Below the pieces are notes generated by a model. It was not told the origin of the DNA. It saw only the letters and a program-made list of their open reading frames with translations, and ran no database searches. A DNA stretch of 64,000 bases from Candidatus Nanoarchaeia archaeon. Its GTDB lineage: Archaea > Nanobdellota > Nanobdellia > Woesearchaeales > WJIZ01. The stretch covers positions 1-64,000 of the forward strand of contig JANQND010000019.1 of assembly GCA_028279765.1 (NCBI GenBank), read 5' to 3'. The position numbers and the translations under genes were made by a program. The stretch's first letter is position 1; each line of letters starts with the position of its first letter. Below, one piece after another: positions 1 to 64,000 of the stretch.

Positions 1-831
1 TTGTGAGGCAACCTCTGCCAAGTCTCCTCCGATTGCTTCAAATTTCGTTATTCCGGAACCGTTGATAAGCTTAGCATATTCTTCAGGCTGGCCAAAGTAG
101 ACAAAAATTGGAAGCCCCTGACCTAAGGACTGCAAATCAATATGCTCGATGTCTGTGAGAATGCCCCAGTCCTTATCTAAGGATTTATATGCTCTTTGAG
201 TAATTTTCACAAGGTTTTCTTCAGGCTGGCTGGTAATTTTTTCTCCATCAAATTGATTGACCCATCGGATAGGGAAATGGCCCAGGAGAATCAGATTTTT
301 CTCACGCCTCAGATCCTCGCTTAATGAGTCCTTGTTTTTCTCATTCATGAAGTAAGGGGCAAGCCGCTCTTTAATAGCAAGAGGAGCAGCGGCAACTGCT
401 TCCATACCGAACCTCTCATCCAGAAGAATTGACCCTTCCATATCAGTAGTTTCCCAAAGCTGCTGCTGAAGGTCGTTGTAATCATCGAAATAGGTTAGCT
501 GAGGCTTTTCATATCCGTTTACTTTAAGAAAGGCCTGATAGTTTTTTACTACCGGCTTTTTTCGGGATTCAAGCAGAATGATTGATGCAGAGGTAGGAAG
601 AGTTTTTATCTTGAGCTCTGCATCACCAAGGTTCTCAAAGTACATGAATTCCCTTTGCAGAAGACCAGCGTATACAGACCCTAAATAGAGTTCTTTCCAT
701 CCCTTCGTGTTCGCAATAACTACTTCTTTCTCTACCTGTGCAGTAACCAGCAGGGCAAAGAGAGAGCAGCAGAATAAACAGAGCGTTATACAAACTATCA
801 GTCTCTTTTGAACCACTCTTTTTTTATTCAT
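1..831 (-). CDS. Secreted protein, 3' end truncated by window edge
   Basis: Open minus-strand frame from ATG at 831 (MNKKRVVQKRLIVCITLCLFCCSLFALLVTAQVEKEVVIANTKGW...) running off the left edge; N-terminal signal peptide. Confidence 0.7.
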   Translation of the reverse strand, partial: MNKKRVVQKRLIVCITLCLFCCSLFALLVTAQVEKEVVIANTKGWKELYLGSVYAGLLQREFMYFENLGDAELKIKTLPTSASIILLESRKKPVVKNYQAFLKVNGYEKPQLTYFDDYNDLQQQLWETTDMEGSILLDERFGMEAVAAAPLAIKERLAPYFMNEKNKDSLSEDLRREKNLILLGHFPIRWVNQFDGEKITSQPEENLVKITQRAYKSLDKDWGILTDIEHIDLQSLGQGLPIFVYFGQPEEYAKLINGSGITKFEAIGGDLAEVASQ

Positions 832-880
832 TTTCTTAGTTTGCACTCTTTCAGCTATTTCATACGAAGAACAGGAATCC

Positions 881-2599
881 TCATGACTTCTTCTTTCTTT
901 TGCGTAAGTAGAATACTACACCTGCCACAATTACCACAAGCAGTATAGCCGCACCGACAGGCGACCCTTCTCCGGTCAGTCCTACGACCATCGCGGTTAT
1001 TCCGGCACCAAATGATGTTTCAACTTTGAATTCAGGAGTAAGAGAGAGTGTCTTCACCATTGCTGTAGGAGAGCTGCCATAAGTAATGACTACATTGAAT
1101 TTTTCATTCTCTTGTTGATCTATCTCGTCAAGTTCAACAGAGAGATACATTTTCTTGGTCTCTCCTGCTTTAATACTTCCTTCCTTTTGAAGGTCTTCTT
1201 CAAGCCCGCTTACAATGAGCCTCATGATTTTTGCTGAAAGATAGGTGTCCTTTTGCCCGTCATTAGTAAGTTCAATTCCTATTCTTTTAAGCGCAGGATA
1301 GTACGCGATATCATCAAGTTGAAGAGATAACCCCTCGGTGCTTATTTCCTCGATTTCAAGTTTCGTGCTAAAGGGAGGACCGAATCGGTTTTCCATTGTC
1401 AGAAATGAATCCAATTGCGAGGGCTCTGTCCCATAGGAAGTATAGAACTCTACCTGCGTATCATCAGAAATTTTATCCAAAGGAATTGTTACATCATATA
1501 CAACCGGTAACACTTCCTGAGGTCCCAGAAACTGCACCTCTTCATCAGATGCTGTGGCGATTTCCTCACCATTCGTGTTTATCGATAATGTGGTAAGCTC
1601 ATAGAGGCCTGCGCTTCCTATGTTATTAAAATAGACGGCGAGTTGTTTTGATTTTGGATTGTATGCTGCCCGGGTAACGGTGAGGCCAAGAGTTGGCTGG
1701 GGCATTTGGAACATATTGAGTGCATAGACTTTTCCGGAATTAGAAGAATCGCTTTGCCCGAATTTGACAAAGATACTAATTTCCTTGTTACTTCGTGACC
1801 GAATGGTTTCTCCCACAACAGAGAGCTTATTGCCCACTAAAACGACACTCTTAACATTGTTCTGCTGCAGAAAGTCGTAGGTATCATCCATAATCTTATT
1901 TGGGCCAGAGAGAAGGATGGGGTTCTTTGTGGTAAAGAATTCGGATTCAAGCACTGATCCATCAGTGAGCACTACATTATCAAGAGTATCAAAGCGCTTT
2001 GCTATTTCCTGGCTGTCCAGATAGATGTTATTGTTGTTGGTTGTCTCTGTGATAAAGGGATCTATTTGCTCAAGAATGTCTCTCTTAAAATTCCCGATTG
2101 CTAAAACACTGGGCGATCCCTGAATTTTTTGGACAACATCTCCTACATTTTCATCATCAACAATGAATACCCATGACCCGGTTTGTACGGCATAGGAGCC
2201 GATTGCAATAGCGAGCTTGAAATTTTCCCTGGCAATTAGGATATAGGGAACACCATCAGGCGCAAGATCAAGATTATAACTCTCAGTTTTTTGTTCATCT
2301 ATAATATCGTATCCTGCAGAGCTTAGCTGACCCCCTATATTTTTTATGAATGGCTGCGAGTCAGACTCATAAATCTCCAGTTGTGCTGCTGGGGGCACGA
2401 CCTTGGCGAGTGCTGCAATGGATTCCGACGTTGCAAATAGTGCGCGATCTCCGTTTTGATTTGCGTGCAAGAGTACACTATATACGTCAACCCAGTCCTG
2501 AGTGTTTGCTAAGATGATAGCATGCGCAGACGAAGCGCATAGAGATAGTAAGACACAGGCAACGAAAAGCGTAATTGTTTTCCTAAAGGAAGTAGTCAT
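881..2599 (-). CDS. Surface-exposed protein with signal peptide and C-terminal TM anchor (S-layer / cell-wall-binding-like)
   Basis: 572 aa; N-terminal signal; C-terminal hydrophobic segment followed by RKRKKKS. Confidence 0.75.
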   Translation of the reverse strand: MTTSFRKTITLFVACVLLSLCASSAHAIILANTQDWVDVYSVLLHANQNGDRALFATSESIAALAKVVPPAAQLEIYESDSQPFIKNIGGQLSSAGYDIIDEQKTESYNLDLAPDGVPYILIARENFKLAIAIGSYAVQTGSWVFIVDDENVGDVVQKIQGSPSVLAIGNFKRDILEQIDPFITETTNNNNIYLDSQEIAKRFDTLDNVVLTDGSVLESEFFTTKNPILLSGPNKIMDDTYDFLQQNNVKSVVLVGNKLSVVGETIRSRSNKEISIFVKFGQSDSSNSGKVYALNMFQMPQPTLGLTVTRAAYNPKSKQLAVYFNNIGSAGLYELTTLSINTNGEEIATASDEEVQFLGPQEVLPVVYDVTIPLDKISDDTQVEFYTSYGTEPSQLDSFLTMENRFGPPFSTKLEIEEISTEGLSLQLDDIAYYPALKRIGIELTNDGQKDTYLSAKIMRLIVSGLEEDLQKEGSIKAGETKKMYLSVELDEIDQQENEKFNVVITYGSSPTAMVKTLSLTPEFKVETSFGAGITAMVVGLTGEGSPVGAAILLVVIVAGVVFYLRKRKKKS

Positions 2600-2850
2600 A
2601 TTGTTATCCCACCCACTATTACATACAAAAATAATTCTTATTCCTTTTCTTTTTTTCCGTTATATATAAATGTTTTTATTAAGGATAATTTATTTTAGTT
2701 TTTTCCCTTCTTTTTGTTTTGACGGATAACTTTTCAACAAAGAGAGAGAGTTTAATAAATTAAAGACGATAAAAAGAAAAAATAAAGGGAAGAGAGAAAA
2801 AGAAAGAAAGAAAGAAATGAACCTACTGATGTAGATTCTGTTTCAGTCAA

Positions 2851-3540
2851 TTAAGGGAGTTCCAGATAAAAATTGTATGTTGTCGTTGCGCTGCTGGCTG
2901 CAGGAGCGAGTATCTGATAATCTACCTGCTGACCGGTTTTGAACGAGGTTGTGTTCTGGATTGCCATGCCTGCCCATACGTTCACATCTCCTGTAGAGTC
3001 TGCAAGGGAATAGGTTTCCAAGGAACCAGAAGACCCTCCCTGATAGGTCGTTGTAAATGGTGTGCTAGCAATTGGACCCAGCCCGGCACTCTGGAATGCT
3101 TTCGTAGATGAAAATGTGTTGTTGTAACCATCTGTATTTGATGTGGCAACGGCTGCTGGTGCAAGTGCCTGGCTTCCAGCCTGCAATCCTGCCCAGTTGC
3201 TGATGGTGCCATTTGCTGCATATACTACTGAGTTAGTGAGATTTGATACTGTCCATTGGTAGAATACATTGCTTGAAGCATCTGCAAGCTGCAGTCCTCC
3301 GGTAATAAAACCATAGAAACCTGCCCAGTTGCTGGTGATTTGTGTTCCCGTAACGTTGACAAGGGTCACATTTCCTCCAGTAGTATCGACGGTACCGGAA
3401 GCAGATCCTGAGCCGGACTCAGATGCTCCGACCGTCACTACTCCTCCAGTAGGATCAGCATAGGCAATAGAAGCTAGAGATATTGCCATTGCCATAACTG
3501 CTGCTAATATTAATTGTTTTTTCGTGTTCATTTTCATCAT
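2851..3540 (-). CDS. Secreted protein, paralogue of next ORF
   Basis: Signal peptide; shares G..QL.D.SSNV...WT...VYA pattern with ORF 3665-4333. Confidence 0.75.
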   Translation of the reverse strand: MMKMNTKKQLILAAVMAMAISLASIAYADPTGGVVTVGASESGSGSASGTVDTTGGNVTLVNVTGTQITSNWAGFYGFITGGLQLADASSNVFYQWTVSNLTNSVVYAANGTISNWAGLQAGSQALAPAAVATSNTDGYNNTFSSTKAFQSAGLGPIASTPFTTTYQGGSSGSLETYSLADSTGDVNVWAGMAIQNTTSFKTGQQVDYQILAPAASSATTTYNFYLELP

Positions 3541-3664
3541 TTTTTACCTCAGTTTTTGTTATTTGTGATGTAATGATCGTGATCGGTTTTTTCTTGTTCT
3601 TTCTTTCTTGGTGTTTTCCCGGGGAAAACAACAACAAAATAAAAAATATAAAAAATGAGCTTTC

Positions 3665-4333
3665 TTAGACAAGCTCAGCATATAGGTTCCAGGTTGTTGC
3701 AGTAGTATCTCCTGCGGTTCCGTCTTCCGGAATAATCATTTGATAATCTACTGTTGTTCCACTATAACTGGTTCCTGCACTCTCTACCCTTCCTGCGAAA
3801 ACAACATTCGTTGTATCCCATAGAGAATAGGTCTTCCACGTAGTTGCACCGCTGCTCAAAGTAGTTGCAAAGTCGGAACTCAAAGTGAAGATACCTGACC
3901 CAATGCTCTCTGATCCTCCAGTAAAGGTAAGAGAATAGTTGTCACTTCCCGTCGCAAGATGAGTGTATACACCTTCTACATTTGCCTGAGAGGCGTCAGC
4001 GAGTGAACCCCAAGTTGGGCTTGCTTCACTTGCATATACTAATCTACCGGATCCCGTCCAAGTGAACAGAACATTACTGCTTCCGTCCCCTAGCTGGATT
4101 GATCCTGAAACATTTCCCAGCAGACCAGACCATCGATAGGTAGACATGTTTGCTTCAAGGTTAGCTTGAGTTACATTTCCTGCTTCAATACTTACTGTTC
4201 CAGCAGATCCTGCTGAAAACTCTCCTAAATCCTGAGAGCTTGTGACTGTTGCGCCGCCTGGTTCCGCTGCATATACAGCATACATGGAAACAAGCGTAAC
4301 AATGAGAGCCACCATCATCGTTTTCGTTTTCAT
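3665..4333 (-). CDS. Secreted protein, paralogue of previous ORF
   Basis: Signal peptide; similar motif order to ORF 2851-3540. Confidence 0.75.
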   Translation of the reverse strand: MKTKTMMVALIVTLVSMYAVYAAEPGGATVTSSQDLGEFSAGSAGTVSIEAGNVTQANLEANMSTYRWSGLLGNVSGSIQLGDGSSNVLFTWTGSGRLVYASEASPTWGSLADASQANVEGVYTHLATGSDNYSLTFTGGSESIGSGIFTLSSDFATTLSSGATTWKTYSLWDTTNVVFAGRVESAGTSYSGTTVDYQMIIPEDGTAGDTTATTWNLYAELV

Positions 4334-4677
4334 TTTCTAATAGTCACCTCCGGTTATACATGTCCCTACAAACCTCTGTAAGTATAGACATTTGTACCTT
4401 AGTCTAATTTCTTTGAATCGCTAGTATATATACTTTTCCATTTGGGATAAATTATCTTAATTAATATCCTTTATTTATAGTCGAAAAAGCTGGTTTGGAT
4501 AAGTAATTATTTCTCTTACCTTTTTTCTATTTTTATGGATAAATAACCTCTTATTCCCTGATAATTGAAGTGGAGTTTTCTTAACGATGTTCTTGCTCCA
4601 TGCCTGGCAGCTGCTATATGCTATTGTTTAAATCAAAGAAATTTCTGAGAATTAGGCGCTGAAGGCTTCTCCCTTAT

Positions 4678-5337
4678 CTAGTAGAGGATTCCTATAACTA
4701 CTGCTGAAATATTGTCAAAACGGATTATGACATCATCCTCAAAGAGATTATTGTCGCCCTTTGTTATATAGTACATTCCCTGCTCATCCTGCCCGATCTT
4801 TGCAACCCGGTGGACAACGTTAAGCATTTCATGCTGATATACTAAGATATCACCAACGGTGATGTCTGTTTCATCCTGGGGCTTTGCAGTAAGAATTGTT
4901 GCACCTTCGTCTAAAAGCGGGTCCATGGAATTCGTGTCGAAGATGTAGTATTTTTCTACGCCTTTGACATCAAGAACAACGCGTGATTGCTGGATTTGGA
5001 TCTGATCCTCTGATACCCAGTCTTTAGGGCTGGGATGCTCCACTTCCTTTGATTCCTCAGAGGGATGAGAAGGAGGAGAGAGCTTTTGCCGCGTTTGGTT
5101 CCCCAACTCTTCAGAGAGTTCCAGGACCTGTTCTGAGATTTGCTCATGCTCCCTTCCCAGATCAATGTTTTGCTGCAAAATGTCCTGATCCAACTCTTCT
5201 GCTTCGATGATCTGTTCCTGCAGCCTGAGGAATTCATCAAGATCTTCTGTCGAGGGTTCCTGAGAAGGAGAAGAGGGTGTGCATGAAAAAACCAATAGTG
5301 AGGCAGCAAGCAATGATACGAGCATGGTTCTTCTCAT
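4678..5337 (-). CDS. Lipoprotein with signal-peptidase-I-like (S24/S26) domain
   Basis: Lipobox LLVFSC; NSMDPLLDEGA (Ser), HRVAKI (His), TKGDNN (Asp) motifs in Sec11-type order. Confidence 0.75.
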   Translation of the reverse strand: MRRTMLVSLLAASLLVFSCTPSSPSQEPSTEDLDEFLRLQEQIIEAEELDQDILQQNIDLGREHEQISEQVLELSEELGNQTRQKLSPPSHPSEESKEVEHPSPKDWVSEDQIQIQQSRVVLDVKGVEKYYIFDTNSMDPLLDEGATILTAKPQDETDITVGDILVYQHEMLNVVHRVAKIGQDEQGMYYITKGDNNLFEDDVIIRFDNISAVVIGILY

Positions 5338-6593
5338 TTTTCATCCTGCTCTTGATTATGGGTCTTCTTGAATTCATCGATAAATTTTCTTTGTTCCAAC
5401 GCTATTTCCTGCCTGATATGCCTTACTAAGATATTAAACGAATGCGCGACCTTATTTATCTCATCAAAGGATTTCACTTCAATATCCTCTTCAAGATTTC
5501 CCTGATAGGCTTCAATGATAGCATTTGTCAGTTTCTGCAGGGGCCTTGTCAGACTGCGCGAGACGAGAAGAGATATTATAAGAGAAAACCCGAGTGTGGC
5601 AATGAAGTTAATGAGAAAAAGATACTGCTGCTCTTTTTTGCTGTACAAGTGAATAGATTGCTGATAATTCTGGTCAGACATACCAAAGCCTATCGCACCA
5701 ATGACTTCAGACTTATAATTTTTTAGCGGTGTGTAAATTCCGTATCCCCAGCTGTCAACGACCCATAACCTGCCGTGAAATACCTGCCCTTTTTCGATCG
5801 TTTCTTCAACTGCAATCTTTGAGAGCACAGTTCCTACAAATCGAACATCCTTTTGAGTTTTTATTGTCGTTGATATCCTTACATCATTTTGAAAGATGGA
5901 TGCTCCGAACCCTGTTAATTCATCGACCTCATCAGGGAGGGAATGATCCCTGTTCAGAACGTCCACCAAAACAAGCGCTCCTTTTGTTTCTCCCTTGATA
6001 GAGAGAGGGACAACGGCAACCAGGGCAAGGGCATCATTGTGGTAGACCACTTCCTCGACTTTTTTTTCGTAAGGGAGAGGAATTCTTCTGGTGCGCGCCT
6101 GAAGGTATAGCTCTTCGCTTTCCTGTTTTAATTCATCCTGCGGAACGATCGCTGTGGAGGCTAACGGAAGGGAGCTTTCCAGTGCGTACTTTACAATGCC
6201 ATCAAGTAGTAGCCGGCCTCCGTTTTTCTGTATGTCCGGGCGGATAAAGACATTCGTGTCCTCGTCTACAATTATCGCAATGTCAATGTCCTGCGCATCC
6301 TGCATGCTTTGCAGCTTTTTGCTCAGCTTAGGATCCTGAAACATAAGCTCCTCCTCAACTCCCAGCACACCTGCAATTTGAATCCCTCTTTTGAGTAGTG
6401 CGTCGAGCTTAGAGTTGTAGAGATTCTCGATCATTGAGGATTGCTTGAGCAGGTTTTGTTCACTTACTGCCTGTACCCGCTCATCAATGTTCTGCATAGC
6501 AAGAAATGAGAGAATGAATAAGCACAGGGAAATCGCAAAGAAGACAACTATGAATACATACAATTTAAAGCTCTTGAGGAATTTTAGTGTCAT
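5334..6593 (-). CDS. Cache-like extracellular sensor with HAMP domain, no output domain
   Basis: Two TMs, large extracytoplasmic region, SRSLTRPLQKLTNAI...FDEINKVAHSFN HAMP pattern; overlaps the S26 gene by 4 nt. Confidence 0.75.
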   Translation of the reverse strand: MTLKFLKSFKLYVFIVVFFAISLCLFILSFLAMQNIDERVQAVSEQNLLKQSSMIENLYNSKLDALLKRGIQIAGVLGVEEELMFQDPKLSKKLQSMQDAQDIDIAIIVDEDTNVFIRPDIQKNGGRLLLDGIVKYALESSLPLASTAIVPQDELKQESEELYLQARTRRIPLPYEKKVEEVVYHNDALALVAVVPLSIKGETKGALVLVDVLNRDHSLPDEVDELTGFGASIFQNDVRISTTIKTQKDVRFVGTVLSKIAVEETIEKGQVFHGRLWVVDSWGYGIYTPLKNYKSEVIGAIGFGMSDQNYQQSIHLYSKKEQQYLFLINFIATLGFSLIISLLVSRSLTRPLQKLTNAIIEAYQGNLEEDIEVKSFDEINKVAHSFNILVRHIRQEIALEQRKFIDEFKKTHNQEQDEK

Positions 6594-6725
6594 GATCTCC
6601 GCTCAAATGTGCAAAAAAATATCATTTTTACTATATTAGTAGCCCTTTTGGATAAACAAACTTAAAAAAGTTGCGGATTATTTGTTGAAAGAAGCATATT
6701 AGGGATGATTTTGTACGGTTCAAAG

Positions 6726-6737
6726 CTTTTATAAAGG
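6726..6737 (+). promoter_or_regulatory. TATA-like box upstream of DHH gene
   Basis: CTTTTATAAAGG about 25-35 nt before start at 6759. Confidence 0.5.
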
Positions 6738-6758
6738 TCACTCTTATCACCTGATCAG

Positions 6759-7805
6759 ATGAAGGGCCTTACAGAAAAAGAATTGCAGGATATTCGTGAT
6801 GAACTCTCAACTTCAAAACGACCCATCTTCTTATTTGATGATGATGCCGATGGAGTAACCAGCTTTTTGCTGTTGTATCGGTTTATTAAAGAAGGTAAAG
6901 GTGTAATTATCAAGAGCAGGCCGCTCATTGATACAAAATTCGTTAAGAGCGTGATTGATTATGATGCCGATAAAGTATTCATTCTCGACATTGCTACTAT
7001 GGAACAAGATTTTGTAGATCAAGTAAAGCGCCCTGTGGTCTGGATTGATCATCACGGAGTTCAGGATCTGCAAAAAGTAAAATATTTCAATCCGCGTGTG
7101 CATGTCAGCGACGTAGTGTATCCGACATCTAACCTCTGCTATGATGTAGTGGAAGATGATTTGTGGCTTGCAATGTGCGGATGCATTGGAGACTGGATGA
7201 TCCCTCATTTTAAGGATGAGTTTTGTGAGAAGTATCCCGATTTAATGGATCCTGCTATCACTCATCCAGGGGAGGTTCTTTTTGATACAGAGCTTGGAAA
7301 GCTTGTTCGTATTCTTGGGTTTAATCTCAAGGGGTCTACCAGGGATGCGATGAAGTCTGTCAAGGTTCTTACCCGAGTTAACAGCCCGTATGAAATTCTG
7401 CGACAGGAAAGCCCTCAAGGAAAATTTATTTTCAAGCGATATGAGCAAGTAAATAAGGAATATAGTGCGCTTCTTGCAGATGTGAAAAAGCAAGTGAAAG
7501 AAGAAGACAAGTTTTTGGTGTATAGGTACCAGGAAGATAAGATGAGTTTCACCAGCGACCTTTCTAATGAATTACTTTATCGATATCCAGAGAAAATTAT
7601 TATTATAGCTAGGGAAAAATCAGGTGAGATGCGCATGAGTCTTCGCTCTTCAAAGCTGATCATTCCCCCTCTTCTTGAGAAAGCGCTTGTAGGTATTGAA
7701 GGATATGGCGGGGGGCACGAACATGCCTGCGGCTGCTGTGTGAAGAAAGAGCAGTTCGATGAATTTCTATCCCATTTTGAGCAAGAGATTGAAAAGGAAG
7801 AGTGA
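6759..7805 (+). CDS. DHH/DHHA1 family phosphoesterase (RecJ-like)
   Basis: FDDDADGV, WIDHHG and C-terminal GGGHEHACGC motifs. Confidence 0.85.
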   Translation: MKGLTEKELQDIRDELSTSKRPIFLFDDDADGVTSFLLLYRFIKEGKGVIIKSRPLIDTKFVKSVIDYDADKVFILDIATMEQDFVDQVKRPVVWIDHHGVQDLQKVKYFNPRVHVSDVVYPTSNLCYDVVEDDLWLAMCGCIGDWMIPHFKDEFCEKYPDLMDPAITHPGEVLFDTELGKLVRILGFNLKGSTRDAMKSVKVLTRVNSPYEILRQESPQGKFIFKRYEQVNKEYSALLADVKKQVKEEDKFLVYRYQEDKMSFTSDLSNELLYRYPEKIIIIAREKSGEMRMSLRSSKLIIPPLLEKALVGIEGYGGGHEHACGCCVKKEQFDEFLSHFEQEIEKEE

Positions 7806-7873
7806 GTGGGACTTCCGATCACTACTTATTAAAGATAATAAATATTTTAATAGGCAGAAGGGAATGCACTTCT

Positions 7874-8761
7874 ATGGATGAGCGGATTCTCACATATATT
7901 TCTGATTCCCTTGCTAAAGGCTACACTGAGACACAGGTTCGCCAGGCCCTGCAAAGTAGGGGATGGAAAGAGGAAGATATTAACACTGCTCTCTTTTTGG
8001 CGATGAACCAGCCGCCTATAGGCGATGAGTCGGTTCCTCAGCAAACAGAACCTACCGCAATGCAGAACAATGATAGTAATGAGTTGAGTAATATCAGCGA
8101 TTCTTTTTCAAATCACGTATCTGATCAGAAGCTTTCATTCTCTGATAGGATTCTTACGATTACCAAAAACCCGAAAGAATTTTTTAGAAATATTGAGGCG
8201 TATAGCCTAGTGGATGGCTTGGTGTTCAACCTTATTCTCCTTACTATTCCGCTCGTTAGTGTGCTGGGATTTGTGTTTTTCTCCGTTCAGGGAGGATCCG
8301 GGCTGGAGTCTTTGATTTTGCTCCTCTTTAGCGTAATCTTTGCTGCAGTGAGCCTGGTAATGATCGTTATAACTATTCCTTTGCAATTTTTGCTTGCCTT
8401 CCTTGCAAAACTTGTCTTCAGCTGGTTTGGTGCAAAGACATCGTACAAGAATATGTATAATATATTTGCATTTTCTGCAGCCCCTATGATTCTGAGCTAT
8501 GTCTTTTATCTGGTTCCCTACGTAGGCCCGGTACTCTCTACTGTACTTAGTGTATGGTCAATTGTTGTTTTATTTATAGGCCTTACAGAGCATTTTGATC
8601 TTTCCTTGGGAAAAGTACTGGGAGCATTGGTTGTGTTCTTCTTCTTAGTTGGAATTCTTTTCGGAGCTATTCTATTGCTTATTTTGGTTGCTGGAGTAGG
8701 TGCTTTTGCTGCTCTTATTGGTTCAGGCAGTGGGCTCGAGGCGATCAACAGCACTGTTTAA
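7874..8761 (+). CDS. Yip1-like multi-TM protein with N-terminal helical module
   Basis: Internal ATG at 7874 preferred over 7802; MDERILTYISDSLAKGYTETQVRQALQSRGWKEEDINTAL then 5-6 TMs. Confidence 0.75.
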   Translation: MDERILTYISDSLAKGYTETQVRQALQSRGWKEEDINTALFLAMNQPPIGDESVPQQTEPTAMQNNDSNELSNISDSFSNHVSDQKLSFSDRILTITKNPKEFFRNIEAYSLVDGLVFNLILLTIPLVSVLGFVFFSVQGGSGLESLILLLFSVIFAAVSLVMIVITIPLQFLLAFLAKLVFSWFGAKTSYKNMYNIFAFSAAPMILSYVFYLVPYVGPVLSTVLSVWSIVVLFIGLTEHFDLSLGKVLGALVVFFFLVGILFGAILLLILVAGVGAFAALIGSGSGLEAINSTV

Positions 8762-8796
8762 CATTGGTCGCGCAGGAAAGAAGATATAAGTGTTAT

Positions 8797-10536
8797 TTAC
8801 CAGCCAGTTCTCTTGAATTTTTTTTCGAAGTCTGCAATAGAGAGATTAATGAGTGTTGGCCTTCCGTGAGGACAAGAATATGGGTTCTTTACTTCTTCTA
8901 ATTGCTGCAAGAGTTTTTGCATTTGTGGCCTAGTAAGCTCTTCGCCTGCTTTTATTGATGCCCTGCAAGAGAACCGAACTATTCGGCTTTCGATTTCCTC
9001 ATCCATGGAAGTTGATTTTGATGCTAAGAGCTCGTTAATAATGTCCACAAAGGTGTTTGATTTTATGCGATCAAAGATTTGCGGAATTGCCGTGAGCTTG
9101 ACCGTGTTATTCCCAAAATCCTCGAAAGAGAAGCCAAGCTTTTGGAGGTGCTTCTCATTTTCTTTTGCTGATTGATATTGATTAGGTGTAAGATCTATAA
9201 ACTGGGCGTTCACCAGGTCCTGCTTTTTTATGGCATTATCCTGTAATTGGCTCATGAATTTTTCATAATTAACACGCTCTTCTGCTGCATGCTGGTCAAT
9301 GATCGCCAGCCCCTGCGGGTTTTCTGCAATAATGTATGTTTTATTGATTTGCCCTAAGATGTTGAAGGGCCCTATTTTTGGTATCTTTGGTATCTCTTCA
9401 GGAATCTTGTCTTCTGTTTCTTTTTCTTCGTATTTTTTTGGTGCTTCTTCTTTTACCTGCAGCGTTTCCTGCTTCTCTTTTGAGAATGCGTATTGAGAGA
9501 CTGCACTTGCAGAGCCTTCAGAATCCAGGGATTCCTGTGCAACAAGATTTGCTGAGAATAATGCCTGTTTTATTGCTGTGATGATTTCTTTTTTGACTGC
9601 TTCTTCATCCTTGAGTTTGATAGTGGTCTTTGCCGGATGTACATTGACATCAATCTTTGCCGGATCAATGGTTAGGTTGAGAATGAAGAGAGGATGGCGG
9701 TTGATGAAGAGCAGAGTATGATACGCTTCGTAGATCGCGTCAGCTATGGTATTACTTTTTACGTATCGGTTGTTTACGTATAGTGATTGATCTGATTTAT
9801 CTGATCGTGTAAGCATTGGTTTTGAAATGAATCCGCTTAAAGAGAGAGTATCAGACTGGTAATCAATTTCAAGGAGATTCTTTGCTGTCTCTGCACCATA
9901 AATAAATGCGATATTGGATTGCTGAGAGAGAGTTTTCGGAGTGTTAAGAATTTCTTTCCCGTTATGGGAAAGAGAGAATGCGATGTGCTTGTGCAGAAGC
10001 GCATATTTTGTGACAATAGTAGTGATGTGATTCAATTCGACTTCGTCGCTTTTGAGGAATTTTTTTCTTGCGGGAACATTAAAAAAGAGATCGGTTATTT
10101 CAATGCTGGTTCCTTTTGGAGCGCCGACATGCTCTTTTTTTAGCTGCTTTCCTCCTTCTATTTCAATCATCATTGCAGTATCCTGATGCAGAGTCTTTGA
10201 AACTATTCTCGTGCTTGATACCTGCGCAATAGATGCCAAGGCCTCTCCCCTGAAACCCAGAGAGCGCACTTCAAAGAGATCATTCTCATCTTTGATTTTT
10301 GATGTCGCGTGCCGCTTGCAGCACATACTGAGGTCCTGCTCATCCATCCCTTCGCCATTATCGATGATCCTGATTTTCCTTTTTCCTGCTTGCTCGATTA
10401 CGAGTTTCATTTCATCGGCTTTTGCATCGATAGCATTTTCTATGAGTTCTTTGACAATTGATGCAGGCCGCTCAATGATTTCTCCGGCTGCAATTTTTGT
10501 TATCAATGCATCGTCCAAGAGGTGTATTTTTGCCAT
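8797..10536 (-). CDS. mutL: DNA mismatch repair protein MutL (endonuclease-type)
   Basis: KIAAGEIIERPASIVKELIENAIDA N-terminus; DQHAAEERVNYE (DQHA(X)2E(X)4E) and CPHGRP metal-site motifs. Confidence 0.95.
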   Translation of the reverse strand: MAKIHLLDDALITKIAAGEIIERPASIVKELIENAIDAKADEMKLVIEQAGKRKIRIIDNGEGMDEQDLSMCCKRHATSKIKDENDLFEVRSLGFRGEALASIAQVSSTRIVSKTLHQDTAMMIEIEGGKQLKKEHVGAPKGTSIEITDLFFNVPARKKFLKSDEVELNHITTIVTKYALLHKHIAFSLSHNGKEILNTPKTLSQQSNIAFIYGAETAKNLLEIDYQSDTLSLSGFISKPMLTRSDKSDQSLYVNNRYVKSNTIADAIYEAYHTLLFINRHPLFILNLTIDPAKIDVNVHPAKTTIKLKDEEAVKKEIITAIKQALFSANLVAQESLDSEGSASAVSQYAFSKEKQETLQVKEEAPKKYEEKETEDKIPEEIPKIPKIGPFNILGQINKTYIIAENPQGLAIIDQHAAEERVNYEKFMSQLQDNAIKKQDLVNAQFIDLTPNQYQSAKENEKHLQKLGFSFEDFGNNTVKLTAIPQIFDRIKSNTFVDIINELLASKSTSMDEEIESRIVRFSCRASIKAGEELTRPQMQKLLQQLEEVKNPYSCPHGRPTLINLSIADFEKKFKRTGW

Positions 10537-10537
10537 G

Positions 10538-13054
10538 TTAGTGAAGGAATTCTGCTAAGGTTGAATCCTTATCCTGCTCCTTTTGTATAGTTTTTTGTGC
10601 TATTGGTGATGGTGAAGATTTTTCCTTTGAGGAGCTGTTGAGTTTTTTGTGCAGGCTGTCTGCGATTTCATCCTCCATTTCGATATGACTCATAATGATC
10701 TTGCTTGATTCAATGACCTCTCTTGGAACTCCTGCTAATTTTGCTACCTGGATGCCATAACTTTTGTCAGTTCCGCCTTCCATGATTTTTCGAAGGAAAG
10801 TTATCTTATCATCTGCTTCATGCACGGCGACGTTGTAATTTTTGATTCCCTCATATTTGTCTGCAAGCTTGTTGAGCTGATGATAGTGCGTGGCAAACAA
10901 GGTTTTCGCCTGGATATCGGTATAAATATATTCAGCAATGGCGAATGCGAGCGATACGCCATCATAGGTTGAGGTTCCCCTTCCAATTTCGTCCAGAATT
11001 ATTAAGGAGTTTCCTGTTGCATTATTAAGGATATTTGCTGTTTCGTTCATTTCTACCATGAAGGTGCTTTGGCCTGAGACAAGATCATCATATGCGCCAA
11101 TGCGCGTAAAGATGCGGTCAAAGATCTGCAAGTTTGCTTTTTCTGCAGGAACAAAGGACCCAATCTGTGCCATAAGACAGATAAGAGCAACCTGGCGCAT
11201 ATAGGTTGACTTTCCTGCCAGGTTCGGGCCGGTTATAATCATGGTTCTTGATTTACTATTGAGATGGCAGGAATTGGGAACGAAACTGATATCGGAAAAT
11301 TGCTCGATAACCGGGTGCCTTCCTTCTTCAATCTCCACGATTTCTTTTTCATTGAATGCTGGCTTGCAGTAATTGTTCTTTTGTGCAACCTGAGCAAAGG
11401 ACAGCAGGCAGGAGAGGATTGCCAGTTTTTGAGAGCTCATCTGAATATCTGAAGTATACACCCTAAGCTGTTCGATGACCTGCATGAAAAGCTGATACTC
11501 CAACTCGAAGATTTTCTCTTCTGCTCCGAGAATTTTTGACTCTTCCTCCTTAAGTTCCTCAGTGATGAAGCGCTCACTGTTTACCTGAGTTTGTTTTCGA
11601 ATATAGTCTTTTGGAACAAGATGAAGATTGGATTTGGTGACTTCTATATAATAGCCAAAGACTTTATTGTACTTTATCTTCAGAGATTTGATGCCTGTCC
11701 TGTCCTTTTCTTTTTCTTCTAGCTGAGCGATGTAGGATTTGGCGTTTTTTCGAATTTCCCTGAGCTGATCGAGTTCCTGATGGTATCCTTTTTTTATTAT
11801 ATTACCTTCACGTATGGTGATGCTTGGCTCCAGCTTTATTGATTCTTCAATGAGTTTTTGCGGTTTGCTCAGGTCAGGGAGGGTAGCGATGCTGTTAAGT
11901 AATACTGATTGAGAAGTGTTTAGCAGTTGTGAGATTTTTGGCAAGAAAGAAAGTGATAATTGCAGTGAGAGAAGATCCCTGGGGCTTGCATTACCAAAGG
12001 ATACCCTTCCCACTAATCGCTCCATATCATAGATTTTTTCCAGAATGTTCGTTAGATCATCCCGAAGTATATTGTCTTTTGTGAGTTCTTCTACTGCATC
12101 AAGCCTCTGTTCGATTTCTTTCTTCTTTGTTAGCGGACTTGTTATCCATTGCCTAAGCAGCCGTTTTCCCATTGGAATAGAAATAGTGTCCAAGACCGAT
12201 AGCAGGGTTTGATCTTTTCCCTGGTCAATGATGTTTCTAAGAATCTCCAGGTTTCGAATAGTTGATGGATCAAGATACATGCTTTGATCAACCCTGTATT
12301 CTTTGATCTTTTGTATATGCGAGAGACCTGTTTTTTGTGTTTCTTTAATATAGCTGAGTAATGCTCCCGCACAGCTTATGATCTGATCAGAATCTATCCC
12401 GAATCCCTTCATATTCAGGATGTTGAACTGGTCTTTGATGGTGGATTGCGCTTTTTCGCTGTAGTAATGACGATCATCAAAACTATGCAGGATATAATTT
12501 TGCTCCCTTAGGTCCTGGATGATGCCTGATTCTTCCAGGGACATAGGGAAGATGATTTCTGCAGGATTGATTTTTTTTAGTTCATTGCTGAATTGCTGCC
12601 CAGTGAGGTGGGTTGCCAGAAACTCTCCAGTCGAAATATCACAAAAAGATACTGCGAAATCGTTTTTTTCTTTAGTAAAACTGAGCAGGTAGTTGTTTGC
12701 TGACTCATCAAGGATCAAGGGCTCAACGACTGTTCCGGGTGTTATAATGCGCACTAAATCTCTTTTTACCAGACCTTTTGCTTTCTTTGGATCTTCAACC
12801 TGCTCGACTATGGCGATTTTGAACCCTTTTTTGACCAGCTTTGCAATATAGGGATCAATGCTGTGGTAGGGAATTCCTGCCAGCGGGGCTTTTTTCTCTC
12901 CTTTCCCCCTTGAAGTGAGGGTAATTTCGAGCTCTTTTGCAATGGTTTTCGCATCCTCATAGAAGGTCTCATAGAAGTCTCCCATACGAAAGAATACTAT
13001 ACTCTCTGGATTTTCATTCTTAATCTTCATGTACTGCCGCATAGCTGGCGTCAA
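10538..13054 (-). CDS. mutS: DNA mismatch repair protein MutS
   Basis: GDFYETF mismatch-binding motif; TGPNLAGKSTYMRQ Walker A; DEIGRGTSTYDG. Confidence 0.97.
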   Translation of the reverse strand: MTPAMRQYMKIKNENPESIVFFRMGDFYETFYEDAKTIAKELEITLTSRGKGEKKAPLAGIPYHSIDPYIAKLVKKGFKIAIVEQVEDPKKAKGLVKRDLVRIITPGTVVEPLILDESANNYLLSFTKEKNDFAVSFCDISTGEFLATHLTGQQFSNELKKINPAEIIFPMSLEESGIIQDLREQNYILHSFDDRHYYSEKAQSTIKDQFNILNMKGFGIDSDQIISCAGALLSYIKETQKTGLSHIQKIKEYRVDQSMYLDPSTIRNLEILRNIIDQGKDQTLLSVLDTISIPMGKRLLRQWITSPLTKKKEIEQRLDAVEELTKDNILRDDLTNILEKIYDMERLVGRVSFGNASPRDLLSLQLSLSFLPKISQLLNTSQSVLLNSIATLPDLSKPQKLIEESIKLEPSITIREGNIIKKGYHQELDQLREIRKNAKSYIAQLEEKEKDRTGIKSLKIKYNKVFGYYIEVTKSNLHLVPKDYIRKQTQVNSERFITEELKEEESKILGAEEKIFELEYQLFMQVIEQLRVYTSDIQMSSQKLAILSCLLSFAQVAQKNNYCKPAFNEKEIVEIEEGRHPVIEQFSDISFVPNSCHLNSKSRTMIITGPNLAGKSTYMRQVALICLMAQIGSFVPAEKANLQIFDRIFTRIGAYDDLVSGQSTFMVEMNETANILNNATGNSLIILDEIGRGTSTYDGVSLAFAIAEYIYTDIQAKTLFATHYHQLNKLADKYEGIKNYNVAVHEADDKITFLRKIMEGGTDKSYGIQVAKLAGVPREVIESSKIIMSHIEMEDEIADSLHKKLNSSSKEKSSPSPIAQKTIQKEQDKDSTLAEFLH

Positions 13055-13165
13055 ATCTGTATTAATCGTTATCCCCCATGATGCTGAAGCTTATATGATT
13101 TTATATATGTTTTGATGGAATGATTGAGAGAATACATTAAATAGAAGCTTATCTTTGCATCATAG

Positions 13166-13525
13166 ATGGCGCGTTATCCCAAGATTTCGGATACTCCTGA
13201 GCGATTTGATAGCTCTGGCAACAGGCTTTGCAGAAATTGTGATTCATTGGTTGCTTCTGGGAGAAGGAACTATTGTTCAAAAGAATGTATGGATGCATTC
13301 AACCGAAATAATTCGTGGTTTTTTGTACGAAAGGATGTTCTTCGCAGGGATAAGTATACCTGCAGCATATGTAATCAGCGGTTTCGGAAGGCTTTTCTTG
13401 ATGTCGACCATATTATTCCTCTACAGATGGGTGGACAGGTATTTGATAAGGCTAATTTGCGAACGCTTTGCAAAGAATGCCATAAGCAGAAGAGTAAGCT
13501 GGATAGAGAGGCGCTAGCAGAATAA
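13166..13525 (+). CDS. HNH endonuclease with N-terminal zinc-finger
   Basis: CRNC...YCSKEC plus CSIC...DVDHIIPLQMGG...NLRTLCKECHKQK. Confidence 0.85.
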   Translation: MARYPKISDTPERFDSSGNRLCRNCDSLVASGRRNYCSKECMDAFNRNNSWFFVRKDVLRRDKYTCSICNQRFRKAFLDVDHIIPLQMGGQVFDKANLRTLCKECHKQKSKLDREALAE

Positions 13526-13556
13526 GTTTATTATAATAGGATGTCCCCTTCAGGTT

Positions 13557-13760
13557 ATGATCAAAATTTTCGTAATTCTGATACTAGTTTGCATGGTAAG
13601 TAGTGGATGTTCTCAATTTGATATTAATGACCCTCGTTGCCCTGAAAAAGAAGGAGCAGATTGTCAACCTTTGGTAGATAGAGAAGATGTTGCCTTCTGT
13701 AAGCTAGAGAATCGCAAGTGGATACAAGAAAATTGCCCAGATTTCATCTATGTTGATTGA
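13557..13760 (+). CDS. Small lipoprotein
   Basis: 67 aa; hydrophobic N-terminus with SSGC lipobox. Confidence 0.55.
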   Translation: MIKIFVILILVCMVSSGCSQFDINDPRCPEKEGADCQPLVDREDVAFCKLENRKWIQENCPDFIYVD

Positions 13761-13776
13761 AAAGAATGAGGGGGCC

Positions 13777-13897
13777 TAAATGCGTCGGCCGGAGCTTTTC
13801 GGACACTCGCTCTGCTCGCTCCAAAACCTCGGAAAATCCATTCAAGTGAGATTTCACTTCGCTCAATCTCACGGATTTAGATAAATGCGTCGGCCGG
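13777..13897. repeat. 16-bp direct repeat (taaatgcgtcggccgg) of the tRNA-Gly 3' end, 105 bp apart
   Basis: Identical copies at 13777-13792 and 13882-13897. Confidence 0.85.
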
Positions 13898-14003
13898 GAT
13901 TCGAACCCGGATCAAAGGCTGTCTTTGCGAAAAGCAAAGACCCAGTTGGAGCTTTGCTTCGACGCGTGGAAGGCCTCTATCCTAGCCATTAGACTACCGA
14001 CGC
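13887..14003 (-). tRNA. tRNA-Gly(UCC) with ~46-nt intron at 37/38
   Basis: GCGUCGG/CCGACGC acceptor; GAGGC-CUUCCA|intron|A-GCCUU; CCGGG-UUCGAAU-CCCGG T arm; intron folds as bulge-helix-bulge. Confidence 0.9.
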
Positions 14004-14040
14004 GTAAGGACTTTAGAACCAGCTATGCTTTATAAAAGTA

Positions 14041-14805
14041 ATGGATAGATATTTATGTGGGAAGATTCCAGATAAGAATGTGAAAAGAAAAGTCTCCGTA
14101 ATTATACCAGTCTTCAATGAAGAAGAGCTACTTCCCAGACTCTTGGAATGCCTTAAAAAACAACAGAAAGTCATTCTACAGGTCATTGTTGCTGATGCCG
14201 ACTCTACTGATAAGTCGAAATCCATTGCGAAAAAGTATGGAGCTCTCGTTGTTAAGGGAGGGAAACCTGGTCCGGGAAGGAATCGAGGTACCAGGCAAGC
14301 GAAATATGAGACGCTTCTTTTCTTGGATGCAGATGTTACGTTTGATGATAACTTCATTATTCATTGCCTTGAAAAAATGGAGCAAAGAGGAATAATGATT
14401 GCGGGAATTTTAGGAAAACCCGACTCTAGTAAGTTTCTTGATCATCTTTTTTTCTCTTTTTGGAATGTATGGTGCTGGAGTATGCAAAAAATCAACCCTC
14501 ACGCTGCAGGGTATTGTATTTTTTCCAATAAATCAATTCATGACTCCATTAACGGGTTTGATGAGCAGATTACTTTAGGGGAAGATGCCAACTATGTTAT
14601 GCGTGCAAGCAAGCGGGGTAAATTTGGAATGATTCGCGGATCACTCGTAACTTCTCCTAGACGCCTTGATAAGGAAGGATACCTTGGTATGTCCATAAAA
14701 ATGATTACTTGTGGTATTTACAGAGCCTTTGGCAAAGAAGATAGAGGTGATAGATTCCGTTATGAATTTGATCATAAAGATAATGATAAAGAATCGGTCA
14801 CATGA
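14041..14805 (+). CDS. Glycosyltransferase family 2
   Basis: VSVIIPVFNEEELLPRLLECL...VIVADADSTDKS...FLDADV. Confidence 0.88.
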   Translation: MDRYLCGKIPDKNVKRKVSVIIPVFNEEELLPRLLECLKKQQKVILQVIVADADSTDKSKSIAKKYGALVVKGGKPGPGRNRGTRQAKYETLLFLDADVTFDDNFIIHCLEKMEQRGIMIAGILGKPDSSKFLDHLFFSFWNVWCWSMQKINPHAAGYCIFSNKSIHDSINGFDEQITLGEDANYVMRASKRGKFGMIRGSLVTSPRRLDKEGYLGMSIKMITCGIYRAFGKEDRGDRFRYEFDHKDNDKESVT

Positions 14806-14986
14806 TACTGGCTGTCCTTGAAATTTTGTTTTCAGTTCTTGTTCTCTCAAATTGATACATATGTGTAGCTGTATTAGCGGGATTGTTTTCTTAGGTGTCG
14901 CGATTATTATTCCATTGATCGTGAAAGACAAGCTATTTGACTATACTGCGTTACATTTAAAAAGCCCTAAAGTAGCAATCTGCCTG

Positions 14987-16021
14987 ATGGCGAATATCAT
15001 CTTAGGTGTTCAGGGAGAAGGGATGGGTCATGCGATGCGTTGCTCCATTCTTATCAAGCACCTGCGCAAGAAGCACAACGTGAAAGTGTTTGCCAGCAAC
15101 CGGGCGTATCAATTTCTCTGCAAGAAATACGATGACGTGCACGAAATTCAAAGTTATAACATCATCTATAAGAATAATAGAGTAAGGCCGCTATCTACTC
15201 TGGGGCTTTTTCTTCGCCGATTACCAAGCTATTTGCAATCCTACATCAAGGTCCGCCATGCAGTCAGGGATTTTAATACCGATATTATACTCAGTGATTA
15301 TGAGCCGATCACGCACAGTGCAGGGTTTTTTTCCGGCTGCAGGAATATCAGCATCAACAACCAGAATGATATTACTTTTCAAAACAGCAAGGCAAAGCCG
15401 GGAGACTGGATGAGCCTGGCTGGCACTTTGCTGGTTACCTTTTTTTTCACCCTCTTTTCGCATCACTATATTATTTATAGTATCAGGAAGGGAAAGAACC
15501 GTAAAAATGCTACGTATGTTGGGAACCTCATAAAAGAGGAAATTCGCGCTTCTCAAAGCTCTTATGGCAATCATGTGCTTGTTTATCAAACATCTAATAA
15601 TAATGACAAGCTCATTGAGATATTAAAGCAGACTAACGAAAACTATGTGGTGTATGGATTTAATGTTAAGAAGAAGGAAGGATCTATTGTTTTCAAAACC
15701 TTTAGCACGGAAACTTTTCGTAATGATCTCTCTTCTGCAAAGGCCGTTCTTCTCAATGGGGGACTGACTGCTATTACTGAGGCGATTTATCTGAAGAAGC
15801 CAATCTTGAGTGTCCCTATTGCCGGGCAATTTGAACAAAAGTATAACGCCCTTACGATTGAGGAGATGGGATTCGGAAAACACCTTAGTAAGCCAACCGT
15901 AGAGGAAATTGATGAGTTTTTCTCAAAGCTTCCCGAATATAAGAAAAACCTTCAGACCTATCAGAACCAGGCAAATGAAAAGATAGTCAAAGATATAGAA
16001 AAGGCTATACTTTCAGGCTAA
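14987..16021 (+). CDS. MurG/GT28-like glycosyltransferase
   Basis: MANIILGVQGEGMGHAMRC start preferred over 14852; C-terminal LLNGGLTAITEAIYLKKPILSVPIAGQFEQKYNA. Confidence 0.75.
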   Translation: MANIILGVQGEGMGHAMRCSILIKHLRKKHNVKVFASNRAYQFLCKKYDDVHEIQSYNIIYKNNRVRPLSTLGLFLRRLPSYLQSYIKVRHAVRDFNTDIILSDYEPITHSAGFFSGCRNISINNQNDITFQNSKAKPGDWMSLAGTLLVTFFFTLFSHHYIIYSIRKGKNRKNATYVGNLIKEEIRASQSSYGNHVLVYQTSNNNDKLIEILKQTNENYVVYGFNVKKKEGSIVFKTFSTETFRNDLSSAKAVLLNGGLTAITEAIYLKKPILSVPIAGQFEQKYNALTIEEMGFGKHLSKPTVEEIDEFFSKLPEYKKNLQTYQNQANEKIVKDIEKAILSG

Positions 16022-19000
16022 CGACCTTACTCATCCCGTGCTCATCCATGGACACTCCATACAGAGAATCCGCCTCGGAGATAATGGAGTCATTATGGGA
16101 AATAATAATATATTGTGCTTTTGTTGAATAGGATCGAATAAGTTTTGCAAGCTTCTCTGAATTGTGCTTGTCCAATGCAGCGTCAACCTCGTCAAGGATA
16201 TAAAATGATGCGGGATCATGCTCCTGGATCGCAAAAATGAATGCAAGCGCGGTCATGGTCTTCTCTCCTCCTGAAAGTGACCTGATGTCAAGGAATTTCT
16301 GCCCCGATAAGCGTACTTTGATACGCGCACCTTCTGCGAAAGGATCTTCTTTGTTTTCGAGCTCTAATGATGCTTCTCCTTTTTTGGATAAGCTGAGGAA
16401 TATTTTTTGGAACTCTTCGTTCACGGAGTCATAGGTCTTCATGAAGAGCTCTTTTTTCTTTGCATCGATCTGTGTCATCATTTGTTCGACATCTTCCTTT
16501 TCTTTTCCAAGGGTGTCTTTTTTTTCCAGAAGCTTACCGTACTCTTTTTCAATCTGCTCATAGATTTCAAGCGCGCGCATATTTACGGTTCCTACTTCTT
16601 CCTTCATTTTTTCGAATCGCTGCAATTGGTATTTGAGCTGCTCTTCATTCTTTTCTTTGTCCAGTTCCACCTCCCCATACTGGCTAAATTCTTCCTGCAA
16701 TCCTGCAAGCGTTGCGCTTACCTCAGCGTTCTTTATGGAGAGTGTATTGTTTTTGATTTCCAGCTCCCGCGATTTTTGCATCTCCATTGCAATCTGGCTC
16801 TCGTGCTTGCTGATTTGCTCTGAGAGCAGTGATCGCTGATGAAATGATTCCTTGAATGCTGCGTAAAATGCCTTCGCTTCCTCTTCTTTCTTCTTGAGTT
16901 CTGTGCCTGTGCTTTGCACTTCCTTCGTTAAGTCTTCTGCTTCTTTTTTGAATACGGATTCTTCTTTTTCGATTTGCTTGAGAATAGATTTCGTTTTTTC
17001 GATTTGGGGAAGGAAGATGTCTTTGAGCTGCACATCCATGTTTTTTGTTTGGACATCGGTACTCATGATCTGCTCTGTTAATTGCCTGCTCTTTTCTTCG
17101 TAGGTTGATAATTCAGCGATGAGTGTCGGCTCACGCAGCTGCACAATTTTTGATCGGTGCTCACCCCGCTCGATTTTTAGTGTCGCAAGCTCCTTGTTTT
17201 TTTCAGAAATAGTATCCTGGATTTCATTTATTTCCTTTTCCAGGGATGCTTCTTTTTCTTTTAGATCCTTACTCTTTTTCTGTGAGAGGGAAAGATCAGA
17301 GGAGTCCAGGTGAAGGGATTTTTCAGCTTTAATGATCTCTCCTTCTAACTCTGCCTTTTTTGACCGCAGATCTGTGATCACGGATTCAATCTCCTTTCTT
17401 CTTGATTCAAAACCAGAGATTGAGCCCTCCAGCTCGGAGACGTTGGATTCATATGACTGAATATCCTTGTCAAGCTTTGCTTCACTGAACCCCATTCCTG
17501 TTCGTTTTTTGTCACGGAACCCACCCCTCATGGCTCCTGCGGTATCTGCTAGATCACCTTCTAGAGTGACCATCTTTGCCTTGCCGATACCAAGCCTTCT
17601 CATGGCATCAAGATTATCTACCACTACGGTGTCTCCAAATACATAGGAGAAAATTTTTTTGAATTTTGAATCGTAGCTGACCAGATCGGTTGCTACCCCG
17701 TGGCTTCCTTTCGCTTTGATAAGGCTTTTTGCTTTTTCGTCAACACCCTTTGGCTTGATCTTGCTTAAGGGGAGAAAGGTTGCTGTTCCCAGCTTATTTG
17801 CTCTGAGAAATTTGATCTGATCTGCTGCGATCTTATCGTCTTCGACAACGATGCTCTTGATTCTGCTCCCTGCCGCTATTTCAAGCGCTAAAGAGTATTT
17901 AGAATCTACTTTTCCCAATTCAGAGACCGTGCCATAGATTCCAGGGGTTTCATTCTTTCTTTTCAGCACTTCTTTGATTGCCGTGTCTCTTAATGAAAAT
18001 TCTTTTATGGAAAGATTGCGCGCGTTGAGCTTGGCAAGCTCTTCCCTGCTGAGGTGGAGCTTATTTCTTGCATCATTGAGTTTTGCGGTAAGGTGGGATT
18101 CTTCATCTAATCTCTTGTTTAATTCCAGAGTCGTTTTTTTGAATTCACTACGCTTTTCCTTAACTTCGTCCATCTGCTGCTTGTGTTCTTTTTCAATTTG
18201 TGCTACCTTTTCCATGGCTGATGCAAGGGCGCTTAACTCGTGGTCAACCTTGTCTTTTTCTCTGAGTGCGTTGTGCTGCGTTTCCCTAAGGATGTGTATT
18301 TCTTTTGATAGTTCCTCCAGCCTTTTATCTATTTCATCAATGCGCTTCTCAATACCTTCTGCAGACTCAACATTATTTTTTTGCTTGAAGGCCTTGATTT
18401 TTTCAGTGATTCCTGTTCGTTCTTTTTCCAGGTCTGATTTTTTAGTGTTTAGCTCACCCTTTTCTTTGGTTATTTTTTCTATTCTCTCGTTTACTTCTTG
18501 TTGGTCTTTTTCCAGATCCTGTTTTCTTTGATCGATTTTTTGTGTTTCTGTATTGAGCGTTTCAATGCGTGAGTTCTTCTTTGTCATCTCAATCTTGATG
18601 TTTTCGATTTCACGATTCAGGCTGACCTGATCTCCCTCACCTTTTTGCTCTATTTCCTTGGTGATGGTTTCTATTTTTTCCTTTTTCTGAGAAATTTCTT
18701 CCTTGAACTTTTCTACCTTTTCAGATATTTGCTGCAGTGCTTGGGTATTCTTGTCGATCTTTTCTTTGAGCTCAGTCGAGTCTTTCTCGTTCTTATCCAA
18801 ATGAAGCTTGCAGAGTGATGCCTTGAACTTTTTGACGTTGTCGCTTAATTCCTTGAATTTGAGAGCCTGGTCACGATCCTTTTTGAGCTCTTTAAGATAG
18901 GTCTGCCGCTCTGAGAGAATGATTTCTGCTTCTTTGAGCCGCTCTTCCACTTTGTTTAACTGCGTGAGCGCTTTTTGCTTTTTTTCTTCATAGATAGATA

Positions 19001-19502
19001 TGCCTGAAATTTCCTCTATGAGTAATCGCCGATCATTGGTTGACATATCACAAAAACGGACGATGTCCCCCTGAAGAATGATGTTGTACCCGTCCGGGTC
19101 AATTTTTGCAAGGCCGAGCAAGTCTACGATTTGCTGCCTTGTTCTGACTTGGTCGTTTATTTTGTAGATAGATTGCCCGTTCGATTTTATTATTCTGGTA
19201 ATCTTTACTTCTGTTTCTTCCGTGGGAAAGGTCTTGTCTTTGTTGTCGAAGAAAATGCTTACTTCCCCTTTTTTGTGCGGGTTCTTTGACTTTCCTCCAT
19301 TATAGATGAGATTTGCTGATTTCTCTGCGCGCATAGACTTTGAGCCTGATTTTCCCAATACAAAGGTGAGAGAGTCCAGCACATTGCTTTTTCCGGACCC
19401 GTTCGGGCCTAATACACAATTATAGTGTTCTCCGAATACTAGCTCGGTGTATTTTGCGAATGATTTGAAGCCCTGCATGACGAGCTTGTTTATTTTTGTC
19501 AT
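16005..19502 (-). CDS. smc: Chromosome segregation protein SMC
   Basis: 1165 aa; GPNGSGKSNVLDSL Walker A; long coiled coils with hinge; SGGEKTMTALAFIFAI and DEVDAALD. Confidence 0.96.
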   Translation of the reverse strand: MTKINKLVMQGFKSFAKYTELVFGEHYNCVLGPNGSGKSNVLDSLTFVLGKSGSKSMRAEKSANLIYNGGKSKNPHKKGEVSIFFDNKDKTFPTEETEVKITRIIKSNGQSIYKINDQVRTRQQIVDLLGLAKIDPDGYNIILQGDIVRFCDMSTNDRRLLIEEISGISIYEEKKQKALTQLNKVEERLKEAEIILSERQTYLKELKKDRDQALKFKELSDNVKKFKASLCKLHLDKNEKDSTELKEKIDKNTQALQQISEKVEKFKEEISQKKEKIETITKEIEQKGEGDQVSLNREIENIKIEMTKKNSRIETLNTETQKIDQRKQDLEKDQQEVNERIEKITKEKGELNTKKSDLEKERTGITEKIKAFKQKNNVESAEGIEKRIDEIDKRLEELSKEIHILRETQHNALREKDKVDHELSALASAMEKVAQIEKEHKQQMDEVKEKRSEFKKTTLELNKRLDEESHLTAKLNDARNKLHLSREELAKLNARNLSIKEFSLRDTAIKEVLKRKNETPGIYGTVSELGKVDSKYSLALEIAAGSRIKSIVVEDDKIAADQIKFLRANKLGTATFLPLSKIKPKGVDEKAKSLIKAKGSHGVATDLVSYDSKFKKIFSYVFGDTVVVDNLDAMRRLGIGKAKMVTLEGDLADTAGAMRGGFRDKKRTGMGFSEAKLDKDIQSYESNVSELEGSISGFESRRKEIESVITDLRSKKAELEGEIIKAEKSLHLDSSDLSLSQKKSKDLKEKEASLEKEINEIQDTISEKNKELATLKIERGEHRSKIVQLREPTLIAELSTYEEKSRQLTEQIMSTDVQTKNMDVQLKDIFLPQIEKTKSILKQIEKEESVFKKEAEDLTKEVQSTGTELKKKEEEAKAFYAAFKESFHQRSLLSEQISKHESQIAMEMQKSRELEIKNNTLSIKNAEVSATLAGLQEEFSQYGEVELDKEKNEEQLKYQLQRFEKMKEEVGTVNMRALEIYEQIEKEYGKLLEKKDTLGKEKEDVEQMMTQIDAKKKELFMKTYDSVNEEFQKIFLSLSKKGEASLELENKEDPFAEGARIKVRLSGQKFLDIRSLSGGEKTMTALAFIFAIQEHDPASFYILDEVDAALDKHNSEKLAKLIRSYSTKAQYIIISHNDSIISEADSLYGVSMDEHGMSKVVSLKV

Positions 19503-19540
19503 GGTTTTCTTTTATTTATGGAACAATTTTCTTATGAAAG

Positions 19541-19653
19541 AGCAACAATAATGATGGCAGACGGATTTTCTTTCAGAAAATCCTACGAACCACTCCGAAG
19601 GAGCCAACCCTCGGTTCGTCTGCATCATTGTTGCCTGCGTCATTGTTGTTGCT
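19541..19653. repeat. Palindromic cloverleaf-like element A
   Basis: Outer arms agcaacaataatgatggcagacg / cgtctgcatcattgttgc...gttgttgct; inner hairpins ggattttct-ttc-agaaaatcc and acgaacc...ggttcgt. Confidence 0.7.
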
Positions 19654-19669
19654 GTGGTTTATTGGGATT

Positions 19670-19842
19670 TTACTTCGTTTTCTTGTTCTTTTTCTTAGTT
19701 ATTTTTATGCATTCCTCTTCTGTATCCAATATAATAGTAATAGGGTCGCCTTCCCTGAGATCAAGAGAATCAATAATAGGATTAGGGATTTTTATTCTGT
19801 TTTCTTTTTGCAGAACTTTATCGTTGAATATGATTTCTTTCA
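19670..19842 (-). pseudogene. AbrB/SpoVT-like small DNA-binding protein with apparent 1-nt frameshift
   Basis: MKEIIFNDKVLQKE (frame 1), then NRIKIPNPIIDSLDLREGDPITIILDTEEECIKITKKKNKKTK in the shifted frame. Confidence 0.5.
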
Positions 19843-19965
19843 TGGTCTTTTTTCAGACTTTTTAAGGGATTTATCTATTCTTTTTTATGGGTTTTTAAAG
19901 GTTTTGAAAAGTACTTGATAAGAAATGCGATACACTATATGATACTAATAATAAAATAAGAAAGA

Positions 19966-20631
19966 CTAGAAATCTCCCAGAGAACTTTGCTCTTTTTTCT
20001 TGAGCACTTTTTTGTATGACTCCCAGCTTTTTCTGAAGATGTCAGGAAAATCACTATAGTGATCATGCAAGAATTTCTGTGTGAGTGGATCTGAGGGATA
20101 GCCTGAGCCGAAGTTTATGCCGATTTCTTTTTTTATTTTTTCAATTTCCCTATCCCGTGTTACTTTCGCCAAAATGGATGCTGCTGAGACCACCACGTAA
20201 TTGAAATCCGCTTTGTGCTCCACTACCAGATCTGTTTCCTTGTCCAGCTTATCTTTGAGGTATGCGGTGTATTTTGGAATATTGTTTGAGGGTGCATCAA
20301 CAATGGCTTTTTCTGGCTGTAGCTCATTGAGTATTTCTGCAGTGCAGTCTGCTTCCAGCCAGTTGAGATTTGAAGAGTCTGACCCAAGCGTTTCATCAAT
20401 TTCCTGAGGAGATACCTTGATTATGCTGTATTGGTCAACTATTTCCTTTACTTTATCGAAAAGTAGCTCGCGTTGCCTTGGAGAGAGAAGCTTAGAATCC
20501 TTTATTCCCAGACCTTCGAGCTTTTTTTCGTCTGCTATCTTTACTCCAGCAACAACTAAGGGGCCTATGAGCGGTCCCCTGCCAGCCTCATCAATTCCTG
20601 CGATTATCATTTGCAAAAAGAGCGTATGCAT
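19966..20631 (-). CDS. rnhB: Ribonuclease HII
   Basis: IAGIDEAGRGPLIGPLVVAGV motif. Confidence 0.95.
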   Translation of the reverse strand: MHTLFLQMIIAGIDEAGRGPLIGPLVVAGVKIADEKKLEGLGIKDSKLLSPRQRELLFDKVKEIVDQYSIIKVSPQEIDETLGSDSSNLNWLEADCTAEILNELQPEKAIVDAPSNNIPKYTAYLKDKLDKETDLVVEHKADFNYVVVSAASILAKVTRDREIEKIKKEIGINFGSGYPSDPLTQKFLHDHYSDFPDIFRKSWESYKKVLKKKEQSSLGDF

Positions 20632-20674
20632 CTTCTTAAAGGTTTTGAAATTCGAGGAGAAGTGAACAAAAAGC

Positions 20675-20682
20675 TTTATAAA
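20675..20682 (+). promoter_or_regulatory. TATA box of initiator tRNA gene
   Basis: TTTATAAA ~25-32 nt upstream of the tRNA 5' end. Confidence 0.5.
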
Positions 20683-20706
20683 ACGAGTTAGGTTTCAGAA
20701 GAGCAT

Positions 20707-20842
20707 AGCGGGGTAGGGCTGCCAGGAGTGCCCGGAGGGCTCATAACCCTCAGATTGTGCAAGTACCCGCTTGCACCAGAGGAAGTCGGAGGTTCAAAAG
20801 ACGGACTCTGTTTGAGTTTTTCGGAAAGTCCTCTCCCCGCTA
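20707..20842 (+). tRNA. Initiator tRNA-Met(CAU) with two apparent non-canonical introns (variable loop and T loop)
   Basis: AGCGGGG/CCCCGCU acceptor with A1-U72; GAGGG-CUCAUAA-CCCUC with three G-C pairs; extra ~31 nt between anticodon stem and T stem; extra ~30 nt in T loop. Confidence 0.8.
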
Positions 20843-21719
20843 TCATGGCGTGGTCTCCTGCCACGCCTTTATTTTCCTTAAATGTTTAGGGTTCCAAAAC
20901 CCTATGTATTTCATCCATTTTTCGAGATTCTTTTTTCCATTTATTTCTATCCTGTTTATTAAGGAATAACCTGATCTAAATCTATTGTCTTCTTGTCGAT
21001 AATTATATACTTCATAGAATGCAAAACCGAGCCTTTTTAGTTCTAGGGAGATTTCCTTTATGAAATCCTTTGAATCCGAGGATGCAGAGATGCAAGGATA
21101 GATTTCCTTTTTCTTGAAAGTTATACAGAAATCAGTATCGGCTACTCCACGAATGAATGGGACTACTAGCTCTTCATCCCGTATTATTTTGGGAATTTTT
21201 AGCTTTCCTTTTTTTGGGCCAATAGGAAGGTCAAATACTCGAGAAAAATATTCAATCAATAACTTAGAATAAATGTAAAATCCATAGGTTTTCCCTGAGT
21301 CCTGAGACTTATTGTTTATTGAGAGATTGAATAGATTCTCAAATAATTTTGATAGGACAATATCATAGAATTTCTTTTCATCCTTTGGATTCCCTACACA
21401 TTTAATTCGATAATCTCCTTTTTCCTTTCGCACAAAAATATTACCATCCCCTGAAAGAACCCCTACTAGATAAGCTAATTCTCTCGATATATTTTTTGGG
21501 ATGGTAATTCTCTTTGACCCTCTTTCTCCTAAAGAGGTTAAGTGGTGAATGGTTTCTTCATATTTCATTTTGATTGGTCAAATAATTGATACTTTGTAAA
21601 TGATTTCTATTTATATAGGCCACACAGGAAAACCTTGTCCAGTGCTAGTGCCTGAATGAAAGAATTATTTGAAAGTTCTCCAATATCCTATTGAAATATG
21701 AGAAATCCTCTCCCCGCTA
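20829..21719. repeat. 14-bp direct repeat (tcctctccccgcta) of tRNA-iMet 3' end flanking the homing endonuclease
   Basis: Copies at 20829-20842 and 21706-21719. Confidence 0.85.
20843..21568 (-). CDS. LAGLIDADG homing endonuclease
   Basis: Two dodecapeptide-like motifs LVGVLSGDGN and FIRGVADTDF; stop codon abuts tRNA 3' end. Confidence 0.85.
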   Translation of the reverse strand: MKYEETIHHLTSLGERGSKRITIPKNISRELAYLVGVLSGDGNIFVRKEKGDYRIKCVGNPKDEKKFYDIVLSKLFENLFNLSINNKSQDSGKTYGFYIYSKLLIEYFSRVFDLPIGPKKGKLKIPKIIRDEELVVPFIRGVADTDFCITFKKKEIYPCISASSDSKDFIKEISLELKRLGFAFYEVYNYRQEDNRFRSGYSLINRIEINGKKNLEKWMKYIGFWNPKHLRKIKAWQETTP

Positions 21720-21747
21720 CTCTTTTTCATCCTATCAAAGAAATCAA

Positions 21748-22326
21748 TTATTGATCTTCAGGGAACATCAGATCATTTACGGTCTTGGTCACTTTCGAGA
21801 TTATTTTCTTAAATCCAGTAACTTCGAAATGTCGCACTATTCGTGCTTCTTCATTGAATTCCAAACTCGTCTCAATGTTCTCATACTGCACATAGATGAT
21901 CTTCTTGTTATATAGTGCAGAGAAATCGCAGTTATAGGCAATTGCCCTGTTTCCCTCCAGAGAGATATGCGAACAGGCAGGAGTGCTTACGTTTATGAGC
22001 TTTGATCTCCCCATGGTAAAAAAGATGGATGTCTCATCACCGTTGTATTGTGTTTCGCATCTGAAGTTGGCATCAGTATAACAGTTATCAATCAGGTACG
22101 TTCTTTCAACCGGATTATCTTTGTTGATGATGTCCCAAAAGAGCTCTGAAGTAAAAAGAAGGAGGAGTAGTGCTATGCATACGATAAGGGTTACCAGGCC
22201 TGCTGCTTTTCGCAAGTGAAATGTCCTTTGCTTGTCAGCAAGATCTTTATTTACTTCCTTTCTTATTTTATCCATCTCTTTTCGAATTTCTTCCTGAGAG
22301 GGCATTTCACCTACCATACCTCTCAT
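21748..22326 (-). CDS. Hypothetical single-TM protein
   Basis: 192 aa; TM segment VTLIVCIALLLLLF. Confidence 0.65.
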   Translation of the reverse strand: MRGMVGEMPSQEEIRKEMDKIRKEVNKDLADKQRTFHLRKAAGLVTLIVCIALLLLLFTSELFWDIINKDNPVERTYLIDNCYTDANFRCETQYNGDETSIFFTMGRSKLINVSTPACSHISLEGNRAIAYNCDFSALYNKKIIYVQYENIETSLEFNEEARIVRHFEVTGFKKIISKVTKTVNDLMFPEDQ

Positions 22327-22411
22327 TTTGAGAGAAAGGTTATTTAATTATTTCTAAAATAAAGAGTTTCGTATTAAAAGAGGATAGGCTTATTCGTACT
22401 GCTAAGAATTT

Positions 22412-23011
22412 TCAGTTGCTTGGACTGTCTATAAAGTGCATGACCTCCTTATATACCATCTCGGGTACATAAGAGGAGCCTCTGAGGTTTTCTATTCCGT
22501 TGAGTCTAGCCATTCTATCGTATTCCTGGATGTCCAATCTTTCAAGAGAGCTATCCGTATCATCACAAAGAAAAGCTGTGACTGTGTTTTCAGCATGACT
22601 GATGTCAATTCTTGCAATCCAGCCATTTCTTCCATCATAAAAAACAATAGACTCAGCACTAATTTTTCCTTCGTTAATTATTCTATCAGCATGCTGATCA
22701 TAGCTGCTTAATTTTTCACTTGAAAAAACTTCGTAATCTAAGATTAAGCCAGAAGGAGTTTCGGCTGACCTTCGATAGAAAGGAACATGTCCATCGGCTA
22801 CATCTTGCTGATATGAGGATAAATTGAGGCCGGGGTTTCTAAGCCAGCCTTCATCATCTGTCTTTGGATAGTTTTCAACGGTATCATTTCCATGTTCATC
22901 ATCAATATCGCTACCTACCATTATTTCTTCATAATATACCCTTCTCCCTAGGGATTTATTCATTGCCTGGAGTCCTTCTTCAAGAAGAGCTTCCAGAGGT
23001 GTTTTCTTCAT
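22412..23011 (-). CDS. Hypothetical protein
   Basis: 199-aa ORF, no overlapping competitor with better features. Confidence 0.6.
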   Translation of the reverse strand: MKKTPLEALLEEGLQAMNKSLGRRVYYEEIMVGSDIDDEHGNDTVENYPKTDDEGWLRNPGLNLSSYQQDVADGHVPFYRRSAETPSGLILDYEVFSSEKLSSYDQHADRIINEGKISAESIVFYDGRNGWIARIDISHAENTVTAFLCDDTDSSLERLDIQEYDRMARLNGIENLRGSSYVPEMVYKEVMHFIDSPSN

Positions 23012-23154
23012 AATCTTTTTAGAGTGCCTATTCTTTTAAAAAAGAGTATGCTGTTTACTCCAAAAAATACGCTGCGAAGAGATCACCACATAAGGGTTTC
23101 ACCCTTTTCAACCCAAGCTTTCTTCGCAAGCTCAGAAAGAATGAAAGAAAAAAC

Positions 23155-23276
23155 GCCGCGGATGGGATTTGAACCCACACGTCCATACGGACACAAGATG
23201 TTTGTGGTATTGTAAGTCTCTAAAGAACTTTCAGCTCTTAGCAATCTTGCGCAATACCAGATTATGCGACCACGGC
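23155..23276 (-). tRNA. tRNA-Ser(GCU) with ~39-nt intron at 37/38
   Basis: GCCGUGG/CCGCGGC acceptor; CAAGA-UUGCUA|intron|A-UCUUG; long variable arm; GUGGG-UUCAAAU-CCCAU T arm. Confidence 0.88.
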
Positions 23277-23352
23277 ATAAGAGGAGAGAGTGAATAGTCG
23301 ATTTAAAAGATTTGTGGAAACTTTTATATAAAGACTGACCACATATTGTCGT

Positions 23353-25335
23353 ATGAAAAGAGGGGTTCTCATCGTGTTTTTCCTGCTTATTCCTCTTTGC
23401 CATGCAGACTGGTATCTTACTTCTGAGCAGGCAGACATTGACCTTCAGATTAGCGGTAGTTTTGACATACAGCAGGAATCGAGTGCAAGCTCGCTGCAGC
23501 ATGTACTGGTGAACCTTACCTGGCTTCCTCTGGATAGCTCCCGTCAAAAGGTGAAGAGCCTATCTACCAGCCCTGAAGCGCAGTTATCTGATGAATCAGT
23601 GGTCTACAAGTGGGAAAGCCCTTCCTATCGTTCGCATAATTTTGCTTTAAACTCCCGCGTGACCCTTACCAGTGATTTTCAAAAGATAAACAAAAAGGTC
23701 CGGTTTCCTATCGCCAGCGTACCGCAGGAATATCTTGCGTATACCAGGCCGTCAGAGACTATTGATTCTGATCATGAAGGTATTGTGCGTCTTGCGAATT
23801 CTCTTGCAGAAGGAGAAGATGACCTTGCTGTTGTGGTTCACAAAATTGCTGTCTGGACAAATCAGAATATTGATTATAACCTTAGTACGCTTACGGCTTC
23901 CGTTTCCAAGCCTGCCAGCTGGGTTTTTGAGAACAGAAGAGGAGTGTGCGATGAGCTTACCAATCTCTTCATTGCTATGCTTCGATCGTTAGGGATTCCA
24001 GCAAAGTTTATTTCAGGAGTTGCTTATACTGAATCGGAATTATTTCCTGAGCGGTGGGGACCCCATGGATGGGCTGAAGTTTATTATCCCGGAGTGGGGT
24101 GGGTTTCTTATGATGTTACGTATGGTGAGATGGGCTACATTGATATGGGCCATATTAAGCTGAATGAAATGGTTGATGCACAAAGCTCAACAGTGAAGTA
24201 CAGCTGGCTGGGAAGAAATGTTAATGTCAAGACCAGTCAGATAGATATTGATGCACAACTGGTAGAGTTTGATGGAATACATGATGAGGGGGTACGTGTC
24301 GATTTAGAGGTAGAGAAGAATGAAGTCGGCTTTGATTCTTTCAATGCTGTTCGTGCGACAGTAAAAAATGATAATGAATATTATATCTCTCAGGGGCTTT
24401 ATCTTTCGCAGACTCAGGGAGTTGAGATACATGGGCCGCTTAGCCAGTTTGTTCTCCTGGGACCTTCTGAACAAAAGCACGTTCACTGGATTGTTAGTAT
24501 CGGTGAGCTGGATCCCGGGTATCGGTACACATTCCCGGTAAGCGTGCGAACATTGTCTAATAAGACTACGCGAACGGAGTTTTATTCCCGATCCAGCGAG
24601 GTGCAGTTTTCCAAAGAAGATATCGAACTTCTTCTTTCAGCATATGAGAATAGTGCAAAAAAGAACTACAAGGGAAAGCTGGATGTTGAGTGCCTTGCTG
24701 AGAAGAGAGAATTTTATCTTTCTGAAAAAAATAGTGTGCAATGCTCGCTTCAAAACGATGGAAACGTGTTCTTTGAATCTCTGCAGGTGTGCCTTAAAGA
24801 AGAGTGCAAAGAAATAGCGCTTGAGATTTCAAAAACCAAGGAAGTCTTTTTTGATCTTGAAGAGCAGGAAGAAGGAAAAAAAGAAGAGATTGTAAGCGTC
24901 AAGGGAGAAGGAGCCTCTGCTATCAGTACTGTCGAGTACGTAGCCCTTGATGAGCCAAGCATTACTATTATTAATATTACTCATCCTGAGCAGGTTGAAT
25001 TCGAGAATTCATTTGTCTCCTCCTTTACCCTGAAGAAAGAATCGTTTTCCAATCCGGTTGATGTGGAAGTTTCTTTAGTACAGAATGGACAGAGGAAAAC
25101 CTGGACTATTGATGCCATGAGCGAGGATAGAGTTTTCTCTATTGATATGAACGCGAAGAACCTCATTGCAGGAAAAAATGCGTACTCTATTGATGTTACC
25201 TACTATGATCAAAGAGGAAAGGCTTATACCACATCAGAGCAATTCGAGATTGAACTTGTGAATTTGAGTATAGGGCAGCAAGTACTGGCTTTTTTGAACA
25301 GGCTTGCTTCTTTGCTGAATTTCGGAAATAACTGA
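23353..25335 (+). CDS. Secreted transglutaminase-like domain protein
   Basis: Signal peptide; RRGVCDELTNLFIAMLRSLGIPAKFISGVAY...HGWAEVYYPGVGWVSYDVTYGE. Confidence 0.85.
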   Translation: MKRGVLIVFFLLIPLCHADWYLTSEQADIDLQISGSFDIQQESSASSLQHVLVNLTWLPLDSSRQKVKSLSTSPEAQLSDESVVYKWESPSYRSHNFALNSRVTLTSDFQKINKKVRFPIASVPQEYLAYTRPSETIDSDHEGIVRLANSLAEGEDDLAVVVHKIAVWTNQNIDYNLSTLTASVSKPASWVFENRRGVCDELTNLFIAMLRSLGIPAKFISGVAYTESELFPERWGPHGWAEVYYPGVGWVSYDVTYGEMGYIDMGHIKLNEMVDAQSSTVKYSWLGRNVNVKTSQIDIDAQLVEFDGIHDEGVRVDLEVEKNEVGFDSFNAVRATVKNDNEYYISQGLYLSQTQGVEIHGPLSQFVLLGPSEQKHVHWIVSIGELDPGYRYTFPVSVRTLSNKTTRTEFYSRSSEVQFSKEDIELLLSAYENSAKKNYKGKLDVECLAEKREFYLSEKNSVQCSLQNDGNVFFESLQVCLKEECKEIALEISKTKEVFFDLEEQEEGKKEEIVSVKGEGASAISTVEYVALDEPSITIINITHPEQVEFENSFVSSFTLKKESFSNPVDVEVSLVQNGQRKTWTIDAMSEDRVFSIDMNAKNLIAGKNAYSIDVTYYDQRGKAYTTSEQFEIELVNLSIGQQVLAFLNRLASLLNFGNN

Positions 25336-25338
25336 AGT

Positions 25339-26010
25339 TTATTTTATTTTTATCGCGATGAGGTTTCCCTGCTCGTTGTACTCCAGTCTCCAGATTTGCT
25401 GATTGTCTTTTGTGAAATGATATCCTAAGTCCGGATTTGCATCGGTTGATGCATGGCAAATACTGCTTTTGCCGACTGCAACTAGTCCTCTTATGAATAA
25501 AGCGTCCGATGAAGGTACGGTACTGTCTGTCCAGGGATTTCCTTCTGCGCACCAGGAGTTATCAATGATTCCTCCTTTAAATCCACCTCCTGAGCCACCC
25601 CTTCCCGACCCTGCAGACCCTGAGCCATCTAACCCTATTCCTCCTCCTGCTCCCTCAATTCCTTGTTGATCATCCGCAGAAGAATCATCTAAGATACTTA
25701 AGCTATCAACCTCGTTTATATCTAAAGGATTAGAACGTAGAGGATTGAAGGATGTGTTGAAGAAAAAGAGTATCAACAAGAGAAGAATTATTGGCACGAC
25801 AGTAAGAATAAAGCGCGCTTTGTGATGCGGGGATTTTCCTCTGCCTTTTTGGGTGAGCAGATCGGGATGTTCTCTTTTCACATCCTGCATTCCGTGCTCT
25901 ACCACTACCCTGTTCCAGCCTCTTGAGATGAGCATTTGCCTGAGGTTTTCGGGAGTGTACCCTGTCTTGAGGGCATGCACGATGAATTTATTGAGTTCGT
26001 AGTTTGTCAT
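25339..26010 (-). CDS. Single-TM protein with N-terminal helical module and Gly-rich linker
   Basis: MTNYELNKFIVHALKTGYTPENLRQMLISRGW...; TM; GSAGSGRGGSGGG. Confidence 0.7.
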   Translation of the reverse strand: MTNYELNKFIVHALKTGYTPENLRQMLISRGWNRVVVEHGMQDVKREHPDLLTQKGRGKSPHHKARFILTVVPIILLLLILFFFNTSFNPLRSNPLDINEVDSLSILDDSSADDQQGIEGAGGGIGLDGSGSAGSGRGGSGGGFKGGIIDNSWCAEGNPWTDSTVPSSDALFIRGLVAVGKSSICHASTDANPDLGYHFTKDNQQIWRLEYNEQGNLIAIKIK

Positions 26011-26011
26011 T

Positions 26012-27046
26012 TTAGCATGAAAGCCCTATGGATTTTGAGCAGGCGCATTGGTTGATGTAGGTGAAATAGGTAGCAGAGGAAAAGAGATGGCAGGATCCGG
26101 ATGTACAAGTGTCTGAGTCTGCTCCAAAGTATGCAGAGGCAGTCAGTTCAGCAAAGAAGTTCTTTCCACTCCATGGAGAAGGTGACCCTGTTGAGGTTAT
26201 CTGGTAGCAATTATCATTTGTAATACCTAATCCTGTGAAGCGTATGTAGTGGCCACTGGTCCCGATTTGAGCATCAGAATCAATAAGTGTTCCTGTTTGT
26301 CCAGAGTAGAGATCGTCGGAGAATAATACAACCGGCTCACATACATTATTCACACACTGCCAGTCTGCGGGGGTTCCTCCAAGGAGTGGATGCACAGGAC
26401 AATCTGCTGCAATGAGACACTCTACGCAATCTCCAGAACCATCACATTGAAAGGGGGAGTTGCATAGTGGACCTGTTGATCCTGCAACAAGGTTCGTATA
26501 CTGGCACATGTTGTTGTTCACGCTTTTTGCTGTGCAAATGACATCGGCACAATCTGTAGGGGTTGTTGGCGGCGTAGTCGTGGAGGTTCCGCCTGAACCC
26601 GAGCCTACTCGTCCTGTAATAATTCCAACATCATTGAAAAATAACCCGGTGTCTGCCCTGGTGTATTGGATATCGAGTTCCATTTCCGCTTTTCCGTCCG
26701 TAATGGCGCAGTTTGTTAGCTGAATAGTAAATGTTTGGTCATTGCTAATTGTTGAGGAAGAAGTCCAGGGGACACAGGTAGAAAAGGGGAGCGATACTTG
26801 CACATTAGAGATAGGCCCTCCAAGGTTGTTCTTTAATTGTACTTGGATTATATCTCCATCAGTACTTAGTGCATGATCCCTGCAGGAGAGTCCAGTAGGG
26901 AATAAGCAATATTTAGGTGAGAAAATGTCTCCTTCCAATACTCCGAAATATGCAAGCGTAGCCACTGCTGCTATGATCACCACAAGAGCCCAGCCATAGG
27001 AGAGCAGAAAATCCATTGCAGCCTGCGATCTCTTGGAATGTATCAT
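26012..27046 (-). CDS. Type IV pilin-like secreted protein, Cys-rich C-terminus
   Basis: KRSQAAMDFLLSYGWALVVIIAAVATLAYFG class III-like signal. Confidence 0.75.
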   Translation of the reverse strand: MIHSKRSQAAMDFLLSYGWALVVIIAAVATLAYFGVLEGDIFSPKYCLFPTGLSCRDHALSTDGDIIQVQLKNNLGGPISNVQVSLPFSTCVPWTSSSTISNDQTFTIQLTNCAITDGKAEMELDIQYTRADTGLFFNDVGIITGRVGSGSGGTSTTTPPTTPTDCADVICTAKSVNNNMCQYTNLVAGSTGPLCNSPFQCDGSGDCVECLIAADCPVHPLLGGTPADWQCVNNVCEPVVLFSDDLYSGQTGTLIDSDAQIGTSGHYIRFTGLGITNDNCYQITSTGSPSPWSGKNFFAELTASAYFGADSDTCTSGSCHLFSSATYFTYINQCACSKSIGLSC

Positions 27047-27140
27047 TTTTCCTCTTTTTTTGTTCTTTTCTGTTCTTTCGGTTTATTAATATTTGGGTAA
27101 CAAATTTTTATGCTATTGCTTCTTTCCTGAAGTAGGATAG

Positions 27141-27318
27141 AAAAACTTATTCATCCATAGTGGGAGACGAACATTTTGCTCGGCAAAATGTTCTACGAAG
27201 GGTTTCCGAAGGTCATGGAAAGCAACAGACTGATTTGCCTCGCTTTCCAGAACTCCCAGAAATCTTTGATTTCTGTGAGAACAACCCTCCCTTCGTCTCC
27301 ACTGTGAATAAGTTTTTT
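27141..27318. repeat. Palindromic cloverleaf-like element B
   Basis: Arms aaaaacttattcatccatagtgggagacga / tcgtctccactgtgaataagtttttt; inner hairpins gaacattttgc-tcg-gcaaaatgttc and cagaaatc-ttt-gatttctg. Confidence 0.75.
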
Positions 27319-27420
27319 CTCCGCCTGACCCTAGAGTTGTTATTCATTAAGAACAAGCTGATCTTACCTTCTGTTCCGGATTTGAAAAAGTATATAAAAG
27401 GAGAAGTGTTCTGAGATTAC

Positions 27421-28689
27421 ATGCTAAGTATTCAATTTATCAGGGAGAACAGTAATGTCATTCGGGCAGACCTTGAGAAGCGCAAGGATACAGAGAAGCT
27501 TGCGTGGGTTGATGAAATCCTGCAAAAGGATGAGAAATACCGGGGCTTGCTTGTTACTGTTCAGGACCTTCGTCACAAACGCAATACGGTAAGCTCAGAG
27601 ATTAATGCACTGCGAAAAAAGGGAGAAGATACTTCAGCTCTTCTTGATGAGGCAAAGCAGATTCCTTCTAAGATTAAGTCGATCGAGGAAGAGACTGAAC
27701 AACTGCAAAAGGAGATAAAAGAGAAGCAAATGCGGCTTCCGAACATCCTTCATGAATCAGTACCTATTGGAGATGATGAGGAAGGGAACGTAGTTGTTCG
27801 GGAAGTAGGGAAGAAGCCATCCTTTGATTTTGCATTGCTTAATCATGGTGAGTGGCTTGAGAAAAGAAATCAAGCTGATTTTAAGAGAGCAACAAAAATC
27901 AGTGGGAGTGGGTTTTTCTTTCTTAAAGATAAGATCGCGATGCTTGATTTTGCTCTTCAGCGTTTTGCGCTGGATAAGCTTTCGCAAAAAGGATATGTTC
28001 CGATCAGTCCTCCGGTTATGATGAGAAAGGAGCCGTATGAGGGTGTTACGGATCTTGCTGATTTTGAGAATGTGATGTATAAGATTGAGGATGAAGATCT
28101 CTACCTGATTGCAACATCCGAGCATGCCATCGGCGGGATGCATATGGGCGAGACGTTTGAGCCTGATATGCTGCCTATCAAATATGCGGGAGTTTCTCCT
28201 TGTTTTAGAAAAGAAATTGGCTCGCGAGGCATTGATACGAAAGGATTGTTTCGGGTTCATCAATTTAATAAGATCGAGCAGTTTGTGTTTTGCTCTGCGG
28301 ATCAGTCCTGGAAATTGTATGAGGAGCTGCTTGCTAATGCGGAGGAGATTTTTAAGGAATTAGCATTGCCCTATCGGGTGGTTGATATTTGCACGGGAGA
28401 TATTGGTATTGTTGCTGCAAAAAAGCAGGATATTGAAGTGTGGATGCCACGGGAAGAGAAATACAGGGAAGTTGTCTCCTGCTCTAATTGTACTGCTTAT
28501 CAGGCAACTCGACTGGGTATTAAATACAAGAAAGAGGATGGCAAAGAGTTTGCTCATACCCTGAATTCTACTGCCGTTGCCACATCGCGAACGATTCGGG
28601 CAATCATTGAAAATTATCAGCAAAAAGATGGTAGTGTACTTGTTCCTAAAGTTCTACAGCCGTATATGAATGGACTCAAGAAGATTTGA
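27421..28689 (+). CDS. serS: Seryl-tRNA synthetase
   Basis: MLSIQFIRENSNVIRADLEKR N-terminal arm; class II core SPCFRKEIGSRGIDTKGLFRVHQFNKIEQF. Confidence 0.96.
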   Translation: MLSIQFIRENSNVIRADLEKRKDTEKLAWVDEILQKDEKYRGLLVTVQDLRHKRNTVSSEINALRKKGEDTSALLDEAKQIPSKIKSIEEETEQLQKEIKEKQMRLPNILHESVPIGDDEEGNVVVREVGKKPSFDFALLNHGEWLEKRNQADFKRATKISGSGFFFLKDKIAMLDFALQRFALDKLSQKGYVPISPPVMMRKEPYEGVTDLADFENVMYKIEDEDLYLIATSEHAIGGMHMGETFEPDMLPIKYAGVSPCFRKEIGSRGIDTKGLFRVHQFNKIEQFVFCSADQSWKLYEELLANAEEIFKELALPYRVVDICTGDIGIVAAKKQDIEVWMPREEKYREVVSCSNCTAYQATRLGIKYKKEDGKEFAHTLNSTAVATSRTIRAIIENYQQKDGSVLVPKVLQPYMNGLKKI

Positions 28690-28739
28690 TTTCCTGCTTA
28701 ATCAATATTATTAAATACTTGCTTTCTTGAATGTGAGGT

Positions 28740-29141
28740 ATGAATATTCATGGTCTTGTGTACCTTATTGTAGGGCTATTTATCACCGGGTTTTCGTATT
28801 ACGTGACTGCGATTACGGATGCTTTTGAACTCTCGAAGTTTTCGCTTTTTATCCTGGTTGGCATTGGATTTATTGTTGTGGGGTTGTTTAAGTTGATTGT
28901 TGGGATGATACAACAGAAGCCCAAGATTGCAAAGGAGAATTATCCGCATCATCGGCCCGTGGTTCATTCGGGGCATGGGCAACAGTCTTCGCACGATCAT
29001 CAACATCCTGCTCATACTCACCAGCATAAGCATCGACAGGACCAGAACCCTTCCATGAAGTTTTGCTCCCAATGCGGTACTACTCTTCGGCATTTTGACA
29101 AGTTTTGTTATAAGTGCGGCAGCAGGGAGTTTAGGGGATAG
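28740..29141 (+). CDS. Two-TM protein with His-rich linker and C-terminal zinc ribbon
   Basis: HHRPVVHSGHGQQSSHDHQHPAHTHQHKH; CSQCGTTL...CYKCGS. Confidence 0.7.
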   Translation: MNIHGLVYLIVGLFITGFSYYVTAITDAFELSKFSLFILVGIGFIVVGLFKLIVGMIQQKPKIAKENYPHHRPVVHSGHGQQSSHDHQHPAHTHQHKHRQDQNPSMKFCSQCGTTLRHFDKFCYKCGSREFRG

Positions 29142-29198
29142 GTTAGATTACTATTTTCAGCAAACTTTAAAAATAATCTCACCTAACACATTTTTACG

Positions 29199-30269
29199 AT
29201 GGGGGTTTTTGATAATATTCTACATGCGGATCAGACATTGTTTAAGAATATCGATGCGCTGGATTTTGATTTCATCCCTAAGATTATTCCTTACCGCGAA
29301 GAAGAGCAGCGCAGAATCGCCTCGTCAATTCAGCCCTTATTTTCTCAGCGAAATGGAAAGAATGTCGTGATTTGCGGGACTCCTGGTGCGGGAAAGACCG
29401 TTGCCTGCAGGCATGTGTTTCGGGAGCTGGAAGAGAAGAGCGAGGATATTATTCCTATCTATATTAATTGCTGGAAGCGTAACACCAGCTATAAGGTTGC
29501 GCTTGAAATCTGCCATCAGTTAGGGTATGCCTTTACACAGAATAAAAAAACGGATGAGCTTTTTCGAGAGATTGTAAGGATTCTGAATAAGAAAAATGTG
29601 GTCTTTGCCTTTGATGAGATTGACAAGGCAGATGATTATGATTTTCTGTATGTGCTCTCTGAGGAAATCTATCGAAAAGCACTGATTATGATTACTAACT
29701 TTCGGACTTTCTTAGAGGATATGGACGAGCGGGTGAAGTCGCGGATCATGCCGGAACTGATTGAGTTCAAGCCCTATACCCTTGAGGAGACAAGAGGAAT
29801 ATTGAAGCAGCGGGTTGAATATGCATTTTTTGAAGGAGTATGGGAGAGTGATGCGTTTACCCTTGTAGTGGAGAAAAGTGCATCAATGCAGGATATTCGA
29901 TCGGGAATTCATTTATTGAAGGATAGTGCTGATGCTGCAGAAAGCAAAGCAAGTAAAAAGATTACCAAGGAGCATGCACAAAAAGCTATTAGCAAAGTGG
30001 ATGAATTGGGCGCCCTGAAGTCAACTGATCTGAAAGAAGATGATAAAGTCATTCTGGGAATCATTAAGAAGCATTCAAAGAGCAAGATTGGAGACTTGTA
30101 TAAGCTATATGAGAATGCTGGTGGCAAAGGCGCCTACAAGACCTTTCAGAGAAAAATGAAGTCGTTTCAGGATCAAGGGTTTGTTACCCTGAAAAAAAGC
30201 CAGGGTGAAGGCGGGAATACGACTATTGTTGAGTATAAAGAGCGAACGAAGAGTTTGAGTGAGTTTTAG
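29199..30269 (+). CDS. cdc6: Orc1/Cdc6-type replication initiator ATPase
   Basis: YREEEQRRIASSIQPLF; GTPGAGKTVACRHV; DEIDKADD; C-terminal winged helix. Confidence 0.9.
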   Translation: MGVFDNILHADQTLFKNIDALDFDFIPKIIPYREEEQRRIASSIQPLFSQRNGKNVVICGTPGAGKTVACRHVFRELEEKSEDIIPIYINCWKRNTSYKVALEICHQLGYAFTQNKKTDELFREIVRILNKKNVVFAFDEIDKADDYDFLYVLSEEIYRKALIMITNFRTFLEDMDERVKSRIMPELIEFKPYTLEETRGILKQRVEYAFFEGVWESDAFTLVVEKSASMQDIRSGIHLLKDSADAAESKASKKITKEHAQKAISKVDELGALKSTDLKEDDKVILGIIKKHSKSKIGDLYKLYENAGGKGAYKTFQRKMKSFQDQGFVTLKKSQGEGGNTTIVEYKERTKSLSEF

Positions 30270-30294
30270 TATTTCTGTTGGATGATTTGTTAGG

Positions 30295-30390
30295 AAAAAT
30301 AATAACAATTCTGGTAGGCAAACCGGTTTTGCTCTGTGCAAAACCTCTAGCTCCAAGTGTTCGCTCGTTTGCACCATTGTTATTATTTTT
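30295..30390. repeat. Palindromic cloverleaf-like element C
   Basis: Perfect 15-bp outer inverted repeat aaaaataataacaat / attgttattattttt; inner hairpin ggttttgc-tctgt-gcaaaacc. Confidence 0.8.
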
Positions 30391-30411
30391 TATTGGTTTT
30401 GCGTTGAGATT

Positions 30412-30684
30412 TCAGTGAGTTATTGAGAAAGTAATGAATTCTCCTGCTGCAGGTGTTTTGTGGGAAGTTATGTTTTTGACATGTGCCTGTGCTGGGCCTT
30501 TCTTGCACAGCTCTTCAATTTCTGCTATGTCATTATCGTTGCCCTCTGCAACTATTTCTACCTTGTCCTGTCCTACGTTTTTTACATACCCTCTTAGATT
30601 CAGTTTTTGAGCGTGGCTTAATACGAAGTATCTGAATCCGACGCCCTGCACTATTCCTTTTACGGTTATTTCTATTCTGAGCAT
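30412..30684 (-). CDS. acyP: Acylphosphatase
   Basis: VKGIVQGVGFRYFVLSHAQKLNLRGYVKN. Confidence 0.93.
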   Translation of the reverse strand: MLRIEITVKGIVQGVGFRYFVLSHAQKLNLRGYVKNVGQDKVEIVAEGNDNDIAEIEELCKKGPAQAHVKNITSHKTPAAGEFITFSITH

Positions 30685-30752
30685 AGGGGATATTCTTATT
30701 TTTTGGAGTATAAAAAAATGGTGGAGAGCCTACTTGAAAAAAATTGTATTCA

Positions 30753-33575
30753 TCATTCTCGGTGATTGTATTTATCAGCAAGTATGTCAAAAGTTCCTGA
30801 GTTTACAGAAAAATATAATTTTGTGTCATCATATTGATAGGATATAGTGAAATTAACAATTCCATCAGGGTAAACTTGCAGTATTTTTTCTTTCATTTCA
30901 TCGGTGTATCTAAAACTATAGAACCTTTCCTCATCGCTTTCCTCAAAAAAGGGATAAACATATGTATGTTCATTCTTCTGAATATCTGTGCCCGGAATTG
31001 AAAACCTTATAGTTACGTGTTCCCTTATCTTTGGATTGAAGTAACCTGGCTCACCAATATATTTAAAGTAAAGAGTTGCTACTGAATATCGGTTGCTATT
31101 GGTAAACCCTGTGTAGTTTAGGAAGTTTGTTTCATTTATGAAATTAGCTTTAGGGCTCTTGCAGTCTAAATAATTTAAGGATGAGCAACTGCCACACTCG
31201 TTTGCGTAGTAATTTTGAAGAGGACAATTTGTATTCTCCTGCCCCACAATTTTAGTAATAGTTACAGGGCATAAAACGTAGTTTTCTGGATCCTGAGTAT
31301 AAAACATGTCTTTGCTTATATTTTCATAAAATTTGGCGCTAGCACCCCATGTACTATAAGTACTTACTTTTGAGTCAGAAGCATTTCGCAGCTTATACCC
31401 GAACCCTTTTCCCATTATGCATGATTTTTTTTGAGGGAACTCAAACAGGTCAGGTACTCCCTCAGGATATTTTTGTCCAAACCCATGGTAGAGGTCAGGA
31501 GCATGAAAAATCTGATGACCCATTTCGTGAACTATGGTAAGATAGGGCTTGTTTATGAAAATATCGCTTGCAGAGAGAGAGAAGGAGATATAGGAGTTCC
31601 TACCTGCTGCAAAAGACCTTCTAAAGGAGGAATAATCATGTAGATTGTTATATTGAATATAGATCATAAAATCGAATGGATCAGTATTAATGCTATTTTC
31701 CCTTACAGCTTCGCGGAAGAACTCCTTTACTAAACCATGGTCGCTAGACTCAAGTGTGTTTTCCTTCTCAACAGGATCAAGAAAAGTGATGTTGAAGCGA
31801 GGAGATTTCCCATAAATGGTGTTAGCTATTTTGTGTTTTTTCAACTGCCTTTCCCAGAACTTTCCAATAGACCTCAGAGAGTATGTTCTTACCTCAATAG
31901 TTGTATTTGCTCTTGAATAAGCTGGAGAAATATTTCTGAAAGTAGTATAGTCATCTGAGGAAAAAAGAATATCTTTGAGATTGTACTCAGAATAATTATA
32001 GTCAAAAATGGAGTCATCACAGGAAGTACGGACTGTACTAGCAAATCTGCCCCCAGTATTTTTATTTGTGAAACATAATTTTTGTTTTTCTAAGTCCCAA
32101 CCTGGAAACACTACTTGAAGTACCCCTACCTGAAACGTAGTGTTATCTTCAAAAATGTCAAAACAGATGTTATTATTCGTACTATTTATTACTAGAAGAG
32201 TTTCATTTTCTGGAGTTGAATCAATTGGATTCCTGGGCCTCGTGACAATACGGTATTGAATATCCATATCAACGCATTTGTCAGGACTCAATTTCTTTAT
32301 TTCTTGAAGCTCTTCTTCAGATATTCGAATAATTCTTGATGAATTTCCAGACCTAGAAATTTTATTTTGCTCATTCCAAGTGTAGGAGGAATTTAGAATA
32401 GAAATAACAAAATATGCTGACTCATTGTATAAGGTAACATTAGTTAAAGGAGTATAGCTGTAATCTATTTTTAACCAATTAGCGAATCGATCATACGCTA
32501 CTCTCTGCAGAGTAAAATCCTTTGCTATTTCTTTCTCATCATAAATTGTTGAAAGGATAGGAATGCACTGACCAGCAGCAGCACAAATCATGTTTTCTGG
32601 ACAGCCACAAAGACTACACCATTGGCTTAACCGTAGGGATACTTCCCCGACGGGATTATGGCTCCTCGAGCAGAAGTTTGGCTTATTCTCAGAGCATCGT
32701 GCATATTTTGTTCCATCATCACAATAGTAGTCCTGTAGACTTGAGACACAAGTGTTGTTAATACAATATCCATATTTACATCCACATTCTCTACAATTTT
32801 CGATAATTTTTGCTTCACAATTACCATCCTTGCAGTCTAGAGTACATTGGTCGGGTTTTTCTACGGAGCATTCTCCTACTTCTATTCCATCATCACAATA
32901 TCTCATCTGCTCTGGAAAGCATGTACTATTAAAGCAGAACCCTTCACTGCATCCACATTCTTTGCAGTTATCAATCAGGTTTGCCTCGCAATTGCCATTT
33001 TTGCAATCTATTACGCATTGTTTAGGCGTTTCTTCTGCGCACTCTCCAACATCTGTTCCATCTTCACAAATCGAAGGTAGCCGGCACTGACCTCCTTTCT
33101 TATATTTCCCTTTGACTTGGACTATCTGTTCTCTACATCCTAAATCGCAGGCAACCTTCTTTGTCTTAATCTTGTTGTTATCACAGTAGTATTCCTTAAG
33201 GTATTGTTTCGTTCCATCTTCCTTGTTTTTCTTTCCAGTGCATTTATCATACTTGAAACTTTTTTCTTTTCCTTTGATAATATAATGAGCTATGTCCGCA
33301 TCATATGATGATATTCCTTTATCCTTGTCAACACACACTTTTTTAGGGTAAGGCTTTTCATCTATGCTGCATACTCCCCCTATGCAATAACTGGTACGAC
33401 AATCCTCACTATCATGGCAGAGCTTTCCAACTGGGCAGGGAATGCAGTCTCCCCCGCAATCCACATCAGTTTCTGATTCATCCCATTCACCATTTGAGCA
33501 TAGGTCTTCGCTGGCGACTACAAAACCAACCATTAGAAAGGCCATAAGAAAAAGTAATCCCTTCACTGGATACAC
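30753..33575 (-). CDS. Secreted Cys-rich protein with zinc-metalloprotease-like motif
   Basis: Signal peptide; three CDDG..GEC...CKECGC-type modules; VHEMGHQIFHAPDLYH...CIMGKG. Confidence 0.75.
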   Translation of the reverse strand: MYPVKGLLFLMAFLMVGFVVASEDLCSNGEWDESETDVDCGGDCIPCPVGKLCHDSEDCRTSYCIGGVCSIDEKPYPKKVCVDKDKGISSYDADIAHYIIKGKEKSFKYDKCTGKKNKEDGTKQYLKEYYCDNNKIKTKKVACDLGCREQIVQVKGKYKKGGQCRLPSICEDGTDVGECAEETPKQCVIDCKNGNCEANLIDNCKECGCSEGFCFNSTCFPEQMRYCDDGIEVGECSVEKPDQCTLDCKDGNCEAKIIENCRECGCKYGYCINNTCVSSLQDYYCDDGTKYARCSENKPNFCSRSHNPVGEVSLRLSQWCSLCGCPENMICAAAGQCIPILSTIYDEKEIAKDFTLQRVAYDRFANWLKIDYSYTPLTNVTLYNESAYFVISILNSSYTWNEQNKISRSGNSSRIIRISEEELQEIKKLSPDKCVDMDIQYRIVTRPRNPIDSTPENETLLVINSTNNNICFDIFEDNTTFQVGVLQVVFPGWDLEKQKLCFTNKNTGGRFASTVRTSCDDSIFDYNYSEYNLKDILFSSDDYTTFRNISPAYSRANTTIEVRTYSLRSIGKFWERQLKKHKIANTIYGKSPRFNITFLDPVEKENTLESSDHGLVKEFFREAVRENSINTDPFDFMIYIQYNNLHDYSSFRRSFAAGRNSYISFSLSASDIFINKPYLTIVHEMGHQIFHAPDLYHGFGQKYPEGVPDLFEFPQKKSCIMGKGFGYKLRNASDSKVSTYSTWGASAKFYENISKDMFYTQDPENYVLCPVTITKIVGQENTNCPLQNYYANECGSCSSLNYLDCKSPKANFINETNFLNYTGFTNSNRYSVATLYFKYIGEPGYFNPKIREHVTIRFSIPGTDIQKNEHTYVYPFFEESDEERFYSFRYTDEMKEKILQVYPDGIVNFTISYQYDDTKLYFSVNSGTFDILADKYNHRE

Positions 33576-34330
33576 TCTCCTTCAAAATTATGCCCAAGAG
33601 CGATAAACTGGTAGATTAATGGTTCGTTATCATAACGAAGAGATTCGCTGATGATTTGGATGAGGACTTCATCTGTAATGATCTTTTCTGAATCTCGTAG
33701 GTCATACGACTGACAATCCTGTACAAAATCATAGTTCTGGCTGCTTAAGAGATTATTGACTATAGTTTCTGCGTTTGTTTGCATGCGTTTAAAGGGGATA
33801 GGTATTTTTTGGCTAAGAAGAGGAATAGTATATGAAGTATCTTCTTTTTTTACCAGTAGAGGATAAGATAAGAGAAAAGTAGCATCTTCCTCATTGAGAG
33901 TTACTTTAAGAGAAATATCTGTATCTTCAAAAGTAAAACCCTGCAGCAAGAATGGAGAAAGATCAACGCATTGCAAGAGTATGTTTTCTGTTTCCAGAGC
34001 AATACTCTCATTTAGCTCTTCAAGAGAAGGATAGAAAAAGTCAAACCCTTCAATGTATTTTACTTTGTATTCACCATCAATTAATATTGACGAGCCAATA
34101 AAATAGTCTTCTGTATAACCTCCTTGTTTAGCAACTTTCCATGAAGCTTGATATGCTGCTTTTGAGAGGCATTCTTCAAGGTAGTTCTCGATTTGTGTAA
34201 AGTCAATTTGAGAAATTTCGTCATGGGGCAATTGTTCAGATGGAGAATTTGTGGAAAGAACAAGAAGAATAATCAAGAGGAGAGCGATTCCAAGGATCAA
34301 AAAAATGGTTATTTGAGCATTCTTTCTCAT
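33563..34330 (-). CDS. Pilin-like / single-TM extracellular protein
   Basis: Internal start MRKNAQITIFLILGIALLLIILLV at 34330 preferred over 34531. Confidence 0.7.
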   Translation of the reverse strand: MRKNAQITIFLILGIALLLIILLVLSTNSPSEQLPHDEISQIDFTQIENYLEECLSKAAYQASWKVAKQGGYTEDYFIGSSILIDGEYKVKYIEGFDFFYPSLEELNESIALETENILLQCVDLSPFLLQGFTFEDTDISLKVTLNEEDATFLLSYPLLVKKEDTSYTIPLLSQKIPIPFKRMQTNAETIVNNLLSSQNYDFVQDCQSYDLRDSEKIITDEVLIQIISESLRYDNEPLIYQFIALGHNFEGECIQ

Positions 34331-34508
34331 AAGTAATCTTTCATTCACTTGTTTCCTTATTAATATTTCGTATAGATATACTGTCCTATTTGTATTAAAT
34401 ACCAGACACTGGACAGGTTTCTTGATTATCTTAAGCACTATCTTGCCAAAATTCCTCCATTCTGGGCTTTTTAGTGAGCACTGGACATCAAATAAATATG
34501 CGTGTGGA

Positions 34509-34518
34509 GTATATAAAG
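34509..34518 (+). promoter_or_regulatory. TATA-like box upstream of micro-ORF cluster
   Basis: GTATATAAAG ~45 nt before ATG at 34561. Confidence 0.4.
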
Positions 34519-34560
34519 GAGTTCTGCTCATTACTATCTATCAACAATGAGGTGATACCC

Positions 34561-34647
34561 ATGATAGATTTAAGCCATGAAAACATTGAACATTTGTTTT
34601 TTGCTCAAATGAAGAAACTGACTGCACAACAACGAGGTGAATACTAA
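34561..34647 (+). CDS. Micro-ORF 1, 28 aa
   Basis: MIDLSHENIEHLFFAQMKKLTAQQRGEY*; stop overlaps next start (TAATG). Confidence 0.45.
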   Translation: MIDLSHENIEHLFFAQMKKLTAQQRGEY

Positions 34648-34751
34648 TGGAAGAAGAATTTTACAGCGAGCAAAGCATCTATGAGCTGCATGAAGACGAT
34701 GAAATCAATGCTGCTGAGCAGGGATTTATGATGGGATATATGGAGGCGTAA
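34647..34751 (+). CDS. Micro-ORF 2, 34 aa acidic
   Basis: MEEEFYSEQSIYELHEDDEINAAEQGFMMGYMEA*. Confidence 0.55.
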   Translation: MEEEFYSEQSIYELHEDDEINAAEQGFMMGYMEA

Positions 34752-34754
34752 ACG

Positions 34755-34874
34755 ATGTGGTGGAATAAACAATCATTTATGGGCTGGGAAGAGTATAAGC
34801 AACGCATTGATTTTATTGACGACTACTTTTTTCGCCAGCAAACACGCGCACAGAGCGTAAAGAATTTGTATTAA
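34755..34874 (+). CDS. Micro-ORF 3, 39 aa
   Basis: MWWNKQSFMGWEEYKQRIDFIDDYFFRQQTRAQSVKNLY*; 3 nt after micro-ORF 2. Confidence 0.5.
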   Translation: MWWNKQSFMGWEEYKQRIDFIDDYFFRQQTRAQSVKNLY

Positions 34875-34952
34875 TTTCTTTTGAGTTTTTTATTGTTTTG
34901 TTGTTTTTCAGCACAATAATCTTTTTATATGGCTGTTTGTTTTTAGTCTTCT

Positions 34953-35525
34953 ATGGAGATTTTAAATAAGGACGAATTTTTCATGAATATTGAAGATATT
35001 TGTACTCATATTGAGGAAGGTGCCCTCTTCATTCATCCAACTGATACTATCTATGGTATTGGCTGTGATGCCACTAATAAGGAAGCAGTGAAAAAGATTC
35101 GGGACGTAAAGAACAGAAATGAGAGCCCATTCTCGGTTATTGCTCCTACAAAAGACTGGATCATGGAGAACTGCCATGTGCATGAGAAAGCAAAAGAGTG
35201 GATTGACAAGCTTCCCGGAGGATATACCCTGATCTTCAAACTGAAGAAAAAGGAGTGCATTGCCGCTAATGTGAATTTTGATCTTGATAGTGTTGGCGTA
35301 AGAATGCCTGATCATTGGTTTCTGGAGGTTGCGGACAGGATCGGCAAACCTATCGTTACTACATCTGCAAATAAAGCCGGGGAGAGTTTCATGACTTCTT
35401 TGGACAACCTTAATCCCGAGATTCAGTCTTACATGAAATTTATTGTGTATGAGGAAGAAAAACATGGAAGGCCATCCACGATTGTAGACCTTACCAATGA
35501 AGAGCCTGTTGTCATTCGAAGATAG
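34953..35525 (+). CDS. Sua5/YciO/YrdC-type L-threonylcarbamoyladenylate synthase
   Basis: FIHPTDTIYGIGCDATNKEAVKKI...PGGYTLIFKLKK...VGVRMPDH. Confidence 0.9.
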   Translation: MEILNKDEFFMNIEDICTHIEEGALFIHPTDTIYGIGCDATNKEAVKKIRDVKNRNESPFSVIAPTKDWIMENCHVHEKAKEWIDKLPGGYTLIFKLKKKECIAANVNFDLDSVGVRMPDHWFLEVADRIGKPIVTTSANKAGESFMTSLDNLNPEIQSYMKFIVYEEEKHGRPSTIVDLTNEEPVVIRR

Positions 35526-35555
35526 ATTTTTATAATTCTACATTTTTTTTCTGGT

Positions 35556-36194
35556 ATGGCTAGCAAAAAGAAAGAACACAGTGAAGGAAAGCTTAAGATA
35601 CTCGCCGCTGGAGACCTTCATGGTGATACTGGCCTTGCAGAGAAGCTTGCTAAGAGAGCGGAGAAAGAAAACGTGGATCTCGTTATTCTCTGCGGCGATC
35701 TTACCTATGCTGAGCAAAGTACTGAAGGAATTGTCGGTCCTTTTAAAGCCAGAAATGAAAAGGTGCTTTTGATTCCGGGAAATCATGAGACCATCGCTAC
35801 TGTAGATTTTCTCTCAGAATTGTATGATGCAAAGAATATCCATGGGTACTCTGTAAAATATAAGGACGTAGGAATCTTTGGTGCAGGAGGTGCAAATATC
35901 GGGCTCTTTCAGATTCCGGAAGACGAAATGTTTGACCTGCTCAAGAAAGGGCACCATAAGATAAAATATCTCAAAAAGAAGATTATGGTTACCCATGTAC
36001 ATCCAGAGGGTTCAAAAATGGAGAAGTTTTCAAAGTTTTTCCCTGGCTCAAGTGGTGTGAAGAAAGCAGTTGATCAGTTTCATCCGGATATCCTATTGTG
36101 CTCGCATGTGCATGAAGCAGACGGTATTGAAGAAATTCTTGGGAATACTACCGTGATCAATGTGGGAAGGAAAGGAAAAGTCATAATTATCTAG
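35556..36194 (+). CDS. Metallophosphoesterase
   Basis: AAGDLHGD, CGDLTY, IPGNHE, THVHPEG, CSHVHE motifs. Confidence 0.9.
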   Translation: MASKKKEHSEGKLKILAAGDLHGDTGLAEKLAKRAEKENVDLVILCGDLTYAEQSTEGIVGPFKARNEKVLLIPGNHETIATVDFLSELYDAKNIHGYSVKYKDVGIFGAGGANIGLFQIPEDEMFDLLKKGHHKIKYLKKKIMVTHVHPEGSKMEKFSKFFPGSSGVKKAVDQFHPDILLCSHVHEADGIEEILGNTTVINVGRKGKVIII

Positions 36195-36260
36195 AAATAT
36201 ATAAATACCTATACCAGTATAGAAATATTTATATAGGAGATTTGCCTTTCTTCTGTTACT

Positions 36261-37031
36261 ATGGCTAATCCGTTTGATGAAGTTATTGGTTCTGGAAATG
36301 GTGATGAAGAAAAGCCGCAGAAAAAAGTTAGTGCAGCCTCTCAAAAAAAAAGCCCAAAGGATCAGGTCCATATTTCGTTCACTATTGATAAGCATATGGT
36401 TGAGCGAGGAATCTTTTCCGTTATTATCATTGTTCTGGCATTTTTTGCATTCTTTGACCCTGCATCATCATGCAACGAAGACTCTAATATAACAGGTAAT
36501 GTAGTTGCAGCAGGCCATCAGGATGAGCCTGCAGAGATTAATCTGCGATCCGAGGGTGAAGAAGAGCAAACCCCGGAGTCCACAACGGAAGCGGAAGAAA
36601 CTGCAGAAGAGAACGATAAGGAAGGGTCAGAACAGGTTGAAGAGAAAGAGGAAGACAATTCTGATAAACCATTCAAGCAGAACTTTGATTTCAAGATTGT
36701 TGAAATTGATTTTTTACGGGATGCAGACAATGATAACAGGCCTTCGAAGATGAAGAGTATTAAGTTTCTTATGAGCAATAGATGGAAAGATTTTACTCCG
36801 CGCATTGAAGTACAGTGGTATGATAAGGCGTCAAACGAGATTATTAAAGAGAAAAAGCGGGCGATTGTTCCGTTAAAAACTATCAATAAAGGAATAACCC
36901 AAAAAGTAACCATTGACAGGTTTGATTCTACTTTCTTTGATCCAACCAATGATCCAGAAACTGTAGTGCTGCACTTGTATGATGCACAAACGAATCTCCT
37001 AATGGATACGACAACCCAAGTTATTTCTTAA
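36261..37031 (+). CDS. Hypothetical single-TM protein with acidic linker
   Basis: TM GIFSVIIIVLAFFAFF; Glu-rich region; beta-rich C-terminus. Confidence 0.65.
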   Translation: MANPFDEVIGSGNGDEEKPQKKVSAASQKKSPKDQVHISFTIDKHMVERGIFSVIIIVLAFFAFFDPASSCNEDSNITGNVVAAGHQDEPAEINLRSEGEEEQTPESTTEAEETAEENDKEGSEQVEEKEEDNSDKPFKQNFDFKIVEIDFLRDADNDNRPSKMKSIKFLMSNRWKDFTPRIEVQWYDKASNEIIKEKKRAIVPLKTINKGITQKVTIDRFDSTFFDPTNDPETVVLHLYDAQTNLLMDTTTQVIS

Positions 37032-37032
37032 C

Positions 37033-38487
37033 CTAACCTTTAACCACACCAATAGGTTTTAGCTGAGCAACTATTTTTCCAATTCCTGCATCATCGCTTA
37101 CCTTGACTACTTCATCAACATCCTTGTATGCCAAGGGTGCTTCCTCGGTTATCCCTCTCCATGATGCTGCCTTAATATATATCTGCTCTTTCTCCAGGTC
37201 AGCTTTTAATTGCTCTCCACGCCAGGTCTGGTTTGCCTGTTTTCTGGAGAGGAGCCTTCCTGCTCCGTGAGCGGTGCTTCCGAAGCTTTCCTTCATGGAT
37301 GTTTCTGTACCGACAAGCACGTAAGAAGAAGTACCCATGCTCCCTGGGATAAAAATAGGCTGTCCTGTTTTTTGGTATTTTTCAGGAATTTCCGGCCTTC
37401 CCGGTCCAAACGCCCTGGTTGCTCCTTTTCGGTGCACCCAAGCAGTAAAGGTCTCACCATTTACGGTGTGCTCTTCCTTCTTTGCGATATTGTGAGCGAC
37501 GTCGTAGACCGTATGAACTTCGGTGCTATCTCCAAAAATTTTCCTGAATGATTCTCTGGTATGATGGCCAATCATGTGCCGGTTTGCCCAGGCAAAGTTT
37601 GCTGCTGCGCACATCGCTGCAAAATAATCATTTGCAATCTCGCTGTTTGACGGTGCATAGATCAGGTCTTTTTCCGGAAGGCTCTCCATTATCTCCGGGT
37701 AATTCTCTTCCATTTTCCGTAGGAAATCAGAGCAGGTCTGATGACCTAACCCTCTACTTCCACAGTGAATAAGCACTACTACCTGACCTTCTTCTTTGAT
37801 GCCAAAGATGTCAGCAGTGTTCTTATCAAAGATTTTTGATACGTATTGCACTTCGATAAAATGATTTCCTGAACCCAGGGTCCCAAGCTGTCCTTTTCCG
37901 CGTGATTTTGCTTTTTGACTGATCTTGGAGGGGTCTGCATTAGGCATGGTACCTGACTCTTCACAATTTTCAAGATCTTCTTTGGTTCCGTAATTATTAT
38001 CGACGCACCATTTTGCGCCCTGTTCTAATACGGTTTGCATTTGCTCATCATCAAGCTTGAGCGGTGCCTTAGCGCCAACGCCTGGAGGAATATTTCTGAA
38101 CAGTTCGTCAAGGAGTTCCTTGATTTTTTCGTATGCCTGCTCTTTCTTGATAGTGGTCTGCAGAAGGCGTACTCCGCAATTGATATCGAAACCAATGCCT
38201 CCCGGTGAGATGCACCCATTTTCTGAATCGATTGCGGCAACTCCTCCGATGCTAAACCCGTAACCCTGATGCGCATCGGGCATCATGATGGAATGACCTT
38301 TGATTCCCGGGAGTGATGCTACATTAACACCCTGCTGCAGGCAGTTATCCTGCATCATTTTATCCATGAGCTTTTCTGATGCAAATACCTTCACCGGAAC
38401 GTTCATAGATTCGTCCTTTTCAATAATGTACGAGTATTCATTTATTTTCTTTGGGTTAATTTTTTTCTTTTCCATTTTAGAGATCAT
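37033..38487 (-). CDS. rtcB: tRNA-splicing ligase RtcB
   Basis: PDAHQGYGFSIGGVAAID; GGIGFDINCGVRLL; GTLGSGNHFIEVQ; HCGSRGLGHQ. Confidence 0.96.
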   Translation of the reverse strand: MISKMEKKKINPKKINEYSYIIEKDESMNVPVKVFASEKLMDKMMQDNCLQQGVNVASLPGIKGHSIMMPDAHQGYGFSIGGVAAIDSENGCISPGGIGFDINCGVRLLQTTIKKEQAYEKIKELLDELFRNIPPGVGAKAPLKLDDEQMQTVLEQGAKWCVDNNYGTKEDLENCEESGTMPNADPSKISQKAKSRGKGQLGTLGSGNHFIEVQYVSKIFDKNTADIFGIKEEGQVVVLIHCGSRGLGHQTCSDFLRKMEENYPEIMESLPEKDLIYAPSNSEIANDYFAAMCAAANFAWANRHMIGHHTRESFRKIFGDSTEVHTVYDVAHNIAKKEEHTVNGETFTAWVHRKGATRAFGPGRPEIPEKYQKTGQPIFIPGSMGTSSYVLVGTETSMKESFGSTAHGAGRLLSRKQANQTWRGEQLKADLEKEQIYIKAASWRGITEEAPLAYKDVDEVVKVSDDAGIGKIVAQLKPIGVVKG

Positions 38488-38899
38488 GCACGACTTGTAT
38501 AGTGGTGAGATTCGGCTCCTCTTTTATAAACATGTCGCTGTAGGTTACTGCCTTGATCGCGGTCAGTATTTCATATTTATCTGAGCTGTCTCCCAGGATT
38601 GTTGCTGACAGGGAATAGGTTTCGTTATTCTTTTTTATCTGTAATTCTTTTACTTCTGCTAAAAGGAATCCTTCTGTGTCAAGGTAGAAGATGAGCTCTT
38701 CAAGAAAGTCATATAATAGTGATCGCTTTTTGTTTGATGTGACTTCTATTTTTTTTTCTATTTTTTTTTCTACTTTATCGATGTCAGTCATGATTACTGT
38801 GGTAGCTAGTGCACAGCTTTTGAAGGCATCTTCTAAGTCTTTGCCGTAGGCCAGGAATTTTGCATCAGCAGTATGGTCTAAAAACTCGTACTTTTTCAT
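38477..38899 (-). CDS. Archease
   Basis: YEFLDHTADAKFLAYGKDLEDAFKSCA; overlaps rtcB. Confidence 0.92.
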   Translation of the reverse strand: MKKYEFLDHTADAKFLAYGKDLEDAFKSCALATTVIMTDIDKVEKKIEKKIEVTSNKKRSLLYDFLEELIFYLDTEGFLLAEVKELQIKKNNETYSLSATILGDSSDKYEILTAIKAVTYSDMFIKEEPNLTTIQVVHDL

Positions 38900-38947
38900 A
38901 GGTTTGAGAATTCTTCGAGGTATTTAAAAGATTGGGTTAGAATGTAA

Positions 38948-39301
38948 TCAGTAAGGGATAATTTCAGGCTTTTCGATTTCTACTTCAGATTCTTCTTCCT
39001 GGCTTTCTTCGTCTTGCTCTGGCTCTGAGCTTTCTTCCTGCTGGGTGCTGTCAAAGATGTTAAAGACGGTTTGCTCCTGCTTGGGTGGCTCAGGAGTGGA
39101 AGGATTTTCTGCAAACATGTTCGTATAGGGCTGGGATTTTTCTTGTGGCTTTTCAGCGAACATGTCTGTATACGTATTTGATGACTCCTGTTCTGATAGC
39201 ACTTCAGACGTTGCCGGTTCATTTACCATGTGCTGGAGAAGTTGAATTGCTTTTTTGATATCCTCTTTGGAGTCATGCTTGGTATCAATAGCTATTTTCA
39301 T
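38948..39301 (-). CDS. Acidic hypothetical protein with repeated YT(D/N)MFAE motif
   Basis: 117 aa, low complexity acidic C-terminus. Confidence 0.6.
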   Translation of the reverse strand: MKIAIDTKHDSKEDIKKAIQLLQHMVNEPATSEVLSEQESSNTYTDMFAEKPQEKSQPYTNMFAENPSTPEPPKQEQTVFNIFDSTQQEESSEPEQDEESQEEESEVEIEKPEIIPY

Positions 39302-39346
39302 AGATTCACTCTTGGCACAGATGTATAAATAATTTACTGAAGAAAG

Positions 39347-40120
39347 CTAGAACATTCTCTGATAATTAAGCCAAAGATTGTTTTTTGCCTCATCCATGGT
39401 GAGGCCCTTTATTCTTGCAATTTCTTTATAGGATTCGCTTACATAGGCTGGCTGGTTGTGTTTCTCCCTGAATGGGGAGAGGAAGGGTGCGTCTGTTTCT
39501 GCAAAAAGTTGATCTAAGGGGACTAGCTGTATGATTTGCTGAAAGCTTTCTGATCTGACTACATTTGTTGGAATAGAGAAAGAGTATCCTAATTCTGATG
39601 CTTGTTTTACTAATGATTTTTTCCCGCTAAAACAATGCATGATTACTTTTTTCATGTTTTGCTGTTTTAGTATATCGATGACGTCTGCTTCTGCTTTCCT
39701 GGAATGGATAAGAACCGGCTTGTTGATTTTTTTTGCCAGTTGCAATAATTTGATAAAAACTCTCTCTTGCATTTCCTTGTCCTTCCCGTGATGATAGTCC
39801 ATGCCAATTTCTCCAATGGCCAGGATATTGTCTTTGTTTTTTTCTATGAATTGGAGCTCCCTTTGGAAATCTTCTTCACTGAGTTTCCCTGTATTTCCCT
39901 CTTCGTCAAGCATGGCATCAGGGGGATAATATCCCAAAGCAGGTTTGATGATATCGTATTTTTTTGACAATTCGAGTGTTACCCTATTTGATTTTGTATC
40001 TATTCCGTTAGTAAGAATTACTTTTGTTCCTGCTTTCTTTGCGTTTTTTACAACTTCATCTATTTGAGAATAAAGTGTAGGATGATCCAGATGACAGTGG
40101 ATATCAATAAATGCCGGCAT
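39347..40120 (-). CDS. tatD: TatD-family deoxyribonuclease
   Basis: IDIHCHLDHP; IGEIGMDYHHG; IHSRKAEAD; MHCFSG; ETDAPFLSP. Confidence 0.93.
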   Translation of the reverse strand: MPAFIDIHCHLDHPTLYSQIDEVVKNAKKAGTKVILTNGIDTKSNRVTLELSKKYDIIKPALGYYPPDAMLDEEGNTGKLSEEDFQRELQFIEKNKDNILAIGEIGMDYHHGKDKEMQERVFIKLLQLAKKINKPVLIHSRKAEADVIDILKQQNMKKVIMHCFSGKKSLVKQASELGYSFSIPTNVVRSESFQQIIQLVPLDQLFAETDAPFLSPFREKHNQPAYVSESYKEIARIKGLTMDEAKNNLWLNYQRMF

Positions 40121-40152
40121 AAGAAGATGATTATCTGGAGTTATAAAAAGGT

Positions 40153-40593
40153 TTAGGCTGCTTTATTCTTCAGTTTTTTTAATTCCTTTTGTGTGTCTTT
40201 CATTACTTTTTCGTTATTGTACAGCGCCTTGCGAATATAGTATTCAATTGGTTTGATCCTATGCTTGTTTTGGGGGCTTGCTTTCCTAGAGAGCTTTTTA
40301 CATTCATCAAGCTGTGTTATTAGATTTACCTGAAGCTTTTTTGATAGTTCTAAGAGTACATTCTTTTGTTTACGATATAATACTATACTTTTGAAAATTT
40401 CTTGTTCTTTTAGGGTACTTTCACGAAGAGGTTGTAGATGTTCGTGAAGCGGTGAGCCCGCCCCTCCTCCTTGTGGAGAGCTTGCGAATTCATCAAGTGA
40501 AGAAACTAGTCCCTGTTTATCTCTAAATGTTTTTTCCTCATCAGTTAGTGTTTTTGTCAGGTTGAATCTGTTAAGGAATCCTAAAAAACTCAT
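40153..40593 (-). CDS. Hypothetical protein
   Basis: 146-aa Lys-rich helical ORF. Confidence 0.6.
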   Translation of the reverse strand: MSFLGFLNRFNLTKTLTDEEKTFRDKQGLVSSLDEFASSPQGGGAGSPLHEHLQPLRESTLKEQEIFKSIVLYRKQKNVLLELSKKLQVNLITQLDECKKLSRKASPQNKHRIKPIEYYIRKALYNNEKVMKDTQKELKKLKNKAA

Positions 40594-40666
40594 GACATAC
40601 TACTAATCTCTTCCTTCTTAAACATTTCGTTAATTTAATAAATAATACAGCATCCAATATTGCCTT

Positions 40667-41434
40667 ATGAAACGTGATGCTAACCAACTCAAAGCCCTGA
40701 AGGGAAAAGAAAAAATTTCAATGATAACCTGTTATGATTATAGTTTTGCAAAAGCAGTGGATGGTGCTGCAGATATTCTTTTGGTGGGGGATTCTCTTGG
40801 AAATGTAGTATTAGGGTACGAGAGAACGAATCATGTGATGGTTGCTGATATTGTTCGGCATGTGGAGGCAGTTGCCCGCGGCTCAAGAGAGAGCTTTATT
40901 GTTGCTGATTTGCCTTTCGGGTCTTATGAGAACGAAACTGAGGCGATAGAAACTGCCCGGATCATGATAGAGGCTGGTGCCCACGCAGTAAAGCCCGAGG
41001 GCAAGCCTGAGATTGTGAAAGCGATTGTCGCCAAAGGGATTCCGGTCATGGGACATCTTGGTCTTCTTCCACAAACTGCCCAAAAGCTAGGTGTTGTTGG
41101 CCGGCAAGAAGAGGAAGCAAAAAAAATTATTGAAGATGCTCAAAAGATCGAGGAGGCTGGTGCATTCAGCTTAGTGCTGGAGACTATTCCTAAAGAGCTT
41201 GCAAAAAAAGTTAGTGAGGGCATTTCCGTCCCAACTATTGGCATTGGGGCTGGCAGCGATTGTGATGGCCAGGTGTTAGTGCTGTATGATATGCTTGGAC
41301 TGTTTTCAGATTTTTCTCCGAAGTTTGTCCGAAAATATATGAATCTAAAGGATGAAGTAAGAGGCGCTATTGAGCAGTATTCACAGGATGTAAAGAAAGG
41401 GGATTTTCCTTCGGAGAAGGAGAGCTTTAGCTAG
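40667..41434 (+). CDS. panB: 3-methyl-2-oxobutanoate hydroxymethyltransferase
   Basis: MITCYDYSFAKAVDGAADILLVGDSLGNVVLGY; GIPVMGHLGLLPQ. Confidence 0.95.
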   Translation: MKRDANQLKALKGKEKISMITCYDYSFAKAVDGAADILLVGDSLGNVVLGYERTNHVMVADIVRHVEAVARGSRESFIVADLPFGSYENETEAIETARIMIEAGAHAVKPEGKPEIVKAIVAKGIPVMGHLGLLPQTAQKLGVVGRQEEEAKKIIEDAQKIEEAGAFSLVLETIPKELAKKVSEGISVPTIGIGAGSDCDGQVLVLYDMLGLFSDFSPKFVRKYMNLKDEVRGAIEQYSQDVKKGDFPSEKESFS

Positions 41435-41572
41435 GAGAAGAGTACAAAGGAGGACATGAAGTCCTCCAAGACAGAAAAATGATGCGAACAGTAAGAGGTC
41501 TTTCGAAGACCTCGGAGAAGAGTACAAAGGAGGACATGAAGTCCTCCAAGACAGAAAAATGATGCGAACAGT
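41434..41572 (+). repeat. Tandem 59-bp direct repeat (80-bp period) in panB-panD intergenic leader
   Basis: ggagaagagtacaaaggaggacatgaagtcctccaagacagaaaaatgatgcgaacagt at 41434-41492 and 41514-41572. Confidence 0.9.
41479..41562 (+). CDS. Putative 27-aa leader peptide coupled to panD
   Basis: [27 protein letters not shown]; its TGA overlaps the panD ATG (ATGA). Confidence 0.4.
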
Positions 41573-41948
41573 TATGAAGTCAAAGATTCATGATGCCACG
41601 GTTACCCAGGCAAAGCTAGATTATGAGGGAAGCATCACTATTGATGAGGAACTCATCAAAAGGGCAAATATTGTAGAGGGCGAGCGCGTACAAGTGGTCA
41701 ACCTCACTAACGGGGAGCGTCTTGAAACGTATGTTATTGTTGGTGATGCCGGATCAGGCATCATTGGAATGAACGGGCCTGCTGCATTAAAATGCAGCAA
41801 GGGAGATAAGATTCATATTATCTCTTATGCTTTAGTTACTGAAGAAGAAAGAGCAAAGCTGAGAGAGAGTATCATTATTCTTGATGAGCAGAACAAGGTA
41901 AAAAAAGAGATCAGTGAGAGTGAGGAGAACAAAGAGTATTCTTCCTAA
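41559..41948 (+). CDS. panD: Pyruvoyl-type aspartate 1-decarboxylase
   Basis: [29 protein letters not shown] (Gly-Ser self-cleavage site); [13 protein letters not shown]. Confidence 0.92.
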
Positions 41949-41984
41949 GAAAGATTAAAATAGGCATGAGGCATTCCATCTTGT

Positions 41985-44012
41985 ATGCAAACAATAGTGG
42001 TCTGTGTGAGTTCTGGGATTGCGGCATTCAAGGTTTTGGAGCTTGTCCGGAATTTGAGAAAAAAGAAGTTCGGGGTTATTGTTCTTATGAGCAAGAATGC
42101 CCAGAAGATGATCCCTGCCAAAGAGTTTGAGAGGGCGTCAGGAAATACGGTTGCAATTGAGTTGTTTGATAAGAACTTTAATTATAAGAAGGTGCTCAAG
42201 AAAAGATCGGTAGACCATATCAGTCTTGCTGATAAGGCCGATGTGATTGTCGTTGCTCCTGCTACTGCTAATACCATTGCAAAGATTGCAGGTGGTGTTG
42301 CTGACGATCTTCTTACTACTACTCTTCTTGCATCAAAAGCACCAGTATTGATTTGTCCTTCCATGAACTGCCATATGTGGGAGAATGAGAAAACGCAACT
42401 GAATATCAAATCTCTGAAAAGAAAGGGTACTTTTTTTGTTGATCCGGAAAAAGGAGATCTTGCCTGCGGTTATGAAGGAGTAGGAAGGCTTGCGCATATT
42501 GATTTCATTGAAAAAGAAGTACTTACTCTTGCTGCAAAGGGAGAGGAGCTGAAGGGTAAGCGTGTTCTGGTTACTGCTGGAGGGACGGAAGAAAAAATTG
42601 ATGAGGTACGGGTTATTACAAATAAATCCTCCGGTAAGATGGGAATTCGGATTGCTGAAGAGTGCGTAAAAAGGGGGGCTAAGGTCACTCTTGTTCGAGC
42701 AAGAACAGATATTGAGCCCACTGTTGATGTACTTGATATTACTGTTTCATCTGCAAACGATATGCTGCTGCAAATCAAGAAGAGAATAAAGAGCCAAGAT
42801 ATCATGGTTCATGCTGCTGCAGTCAGTGATTATGCAGTAAAAAACAGGCAGCAAGGAAAGATTTCTTCTTCTAAAGAACTGAGCCTTGAATTATCGCCTA
42901 ACACGAAAATATTAGAAAAGATAAAGGAACTTAATAAGAATATTTTCTTAGTAGGGTTCAAAGCCGAACACCTGCTCAGAGAGAGTGAACTTAGGAAGCG
43001 AGCAGTTAAGGCTATGAAAAAAGCGAAGGCTGATATGATGGTTGCTAATGACATTGGTAAGCATTGTTTTGGGTCTGACTCCAGTGAAGTACTTATTCTG
43101 CATAAGAATGGGGAGGATAAAAAGATCAGAAAATCAGATAAGCGAATTCTTGCGCAGGGCATTGTTGATGAAGTCGTAACAAGAAACACTAAAAAAAAGT
43201 CTTCTGCTTTTGCTCCTGCAAATGTATCGTGTTTTTTTAGCATCTATGGGAATAGAACTTTTTCCTCTAAAGGATCACTGGGTGCGGGCTTTACTCTTGA
43301 CAGAGGGGTTACCGTTACCGTGCAAAAGGCTTCAAAAAATGAGATTCTTGTTAGAGGTAAAAAAAGTGCTTTTCCTACTGTCCTTAGTGTTGTGAAAAAG
43401 CTAGGCTGCGATCCGGTTACTGTTGAAATCCGCAATGGTTTTCCTTTTGGGTGCGGTTTTGGGATGAGCGGGGCAAGCGCACTTGCTGCGGCTTACGCTA
43501 TTAATGATTTATTTGATCTTAGGAAAACCAAGAAAGAGCTTGCCCTTATTGCTCATGAAAGCGAAGTAGAGAACGGAACCGGTTTGGGCGATGTTGGAGG
43601 GCAGTTTAATGGCGGAATTATGCTTAAAACAAGAAAAGGAAAGCCGCTTGACGTTCAGACATTCCCTGTGCAGCAAGAAGAACTCTATTACAAAGTGTTT
43701 GGAGAGATTGAGACGAAAACAGTGATCACCGACAAAGAGAAGATGAATCAGATCAATAGGGCAGGAACGAAAGCTTTGAGATCAGCACTGAAGTCAAAGG
43801 GAAGCCTTGAATCCCTGATGAAAATAGCTCATGCTTTTGCTGTTGAGAGTAAATTGCTGAGGAGCAAGAAAATACTTGGCGTTGTTTCCTCTGTTGAGAA
43901 GAAAGGAGGCTTTGCATCCATGATCATGCTTGGTGAGGCTGTGATGAGCACTATTCCTTTTCGGGGGTCTAAGAGAGCGACTATATCATCGAGAGGTGCA
44001 CATGTACTATGA
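41985..44012 (+). CDS. Fusion: phosphopantothenoylcysteine decarboxylase/ligase (CoaBC) and archaeal pantoate kinase (GHMP)
   Basis: N-terminal Dfp (APATANTIAKIAGGVADDLLTT; CPSMNCHMW; VTAGGTEEKIDEVRVITNKSSGKMG); C-terminal GHMP GFPFGCGFGMSGASALAAAYAIN. Confidence 0.9.
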   Translation: MQTIVVCVSSGIAAFKVLELVRNLRKKKFGVIVLMSKNAQKMIPAKEFERASGNTVAIELFDKNFNYKKVLKKRSVDHISLADKADVIVVAPATANTIAKIAGGVADDLLTTTLLASKAPVLICPSMNCHMWENEKTQLNIKSLKRKGTFFVDPEKGDLACGYEGVGRLAHIDFIEKEVLTLAAKGEELKGKRVLVTAGGTEEKIDEVRVITNKSSGKMGIRIAEECVKRGAKVTLVRARTDIEPTVDVLDITVSSANDMLLQIKKRIKSQDIMVHAAAVSDYAVKNRQQGKISSSKELSLELSPNTKILEKIKELNKNIFLVGFKAEHLLRESELRKRAVKAMKKAKADMMVANDIGKHCFGSDSSEVLILHKNGEDKKIRKSDKRILAQGIVDEVVTRNTKKKSSAFAPANVSCFFSIYGNRTFSSKGSLGAGFTLDRGVTVTVQKASKNEILVRGKKSAFPTVLSVVKKLGCDPVTVEIRNGFPFGCGFGMSGASALAAAYAINDLFDLRKTKKELALIAHESEVENGTGLGDVGGQFNGGIMLKTRKGKPLDVQTFPVQQEELYYKVFGEIETKTVITDKEKMNQINRAGTKALRSALKSKGSLESLMKIAHAFAVESKLLRSKKILGVVSSVEKKGGFASMIMLGEAVMSTIPFRGSKRATISSRGAHVL

Positions 44013-44761
44013 GCAAAGATGTTCCTGAATCACACCCGCGCTATCTCTCTCTTATGACAAGGGAGAGGATAGCCTGCGGAGTAGAGAAAGGTATCACTTC
44101 TGAGCACGGACTTATCGCACAGGGAAGGGGAGAGGCCTTTGATTATCTTATCGGGGAGAAGACCCATTTGTTTGCACAAAAGAGTATTGATGCAGCGCTT
44201 GCCCTGCTATTGCTGGCAGAGCATCCCGTAATTTCGGTAAATGGCAATGTTGCTGCGCTTTCTCCGAAGGAGATTGTAGCGCTTTCAAGAGCTATTTCTG
44301 CAAAAATTGAGGTGAACATTTTTCATACATCTAAAGAGAGGGAACAGAAGATTCAGCAAGAGCTGCTCGATAGTGGAGCAGAGGAGGTTCTTCTCCCCAG
44401 TGAGAGTGCCACTATTTCAGATATTGACCATAATCGTCGATTCGTCAATGAAGAAGGCATCCTCAAAGCAGATGTGGTTTTTGTTCCGCTGGAAGATGGG
44501 GATCGGTGCGAGGCACTTGTTGCAGGCGGAAAGAAAGTTGTTACTGTTGATCTCAACCCGCTATCAAGAACAGCGCAGACTGCAACGATTACTATTGTTG
44601 ATAATATTGTCCGGGTGATTCCTTTCATGATTGAAAGAGTTGAGAAGTTAAGGTCGATGCAAGGATCTTCTCTTCGCAAGATCGTTTCAGATTATGATAA
44701 TTCTTCACTTCTTAAAGAAGCACTTGCACAGATGCAGAAGACGCTTTCAGAAGAAAACTGA
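44009..44761 (+). CDS. 4-phosphopantoate--beta-alanine ligase (archaeal PPS)
   Basis: VPESHPRYLSLMTRERIACGVEKGITSEHGLIAQGRGEAFDYLIGE; overlaps upstream ORF. Confidence 0.9.
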   Translation: MSKDVPESHPRYLSLMTRERIACGVEKGITSEHGLIAQGRGEAFDYLIGEKTHLFAQKSIDAALALLLLAEHPVISVNGNVAALSPKEIVALSRAISAKIEVNIFHTSKEREQKIQQELLDSGAEEVLLPSESATISDIDHNRRFVNEEGILKADVVFVPLEDGDRCEALVAGGKKVVTVDLNPLSRTAQTATITIVDNIVRVIPFMIERVEKLRSMQGSSLRKIVSDYDNSSLLKEALAQMQKTLSEEN

Positions 44762-45039
44762 AAGAGACTTGTTTCCCTTGTAGGTATTGCACTCTTCATA
44801 GAAGAGGGATTTATTATTACAGTTTCTTTTTGTTTTTTTGCATTTTCCGTCCTTAAAGAAAGGGCAATGCTCATTTCTTTTGGAGGTTGCAAGGGAATCT
44901 ACCATGGGTGCTATCAGCTCTTTTCTTCTGTAAGAATGGAGGAATATGAAAAATTTTGATTTAAATAGCTTTTGATTGCTTCTATTTTGAGCATTAGTAA
45001 TAGAATACCTTTATTAAGAATTTCAGGATAATACCTGAT

Positions 45040-45714
45040 ATGAAATACAAACTCGTTTGCTTTGATGTCGATGGAACTCTTGTTGATAATATCGTTTCTG
45101 CCTGGAAATTGTTTCATGATGCTTTTGGTGTTAATCCTGATCTGAGGGAGAAAGCGATGCAGAGTTTCTACAACAAGGAAATTTCATATGAGCAGTGGGC
45201 GCAGCATGATATTGAGCTATGGCAAAAGGAAGGTATACAGAGAAAGGATTTTGTTGCCGCTCTTGAGTCCTCTAACGTGAAATTGATGAGCGGGACAGAA
45301 GAGACACTTTCGGTACTTGATAAGAGAGGAATAAAGCTTGCAATCATTTCGGGATCCCTGTGCCTTATTTTGGATTATGTCTTTGCTGATTATCGATCCG
45401 TATTTTCTGATGTGTTTATTTCCACCCTTCATTTTGATGAGAAGGGATACATAAGCAGTGTAGATGCTACAGAATATGACATGAAGGGAAAAGCGATAGC
45501 TCTGCAGCAAATTGCGAAGAAGGAAGGAGTCGGGCTCTCTGAGTGTGTTTTTGTTGGTGACCATCATAATGATGTTGATGCGGCAAAAGAGGCAGGGCTT
45601 TCTATAGCCTTCAATGCTACCGATGAGCAGCTCAGGAAAATTGCCGATATTGTCATTGACAAGAAAGATCTGAGAGAGATTTTGCCTTACATCCTGCCTG
45701 AATATTCTTCCTGA
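45040..45714 (+). CDS. HAD-superfamily phosphatase
   Basis: VCFDVDGTLVDN; IISGS; VGDHHNDVDAAKEAG. Confidence 0.9.
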   Translation: MKYKLVCFDVDGTLVDNIVSAWKLFHDAFGVNPDLREKAMQSFYNKEISYEQWAQHDIELWQKEGIQRKDFVAALESSNVKLMSGTEETLSVLDKRGIKLAIISGSLCLILDYVFADYRSVFSDVFISTLHFDEKGYISSVDATEYDMKGKAIALQQIAKKEGVGLSECVFVGDHHNDVDAAKEAGLSIAFNATDEQLRKIADIVIDKKDLREILPYILPEYSS

Positions 45715-45790
45715 GATATGAATTGAAGCCATCAAAAGATTTATAAAACACGATATAATTCTGGGAGTAATCTGTTATGGAGGGATAATA

Positions 45791-46216
45791 ATGGCTATTG
45801 TCGGATTTAATTTCACAAAGATTAGTGCTGAGCGCAAGGATAACAATGCTGAGAAAGTAAATATAAGTAATAATGTTGCCCTCAGAGATGTTAAGGAGGC
45901 CAGTATTCACTTGGGCTCCGATAAGCAAAAGGTTTTACGCTTTGTTTTCGAATTCACTTCTGCTTATAAGCCTGAAGTTGGCACAATCAATTTTCAGGGT
46001 AACATAATGTATATGGAAGATGTTGAAAAAGTTAAAAAGATTCTTGATGGGTGGAAGAAAGATAAAAAGGTTGAAAATGATGTCATGACCTTGATTCTGA
46101 ACTCTGTTCTTGGAAAATGCAATGTCCAGGCAATGATTTTAAGTCAGGAAATCAACCTTCCAAGCCCTATTCCTTTGCCAAAGGTTCAGGTTGATAATGA
46201 AGAGAGCAAAAAGTAA
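45791..46216 (+). CDS. Conserved archaeal hypothetical protein
   Basis: 141 aa; TATA-like TTTATAAAAC upstream; C-terminal INLPSPIPLPKV. Confidence 0.7.
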   Translation: MAIVGFNFTKISAERKDNNAEKVNISNNVALRDVKEASIHLGSDKQKVLRFVFEFTSAYKPEVGTINFQGNIMYMEDVEKVKKILDGWKKDKKVENDVMTLILNSVLGKCNVQAMILSQEINLPSPIPLPKVQVDNEESKK

Positions 46217-46286
46217 TGCTTTCTTTTTTTTCGTTTTCCTTCTGATTCTTATCCGCTTCCCTCTCCTTTGATAGTAATCAATAACA

Positions 46287-46294
46287 TTTATAAA
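46287..46294 (+). promoter_or_regulatory. TATA box upstream of cdc48
   Basis: TTTATAAA ~40 nt before ATG. Confidence 0.5.
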
Positions 46295-46331
46295 AAAGCT
46301 CAATCTACAAAGAACTACTTTGGGGTAAAAA

Positions 46332-48839
46332 ATGGCAAAAGAAATCAAACTAAAGGTTGCGGAAGCTATCCAGGACGATGTAAATAAAGGTATCGTGAGA
46401 ATAGATTCCAGTTTTATGCAGCAGGCAGGCATTCGAGCTGGAGATATTGTTGAAATAATCGGATCACGGAATACTGTTGCCATCGCTGATCGTGTCTACC
46501 CTGGTGACATTGGACTCAATATTATTCGCATGGATGGTATCATCCGAAAGAATGCCAAGGCAGGGATCGGAGAAATCATTAAAGTTCGCAAAGCCGAAGT
46601 TAAGGAAGCAAAAAAAGTGATTATCGTTCCTGCAAAGAAAGGAGTAAGTATCCGGGCTTCCAGTGATATTTTCAAGCAGGGACTTCTTGGCAGAGCTGCT
46701 GTAAAGGGAGATATTGTTGCTCTTGGCGGAACCAGGCGCAGAAGGTCCAGTGTGATGGATAATCCTTTCTTTGATGATGTGTTCAATATCCTTGATGAGA
46801 GCATGCTTGGGTTCGGTTTTGGAGACCTTAAGTTCCTGGTTGCTGACACCAGCCCAAAAGGCAATATTATCATAACAGATGAGACAGAGGTTGTATTCAA
46901 CCCTGAGGCGGTTGATATTGAGGAATTTGACGGGATTGCTGAGATTTCCTATGAAGATATTGGCGGCCTTAATGATGAGATCAAAAAGATACGGGAAATG
47001 GTTGAGCTTCCGTTAAAGCACCCCGAGATATTTGAGAGACTGGGCATTGACCCTCCTAAAGGTGTTCTTCTTCATGGACCCCCCGGAACCGGAAAAACTC
47101 TCCTTGCTAAGGCGGTTGCCAGCGAGACAAATTCGCATTTTATTGTTATTAATGGCCCGGAAATTATGAGTAAATACTATGGGCAGAGTGAAGAGAACCT
47201 CAGAAAGAAATTTGAAGAAGCAGAGAAAAATTCCCCGTCTATTGTTTTTATTGACGAGATAGATGCTATCGCTTCAAAAAGAGAGGAGACGAAGGGCGAG
47301 GTTGAGCGAAGAGTTGTCGCGCAGCTTCTTTCCCTGATGGATGGACTGAAATCCCGCGGAAAGGTTGTGGTCATTGCTGCAACCAATGTTCCTAATATTC
47401 TTGATCCTGCACTGCGAAGGCCTGGGCGGTTTGACAGAGAAATTGAGATTGGTGTTCCGCAAAATGAAGGAAGGCTCAAGATTCTTAAAATTCATACCAG
47501 AAATATGCCCCTGTATACGAAATCAGAGGCAATCAAAGACCTGAAGAATATTGAAGGCAGCTACCGAGAAGCTTTGTTCTTATTGGTAGGGTCCTTCAAT
47601 AATGGAACTACCAGGGTAACGCGAAAATCCCTAGAATCAAAAATACAGAAATTCCTCAAAGATCATCCGGAGAAGAATGAATTGTTTAATGCGATTGACT
47701 CAGAGAAGCTGCTCTCGTATGTGCAAGAAGTTCTTCAAAATCCATCGATCGTTAATCTTGAAGAAATCTCAAATATCACCTACGGGTTTGTCGGAGCTGA
47801 TCTCTCATCACTGGCAAAAGAGTCTGCCATGATTGTTTTGCGTAGGGTGCTTCCGGATTTGAAACTCGAGGAAGAGGAGGCCATACCAAAACAGATGCTG
47901 GACCAGTTGCGTATTACGATGAAGGATTTGTTTGATGCATTAAAATCTGTTCGACCATCTGCACTCCGTGAAGTCCTTATTGAAATTCCTAATGTAAAAT
48001 GGGAAAACATCGGAGGGTTAGAATCCATAAAGCAGGAGCTGCGAGAGGCAGTGGAATGGCCACTTCAGCACCCTGAGTCGTTCAAGATGATGGGCGTGAA
48101 GCCTCCGAAAGGTGTGCTCTTATATGGTGCTCCGGGAACAGGAAAAACCCTGCTTGCCAAAGCAGTTGCTGCCGAGGCGAAGAGCAATTTTATTCTTGTG
48201 AAAGGGCCTGAGCTTCTCTCAAAGTGGGTCGGCGAGAGTGAGAAGGCTGTGCGCGAGATTTTCAAAAAAGCCCGCCAGACAAGCCCCACTATTATCTTCT
48301 TTGATGAAATTGATAGCCTTGCTCCAAGAAGAGGAGGAGGAGAAGGGGATAATAATGTTACGGAGAGAGTTGTGAATCAACTCCTTACAGAAATTGACGG
48401 CCTGGAAGAGATGCATGATGTTGTTATCATTGCTGCTACGAACCGGCCCGATATCGTAGATCCTGCACTGCTTCGGCCAGGACGCTTTGATCGAATTGTT
48501 CTTGCCCCTGCTCCGGATGAGAAAGGAAGAGAAGAAATCCTTAAAGTTCACACAAAGAATATGCCTATCAAGAATGTTGATCTCAAAGAGCTTGCAGCAA
48601 AAATGGAAGGATATGTCGGAGCTGACATTGAAAGCGTGTGCAGAGAGGCTGCTATCTTAGCGCTGCGAGAGGATGTTAAAGCAAAAGAGATAACAATGGA
48701 ATTCTTTGAGCAGGCAATTGAAAAAGTTCCTCCTTCAGTAACCCCTGAGATTGAGAAGACGTATGCTGAGATCAAGAGTTTGTTTAGTTCGGCACGGGCA
48801 AATCAGATGAAACAGGAGAAGCCTGCTTATTTTGGCTAG
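46332..48839 (+). CDS. CDC48/VCP-family AAA ATPase
   Basis: N-domain plus two AAA modules ([34 protein letters not shown]), DEIDAIA and DEIDSLAP. Confidence 0.96.
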
Positions 48840-48875
48840 AATTCTTTTTTGCTTTTTTTTCTTATTGTTCCTTCT

Positions 48876-49592
48876 TTATGTGCAACAGCACTTCCAGTCT
48901 GCATCGTGACCAATAGTATTTGTGAGGCAGGGATGACTACTGGATCCTGTATCCTCATCACATACCTTTCCTCCTCCCCAAAGTTCCATACAGGCGGTGA
49001 TGCCCAGAGTGGAAGTACAGGTGTTTGAGGCTTCTAAACCGCGCTCCTGGCAGAGTGAAATACAGTTCTTTCCCTGCAGAGAAACGCATTCGGTCCAGCC
49101 TACCTGAGGCTCCTCGCATTTTCCGGTTTGGTCATTGCAGGATTGTGTGCCCTGGCAGTTAAAATTACAAAGAGCGCAGTTCTGAGTCGCCTCTCCATCC
49201 TCACAATAGTACTGATTGTGGCATGTTCCGTTTTGAACTGCTGCCTCATTTATAGTGCAGGTTCCTCCTTGCGGGAACTGTAAATAGCCTACATCTTTTA
49301 TTTTGTTGAGAATATTAATGATAGGTGCGTTGGAGTTGCCGCCATTTGAGTAGCAGGACTCTTTTGCAAAGTAGAATTCTACGAGATCAATGATTTCATC
49401 TGTTGAGACCTTGCTTTTTTCTGGATCTTTCAGGAAGTTAAACAGGGCTGATCCGATCATAGAGCTGATTTCGTTGTTTTCATCAGCCTGGCTTGGGCAA
49501 TTAAGAAATACATCTTGGGCAGTAACCGGAACAATAAAGAAAAGACTCATCCCTATGATCAGAGCGAAGGTTTTTTTCATGGTATACAGCAT
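48876..49592 (-). CDS. Secreted Cys-rich protein
   Basis: Signal peptide MKKTFALIIGMSLFFIVPVTAQ; many Cys pairs. Confidence 0.7.
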   Translation of the reverse strand: MLYTMKKTFALIIGMSLFFIVPVTAQDVFLNCPSQADENNEISSMIGSALFNFLKDPEKSKVSTDEIIDLVEFYFAKESCYSNGGNSNAPIINILNKIKDVGYLQFPQGGTCTINEAAVQNGTCHNQYYCEDGEATQNCALCNFNCQGTQSCNDQTGKCEEPQVGWTECVSLQGKNCISLCQERGLEASNTCTSTLGITACMELWGGGKVCDEDTGSSSHPCLTNTIGHDADWKCCCT

Positions 49593-49900
49593 TTACTTAA
49601 TTCAGAGCAGCAAAGTTCTGCAGTAACGATGCCAAGGTCCTCAAGCTGATTGCATCGATTGTGCCTACTTGCCGAATCGCATGTTGCTTCCTGAATCTCG
49701 GTTAACGCAGATGAGGGATTGGCAGGAAGGTTATCGTCGCTGTTATCGCCTGCTTCATTTTCCGCGGGAACCTCGTTCTCTGTCCCAGGACTGGTTTCTA
49801 TGGTGTTTGCAGCAGGAGCAGACTTAGAATTGTCAGGCTGGGCGCACCCAATGATTATGAAAAGAGAACAAAGGGTGAATAGCAGGGTTGTGGTTTTCAT
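49577..49900 (-). CDS. Lipoprotein
   Basis: LFIIIGCAQ lipobox; overlaps downstream secreted ORF. Confidence 0.65.
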   Translation of the reverse strand: MKTTTLLFTLCSLFIIIGCAQPDNSKSAPAANTIETSPGTENEVPAENEAGDNSDDNLPANPSSALTEIQEATCDSASRHNRCNQLEDLGIVTAELCCSELSKCCIP

Positions 49901-49944
49901 TTTCTTATTTTTGTTTTTATTTATTTTTTATTTAAGCTTTTGGT

Positions 49945-50700
49945 TTATGGCCCACAGTAATTTTCATTCGTATTATCCTTGCAATGATCTTCTGTTAGCG
50001 TAAATCCGTTCGGGAAGGAAAATCCTCCCAGTAGTCCGCAGGTTCCTGTTGCCTCTGCATTCCTACAGAGGATGTAGTAATTGAAAACATCGTCTACGCC
50101 CGGAACAAAAGGAGGTGGAGGAGAGGGCGGGGGATCATCCACATATTCGGAGTCCTTCTCCCATTCATAGTATGGAGGGCCATCATAGTCAGTCCAGCAG
50201 CCACCGTCTTCTTCATCGATAAGCCCATCACCATCGTTGTCTAAAAAATCTGAACACTCAGCGAAACGGACTTTACAGTTTTCATCTGAGATAGGCGGGT
50301 GCTCATTGATTGCAACCACCCCGCAGACATTCCATAGCGTATTCTGCCCTTTTGCCAGTTTTCCGATGGTGAAGGGAATATTAAATACGTAGTCCTGGCC
50401 GTCTGATCGCAGGTAGAACACGTAGCTTCCGTTCTCGTTTTGCATGAAAACATCATAGTCAGCACTACCTGCCTTGGACGGAATTATCAGGTTATTTGAG
50501 TGGTAACCGGTGCGCGCCTTTGATGCGGCAAACAAGTTCGATCGGATAGCCTTTCCAACATCAACAATTGCCTTTGTATCACGCCTCTCGTATGCGTCCT
50601 GATTAAGGTTAGCATAGACTACCAACCAAACTGAAAAGAGAATAAACATGATTGCAAAAAAGATCATGAACTCCATAGAATACTGGGATTTCTTCATCAT
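49945..50700 (-). CDS. Type IV pilin-like protein
   Basis: MMKKSQYSMEFMIFFAIMFILFSVWLVVY class III-like signal. Confidence 0.8.
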   Translation of the reverse strand: MMKKSQYSMEFMIFFAIMFILFSVWLVVYANLNQDAYERRDTKAIVDVGKAIRSNLFAASKARTGYHSNNLIIPSKAGSADYDVFMQNENGSYVFYLRSDGQDYVFNIPFTIGKLAKGQNTLWNVCGVVAINEHPPISDENCKVRFAECSDFLDNDGDGLIDEEDGGCWTDYDGPPYYEWEKDSEYVDDPPPSPPPPFVPGVDDVFNYYILCRNAEATGTCGLLGGFSFPNGFTLTEDHCKDNTNENYCGP

Positions 50701-51233
50701 GAATCCACAATCGTGGTATTCCCATTTTCTTCTGCCTTAATGAGAATTTTTCTTTTTCCGTCAGTTGGGGTGACTGATGTGTTAAGGATAAAAGGAAATG
50801 ATTGAACAATGGTTACTTCTCCGCTCCCTCTTCTTAGTGTAAAAATAAGTTCACTGTGCATTTCGTCTGCAGATGTTCGGCTTGTTACATTCTTTATTCC
50901 TTTTGGGAACACAAGGGAGAGCGTTGTTCTGCTGGGGTATCCTGCATAAAAGGTATTTTGCGCTGCAATGGAGATTTCCTCAAGGACGTGCTTTGCCTGT
51001 GATTGGGAGAGGTCTTCCCTGCTCTCAGAATATCTCTCCTGCATGATGTTTACCAACGGGATAATAATGATTAAGGAGAATGCAAATATGAGTATAAATT
51101 CCATAGAATATTGCGCTTTAATCCCTATCACCTCTTGGATACTCTTCTTTATGAGGCTATATAAAATTTGCCTTTTTTGTAGTTGTCGATTTTCTTGTTT
51201 TTCTGGATAAGTATAGCTTTTTGAGTTTAACAC
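50697..51233 (-). CDS. Type IV pilin-like protein (start uncertain)
   Basis: KAQYSMEFILIFAFSLIIIIPLVNIM; overlaps next pilin by 4 nt. Confidence 0.75.
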   Translation of the reverse strand: MLNSKSYTYPEKQENRQLQKRQILYSLIKKSIQEVIGIKAQYSMEFILIFAFSLIIIIPLVNIMQERYSESREDLSQSQAKHVLEEISIAAQNTFYAGYPSRTTLSLVFPKGIKNVTSRTSADEMHSELIFTLRRGSGEVTIVQSFPFILNTSVTPTDGKRKILIKAEENGNTTIVDS

Positions 51234-51235
51234 TA

Positions 51236-51420
51236 TTATTTCTACTATTAATTTTCATATTTTCTTTAATTATTTTTAGTATGTTTTTTTTAATATTTTT
51301 TAATATTATTTTTAAAATATTAAAAATACTTTATTTTTTAATATTTTTTAATACTTTTTTTTAAATATTTGAAATATTGCCTTTTTAAATATTTTTTTTA
51401 CTCCTTTTTAAAATACTTCT
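51236..51420. promoter_or_regulatory. Extremely AT-rich divergent intergenic region
   Basis: Iterated tttaatatttttt / aaatattt tracts between divergent pilin and ATPase operons. Confidence 0.5.
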
Positions 51421-51479
51421 TCAAACTGTTTCTTTAATAGTAATATTTAAATAGAAGGAGATGCCAAAGAGGAACAACT

Positions 51480-51641
51480 ATGGTAAAAGTTCAGAAAACC
51501 ACCAATGATCAGCTGATTGTAACCATCCCTAAGATGATTGCTCAGTTTAAAGAAATTGACAAAGGTACACAAGTGGTTTTTAAAGACCATACTCAGAATT
51601 CATTTATTGTTGAGATTGTGCGTGAGAAAAAAGAGTCATAG
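51480..51641 (+). CDS. AbrB-like small DNA-binding protein, 53 aa
   Basis: MVKVQKTTNDQLIVTIPKMIAQFKEIDKGTQVVFKDHTQNSFIVEIVREKKES*; missed by ORF track (<60 aa). Confidence 0.65.
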   Translation: MVKVQKTTNDQLIVTIPKMIAQFKEIDKGTQVVFKDHTQNSFIVEIVREKKES

Positions 51642-51663
51642 TGTTTAATTTATAAAAAAAGAG

Positions 51664-54147
51664 GTGAAAATGGTAAGTGAGAAAGTTGTTGTCTATATTA
51701 GGGACAGCCTGTTGAAGCAGGTTCCTGAGGAGAAAATAGTAGGCAGCCTTCGCAAAGTAGGCATTTCTCCATCCGCTATTGCCACCGCTCTTAAAAAAGC
51801 GAAAAAAGACCTGCCGAAGTCGGTGTCTAAGGCAGCTCCTTTGCAGGCTGGCGCAGCCAAGCAAAGACAGGTTCCTGTAGTACATGGAAGGAATTCCAAA
51901 CAGACTGGTCCTTCCCAGGCTGCTAAAAATGCACTCTCTTCTAAAGCTGATTTTCTTCACAAGTATGTTTCCGTTGCCCTAAGTAAACAGGTGGATTCTC
52001 AGACTATTCGAAAAACATTATTGCAGGCAAAATACACTGAGCAACAAATACAGCAGGCAATTAGCGCTGCACAGCAAAGGCTTGGGGGGAAAGCCGGATC
52101 ACCGCAGTCTCAGGCTCAAAGGAAGGCGCCTCTGCATACTTCAGCTACTGCCAGCAGTAAACAGCATACTTCTTCTGTTAAGCCTACTACTCAGCCTGGA
52201 AAAACAGCTACGCTAAACAGGCAGCAGTACTTGGAAAGGTATGTTCAATCTGCACTACATCAAAAAGTTAATCTGCAGGCTATCAGAAAAGTATTACTGC
52301 AGGCAAAATATTCCGAGCAGCAAATACAGCAAGTTATCAATACTTCGCAGAGGAAAACTGCGGCAAGTGTCCCTGCAGCACCTAACCAAAATATCCATAA
52401 ACAACAACCAGTGCAGCCACAGTCACCTGCTGCTCAATCGCCTGCAGGAAGTTCCAACTCCTTAGAGAAATATGTTGAGTCAGCACTTAGCAGAAGTGTT
52501 GATCGGGAAACTATTCGGAAAACGCTGCTTGCTGCAAAGTGGGATAACGCAAAAATTCAGAAAATCTTTGATGAGCATGATAAAAAGAAAGAGCCCGCTC
52601 CAGTAAAAAAGACAAAAGAGGACCTTCAGAATGATGAGGAGTCCATCAGAAAAGATAAGGATATCACCATCAAAGAAGAATACCATTTCTCATTTATGGA
52701 CATCAATGTGAAAGTAATCCTATATCAGAGAAAAGGGGAGCCTACCCCTACCTATCACATGATTATTCCGGTGATCAGCGGAACTACGAATCTGATATTG
52801 GAAGAAATCAGGTTAAAGCTGATTGATCAGATTAACCTTGGAACTCTGGACCTTGCGCAAGGAGATTTTGAAAAGCTTGATACCAACATCCAGGATCATC
52901 TGATCAGATTAGTTGCTGAAAGCTTCCCCCACGTTGATGAGAATACGCAGCGGTTTTTGGTTAGTTATCTTATTTCCAGAGTACTAGGCCTTGGCATCGT
53001 GGAGATCATTAAGGCTGATGATGCGCTGGAAGAGATCGTGATTAATAACAGTGTGGTCCCTGTTTATGTCTATCATAAAAAATGGGGCTGGTGCAAAAGT
53101 AATCAATTTATGGAAGATGATGACCATATTCTGCACCTTGAATCAATGACCGGAAGAAAAATCGGAAGAGAAATTACGACTTTAGAGCCCCTTCTTGATG
53201 CGCATTTGCCTAATGGAGATCGTGTCAATGCTACGCTCAAAGAAGTTACTGCTGACGGCCCAACTATGACCATTCGTAAGTTCTCCAATGATCCGTGGAC
53301 AATCACGAAATTCCTTAAGACGAGGACGATGGACTATTCTACTGCCGCAATTATATGGCTGGCTATCCAGTTCGAAATGAGCATGCTTGTGGTGGGAGGT
53401 ACGGCGTCTGGTAAAACTTCCTGCCTGAATGTTCTTACTCACCTTATTCCTCCCAGCCAGCGTGTGATTACTATCGAAGATACGCGAGAGATCCGATTAC
53501 CAAAGTATATGCACTGGGTTCCCATGATTTCGCGGCCGGCGAATGCCGAGGGTAAAGGAGGAGTAGAGATGGAGGATCTTCTTGTAAACTCCCTTCGTAT
53601 GCGCCCGGACAGAATAATTGTGGGAGAGGTGCGAAAGAAGGAACAAGCAGAGACCCTGTTCGAGGCAATCCATACCGGTCATAGTGTGTATGCTACGTTC
53701 CACGCAAATGATGCCACCGAAGCAATTGTGAGGCTGACTAACCCTCCTGTTTCTGTTCCGAAAACCATGATGCCTGCTATTTCGCTTCTTGTTGTGCAAT
53801 ACCGAAACAGAAGGTCGGGCTTAAGAAGAACGTTTCAGGTTGCAGAGATTACCAAGTCAGGCGATGCAAACGTGCTCTATCAATATAATGCTAAAGATGA
53901 TAAAATGGAGCAGGCAAATAAATCCGTATCATTGTTTGAAAATCTCCAACTGTACACCGGGAATTCGTATGATGAAATCAATGAGATGGTTGAAGAAAAA
54001 ATTAAAGTTCTCAAATACCTTGTGGAGCATGATATGAATACTATTCAGGAAGTAGGTAATGTCATGGCCCTGTATTATGCCGAAAAAGACTACCTGTTCA
54101 AAGAGTATATCAATAAGAACAAAAAGATAGGTGTTGAGAATCAGTAA
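51664..54147 (+). CDS. Type II/IV secretion (pilus/Tad) ATPase with four N-terminal helical modules
   Basis: VVGGTASGKTSCLNVLTHLIP Walker A; TIEDTREIRLP; RPDRIIVGEVRKKEQAETLFEAIHTGHS; N-terminal repeats. Confidence 0.93.
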   Translation: MKMVSEKVVVYIRDSLLKQVPEEKIVGSLRKVGISPSAIATALKKAKKDLPKSVSKAAPLQAGAAKQRQVPVVHGRNSKQTGPSQAAKNALSSKADFLHKYVSVALSKQVDSQTIRKTLLQAKYTEQQIQQAISAAQQRLGGKAGSPQSQAQRKAPLHTSATASSKQHTSSVKPTTQPGKTATLNRQQYLERYVQSALHQKVNLQAIRKVLLQAKYSEQQIQQVINTSQRKTAASVPAAPNQNIHKQQPVQPQSPAAQSPAGSSNSLEKYVESALSRSVDRETIRKTLLAAKWDNAKIQKIFDEHDKKKEPAPVKKTKEDLQNDEESIRKDKDITIKEEYHFSFMDINVKVILYQRKGEPTPTYHMIIPVISGTTNLILEEIRLKLIDQINLGTLDLAQGDFEKLDTNIQDHLIRLVAESFPHVDENTQRFLVSYLISRVLGLGIVEIIKADDALEEIVINNSVVPVYVYHKKWGWCKSNQFMEDDDHILHLESMTGRKIGREITTLEPLLDAHLPNGDRVNATLKEVTADGPTMTIRKFSNDPWTITKFLKTRTMDYSTAAIIWLAIQFEMSMLVVGGTASGKTSCLNVLTHLIPPSQRVITIEDTREIRLPKYMHWVPMISRPANAEGKGGVEMEDLLVNSLRMRPDRIIVGEVRKKEQAETLFEAIHTGHSVYATFHANDATEAIVRLTNPPVSVPKTMMPAISLLVVQYRNRRSGLRRTFQVAEITKSGDANVLYQYNAKDDKMEQANKSVSLFENLQLYTGNSYDEINEMVEEKIKVLKYLVEHDMNTIQEVGNVMALYYAEKDYLFKEYINKNKKIGVENQ

Positions 54148-54958
54148 GTCTTTCATTGATAAGGAAAAGCTTATCCAAAGCCTTAAGATAGCCCGTATGG
54201 AGGTTTATTATAAGGATTTCATTAATCAGTGTGTCAAGACAGCTGTCATGATGGACTTCATGGTTAACGTGCTTATTTTTTTTATCTTGATGAGTATTTC
54301 GAAATCTATCGAGTCTCCATTCCTTCCCGTGCTTACCCTACTGACTCTTCCTCTAGGGTTTTACATCTTCTTTAGCTTTTTTTTGAAAACCCCTGATATC
54401 AAGATTATTCGATCAAGAAAAAATATTGATGCGGAAATCATCTCAGCGATTCGATTTCTTGTGCTTGACCTGAAGGCGAACGCTTCTATTTTTGCGTCGC
54501 TGGAAAATATCGCCGCTAATTTTGATGAGATAGGAAGATACCTGAAAGATATCATTGTGAAGGTTCAACTGGGATCTCCTTTAGTTAAGGCACTTGACGA
54601 GGCAGTGGAGCTTGTTCCTTCAGAGTCTTTTCGCGTTTTCCTCTGGCAGCTTATCAATCATATTCAAACCGGGACGGATATTACCCATTCTTTAGAGGTT
54701 ATTGCAGATGAGATTGTTGAGAACCAAAAAATTGAATTCAAAAAATACGGGAAGAAGCTGAATGTTATTTCGCTGATGTATATGATCATTGCAATCATCC
54801 TTCCCACTATTGGGTTTACTATTATTTCTGCCGGCCTGCTCTTTTTGGGTGTCCCCCTTAGTGCCGGGCTCGTTGTTGGATTCTGGATCATTTTCTCTGT
54901 GCTTCAGCTGTTATTCTTAGTAATGAGTGGAGGAAACAGACCGGTTGTTGAGTCGTAG
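54131..54958 (+). CDS. TadC/GspF-like pilus assembly membrane protein (I)
   Basis: Multi-TM; SFRVFLWQLINHIQTGTDITHSLEVIADE. Confidence 0.82.
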   Translation: MLRISKSFIDKEKLIQSLKIARMEVYYKDFINQCVKTAVMMDFMVNVLIFFILMSISKSIESPFLPVLTLLTLPLGFYIFFSFFLKTPDIKIIRSRKNIDAEIISAIRFLVLDLKANASIFASLENIAANFDEIGRYLKDIIVKVQLGSPLVKALDEAVELVPSESFRVFLWQLINHIQTGTDITHSLEVIADEIVENQKIEFKKYGKKLNVISLMYMIIAIILPTIGFTIISAGLLFLGVPLSAGLVVGFWIIFSVLQLLFLVMSGGNRPVVES

Positions 54959-55976
54959 AATGAAAAAGAAAAGAGAGCCAATACCGTACCTTGAGCAGTT
55001 CAGGCACCTGAAAAAGTACCTTGTCCTTGCCGGCATTAAGATGGAGGCAAAGCAGGTGCAGCTGATGCTTATCGTAGTGAGCGGAGTACTCTGTTTTTCC
55101 TTCCTGGGCTATACGCTCTTTCAGCTCAGCCAGTTTGAGGTGAGCATTACCTTTATGATCATCATATCTGTTATAATCCTTACTCTTGGCTCTATTTTGA
55201 TTTTTATGCTTGTCTGGCTTGGCTTTCTTATGATGATCGACTACCTGAAGTTTAAAAGGAAGCAAGCAGTAGAAGAAGTCCTTCCTGAATTTTTGAGGCT
55301 GGTCTCTGCGAACCACCGTGCAGGGCTTCCCCTGGATATGTCCCTTTGGAAAGCAAATAAGCCGCGGTTTGGAATCCTGTCAGAGGAGATCAATCAAGTA
55401 GCTAAGAATACCTATGCTTCAGGAGAGCTCATGTCTCCACTACGGCAGTTTGGAGAGAAGTATGATTCTGCACTTCTTCGAAGAGTTATCACGAATATCG
55501 TTGAAGGGCTCAAGACTGGCTCAGATATTGCGCGATTACTTGATGAAGTTTCCACGAACATCACTACCATTAAGAATACCAGAAAAGAGCTTGCAAGTGA
55601 AGTGGAAAATTACATGCTTTTCATTACGATGACAGTTCTTTGTATCAGTCCCCTCATGTTCTCATTGACGTTTAACATGACGGGGCTTATTGAAGGGGTA
55701 AAAGATACCCTTGCCCAAAGTGGAAGCGAAGAAGGGCTTGAGCAGAGCCCTATTCAGCTTAATTTTTCGGAGGAAGAGCAGGATTTCGGGAAGTTTTTCG
55801 ATATTTTTGTTTACCTTATGATGGTCACTAATAGCGTTATTTCCGTCTTGTTGATGAGCATGGTGAAGTATGGAAATGTGCGACAGGAGATAAAAAGAAT
55901 ACCAGTCTATTTCACTGTAGGCGTTGTCGTTTATCTCGTCTGCAAGTCATTTTTCGGAAACTTCCTGGTGATATAG
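54927..55976 (+). CDS. TadC/GspF-like pilus assembly membrane protein (II)
   Basis: VLPEFLRLVSANHRAGLPLDMSLWKA...VITNIVEGLKTGSDIARLLDEV. Confidence 0.85.
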   Translation: MEETDRLLSRRMKKKREPIPYLEQFRHLKKYLVLAGIKMEAKQVQLMLIVVSGVLCFSFLGYTLFQLSQFEVSITFMIIISVIILTLGSILIFMLVWLGFLMMIDYLKFKRKQAVEEVLPEFLRLVSANHRAGLPLDMSLWKANKPRFGILSEEINQVAKNTYASGELMSPLRQFGEKYDSALLRRVITNIVEGLKTGSDIARLLDEVSTNITTIKNTRKELASEVENYMLFITMTVLCISPLMFSLTFNMTGLIEGVKDTLAQSGSEEGLEQSPIQLNFSEEEQDFGKFFDIFVYLMMVTNSVISVLLMSMVKYGNVRQEIKRIPVYFTVGVVVYLVCKSFFGNFLVI

Positions 55977-56053
55977 AGATGATATGTTTATGCTTGAGAG
56001 AGATTTACAAAACATTTAAATAAATGCGCTCTGCCTAAAAGGTATCTGATACA

Positions 56054-56263
56054 ATGAGTCCTATCATCCAAACCGAAGCTGACCGTCTTATTTCTCTCGT
56101 AGATACGAAAGGAAAGATTACTGCAAAGGAAGCCTCCAAGGTCCTGGGCTTAAAAGAGAGGCAAGTGGAAGAGTGGGCAGATTTTCTGGAAAAGCAAGGG
56201 ATTCTAAACCTCAAGCTTAATTTCTTCAACCTGAAACTGATTTCAAAAAAGGGGCAAAAATAA
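56054..56263 (+). CDS. Small winged-helix/HTH protein
   Basis: 69 aa; KGKITAKEASKVLGLKERQVEEWADFLEKQGIL. Confidence 0.7.
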   Translation: MSPIIQTEADRLISLVDTKGKITAKEASKVLGLKERQVEEWADFLEKQGILNLKLNFFNLKLISKKGQK

Positions 56264-56264
56264 A

Positions 56265-57083
56265 ATGGTAGCAACAGAGAGAATTGGATCATACATCGAG
56301 AATTTTGATGCGGCAATGGGAGGCGGGATTCCGGTTGGGCACATCGTTTTGGTGTATGGTACGGCGGGAACGATGAAGTCCTCTCTGTGCTTCAATATTC
56401 TTTTTAATGAGATCCTTAAAGGAAAGCGTGGTGCGTATATTTCTATCGAGCAAAGCTCATTGTCTCTTCTCAAGCAAATGGTTAGCTTAAAATTTGATAT
56501 TTCAAAAGTGAATATTGAGGTGCTCAATGATGCAGATGATGTTATCAAGGGGCTCTCAAAACTGAAAAGCGGAGAGACGCATAAACTTACGCTGGTTGAT
56601 TTCGGAACCATTCGAAAGCAACTGCGAACCATCAAGGCGCAGAAAAAAACCAGCAAGAATGATTTTGCATTTAGCGATGACATGGTGCATACCATTCTCA
56701 AGATTGCTGAGACTCTTGCAGAAAAGGATTTGTGCGATGTGATTGTCATTGATTCCCTTACTGCATTATACTCCTTAACTGAGCTTAAAGACCCGCGATC
56801 TGAGATTTTCTATCTTTTTGAGTACCTGCGTGACCTTGGGCTTACTGCGTTTGTGATTTCAGAGGAATCTGAATTGAATTCGCGATTCTCACGCTTCGGG
56901 ATAGAGAGTTATCTGGTTGATGGTATCCTTCACTTGCAGCTTACGGAGCGAAACCGAAAAGTTACCCGTGAGATTTCTATCGCAAAAATGAGGTCTACAA
57001 GCTGTAACAATGATATTTTTACACTGGAATTCAGTGGAAGCAAGTTTAAGGCATTATACGGCGGTAAGATTCCTTTAGTTTAA
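56265..57083 (+). CDS. KaiC/RAD55-like ATPase (ArlH-like)
   Basis: IENFDAAMGGGIPVGHIVLVYGTAGTMKSSLCFNIL; VIVIDSLTALY. Confidence 0.85.
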   Translation: MVATERIGSYIENFDAAMGGGIPVGHIVLVYGTAGTMKSSLCFNILFNEILKGKRGAYISIEQSSLSLLKQMVSLKFDISKVNIEVLNDADDVIKGLSKLKSGETHKLTLVDFGTIRKQLRTIKAQKKTSKNDFAFSDDMVHTILKIAETLAEKDLCDVIVIDSLTALYSLTELKDPRSEIFYLFEYLRDLGLTAFVISEESELNSRFSRFGIESYLVDGILHLQLTERNRKVTREISIAKMRSTSCNNDIFTLEFSGSKFKALYGGKIPLV

Positions 57084-57107
57084 GGTTAACTTTCAGAATA
57101 AGTAATA

Positions 57108-57116
57108 TTTATAAAA
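57108..57116 (+). promoter_or_regulatory. TATA box upstream of OB-fold gene
   Basis: TTTATAAAA. Confidence 0.45.
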
Positions 57117-57153
57117 TACGTCTCTTTCTTTTATTATGGAGGTATAGATATCT

Positions 57154-57576
57154 ATGGCAGTAAAAGATTTACAGGCAAGACAGGGAAATGTTACCTTAAC
57201 TCTTCAGATCACTGAAAAGGGTGATGTTAGAGAGTTTGAGAAGTTTGGAAAAGCAGGAAAAGTGTGTAATGCGAAGGCAAAGGACGAGAGCGGAAGCATT
57301 ACTCTTACGCTTTGGAATGAGGATATTGATGCCGTCAATGTTGGCGACACCATCAAAATTGAGAATGGGTGGGTTGGTGAATGGCAGGGAGAACTGCAGC
57401 TGTCTACCGGAAAGTTCGGCAAGCTTGAGGTCGTTTCAAGCGGGTCCAGCTCTTCAGAGCCAAGTGCACCTGCTGAACAAGCAACCCCTTCTGCTACCGA
57501 TGAAAATGTAGAGGAAGAGCTTATCGGTGAAGATCCAGTTGATTTAGAGGAAGTTAATCCAGATAAGCAAGAGTGA
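57154..57576 (+). CDS. OB-fold ssDNA-binding protein (RPA/SOSS-B-like)
   Basis: VCNAKAKDESGSITLTLWNEDIDAVNVGDTIKIENGWVGEWQGELQLSTGKFGKLE; acidic tail. Confidence 0.85.
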   Translation: MAVKDLQARQGNVTLTLQITEKGDVREFEKFGKAGKVCNAKAKDESGSITLTLWNEDIDAVNVGDTIKIENGWVGEWQGELQLSTGKFGKLEVVSSGSSSSEPSAPAEQATPSATDENVEEELIGEDPVDLEEVNPDKQE

Positions 57577-57656
57577 GGTTTTCTTTTTTGTTCCTTTTCT
57601 TCCTATAGCGAGAGAAACGTTTATAAATGAAGTACTGATTCTTGAGTAGGGCATAT

Positions 57657-57803
57657 GGGGACGTAGCTCAGCCTGGGAGAGCACTAGTTTGCTTCGGCAA
57701 GGTGATACTGAAGTTCCAGGTTAAGTCCTAAGATCTGTTGAGGCAAAAAGCCGATGAAAGATCAGAGATCTAGGAGTCCCGGGTTCAAATCCCGGCGTCC
57801 CCA
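57657..57803 (+). tRNA. Intron-containing tRNA, isotype unresolved (~74 extra nt in the anticodon arm)
   Basis: GGGGACG/CGUCCCC acceptor, GCUC...GAGC D arm, CCGGG-UUCAAAU-CCCGG T arm, discriminator A; upstream GTTTATAAATG. Confidence 0.75.
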
Positions 57804-57825
57804 CTTCTTTTATATTATTTCTTAT

Positions 57826-59973
57826 CTACCCAAGTACGCTTACCGCAATAAAATTAAATAAGAATATAACGACGATTGCGATGATGCTATACAGAATAGT
57901 GCTGCTAACGAGGTTTGATCCGAGCGTGTAGCGCTCATTGAGCTTGTCGGATCCGTTTTCTATGCCATTTGAGAGGATGGTAAGAATATAGATGATTTGC
58001 ACTACATAGATTCCTACTACAATTTGAAAGTAATAAGTAGGAATGCCGATTCCAAAGATGTTGGCAATATCCAATGAGGCGCCTACTCCCTGCACGTTGT
58101 TTTGGGTTACTTCGGCAAGCTGTTCTGAGAGTTGAATCAAAACCGTGGTAATCATGGATGTTATCCCTACGACAATCCCAGAGATAGCAGGGGTGAGGAA
58201 TTTTATCTGCGATTGCATAGAAGAGATGATATCCGCCATCAGATCCTTGAGGCGCTCATTGACCCGGTGGATTTCTTTGATATAGCGTGCGATGTTTGTC
58301 AATGCCTGCGCGGCTATTTTTGGCCCTTTTTTTATTGATTCTATGAGTACCTTCATGGAGCTTTCAATGACCCGGGAAGGAAAATACTGGATAGCTCCCT
58401 GCCTTGGGTCAAAGATCGCCTGGTTAACACTCATGCCTAATTTCTGAATATTAATGCTCACCAGTCTGAAAAATTTTCCTGCGCTGGTATCCTGGGTATA
58501 TGATGCGACATTGCCAAAGGCCATTTCTGCGGGAATATCATCACCGAGCCTGTTTCCTAACTGGTAGAGAGCTGATGCAAATTCATCTTCCAGCTCTTTG
58601 GTTTTTTTTCGGATTGCAATCAGGTTCCTTGAGCGCAGCTTATAGAATACGCCAAGACTGAGACCGAAACTGAGCGGAATGCAAAGGCTGAGAAGCGATG
58701 CTCCCAACCCAAAGGGACCAACTAAGTTTCCGCTTTGATCGGTGTGATACCCTATAAGCCAGAATTTTTCATCAGCATCAAAAGGAACGTCAAATGCCGG
58801 GGCAATGGCATGAAGGAGAACCGGACTTATGCCTATAAAAAAGAATACTGCTGCTATGAGGATGGAAACAAAGATGGGATTGATCTTGATTTCTACGCTT
58901 CCTATTTTTAGGAGAATATTCTTGTATTTTTTTAGGGAGGGATTCTCCTCTGAAATATCAGTATCCCCATATCCTGTCGGCCTCTTGGAGAGGATACTTT
59001 TTCCAAGAAAGTATACGATGGTAGGGAGTAAAATATTATAGACAAACAATAGATGCAGCCAGCTTACTCCTTCCATGAAACTAATGACTAAAGGAAGAAT
59101 TACTAAGCCAAGGATAGGAAGAATGATTCCCAGCATATGAAGCAGAGTAATAGGAGATTTAAGATCGTGGGCGTAATGCAACATTTTTTCATACGTTTCA
59201 TCAAGGATAACATCAAGGGCCCGATCTAAGGAGGTAAGCCTTCTTGTTTCCTCCCCTTCCAGCAAGGAAGACTCGATGAGGTGAAATGCCTCGACAAATT
59301 CCAGATTATATTTTCTCCAGGATTCCAGATAGGTATCCAGAGATTGTTTCAAGGAATCGTATTTTTCTGTTTCCACATCCCATACTATTTTTTTAAGGTC
59401 CAGTGATAGTGGTGCGCCGAGGTGCTCGGATGCGAACTGGATAGCGTTCTCAAGGTTGGAGGTGTGGCGCATATAAGTGACCACATAGAAAATACAGAGC
59501 ACCATTTGGTTGGATGCCTTGAGCCTCCAGTATTGCGCCAGGTATAGAGGGAGGTTTGATAGAGGGGCGAAGATGACTAATCCCAGGATAAGGATGATAA
59601 CAAAAAATAAGGAGGATTGGAGAACGACATAGGTAATAAGGCCTCCGAATACTATGATCAATAAAGGTACAAGCATTCCAAATGATGTTGCACCTGTTGG
59701 GGTGATGTTTAAGTGTGATGCGTTTATTGCGTCCTGAATTAAAGGAATCTTCTTTTTGTCCGGCTTTACGTTGAGGATTTTCTCGGAAATGTTACAGGCT
59801 TTTTCATAGAAGTTCAGATGCGGTGGAACGATCTCTTTTTTGAATGTGGTATAGTCCTTTGTTTCCTCTCTTTTTTCTTCTGCTTCTTTTACTTTGCCCT
59901 CTAGCTCTTCTTCTATTCTTGCTTTATATTTACCGAGAAGATCTCTAAATTCCTCTTTTTTTTGATCTGGCAT
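57826..59973 (-). CDS. TadC-like membrane protein, two GspF-type halves fused
   Basis: 715 aa; two TM clusters; FASALYQLGNRLGDDIPAEMAFGNV. Confidence 0.85.
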   Translation of the reverse strand: MPDQKKEEFRDLLGKYKARIEEELEGKVKEAEEKREETKDYTTFKKEIVPPHLNFYEKACNISEKILNVKPDKKKIPLIQDAINASHLNITPTGATSFGMLVPLLIIVFGGLITYVVLQSSLFFVIILILGLVIFAPLSNLPLYLAQYWRLKASNQMVLCIFYVVTYMRHTSNLENAIQFASEHLGAPLSLDLKKIVWDVETEKYDSLKQSLDTYLESWRKYNLEFVEAFHLIESSLLEGEETRRLTSLDRALDVILDETYEKMLHYAHDLKSPITLLHMLGIILPILGLVILPLVISFMEGVSWLHLLFVYNILLPTIVYFLGKSILSKRPTGYGDTDISEENPSLKKYKNILLKIGSVEIKINPIFVSILIAAVFFFIGISPVLLHAIAPAFDVPFDADEKFWLIGYHTDQSGNLVGPFGLGASLLSLCIPLSFGLSLGVFYKLRSRNLIAIRKKTKELEDEFASALYQLGNRLGDDIPAEMAFGNVASYTQDTSAGKFFRLVSINIQKLGMSVNQAIFDPRQGAIQYFPSRVIESSMKVLIESIKKGPKIAAQALTNIARYIKEIHRVNERLKDLMADIISSMQSQIKFLTPAISGIVVGITSMITTVLIQLSEQLAEVTQNNVQGVGASLDIANIFGIGIPTYYFQIVVGIYVVQIIYILTILSNGIENGSDKLNERYTLGSNLVSSTILYSIIAIVVIFLFNFIAVSVLG

Positions 59974-59989
59974 TTTACTTTTAGTTACT

Positions 59990-62272
59990 TTATTCTGCTT
60001 TGAATTTTCTCTTTTTTATTGTTCTTTTGAGCCATTCCTCCCATTCAAAGAATATTTTTTTTGAGTCTAATGTGCCGGTTTTTTCAGCAACGCGATCAGA
60101 GATTTTGTGAAATTCGTCGTTAGAGAGAATAACAAAGTCTGCTTCTAACAGGTCCGGGTTGTTATGCTTATCTGAGTATTTGACTATGGTTTCTTTTATT
60201 TTTGCCCGCAGTAAGATATTATCCCAGATTGCATCCCAGTTTCCTGCCCATTCTTTTACATTGCCTGCGATTGCCTTGAGTATATCGGATTCTCCATTGA
60301 GCAGATCGTCGGAGGGGAGAAGCTTATCTTCCTTAGGATCGTATTTCATGAGATCTACGAATCCTCCCTCTAATAAAGGATCATTTTCCCACTGCTTTCG
60401 TACTTCGGTAATCTGGGTTACTCTTCTCCATCGGTGGATGCCATCGGGGGATCGGATAGGGTTTGCTACAATGACAATATCTGTTGCCTTAAAGCTGGTT
60501 TTTGGAACCTGCAAATCATTGACTACTCTGTCGAAAACGCCATAGGGGGAATCACCATGAATAGTTCCTGCTACAATGTTTGCCAGGGCACCGATTCGCA
60601 TGGATTCATAGAGCGCTCGCGCTTCAGTACTTCGTACTTCTCCTACGATTAATCCTGAGTCTCCTAAACGCAGCGTGGTTCGAATACCCTCGTCTGCTGA
60701 TACTTCTGCAGTTCCCTGAGTCATTGCAGATGCTACTTTCATAGGCTGGATGTTATAGCCGAGTTTTCGTAAGGAGTCTACCGGAAGCTCAAGGGTGTCT
60801 TCGATAGTGATGAGCCGTGATCGTCTCATGACCTCGACCATCACTGCGCTAAGCACCGATGTTTTTCCTGCTGACCTGGTTCCTGCAATCAACATGGTTC
60901 GTGATCCATCCACAAGGAAACTGATGAGTCCTGCGGCGAGCGGATCAAGCATGCGCTGTTTGATGAATAGAGGCAGAGTCCATGGCTTATCACGATGCCT
61001 GCGGAATGCGTATGCTAGCCCTTGCGGATTTAATGGAGAGGAGATAACCGCAACCCTGGTGTTTGCTCCTGGAAGTAAGAGTTCAGTATCAAGAATAGAG
61101 TTTGCCTCGTCAAGCGGCCTTCCTGAGATTAGCCTGAGCTTTGATGCCCAGCTCTCTGATTCTGGCTCTGTCGGAATAATGTTTGTTTTGCAGTCGCCAA
61201 AATCCTGATGTACCACGAACATTGGTGTCTCTCCCATGGGAGAATTAATCGTGATGTCCTGGATTTTCTGGTCAGAGAGCAGCACCTCGATGAGCCCAAA
61301 GCCAATGGTGTAGCGCACCAGGATGCTCGTAAGGAGGTCAATATCTTTTTCTTTCAGTTTTAGTTCCTTGTAGCTGGTCAGCTCTTCAATGAGATCCCGT
61401 CCTACGTTATAGAATACCTGGCGCATGCGGTCAGGATCAACAAAGTCTGATTTCTTTGGCTTGTGCTCTGCCATGATTTTTCGTGCAGTATCAAGCACTT
61501 CGTATTGTTCTTCGTCTAATCTGAATTCAGGAGGAGTTAAATGATAGAGGTATTGGACAGAGTTTGGAATTTCGAAAATAGTAACTTCTGTCCCATCATC
61601 TAAGGTGTAGGTGTCAAGTTCCTCGCCGTCTGTTGGGTAGGCAGCCATCAACTTAGTGAACATGAAGTCCGGCTTGATCGTGGGACTGAACACTAACTGA
61701 TAGATCTGCCGATCTCCCGGGATGTATCCTGCAAGCTGGGATTTTACCATGTCAATGAGTTTGATGCGTTCAAAAAGCGAGATGATGTGGTTGAGAAGAG
61801 CAAGATAGGTTTGCTGGCAGCCTGCGCAGGTCGAATTAACCATCTTTTCTGCTTTGATTGCTTCGTCGCGCTCTAAACGCTTGAGTTCTACGTATGCGCT
61901 AATAGGGTCTGATTTTACCGTGGAAGAGATGAGGTTCTTTATTTGGGCATACCAGTTGGGAAGGCATTGAATACACTGTGGCTTCATCAATACGTCATAC
62001 CCGGGCATATTTTGTGTTCTGGAGAGATGAGAGTGCAGGCGTACTACTTCTTTGAGTATTTCGGTTTGGTTAAAGTCGTATTCGTAGTCCCTTTTTTGCT
62101 GAAAGACAATTTTTGTTGCGTTTGGCTCTTTTGCAAGGATGTCGATGGCATGGGATAATGTTATGGGATCATCTTCAATAGCAGGAATACGCGGATAGTC
62201 CTCACAGTTTGCTACTATCACGGTATCCTCTCCTTCCCGTGCTATACGATAAGAGAAAGGGCTATCTGGCAT
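59990..62272 (-). CDS. Type II/IV secretion ATPase with N-terminal CxxC...CxxC region
   Basis: IAGTRSAGKTSVLSAVMVEV Walker A; TIEDTLELPVDSL; GLIVGEVRSTEARALYESMRIGA; CIQC...CAGC. Confidence 0.93.
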   Translation of the reverse strand: MPDSPFSYRIAREGEDTVIVANCEDYPRIPAIEDDPITLSHAIDILAKEPNATKIVFQQKRDYEYDFNQTEILKEVVRLHSHLSRTQNMPGYDVLMKPQCIQCLPNWYAQIKNLISSTVKSDPISAYVELKRLERDEAIKAEKMVNSTCAGCQQTYLALLNHIISLFERIKLIDMVKSQLAGYIPGDRQIYQLVFSPTIKPDFMFTKLMAAYPTDGEELDTYTLDDGTEVTIFEIPNSVQYLYHLTPPEFRLDEEQYEVLDTARKIMAEHKPKKSDFVDPDRMRQVFYNVGRDLIEELTSYKELKLKEKDIDLLTSILVRYTIGFGLIEVLLSDQKIQDITINSPMGETPMFVVHQDFGDCKTNIIPTEPESESWASKLRLISGRPLDEANSILDTELLLPGANTRVAVISSPLNPQGLAYAFRRHRDKPWTLPLFIKQRMLDPLAAGLISFLVDGSRTMLIAGTRSAGKTSVLSAVMVEVMRRSRLITIEDTLELPVDSLRKLGYNIQPMKVASAMTQGTAEVSADEGIRTTLRLGDSGLIVGEVRSTEARALYESMRIGALANIVAGTIHGDSPYGVFDRVVNDLQVPKTSFKATDIVIVANPIRSPDGIHRWRRVTQITEVRKQWENDPLLEGGFVDLMKYDPKEDKLLPSDDLLNGESDILKAIAGNVKEWAGNWDAIWDNILLRAKIKETIVKYSDKHNNPDLLEADFVILSNDEFHKISDRVAEKTGTLDSKKIFFEWEEWLKRTIKKRKFKAE

Positions 62273-62409
62273 TATCGCCCACCTCTTAGTCGTTCAAGAG
62301 CTATTTCAATAAGGTGGGATTTGTTTCGGTATTTTGCCTTGTTTTCACACTGTTTGCTAATCCAGAGAATCAGATCTTCTTCAATAGTTGCTGAAATGGG
62401 CTTTTTCAT
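62272..62409 (-). CDS. Ribbon-helix-helix (CopG-like) regulator, 45 aa
   Basis: MKKPISATIEEDLILWISKQCENKAKYRNKSHLIEIALERLRGGR*; stop overlaps ATPase start (TAATG). Confidence 0.75.
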   Translation of the reverse strand: MKKPISATIEEDLILWISKQCENKAKYRNKSHLIEIALERLRGGR

Positions 62410-62421
62410 GGGGGAAAAGAA

Positions 62422-62476
62422 TCCGTAAAAGAGTCAGAAAAAGCATGTTGGGGGTATGCTGCTACCCTTTTACGGA
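62422..62476. promoter_or_regulatory. 10-bp inverted repeat (tccgtaaaag / cttttacgga) upstream of RHH gene
   Basis: Perfect arms 62422-62431 and 62467-62476; nested gggta/taccc. Confidence 0.5.
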
Positions 62477-62649
62477 AAAAATGTGATGCTGAAAACATAT
62501 TATGATATATATTTTCTTTATTTTAACAGATTTACTATATTTTATAATATAATTAGTATTTAAATGTGTTGATTTATTCTGTTGATAATTTGGTAACCAC
62601 TAAGTAATCCTTACATAATCTTTAATAATGTCCAGGAGAATGATACTAT

Positions 62650-63060
62650 ATGGTTAAGATAGTAATGGGGAAAAAGCCTGCTGCTGCAAAAAGCAGTGCT
62701 GTTCCGTCTGCTGCAAAGGACCTTGAAGGGACAGCGAGGCGATTAAAGATAATGGAAGAGCGTTTTGCGAACATGCGCTCCAAGGTTCAGGTGCTTGAGC
62801 AGAATATGCTGCATAAGCACAAGAATTTCTTTGTGGAGATCAAAACGCTTAATATGGAACTGACTGAAGTGAAGAAAGAGATCAATGAGCTCAAGGATAA
62901 GATTATTATCATGGTGCGGGAGCTGGATTCGTTTGCTAAAAAAGAAGAAGTGCATATTCTGAAAAAGTATATTGACTTGTGGAATCCGGTGAAGTTTGTT
63001 TCCAAGCGGGAAGTTGAGTCTATTGTCCACGAAGTTATTGAGAAGATGCGAAGGGAATAA
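62650..63060 (+). CDS. Coiled-coil protein (possible pilus/archaellum accessory)
   Basis: 136 aa heptad-rich; C-terminal FVSKREVESIVHEVIEKMRRE. Confidence 0.7.
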   Translation: MVKIVMGKKPAAAKSSAVPSAAKDLEGTARRLKIMEERFANMRSKVQVLEQNMLHKHKNFFVEIKTLNMELTEVKKEINELKDKIIIMVRELDSFAKKEEVHILKKYIDLWNPVKFVSKREVESIVHEVIEKMRRE

Positions 63061-63080
63061 GGATTTTTATTTGTTCTTGT

Positions 63081-63168
63081 TGACAACAACAATGGCGCAA
63101 ATTGCTTAGTCTCTAAGCAAAGGTTTTGTGCAACAAAACCGCTTTGCCTGCCGTTATTGTTGTTGTCA
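63081..63168. repeat. Palindromic cloverleaf-like element D
   Basis: Perfect 13-bp outer inverted repeat tgacaacaacaat / attgttgttgtca; inner hairpins ttgcttag-tct-ctaagcaa and ggttttgt-gca-acaaaacc. Confidence 0.8.
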
Positions 63169-63244
63169 TAATTCTCATCAGATATGTAAATGAAAACTTT
63201 TATATAGGTAGTTTCTTAGCGTTAGTAAAAAGAGGTGTGGGTGA

Positions 63245-63904
63245 ATGCCGTTATTTGGAAAGAAGAAAGATACTAATCCTGATCCGTATGCAGATATGAT
63301 GCAGGGCGGAATGCCGCCACCAGCAGGGTCCGGACAAGACCCGTATGGTGCAGGCATGGACCCTGCAATGCAGGACCCCTATGCGAATCCTAATCAAGAC
63401 TATTATCAGCAGCAGGCAGAGATGCCTCCAGCTGCTGACCCTCAGATGCCGCCTCTGGACCCTGGTGTGCCGCAGGGAATGCCGCCACCAGCAGGGCCAG
63501 ATCCGTATGCACAACCGCAGCAAGACCCCGCTGGCTTCAGTCCTTCCGGTGCTGCACCGTCCTTTTCCGTCGATGATAATAAGGAGCGTATTGAAGAGAT
63601 TGCTGAGGCAATCATTGATGAGAAATGGAATGTTCTGGTAAAGGATATCAATAAGGTGATTGAGTGGAAGGAGCGCTCCGATAATGAGCTGAAACGACTT
63701 TCCCAGGAAATTGTAAATCTGAAAGAGCGCTTTGAGTCCCTGCACAAAGGAGTGCTGGGCAAGATTTCTGATTATGACCAGAATCTTTCTAATGTAGGAA
63801 CAGAGATCAAGGCAATGGAGAAAGTGTTTCAGAATGTTTTGCCTACCTTAACCGAGAGTATCCATAAGCTGGAGCGATTGTCTAAAGGTCCAGGTGAGAA
63901 GTAA
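63245..63904 (+). CDS. Pro/Gln/Tyr-rich N-terminus plus ArlC-like coiled-coil C-terminus
   Basis: MPLFGKKKDTNPDPYADMMQGGMPPPAG...; helical C-terminal half. Confidence 0.75.
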   Translation: MPLFGKKKDTNPDPYADMMQGGMPPPAGSGQDPYGAGMDPAMQDPYANPNQDYYQQQAEMPPAADPQMPPLDPGVPQGMPPPAGPDPYAQPQQDPAGFSPSGAAPSFSVDDNKERIEEIAEAIIDEKWNVLVKDINKVIEWKERSDNELKRLSQEIVNLKERFESLHKGVLGKISDYDQNLSNVGTEIKAMEKVFQNVLPTLTESIHKLERLSKGPGEK

Positions 63905-64000
63905 GAGGATTTTATTCTGGTGTTGGTTTATTGTTTATTTGTGCTTCTACTATGCAGATTTTCCTACCATTAATGCAACGGTAAATATCGACACTAACAG
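63894..64000 (+). CDS. Possible secreted protein, GTG start, truncated by window edge
   Basis: VRSKRILFWCWFIVYLCFYYADFPTINATVNIDTN; start overlaps preceding CDS. Confidence 0.5.
   Translation, partial: MRSKRILFWCWFIVYLCFYYADFPTINATVNIDTN

Follow-up and report, generated by a model that had tools for sequence, protein, structure and literature searches.

Structure of the tRNA-iMet locus

The window, by which the whole 64-kb stretch of DNA analyzed here is meant, comes from a Woesearchaeales (DPANN) genome of 1.5 Mb; relatives in its family carry the names Candidatus Woesearchaeota or Nanoarchaeota in their deposited records. At 20707-20842 it carries an initiator tRNA gene (iMet) with two introns, which is followed by an antisense homing endonuclease gene (HEG) and, beyond the latter, by a second copy of the tRNA 3' end. 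The introns were recognized against the iMet of G004 (locus L004), a family member whose gene has none. The features of the locus are the following:

20707..20753, plus strand: exon 1 of tRNA-iMet(CAT), containing the acceptor 5' strand, the D-arm and the anticodon arm (ARAGORN tRNA-Met on the spliced 75-mer)
20754..20784, plus strand: variable-region intron, 31 nt, missing in L004
20785..20798, plus strand: exon 2, GTCGGAGGTTCAAA, containing the T-stem 5' strand and the T-loop
20799..20828, plus strand: T-loop intron, 30 nt (manual bulge-helix-bulge, BHB, model)
20829..20842, plus strand: exon 3, the first tail
20843..21568, minus strand: LAGLIDADG endonuclease gene with two motifs, 241 aa (Pfam LAGLIDADG_3, AlphaFold2, Foldseek)
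21610..21617, minus strand: TATA box of the endonuclease gene, TATATAAA (from the sequence and its placement relative to the upstream motif)
21636..21644, minus strand: CACTGGACA motif, some 22-27 nt ahead of the TATA box
21703..21719, plus strand: second tail, AAATCCTCTCCCCGCTA, a displaced tRNA 3' end that is continuous from exon to exon

Removal of both introns gave a 75-nt molecule that ARAGORN called as tRNA-Met(CAT). The unspliced gene was missed by both ARAGORN and Rfam because of its introns. Exon 1 and the intronless L004 gene share 98% identity from position -3 to 46. The site and the ends (AT...AGAGGAA) of the variable-region intron are identical in L003, L106, L116 and L007.

Excision of the T-loop intron gives back TTCAAAT at the junctions, and a bulge-helix-bulge could be modelled there. 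The T-stem pairs 20788-20792 with 20830-20834, and the H helix pairs 20793-20796 with 20823-20826 through three of four possible pairs and one A.G mismatch. The bulges, AA|A and AG|U, are 3 nt each, and the hairpin (20800-20822) has 9-nt arms. As modelled, the BHB of the window is nearly canonical, the related introns L084 and L106 giving a better fit to the canonical form, and its sequence indicates that the intron is likely to be spliceable. Three more tRNA genes of the window, at 13886-14003 (-), 23154-23276 (-) and 57657-57803 (+), are 118-147 nt long and are therefore probably intron-bearing.

The antisense endonuclease gene

The initial annotation had placed a homing endonuclease antisense between the two tails, with its stop codon touching the tRNA and a TATA-like box near 21610. 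The analysis agreed on each point. The reading frame matched Pfam LAGLIDADG_3 (PF14528) with an E value of 8.5e-8 and 32.8 bits, against a curated cut-off of 22.5, its stop codon begins one base past the end of the tRNA, and the box was found as TTTATATA at 21610-21617. The single chain contains two acidic motifs, G40-D41-G42 and D144-T145-D146, that are invariant in 31 sequences. The AlphaFold2 prediction for the 241-aa protein had a pLDDT of 95.7, and a Foldseek search with the predicted structure returned, as the nearest solved structures, I-Tsp061I and I-DmoI (probability 1.0) as well as the archaeal intein nuclease TliVMA; on this model the protein has the LAGLIDADG fold. Since dS was saturated between the homologues, dN/dS was dropped and pS (0.74-0.91) and pN (0.15-0.37) are quoted, values at which the genes look to be under constraint.

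The exact 9-mer CACTGGACA was present, about 22 nt ahead of the TATA box and sometimes in tandem, in 54 of 97 HEG upstream regions, with one copy elsewhere in those loci. It occurs once with the TATA spacing in the genome of the window; in relatives, copies were also seen ahead of genes for a RadC-like protein, a tyrosine recombinase and a RecB-like nuclease. Its distribution suggests that it is possibly a common regulatory site.

Sequence and origin of the second tail

The tail repeat described in the initial annotation was recovered: TCCTCTCCCCGCTA is present at 20829-20842 and again at 21706-21719. The two copies were compared over 17 nt, as AAGTCCTCTCCCCGCTA (from 20826) and AAATCCTCTCCCCGCTA (from 21703). 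When up to three mismatches were allowed, these were the only two matches in the 64-kb window, where 0.19 were expected and 0 of 100 shuffles reached two. The 14-mer with up to one mismatch was found in the same two places only across the 1.5-Mb genome. The match is not a chance occurrence.

When the spliced exons up to GGAGGTTC were joined to the second tail, the mature tRNA was reproduced exactly (75/75). The first tail reads AAAG|TCC over the end of the intron while the second reads AAATCC; an unbroken match to the spliced tRNA is obtained with the second tail and not with the first. Continuity across the T-loop splice junction means that the second tail was derived from a tRNA without the T-loop intron. 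Read in this way, its sequence is that of the old 3' exon of a T-loop-intronless gene, which would have been displaced when the T-loop intron, a new tail and the HEG entered together.

Related loci carry comparable copies. At the iMet locus L005 (G001), the intron lies between the T-stem and the T-loop (54/55), and the second tail (877-897) starts at that point, aligning with L004 positions 54-74 with one mismatch, which breaks the acceptor stem. The tRNA-Thr-UGU locus L055, which has its intron at the same place as L005, has an exact second tail of 20 nt. Comparison of the window, L005 and L055 therefore shows that the second copy starts at the intron site or no more than three bases away; the starts follow the position of the intron. 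At L243, probably a tRNA-Arg-UCU gene, the second tail (19/19) follows a GTGAAAG that has the look of a T-loop intron end, as though an older intron-bearing tail had been displaced. At most HEG loci, a second tail was not detectable.

The initial annotation had predicted that relatives without the endonuclease would lack the second copy. This was the case for the family members L004 and L007, but 7 of 116 HEG-less iMets, none of them from the family of the window, do have one, 68-114 nt downstream (L088, L082, L115, L130, L131, L136 and L161). No upstream and no inverted tail copies were found among 135 iMets. With second tails at 2 of 14 iMets with an HEG and at 7 of 116 without (p=0.25), tail duplication was rejected as a statistical marker of the HEG, and the occurrence of short-range duplications in HEG-less iMets means that duplication alone is not diagnostic. 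The second tail of L115 is a plain tandem duplication. In L088 the active tRNA is intronless, and an apparent old T-arm with a T-loop intron, like that of its congener L089, lies downstream, an arrangement that suggests loss of the intron through a replacement of like kind. The HEG-less second tails may be relics left by loss of the HEG or products of HEG-independent repair.

Association of the endonuclease gene with T-arm introns

The association was evaluated in 135 iMet loci across the order, found by sequence pattern. An antisense HEG lies directly 3' of 14 of them, spanning seven families; 13 were found by script and L091 was added by eye because its reading frame continues through the tRNA. 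A T-arm intron is present in all 14 HEG-adjacent iMets compared with 21 of the 121 others (Fisher p 6e-10, a value that ignores phylogeny), and none of the 66 wholly intronless iMets has an HEG beside it. Within the family of the window, a T-arm intron and an antisense HEG directly after iMet occur together in G001, G002 and G003 and are both absent from G004 and G005. In at least six iMet loci with an HEG (L012, L013, L017, L020, L024 and L039), the T-arm is intact and the introns lie in other parts of the tRNA; their target would therefore have to differ.

Of the 14 iMet HEGs, three are incomplete and a fourth is interrupted by a stop codon (L069, L080, L158 and L186). These, together with the 21 T-arm introns that lack an HEG, are as expected in a cycle of gain, decay and loss. 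Behind the HEG-less T-arm introns, no convincing HEG remnants were detected beyond the partial copies already counted.

In a tree of 44 HEGs, the iMet-linked genes cluster together (84/97). The HEGs associated with T-loop-type introns (window, L003 and L042) form a clade (96/98.8) that spans two host families, and a single clade of the four HEGs from the family of the window was rejected (AU p=0.0008). Thus, the HEG follows the type of intron and not the descent of the host. The congeneric iMet loci L022/L070 (G016) and L021/L069 (G014) have related HEGs, and only one of the two pairs has extra anticodon-arm and T-loop introns, a difference pointing to a recent gain or loss. A clean empty site was not found in any near-identical strain; the congeners G043/G044 and G113/G127 share downstream genes only and offer no usable breakpoint.

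Proposed homing of the intron by an external endonuclease

The segment from about 20799 to 21702 is probably a homing unit, in which a BHB tRNA intron is homed by an endonuclease gene located outside the intron. The unit would consist of the small T-loop intron, the antisense LAGLIDADG gene and a new 3' exon for the tRNA. Cleavage by the endonuclease would most likely fall in the T-arm of tRNA-iMet genes that lack introns, and repair of the break would copy in the intron, the new 3' exon and the endonuclease gene. As the intron would ruin the recognition site, the new allele would be immune, and removal of the intron by the tRNA splicing endonuclease, which the BHB leads us to expect, would keep the tRNA functional. 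The 3' exon of the recipient would be shifted to the far side, where its sequence identifies it as the second tail. More speculatively, the second tail may act as the right homology arm in the next transfer.

Two indirect observations would be compatible with a nuclease target at the intron site: the position at which the second tail starts, and the co-occurrence of the HEG and T-arm introns. Of the earlier idea of a mobile unit that targets and regenerates the tRNA 3' end, mobility and regeneration of the tail are supported; it is the T-arm site of the intron, and not the 3' end as such, that is probably targeted, and the T-loop intron would form part of the unit. A mobile intron with an internal HEG, of the I-DmoI type, was also considered and rejected, for the HEG (20843-21568) lies outside the T-loop intron (20799-20828), as it does in L003, L005, L006 and others.

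Another reading, proposed in the initial annotation, would have a T-loop intron of 0.9 kb contain the endonuclease gene and end at the second tail as its true 3' exon, so that two alternative 3' exons exist. Endonuclease genes can reside in archaeal introns, the second tail perfectly completes the tRNA sequence, and L243 is ambiguous, the GTGAAAG before its second tail resembling an intron end. However, the second tail has no BHB partner, as the H helix before 21703 is missing (GAGA opposite UUCA), which makes such splicing highly improbable, whereas the nearly canonical 30-nt intron has the needed base pairs. The proposal is further contradicted by the acceptor-stem mutation in the second tail of L005, by the missing 3' half of the intron at the second tails of L005 and L055, and by the antisense orientation of the endonuclease gene. 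A BHB-like pairing of the 5' exon with 21668-21681 (TTTGAAAGTTCTCC) does not lie at the second tail and is probably due to chance.

Direct repeats of a tRNA 3' end, such as are present here, are the classic mark of tRNA-targeting integration, and an element of the tyrosine recombinase type could have left them as att repeats, with the endonuclease gene as leftover cargo and the intron unrelated. An integrase origin has been proposed for a comparable layout (Sugahara et al. 2012, PMC3293823). We regard this explanation as very unlikely for the window, where no other long ORF, and hence no integrase gene, was found between the repeats. The endonuclease gene alone is the conserved tRNA neighbor at about 100 loci, the second-tail starts track the position of the intron, and the HEG co-occurs with the T-arm intron. 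Finally, tRNA 3' ends may be prone to short direct duplication by repair slippage, the HEG having landed between the copies or made the break without any defined unit. The HEG-less second tails, all downstream and in direct orientation, are consistent with slippage, as are the plain duplication in L115 and the arrangement in L088, where an old T-arm with its intron persists beyond an intronless one. Slippage leaves unexplained, however, why every HEG-adjacent iMet in the sample has a T-arm intron and why the HEG lineage follows the intron type, and it is considered unlikely as the origin of the locus.

Relation to known systems

A 1.8-kb insertion in the tRNA-Thr(GGU) of Caldiarchaeum was read as a mobile element, and an origin from a pNOB8-type integrase was proposed (Sugahara et al. 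2012, PMC3293823). It shares with the window the gain of an intron at a noncanonical position, an ORF adjoining the tRNA and a repeated tRNA fragment. However, the repeated fragment is from the 5' part of the tRNA and the ORF, on the same strand, was called a recombinase, whereas the window has a 3' tail and an antisense LAGLIDADG nuclease, in DPANN and at many loci. The intron transposition described for Thermoproteales (Fujishima et al. 2010, as cited in PMC4033280 and PMC4090602) likewise spread BHB introns among tRNA genes at noncanonical positions; in the citing accounts no enzyme is identified, whereas in the window the intron-bearing tRNA gene has a nuclease gene tied to it. How tRNA introns transpose was stated to be unknown in a 2014 review (PMC4090602).

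I-DmoI and I-Tsp061I resemble the endonuclease of the window in their monomeric two-motif LAGLIDADG fold and in their link to archaeal BHB introns, but they are encoded within introns of rRNA genes, while the HEG of the window lies outside the intron and antisense to the tRNA. In collaborative homing (reviewed in PMC3984707), the endonuclease gene is also outside the intron and its target would be the intron insertion site; that process involves group I introns and free-standing endonucleases in phage protein genes, in contrast to the BHB tRNA introns, archaeal chromosome and tail duplication seen here. The literature search, confined to open-access papers, found no description of a pairing between HEGs and tRNA introns in DPANN.

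Endonuclease genes beside other tRNAs

Of 353 genomes from the order, 222 contain the HEG family, which also occurs in other orders of the class. Signals of a tRNA A- or B-box were detected no more than about 250 bp from the 3' end of the HEG at 88 of 100 distinct loci, and both boxes at 40 loci on the 3' side versus 1 of 94 on the 5' side. When anticodon-loop introns were permitted, ARAGORN found a tRNA at 55 of 100 loci on the 3' side versus 6 of 94 on the 5' side. The arrangement of HEG and tRNA is real and recurrent. It is convergent in most loci and co-directional in some. In L010, L017, L020, L021, L038, L050, L055, L056 and L057, the HEG ends within the tRNA, its stop codon falling in the T-loop, and an antisense reading frame spans the whole tRNA in L036. 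The tRNAs that neighbor the non-iMet HEGs L026, L028 and L060 are apparently intronless. Viral contigs gave only distant matches (no more than 33% identity), mostly inside very long ORFs, and no viral carrier was found.

More tentatively, and with slightly less than even confidence, these loci may represent a large, ongoing mobile system in DPANN, in which many LAGLIDADG lineages, each tied to a given tRNA and intron position and touching the tRNA from outside, would spread tiny BHB introns by using the duplicated tail as a portable homology arm. If true, this system would be the missing DNA-level mechanism for the gain of archaeal tRNA introns. The iMet locus and about 100 similar loci tie the presence of an intron to a specific nuclease gene, with the displaced tail as a readable footprint of insertion, so that the origin and spread of archaeal tRNA introns, an open question since large-scale intron transposition was described, are now made testable. 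The locus would also illustrate that selfish DNA can reside in an essential single-copy gene such as that for initiator tRNA, provided that it supplies a replacement 3' exon. A second HEG of the family is present in the genome of the window (L309, G000:C13:22687-23304); its reading frame extends, co-directionally, into an intron-bearing tRNA-Arg.
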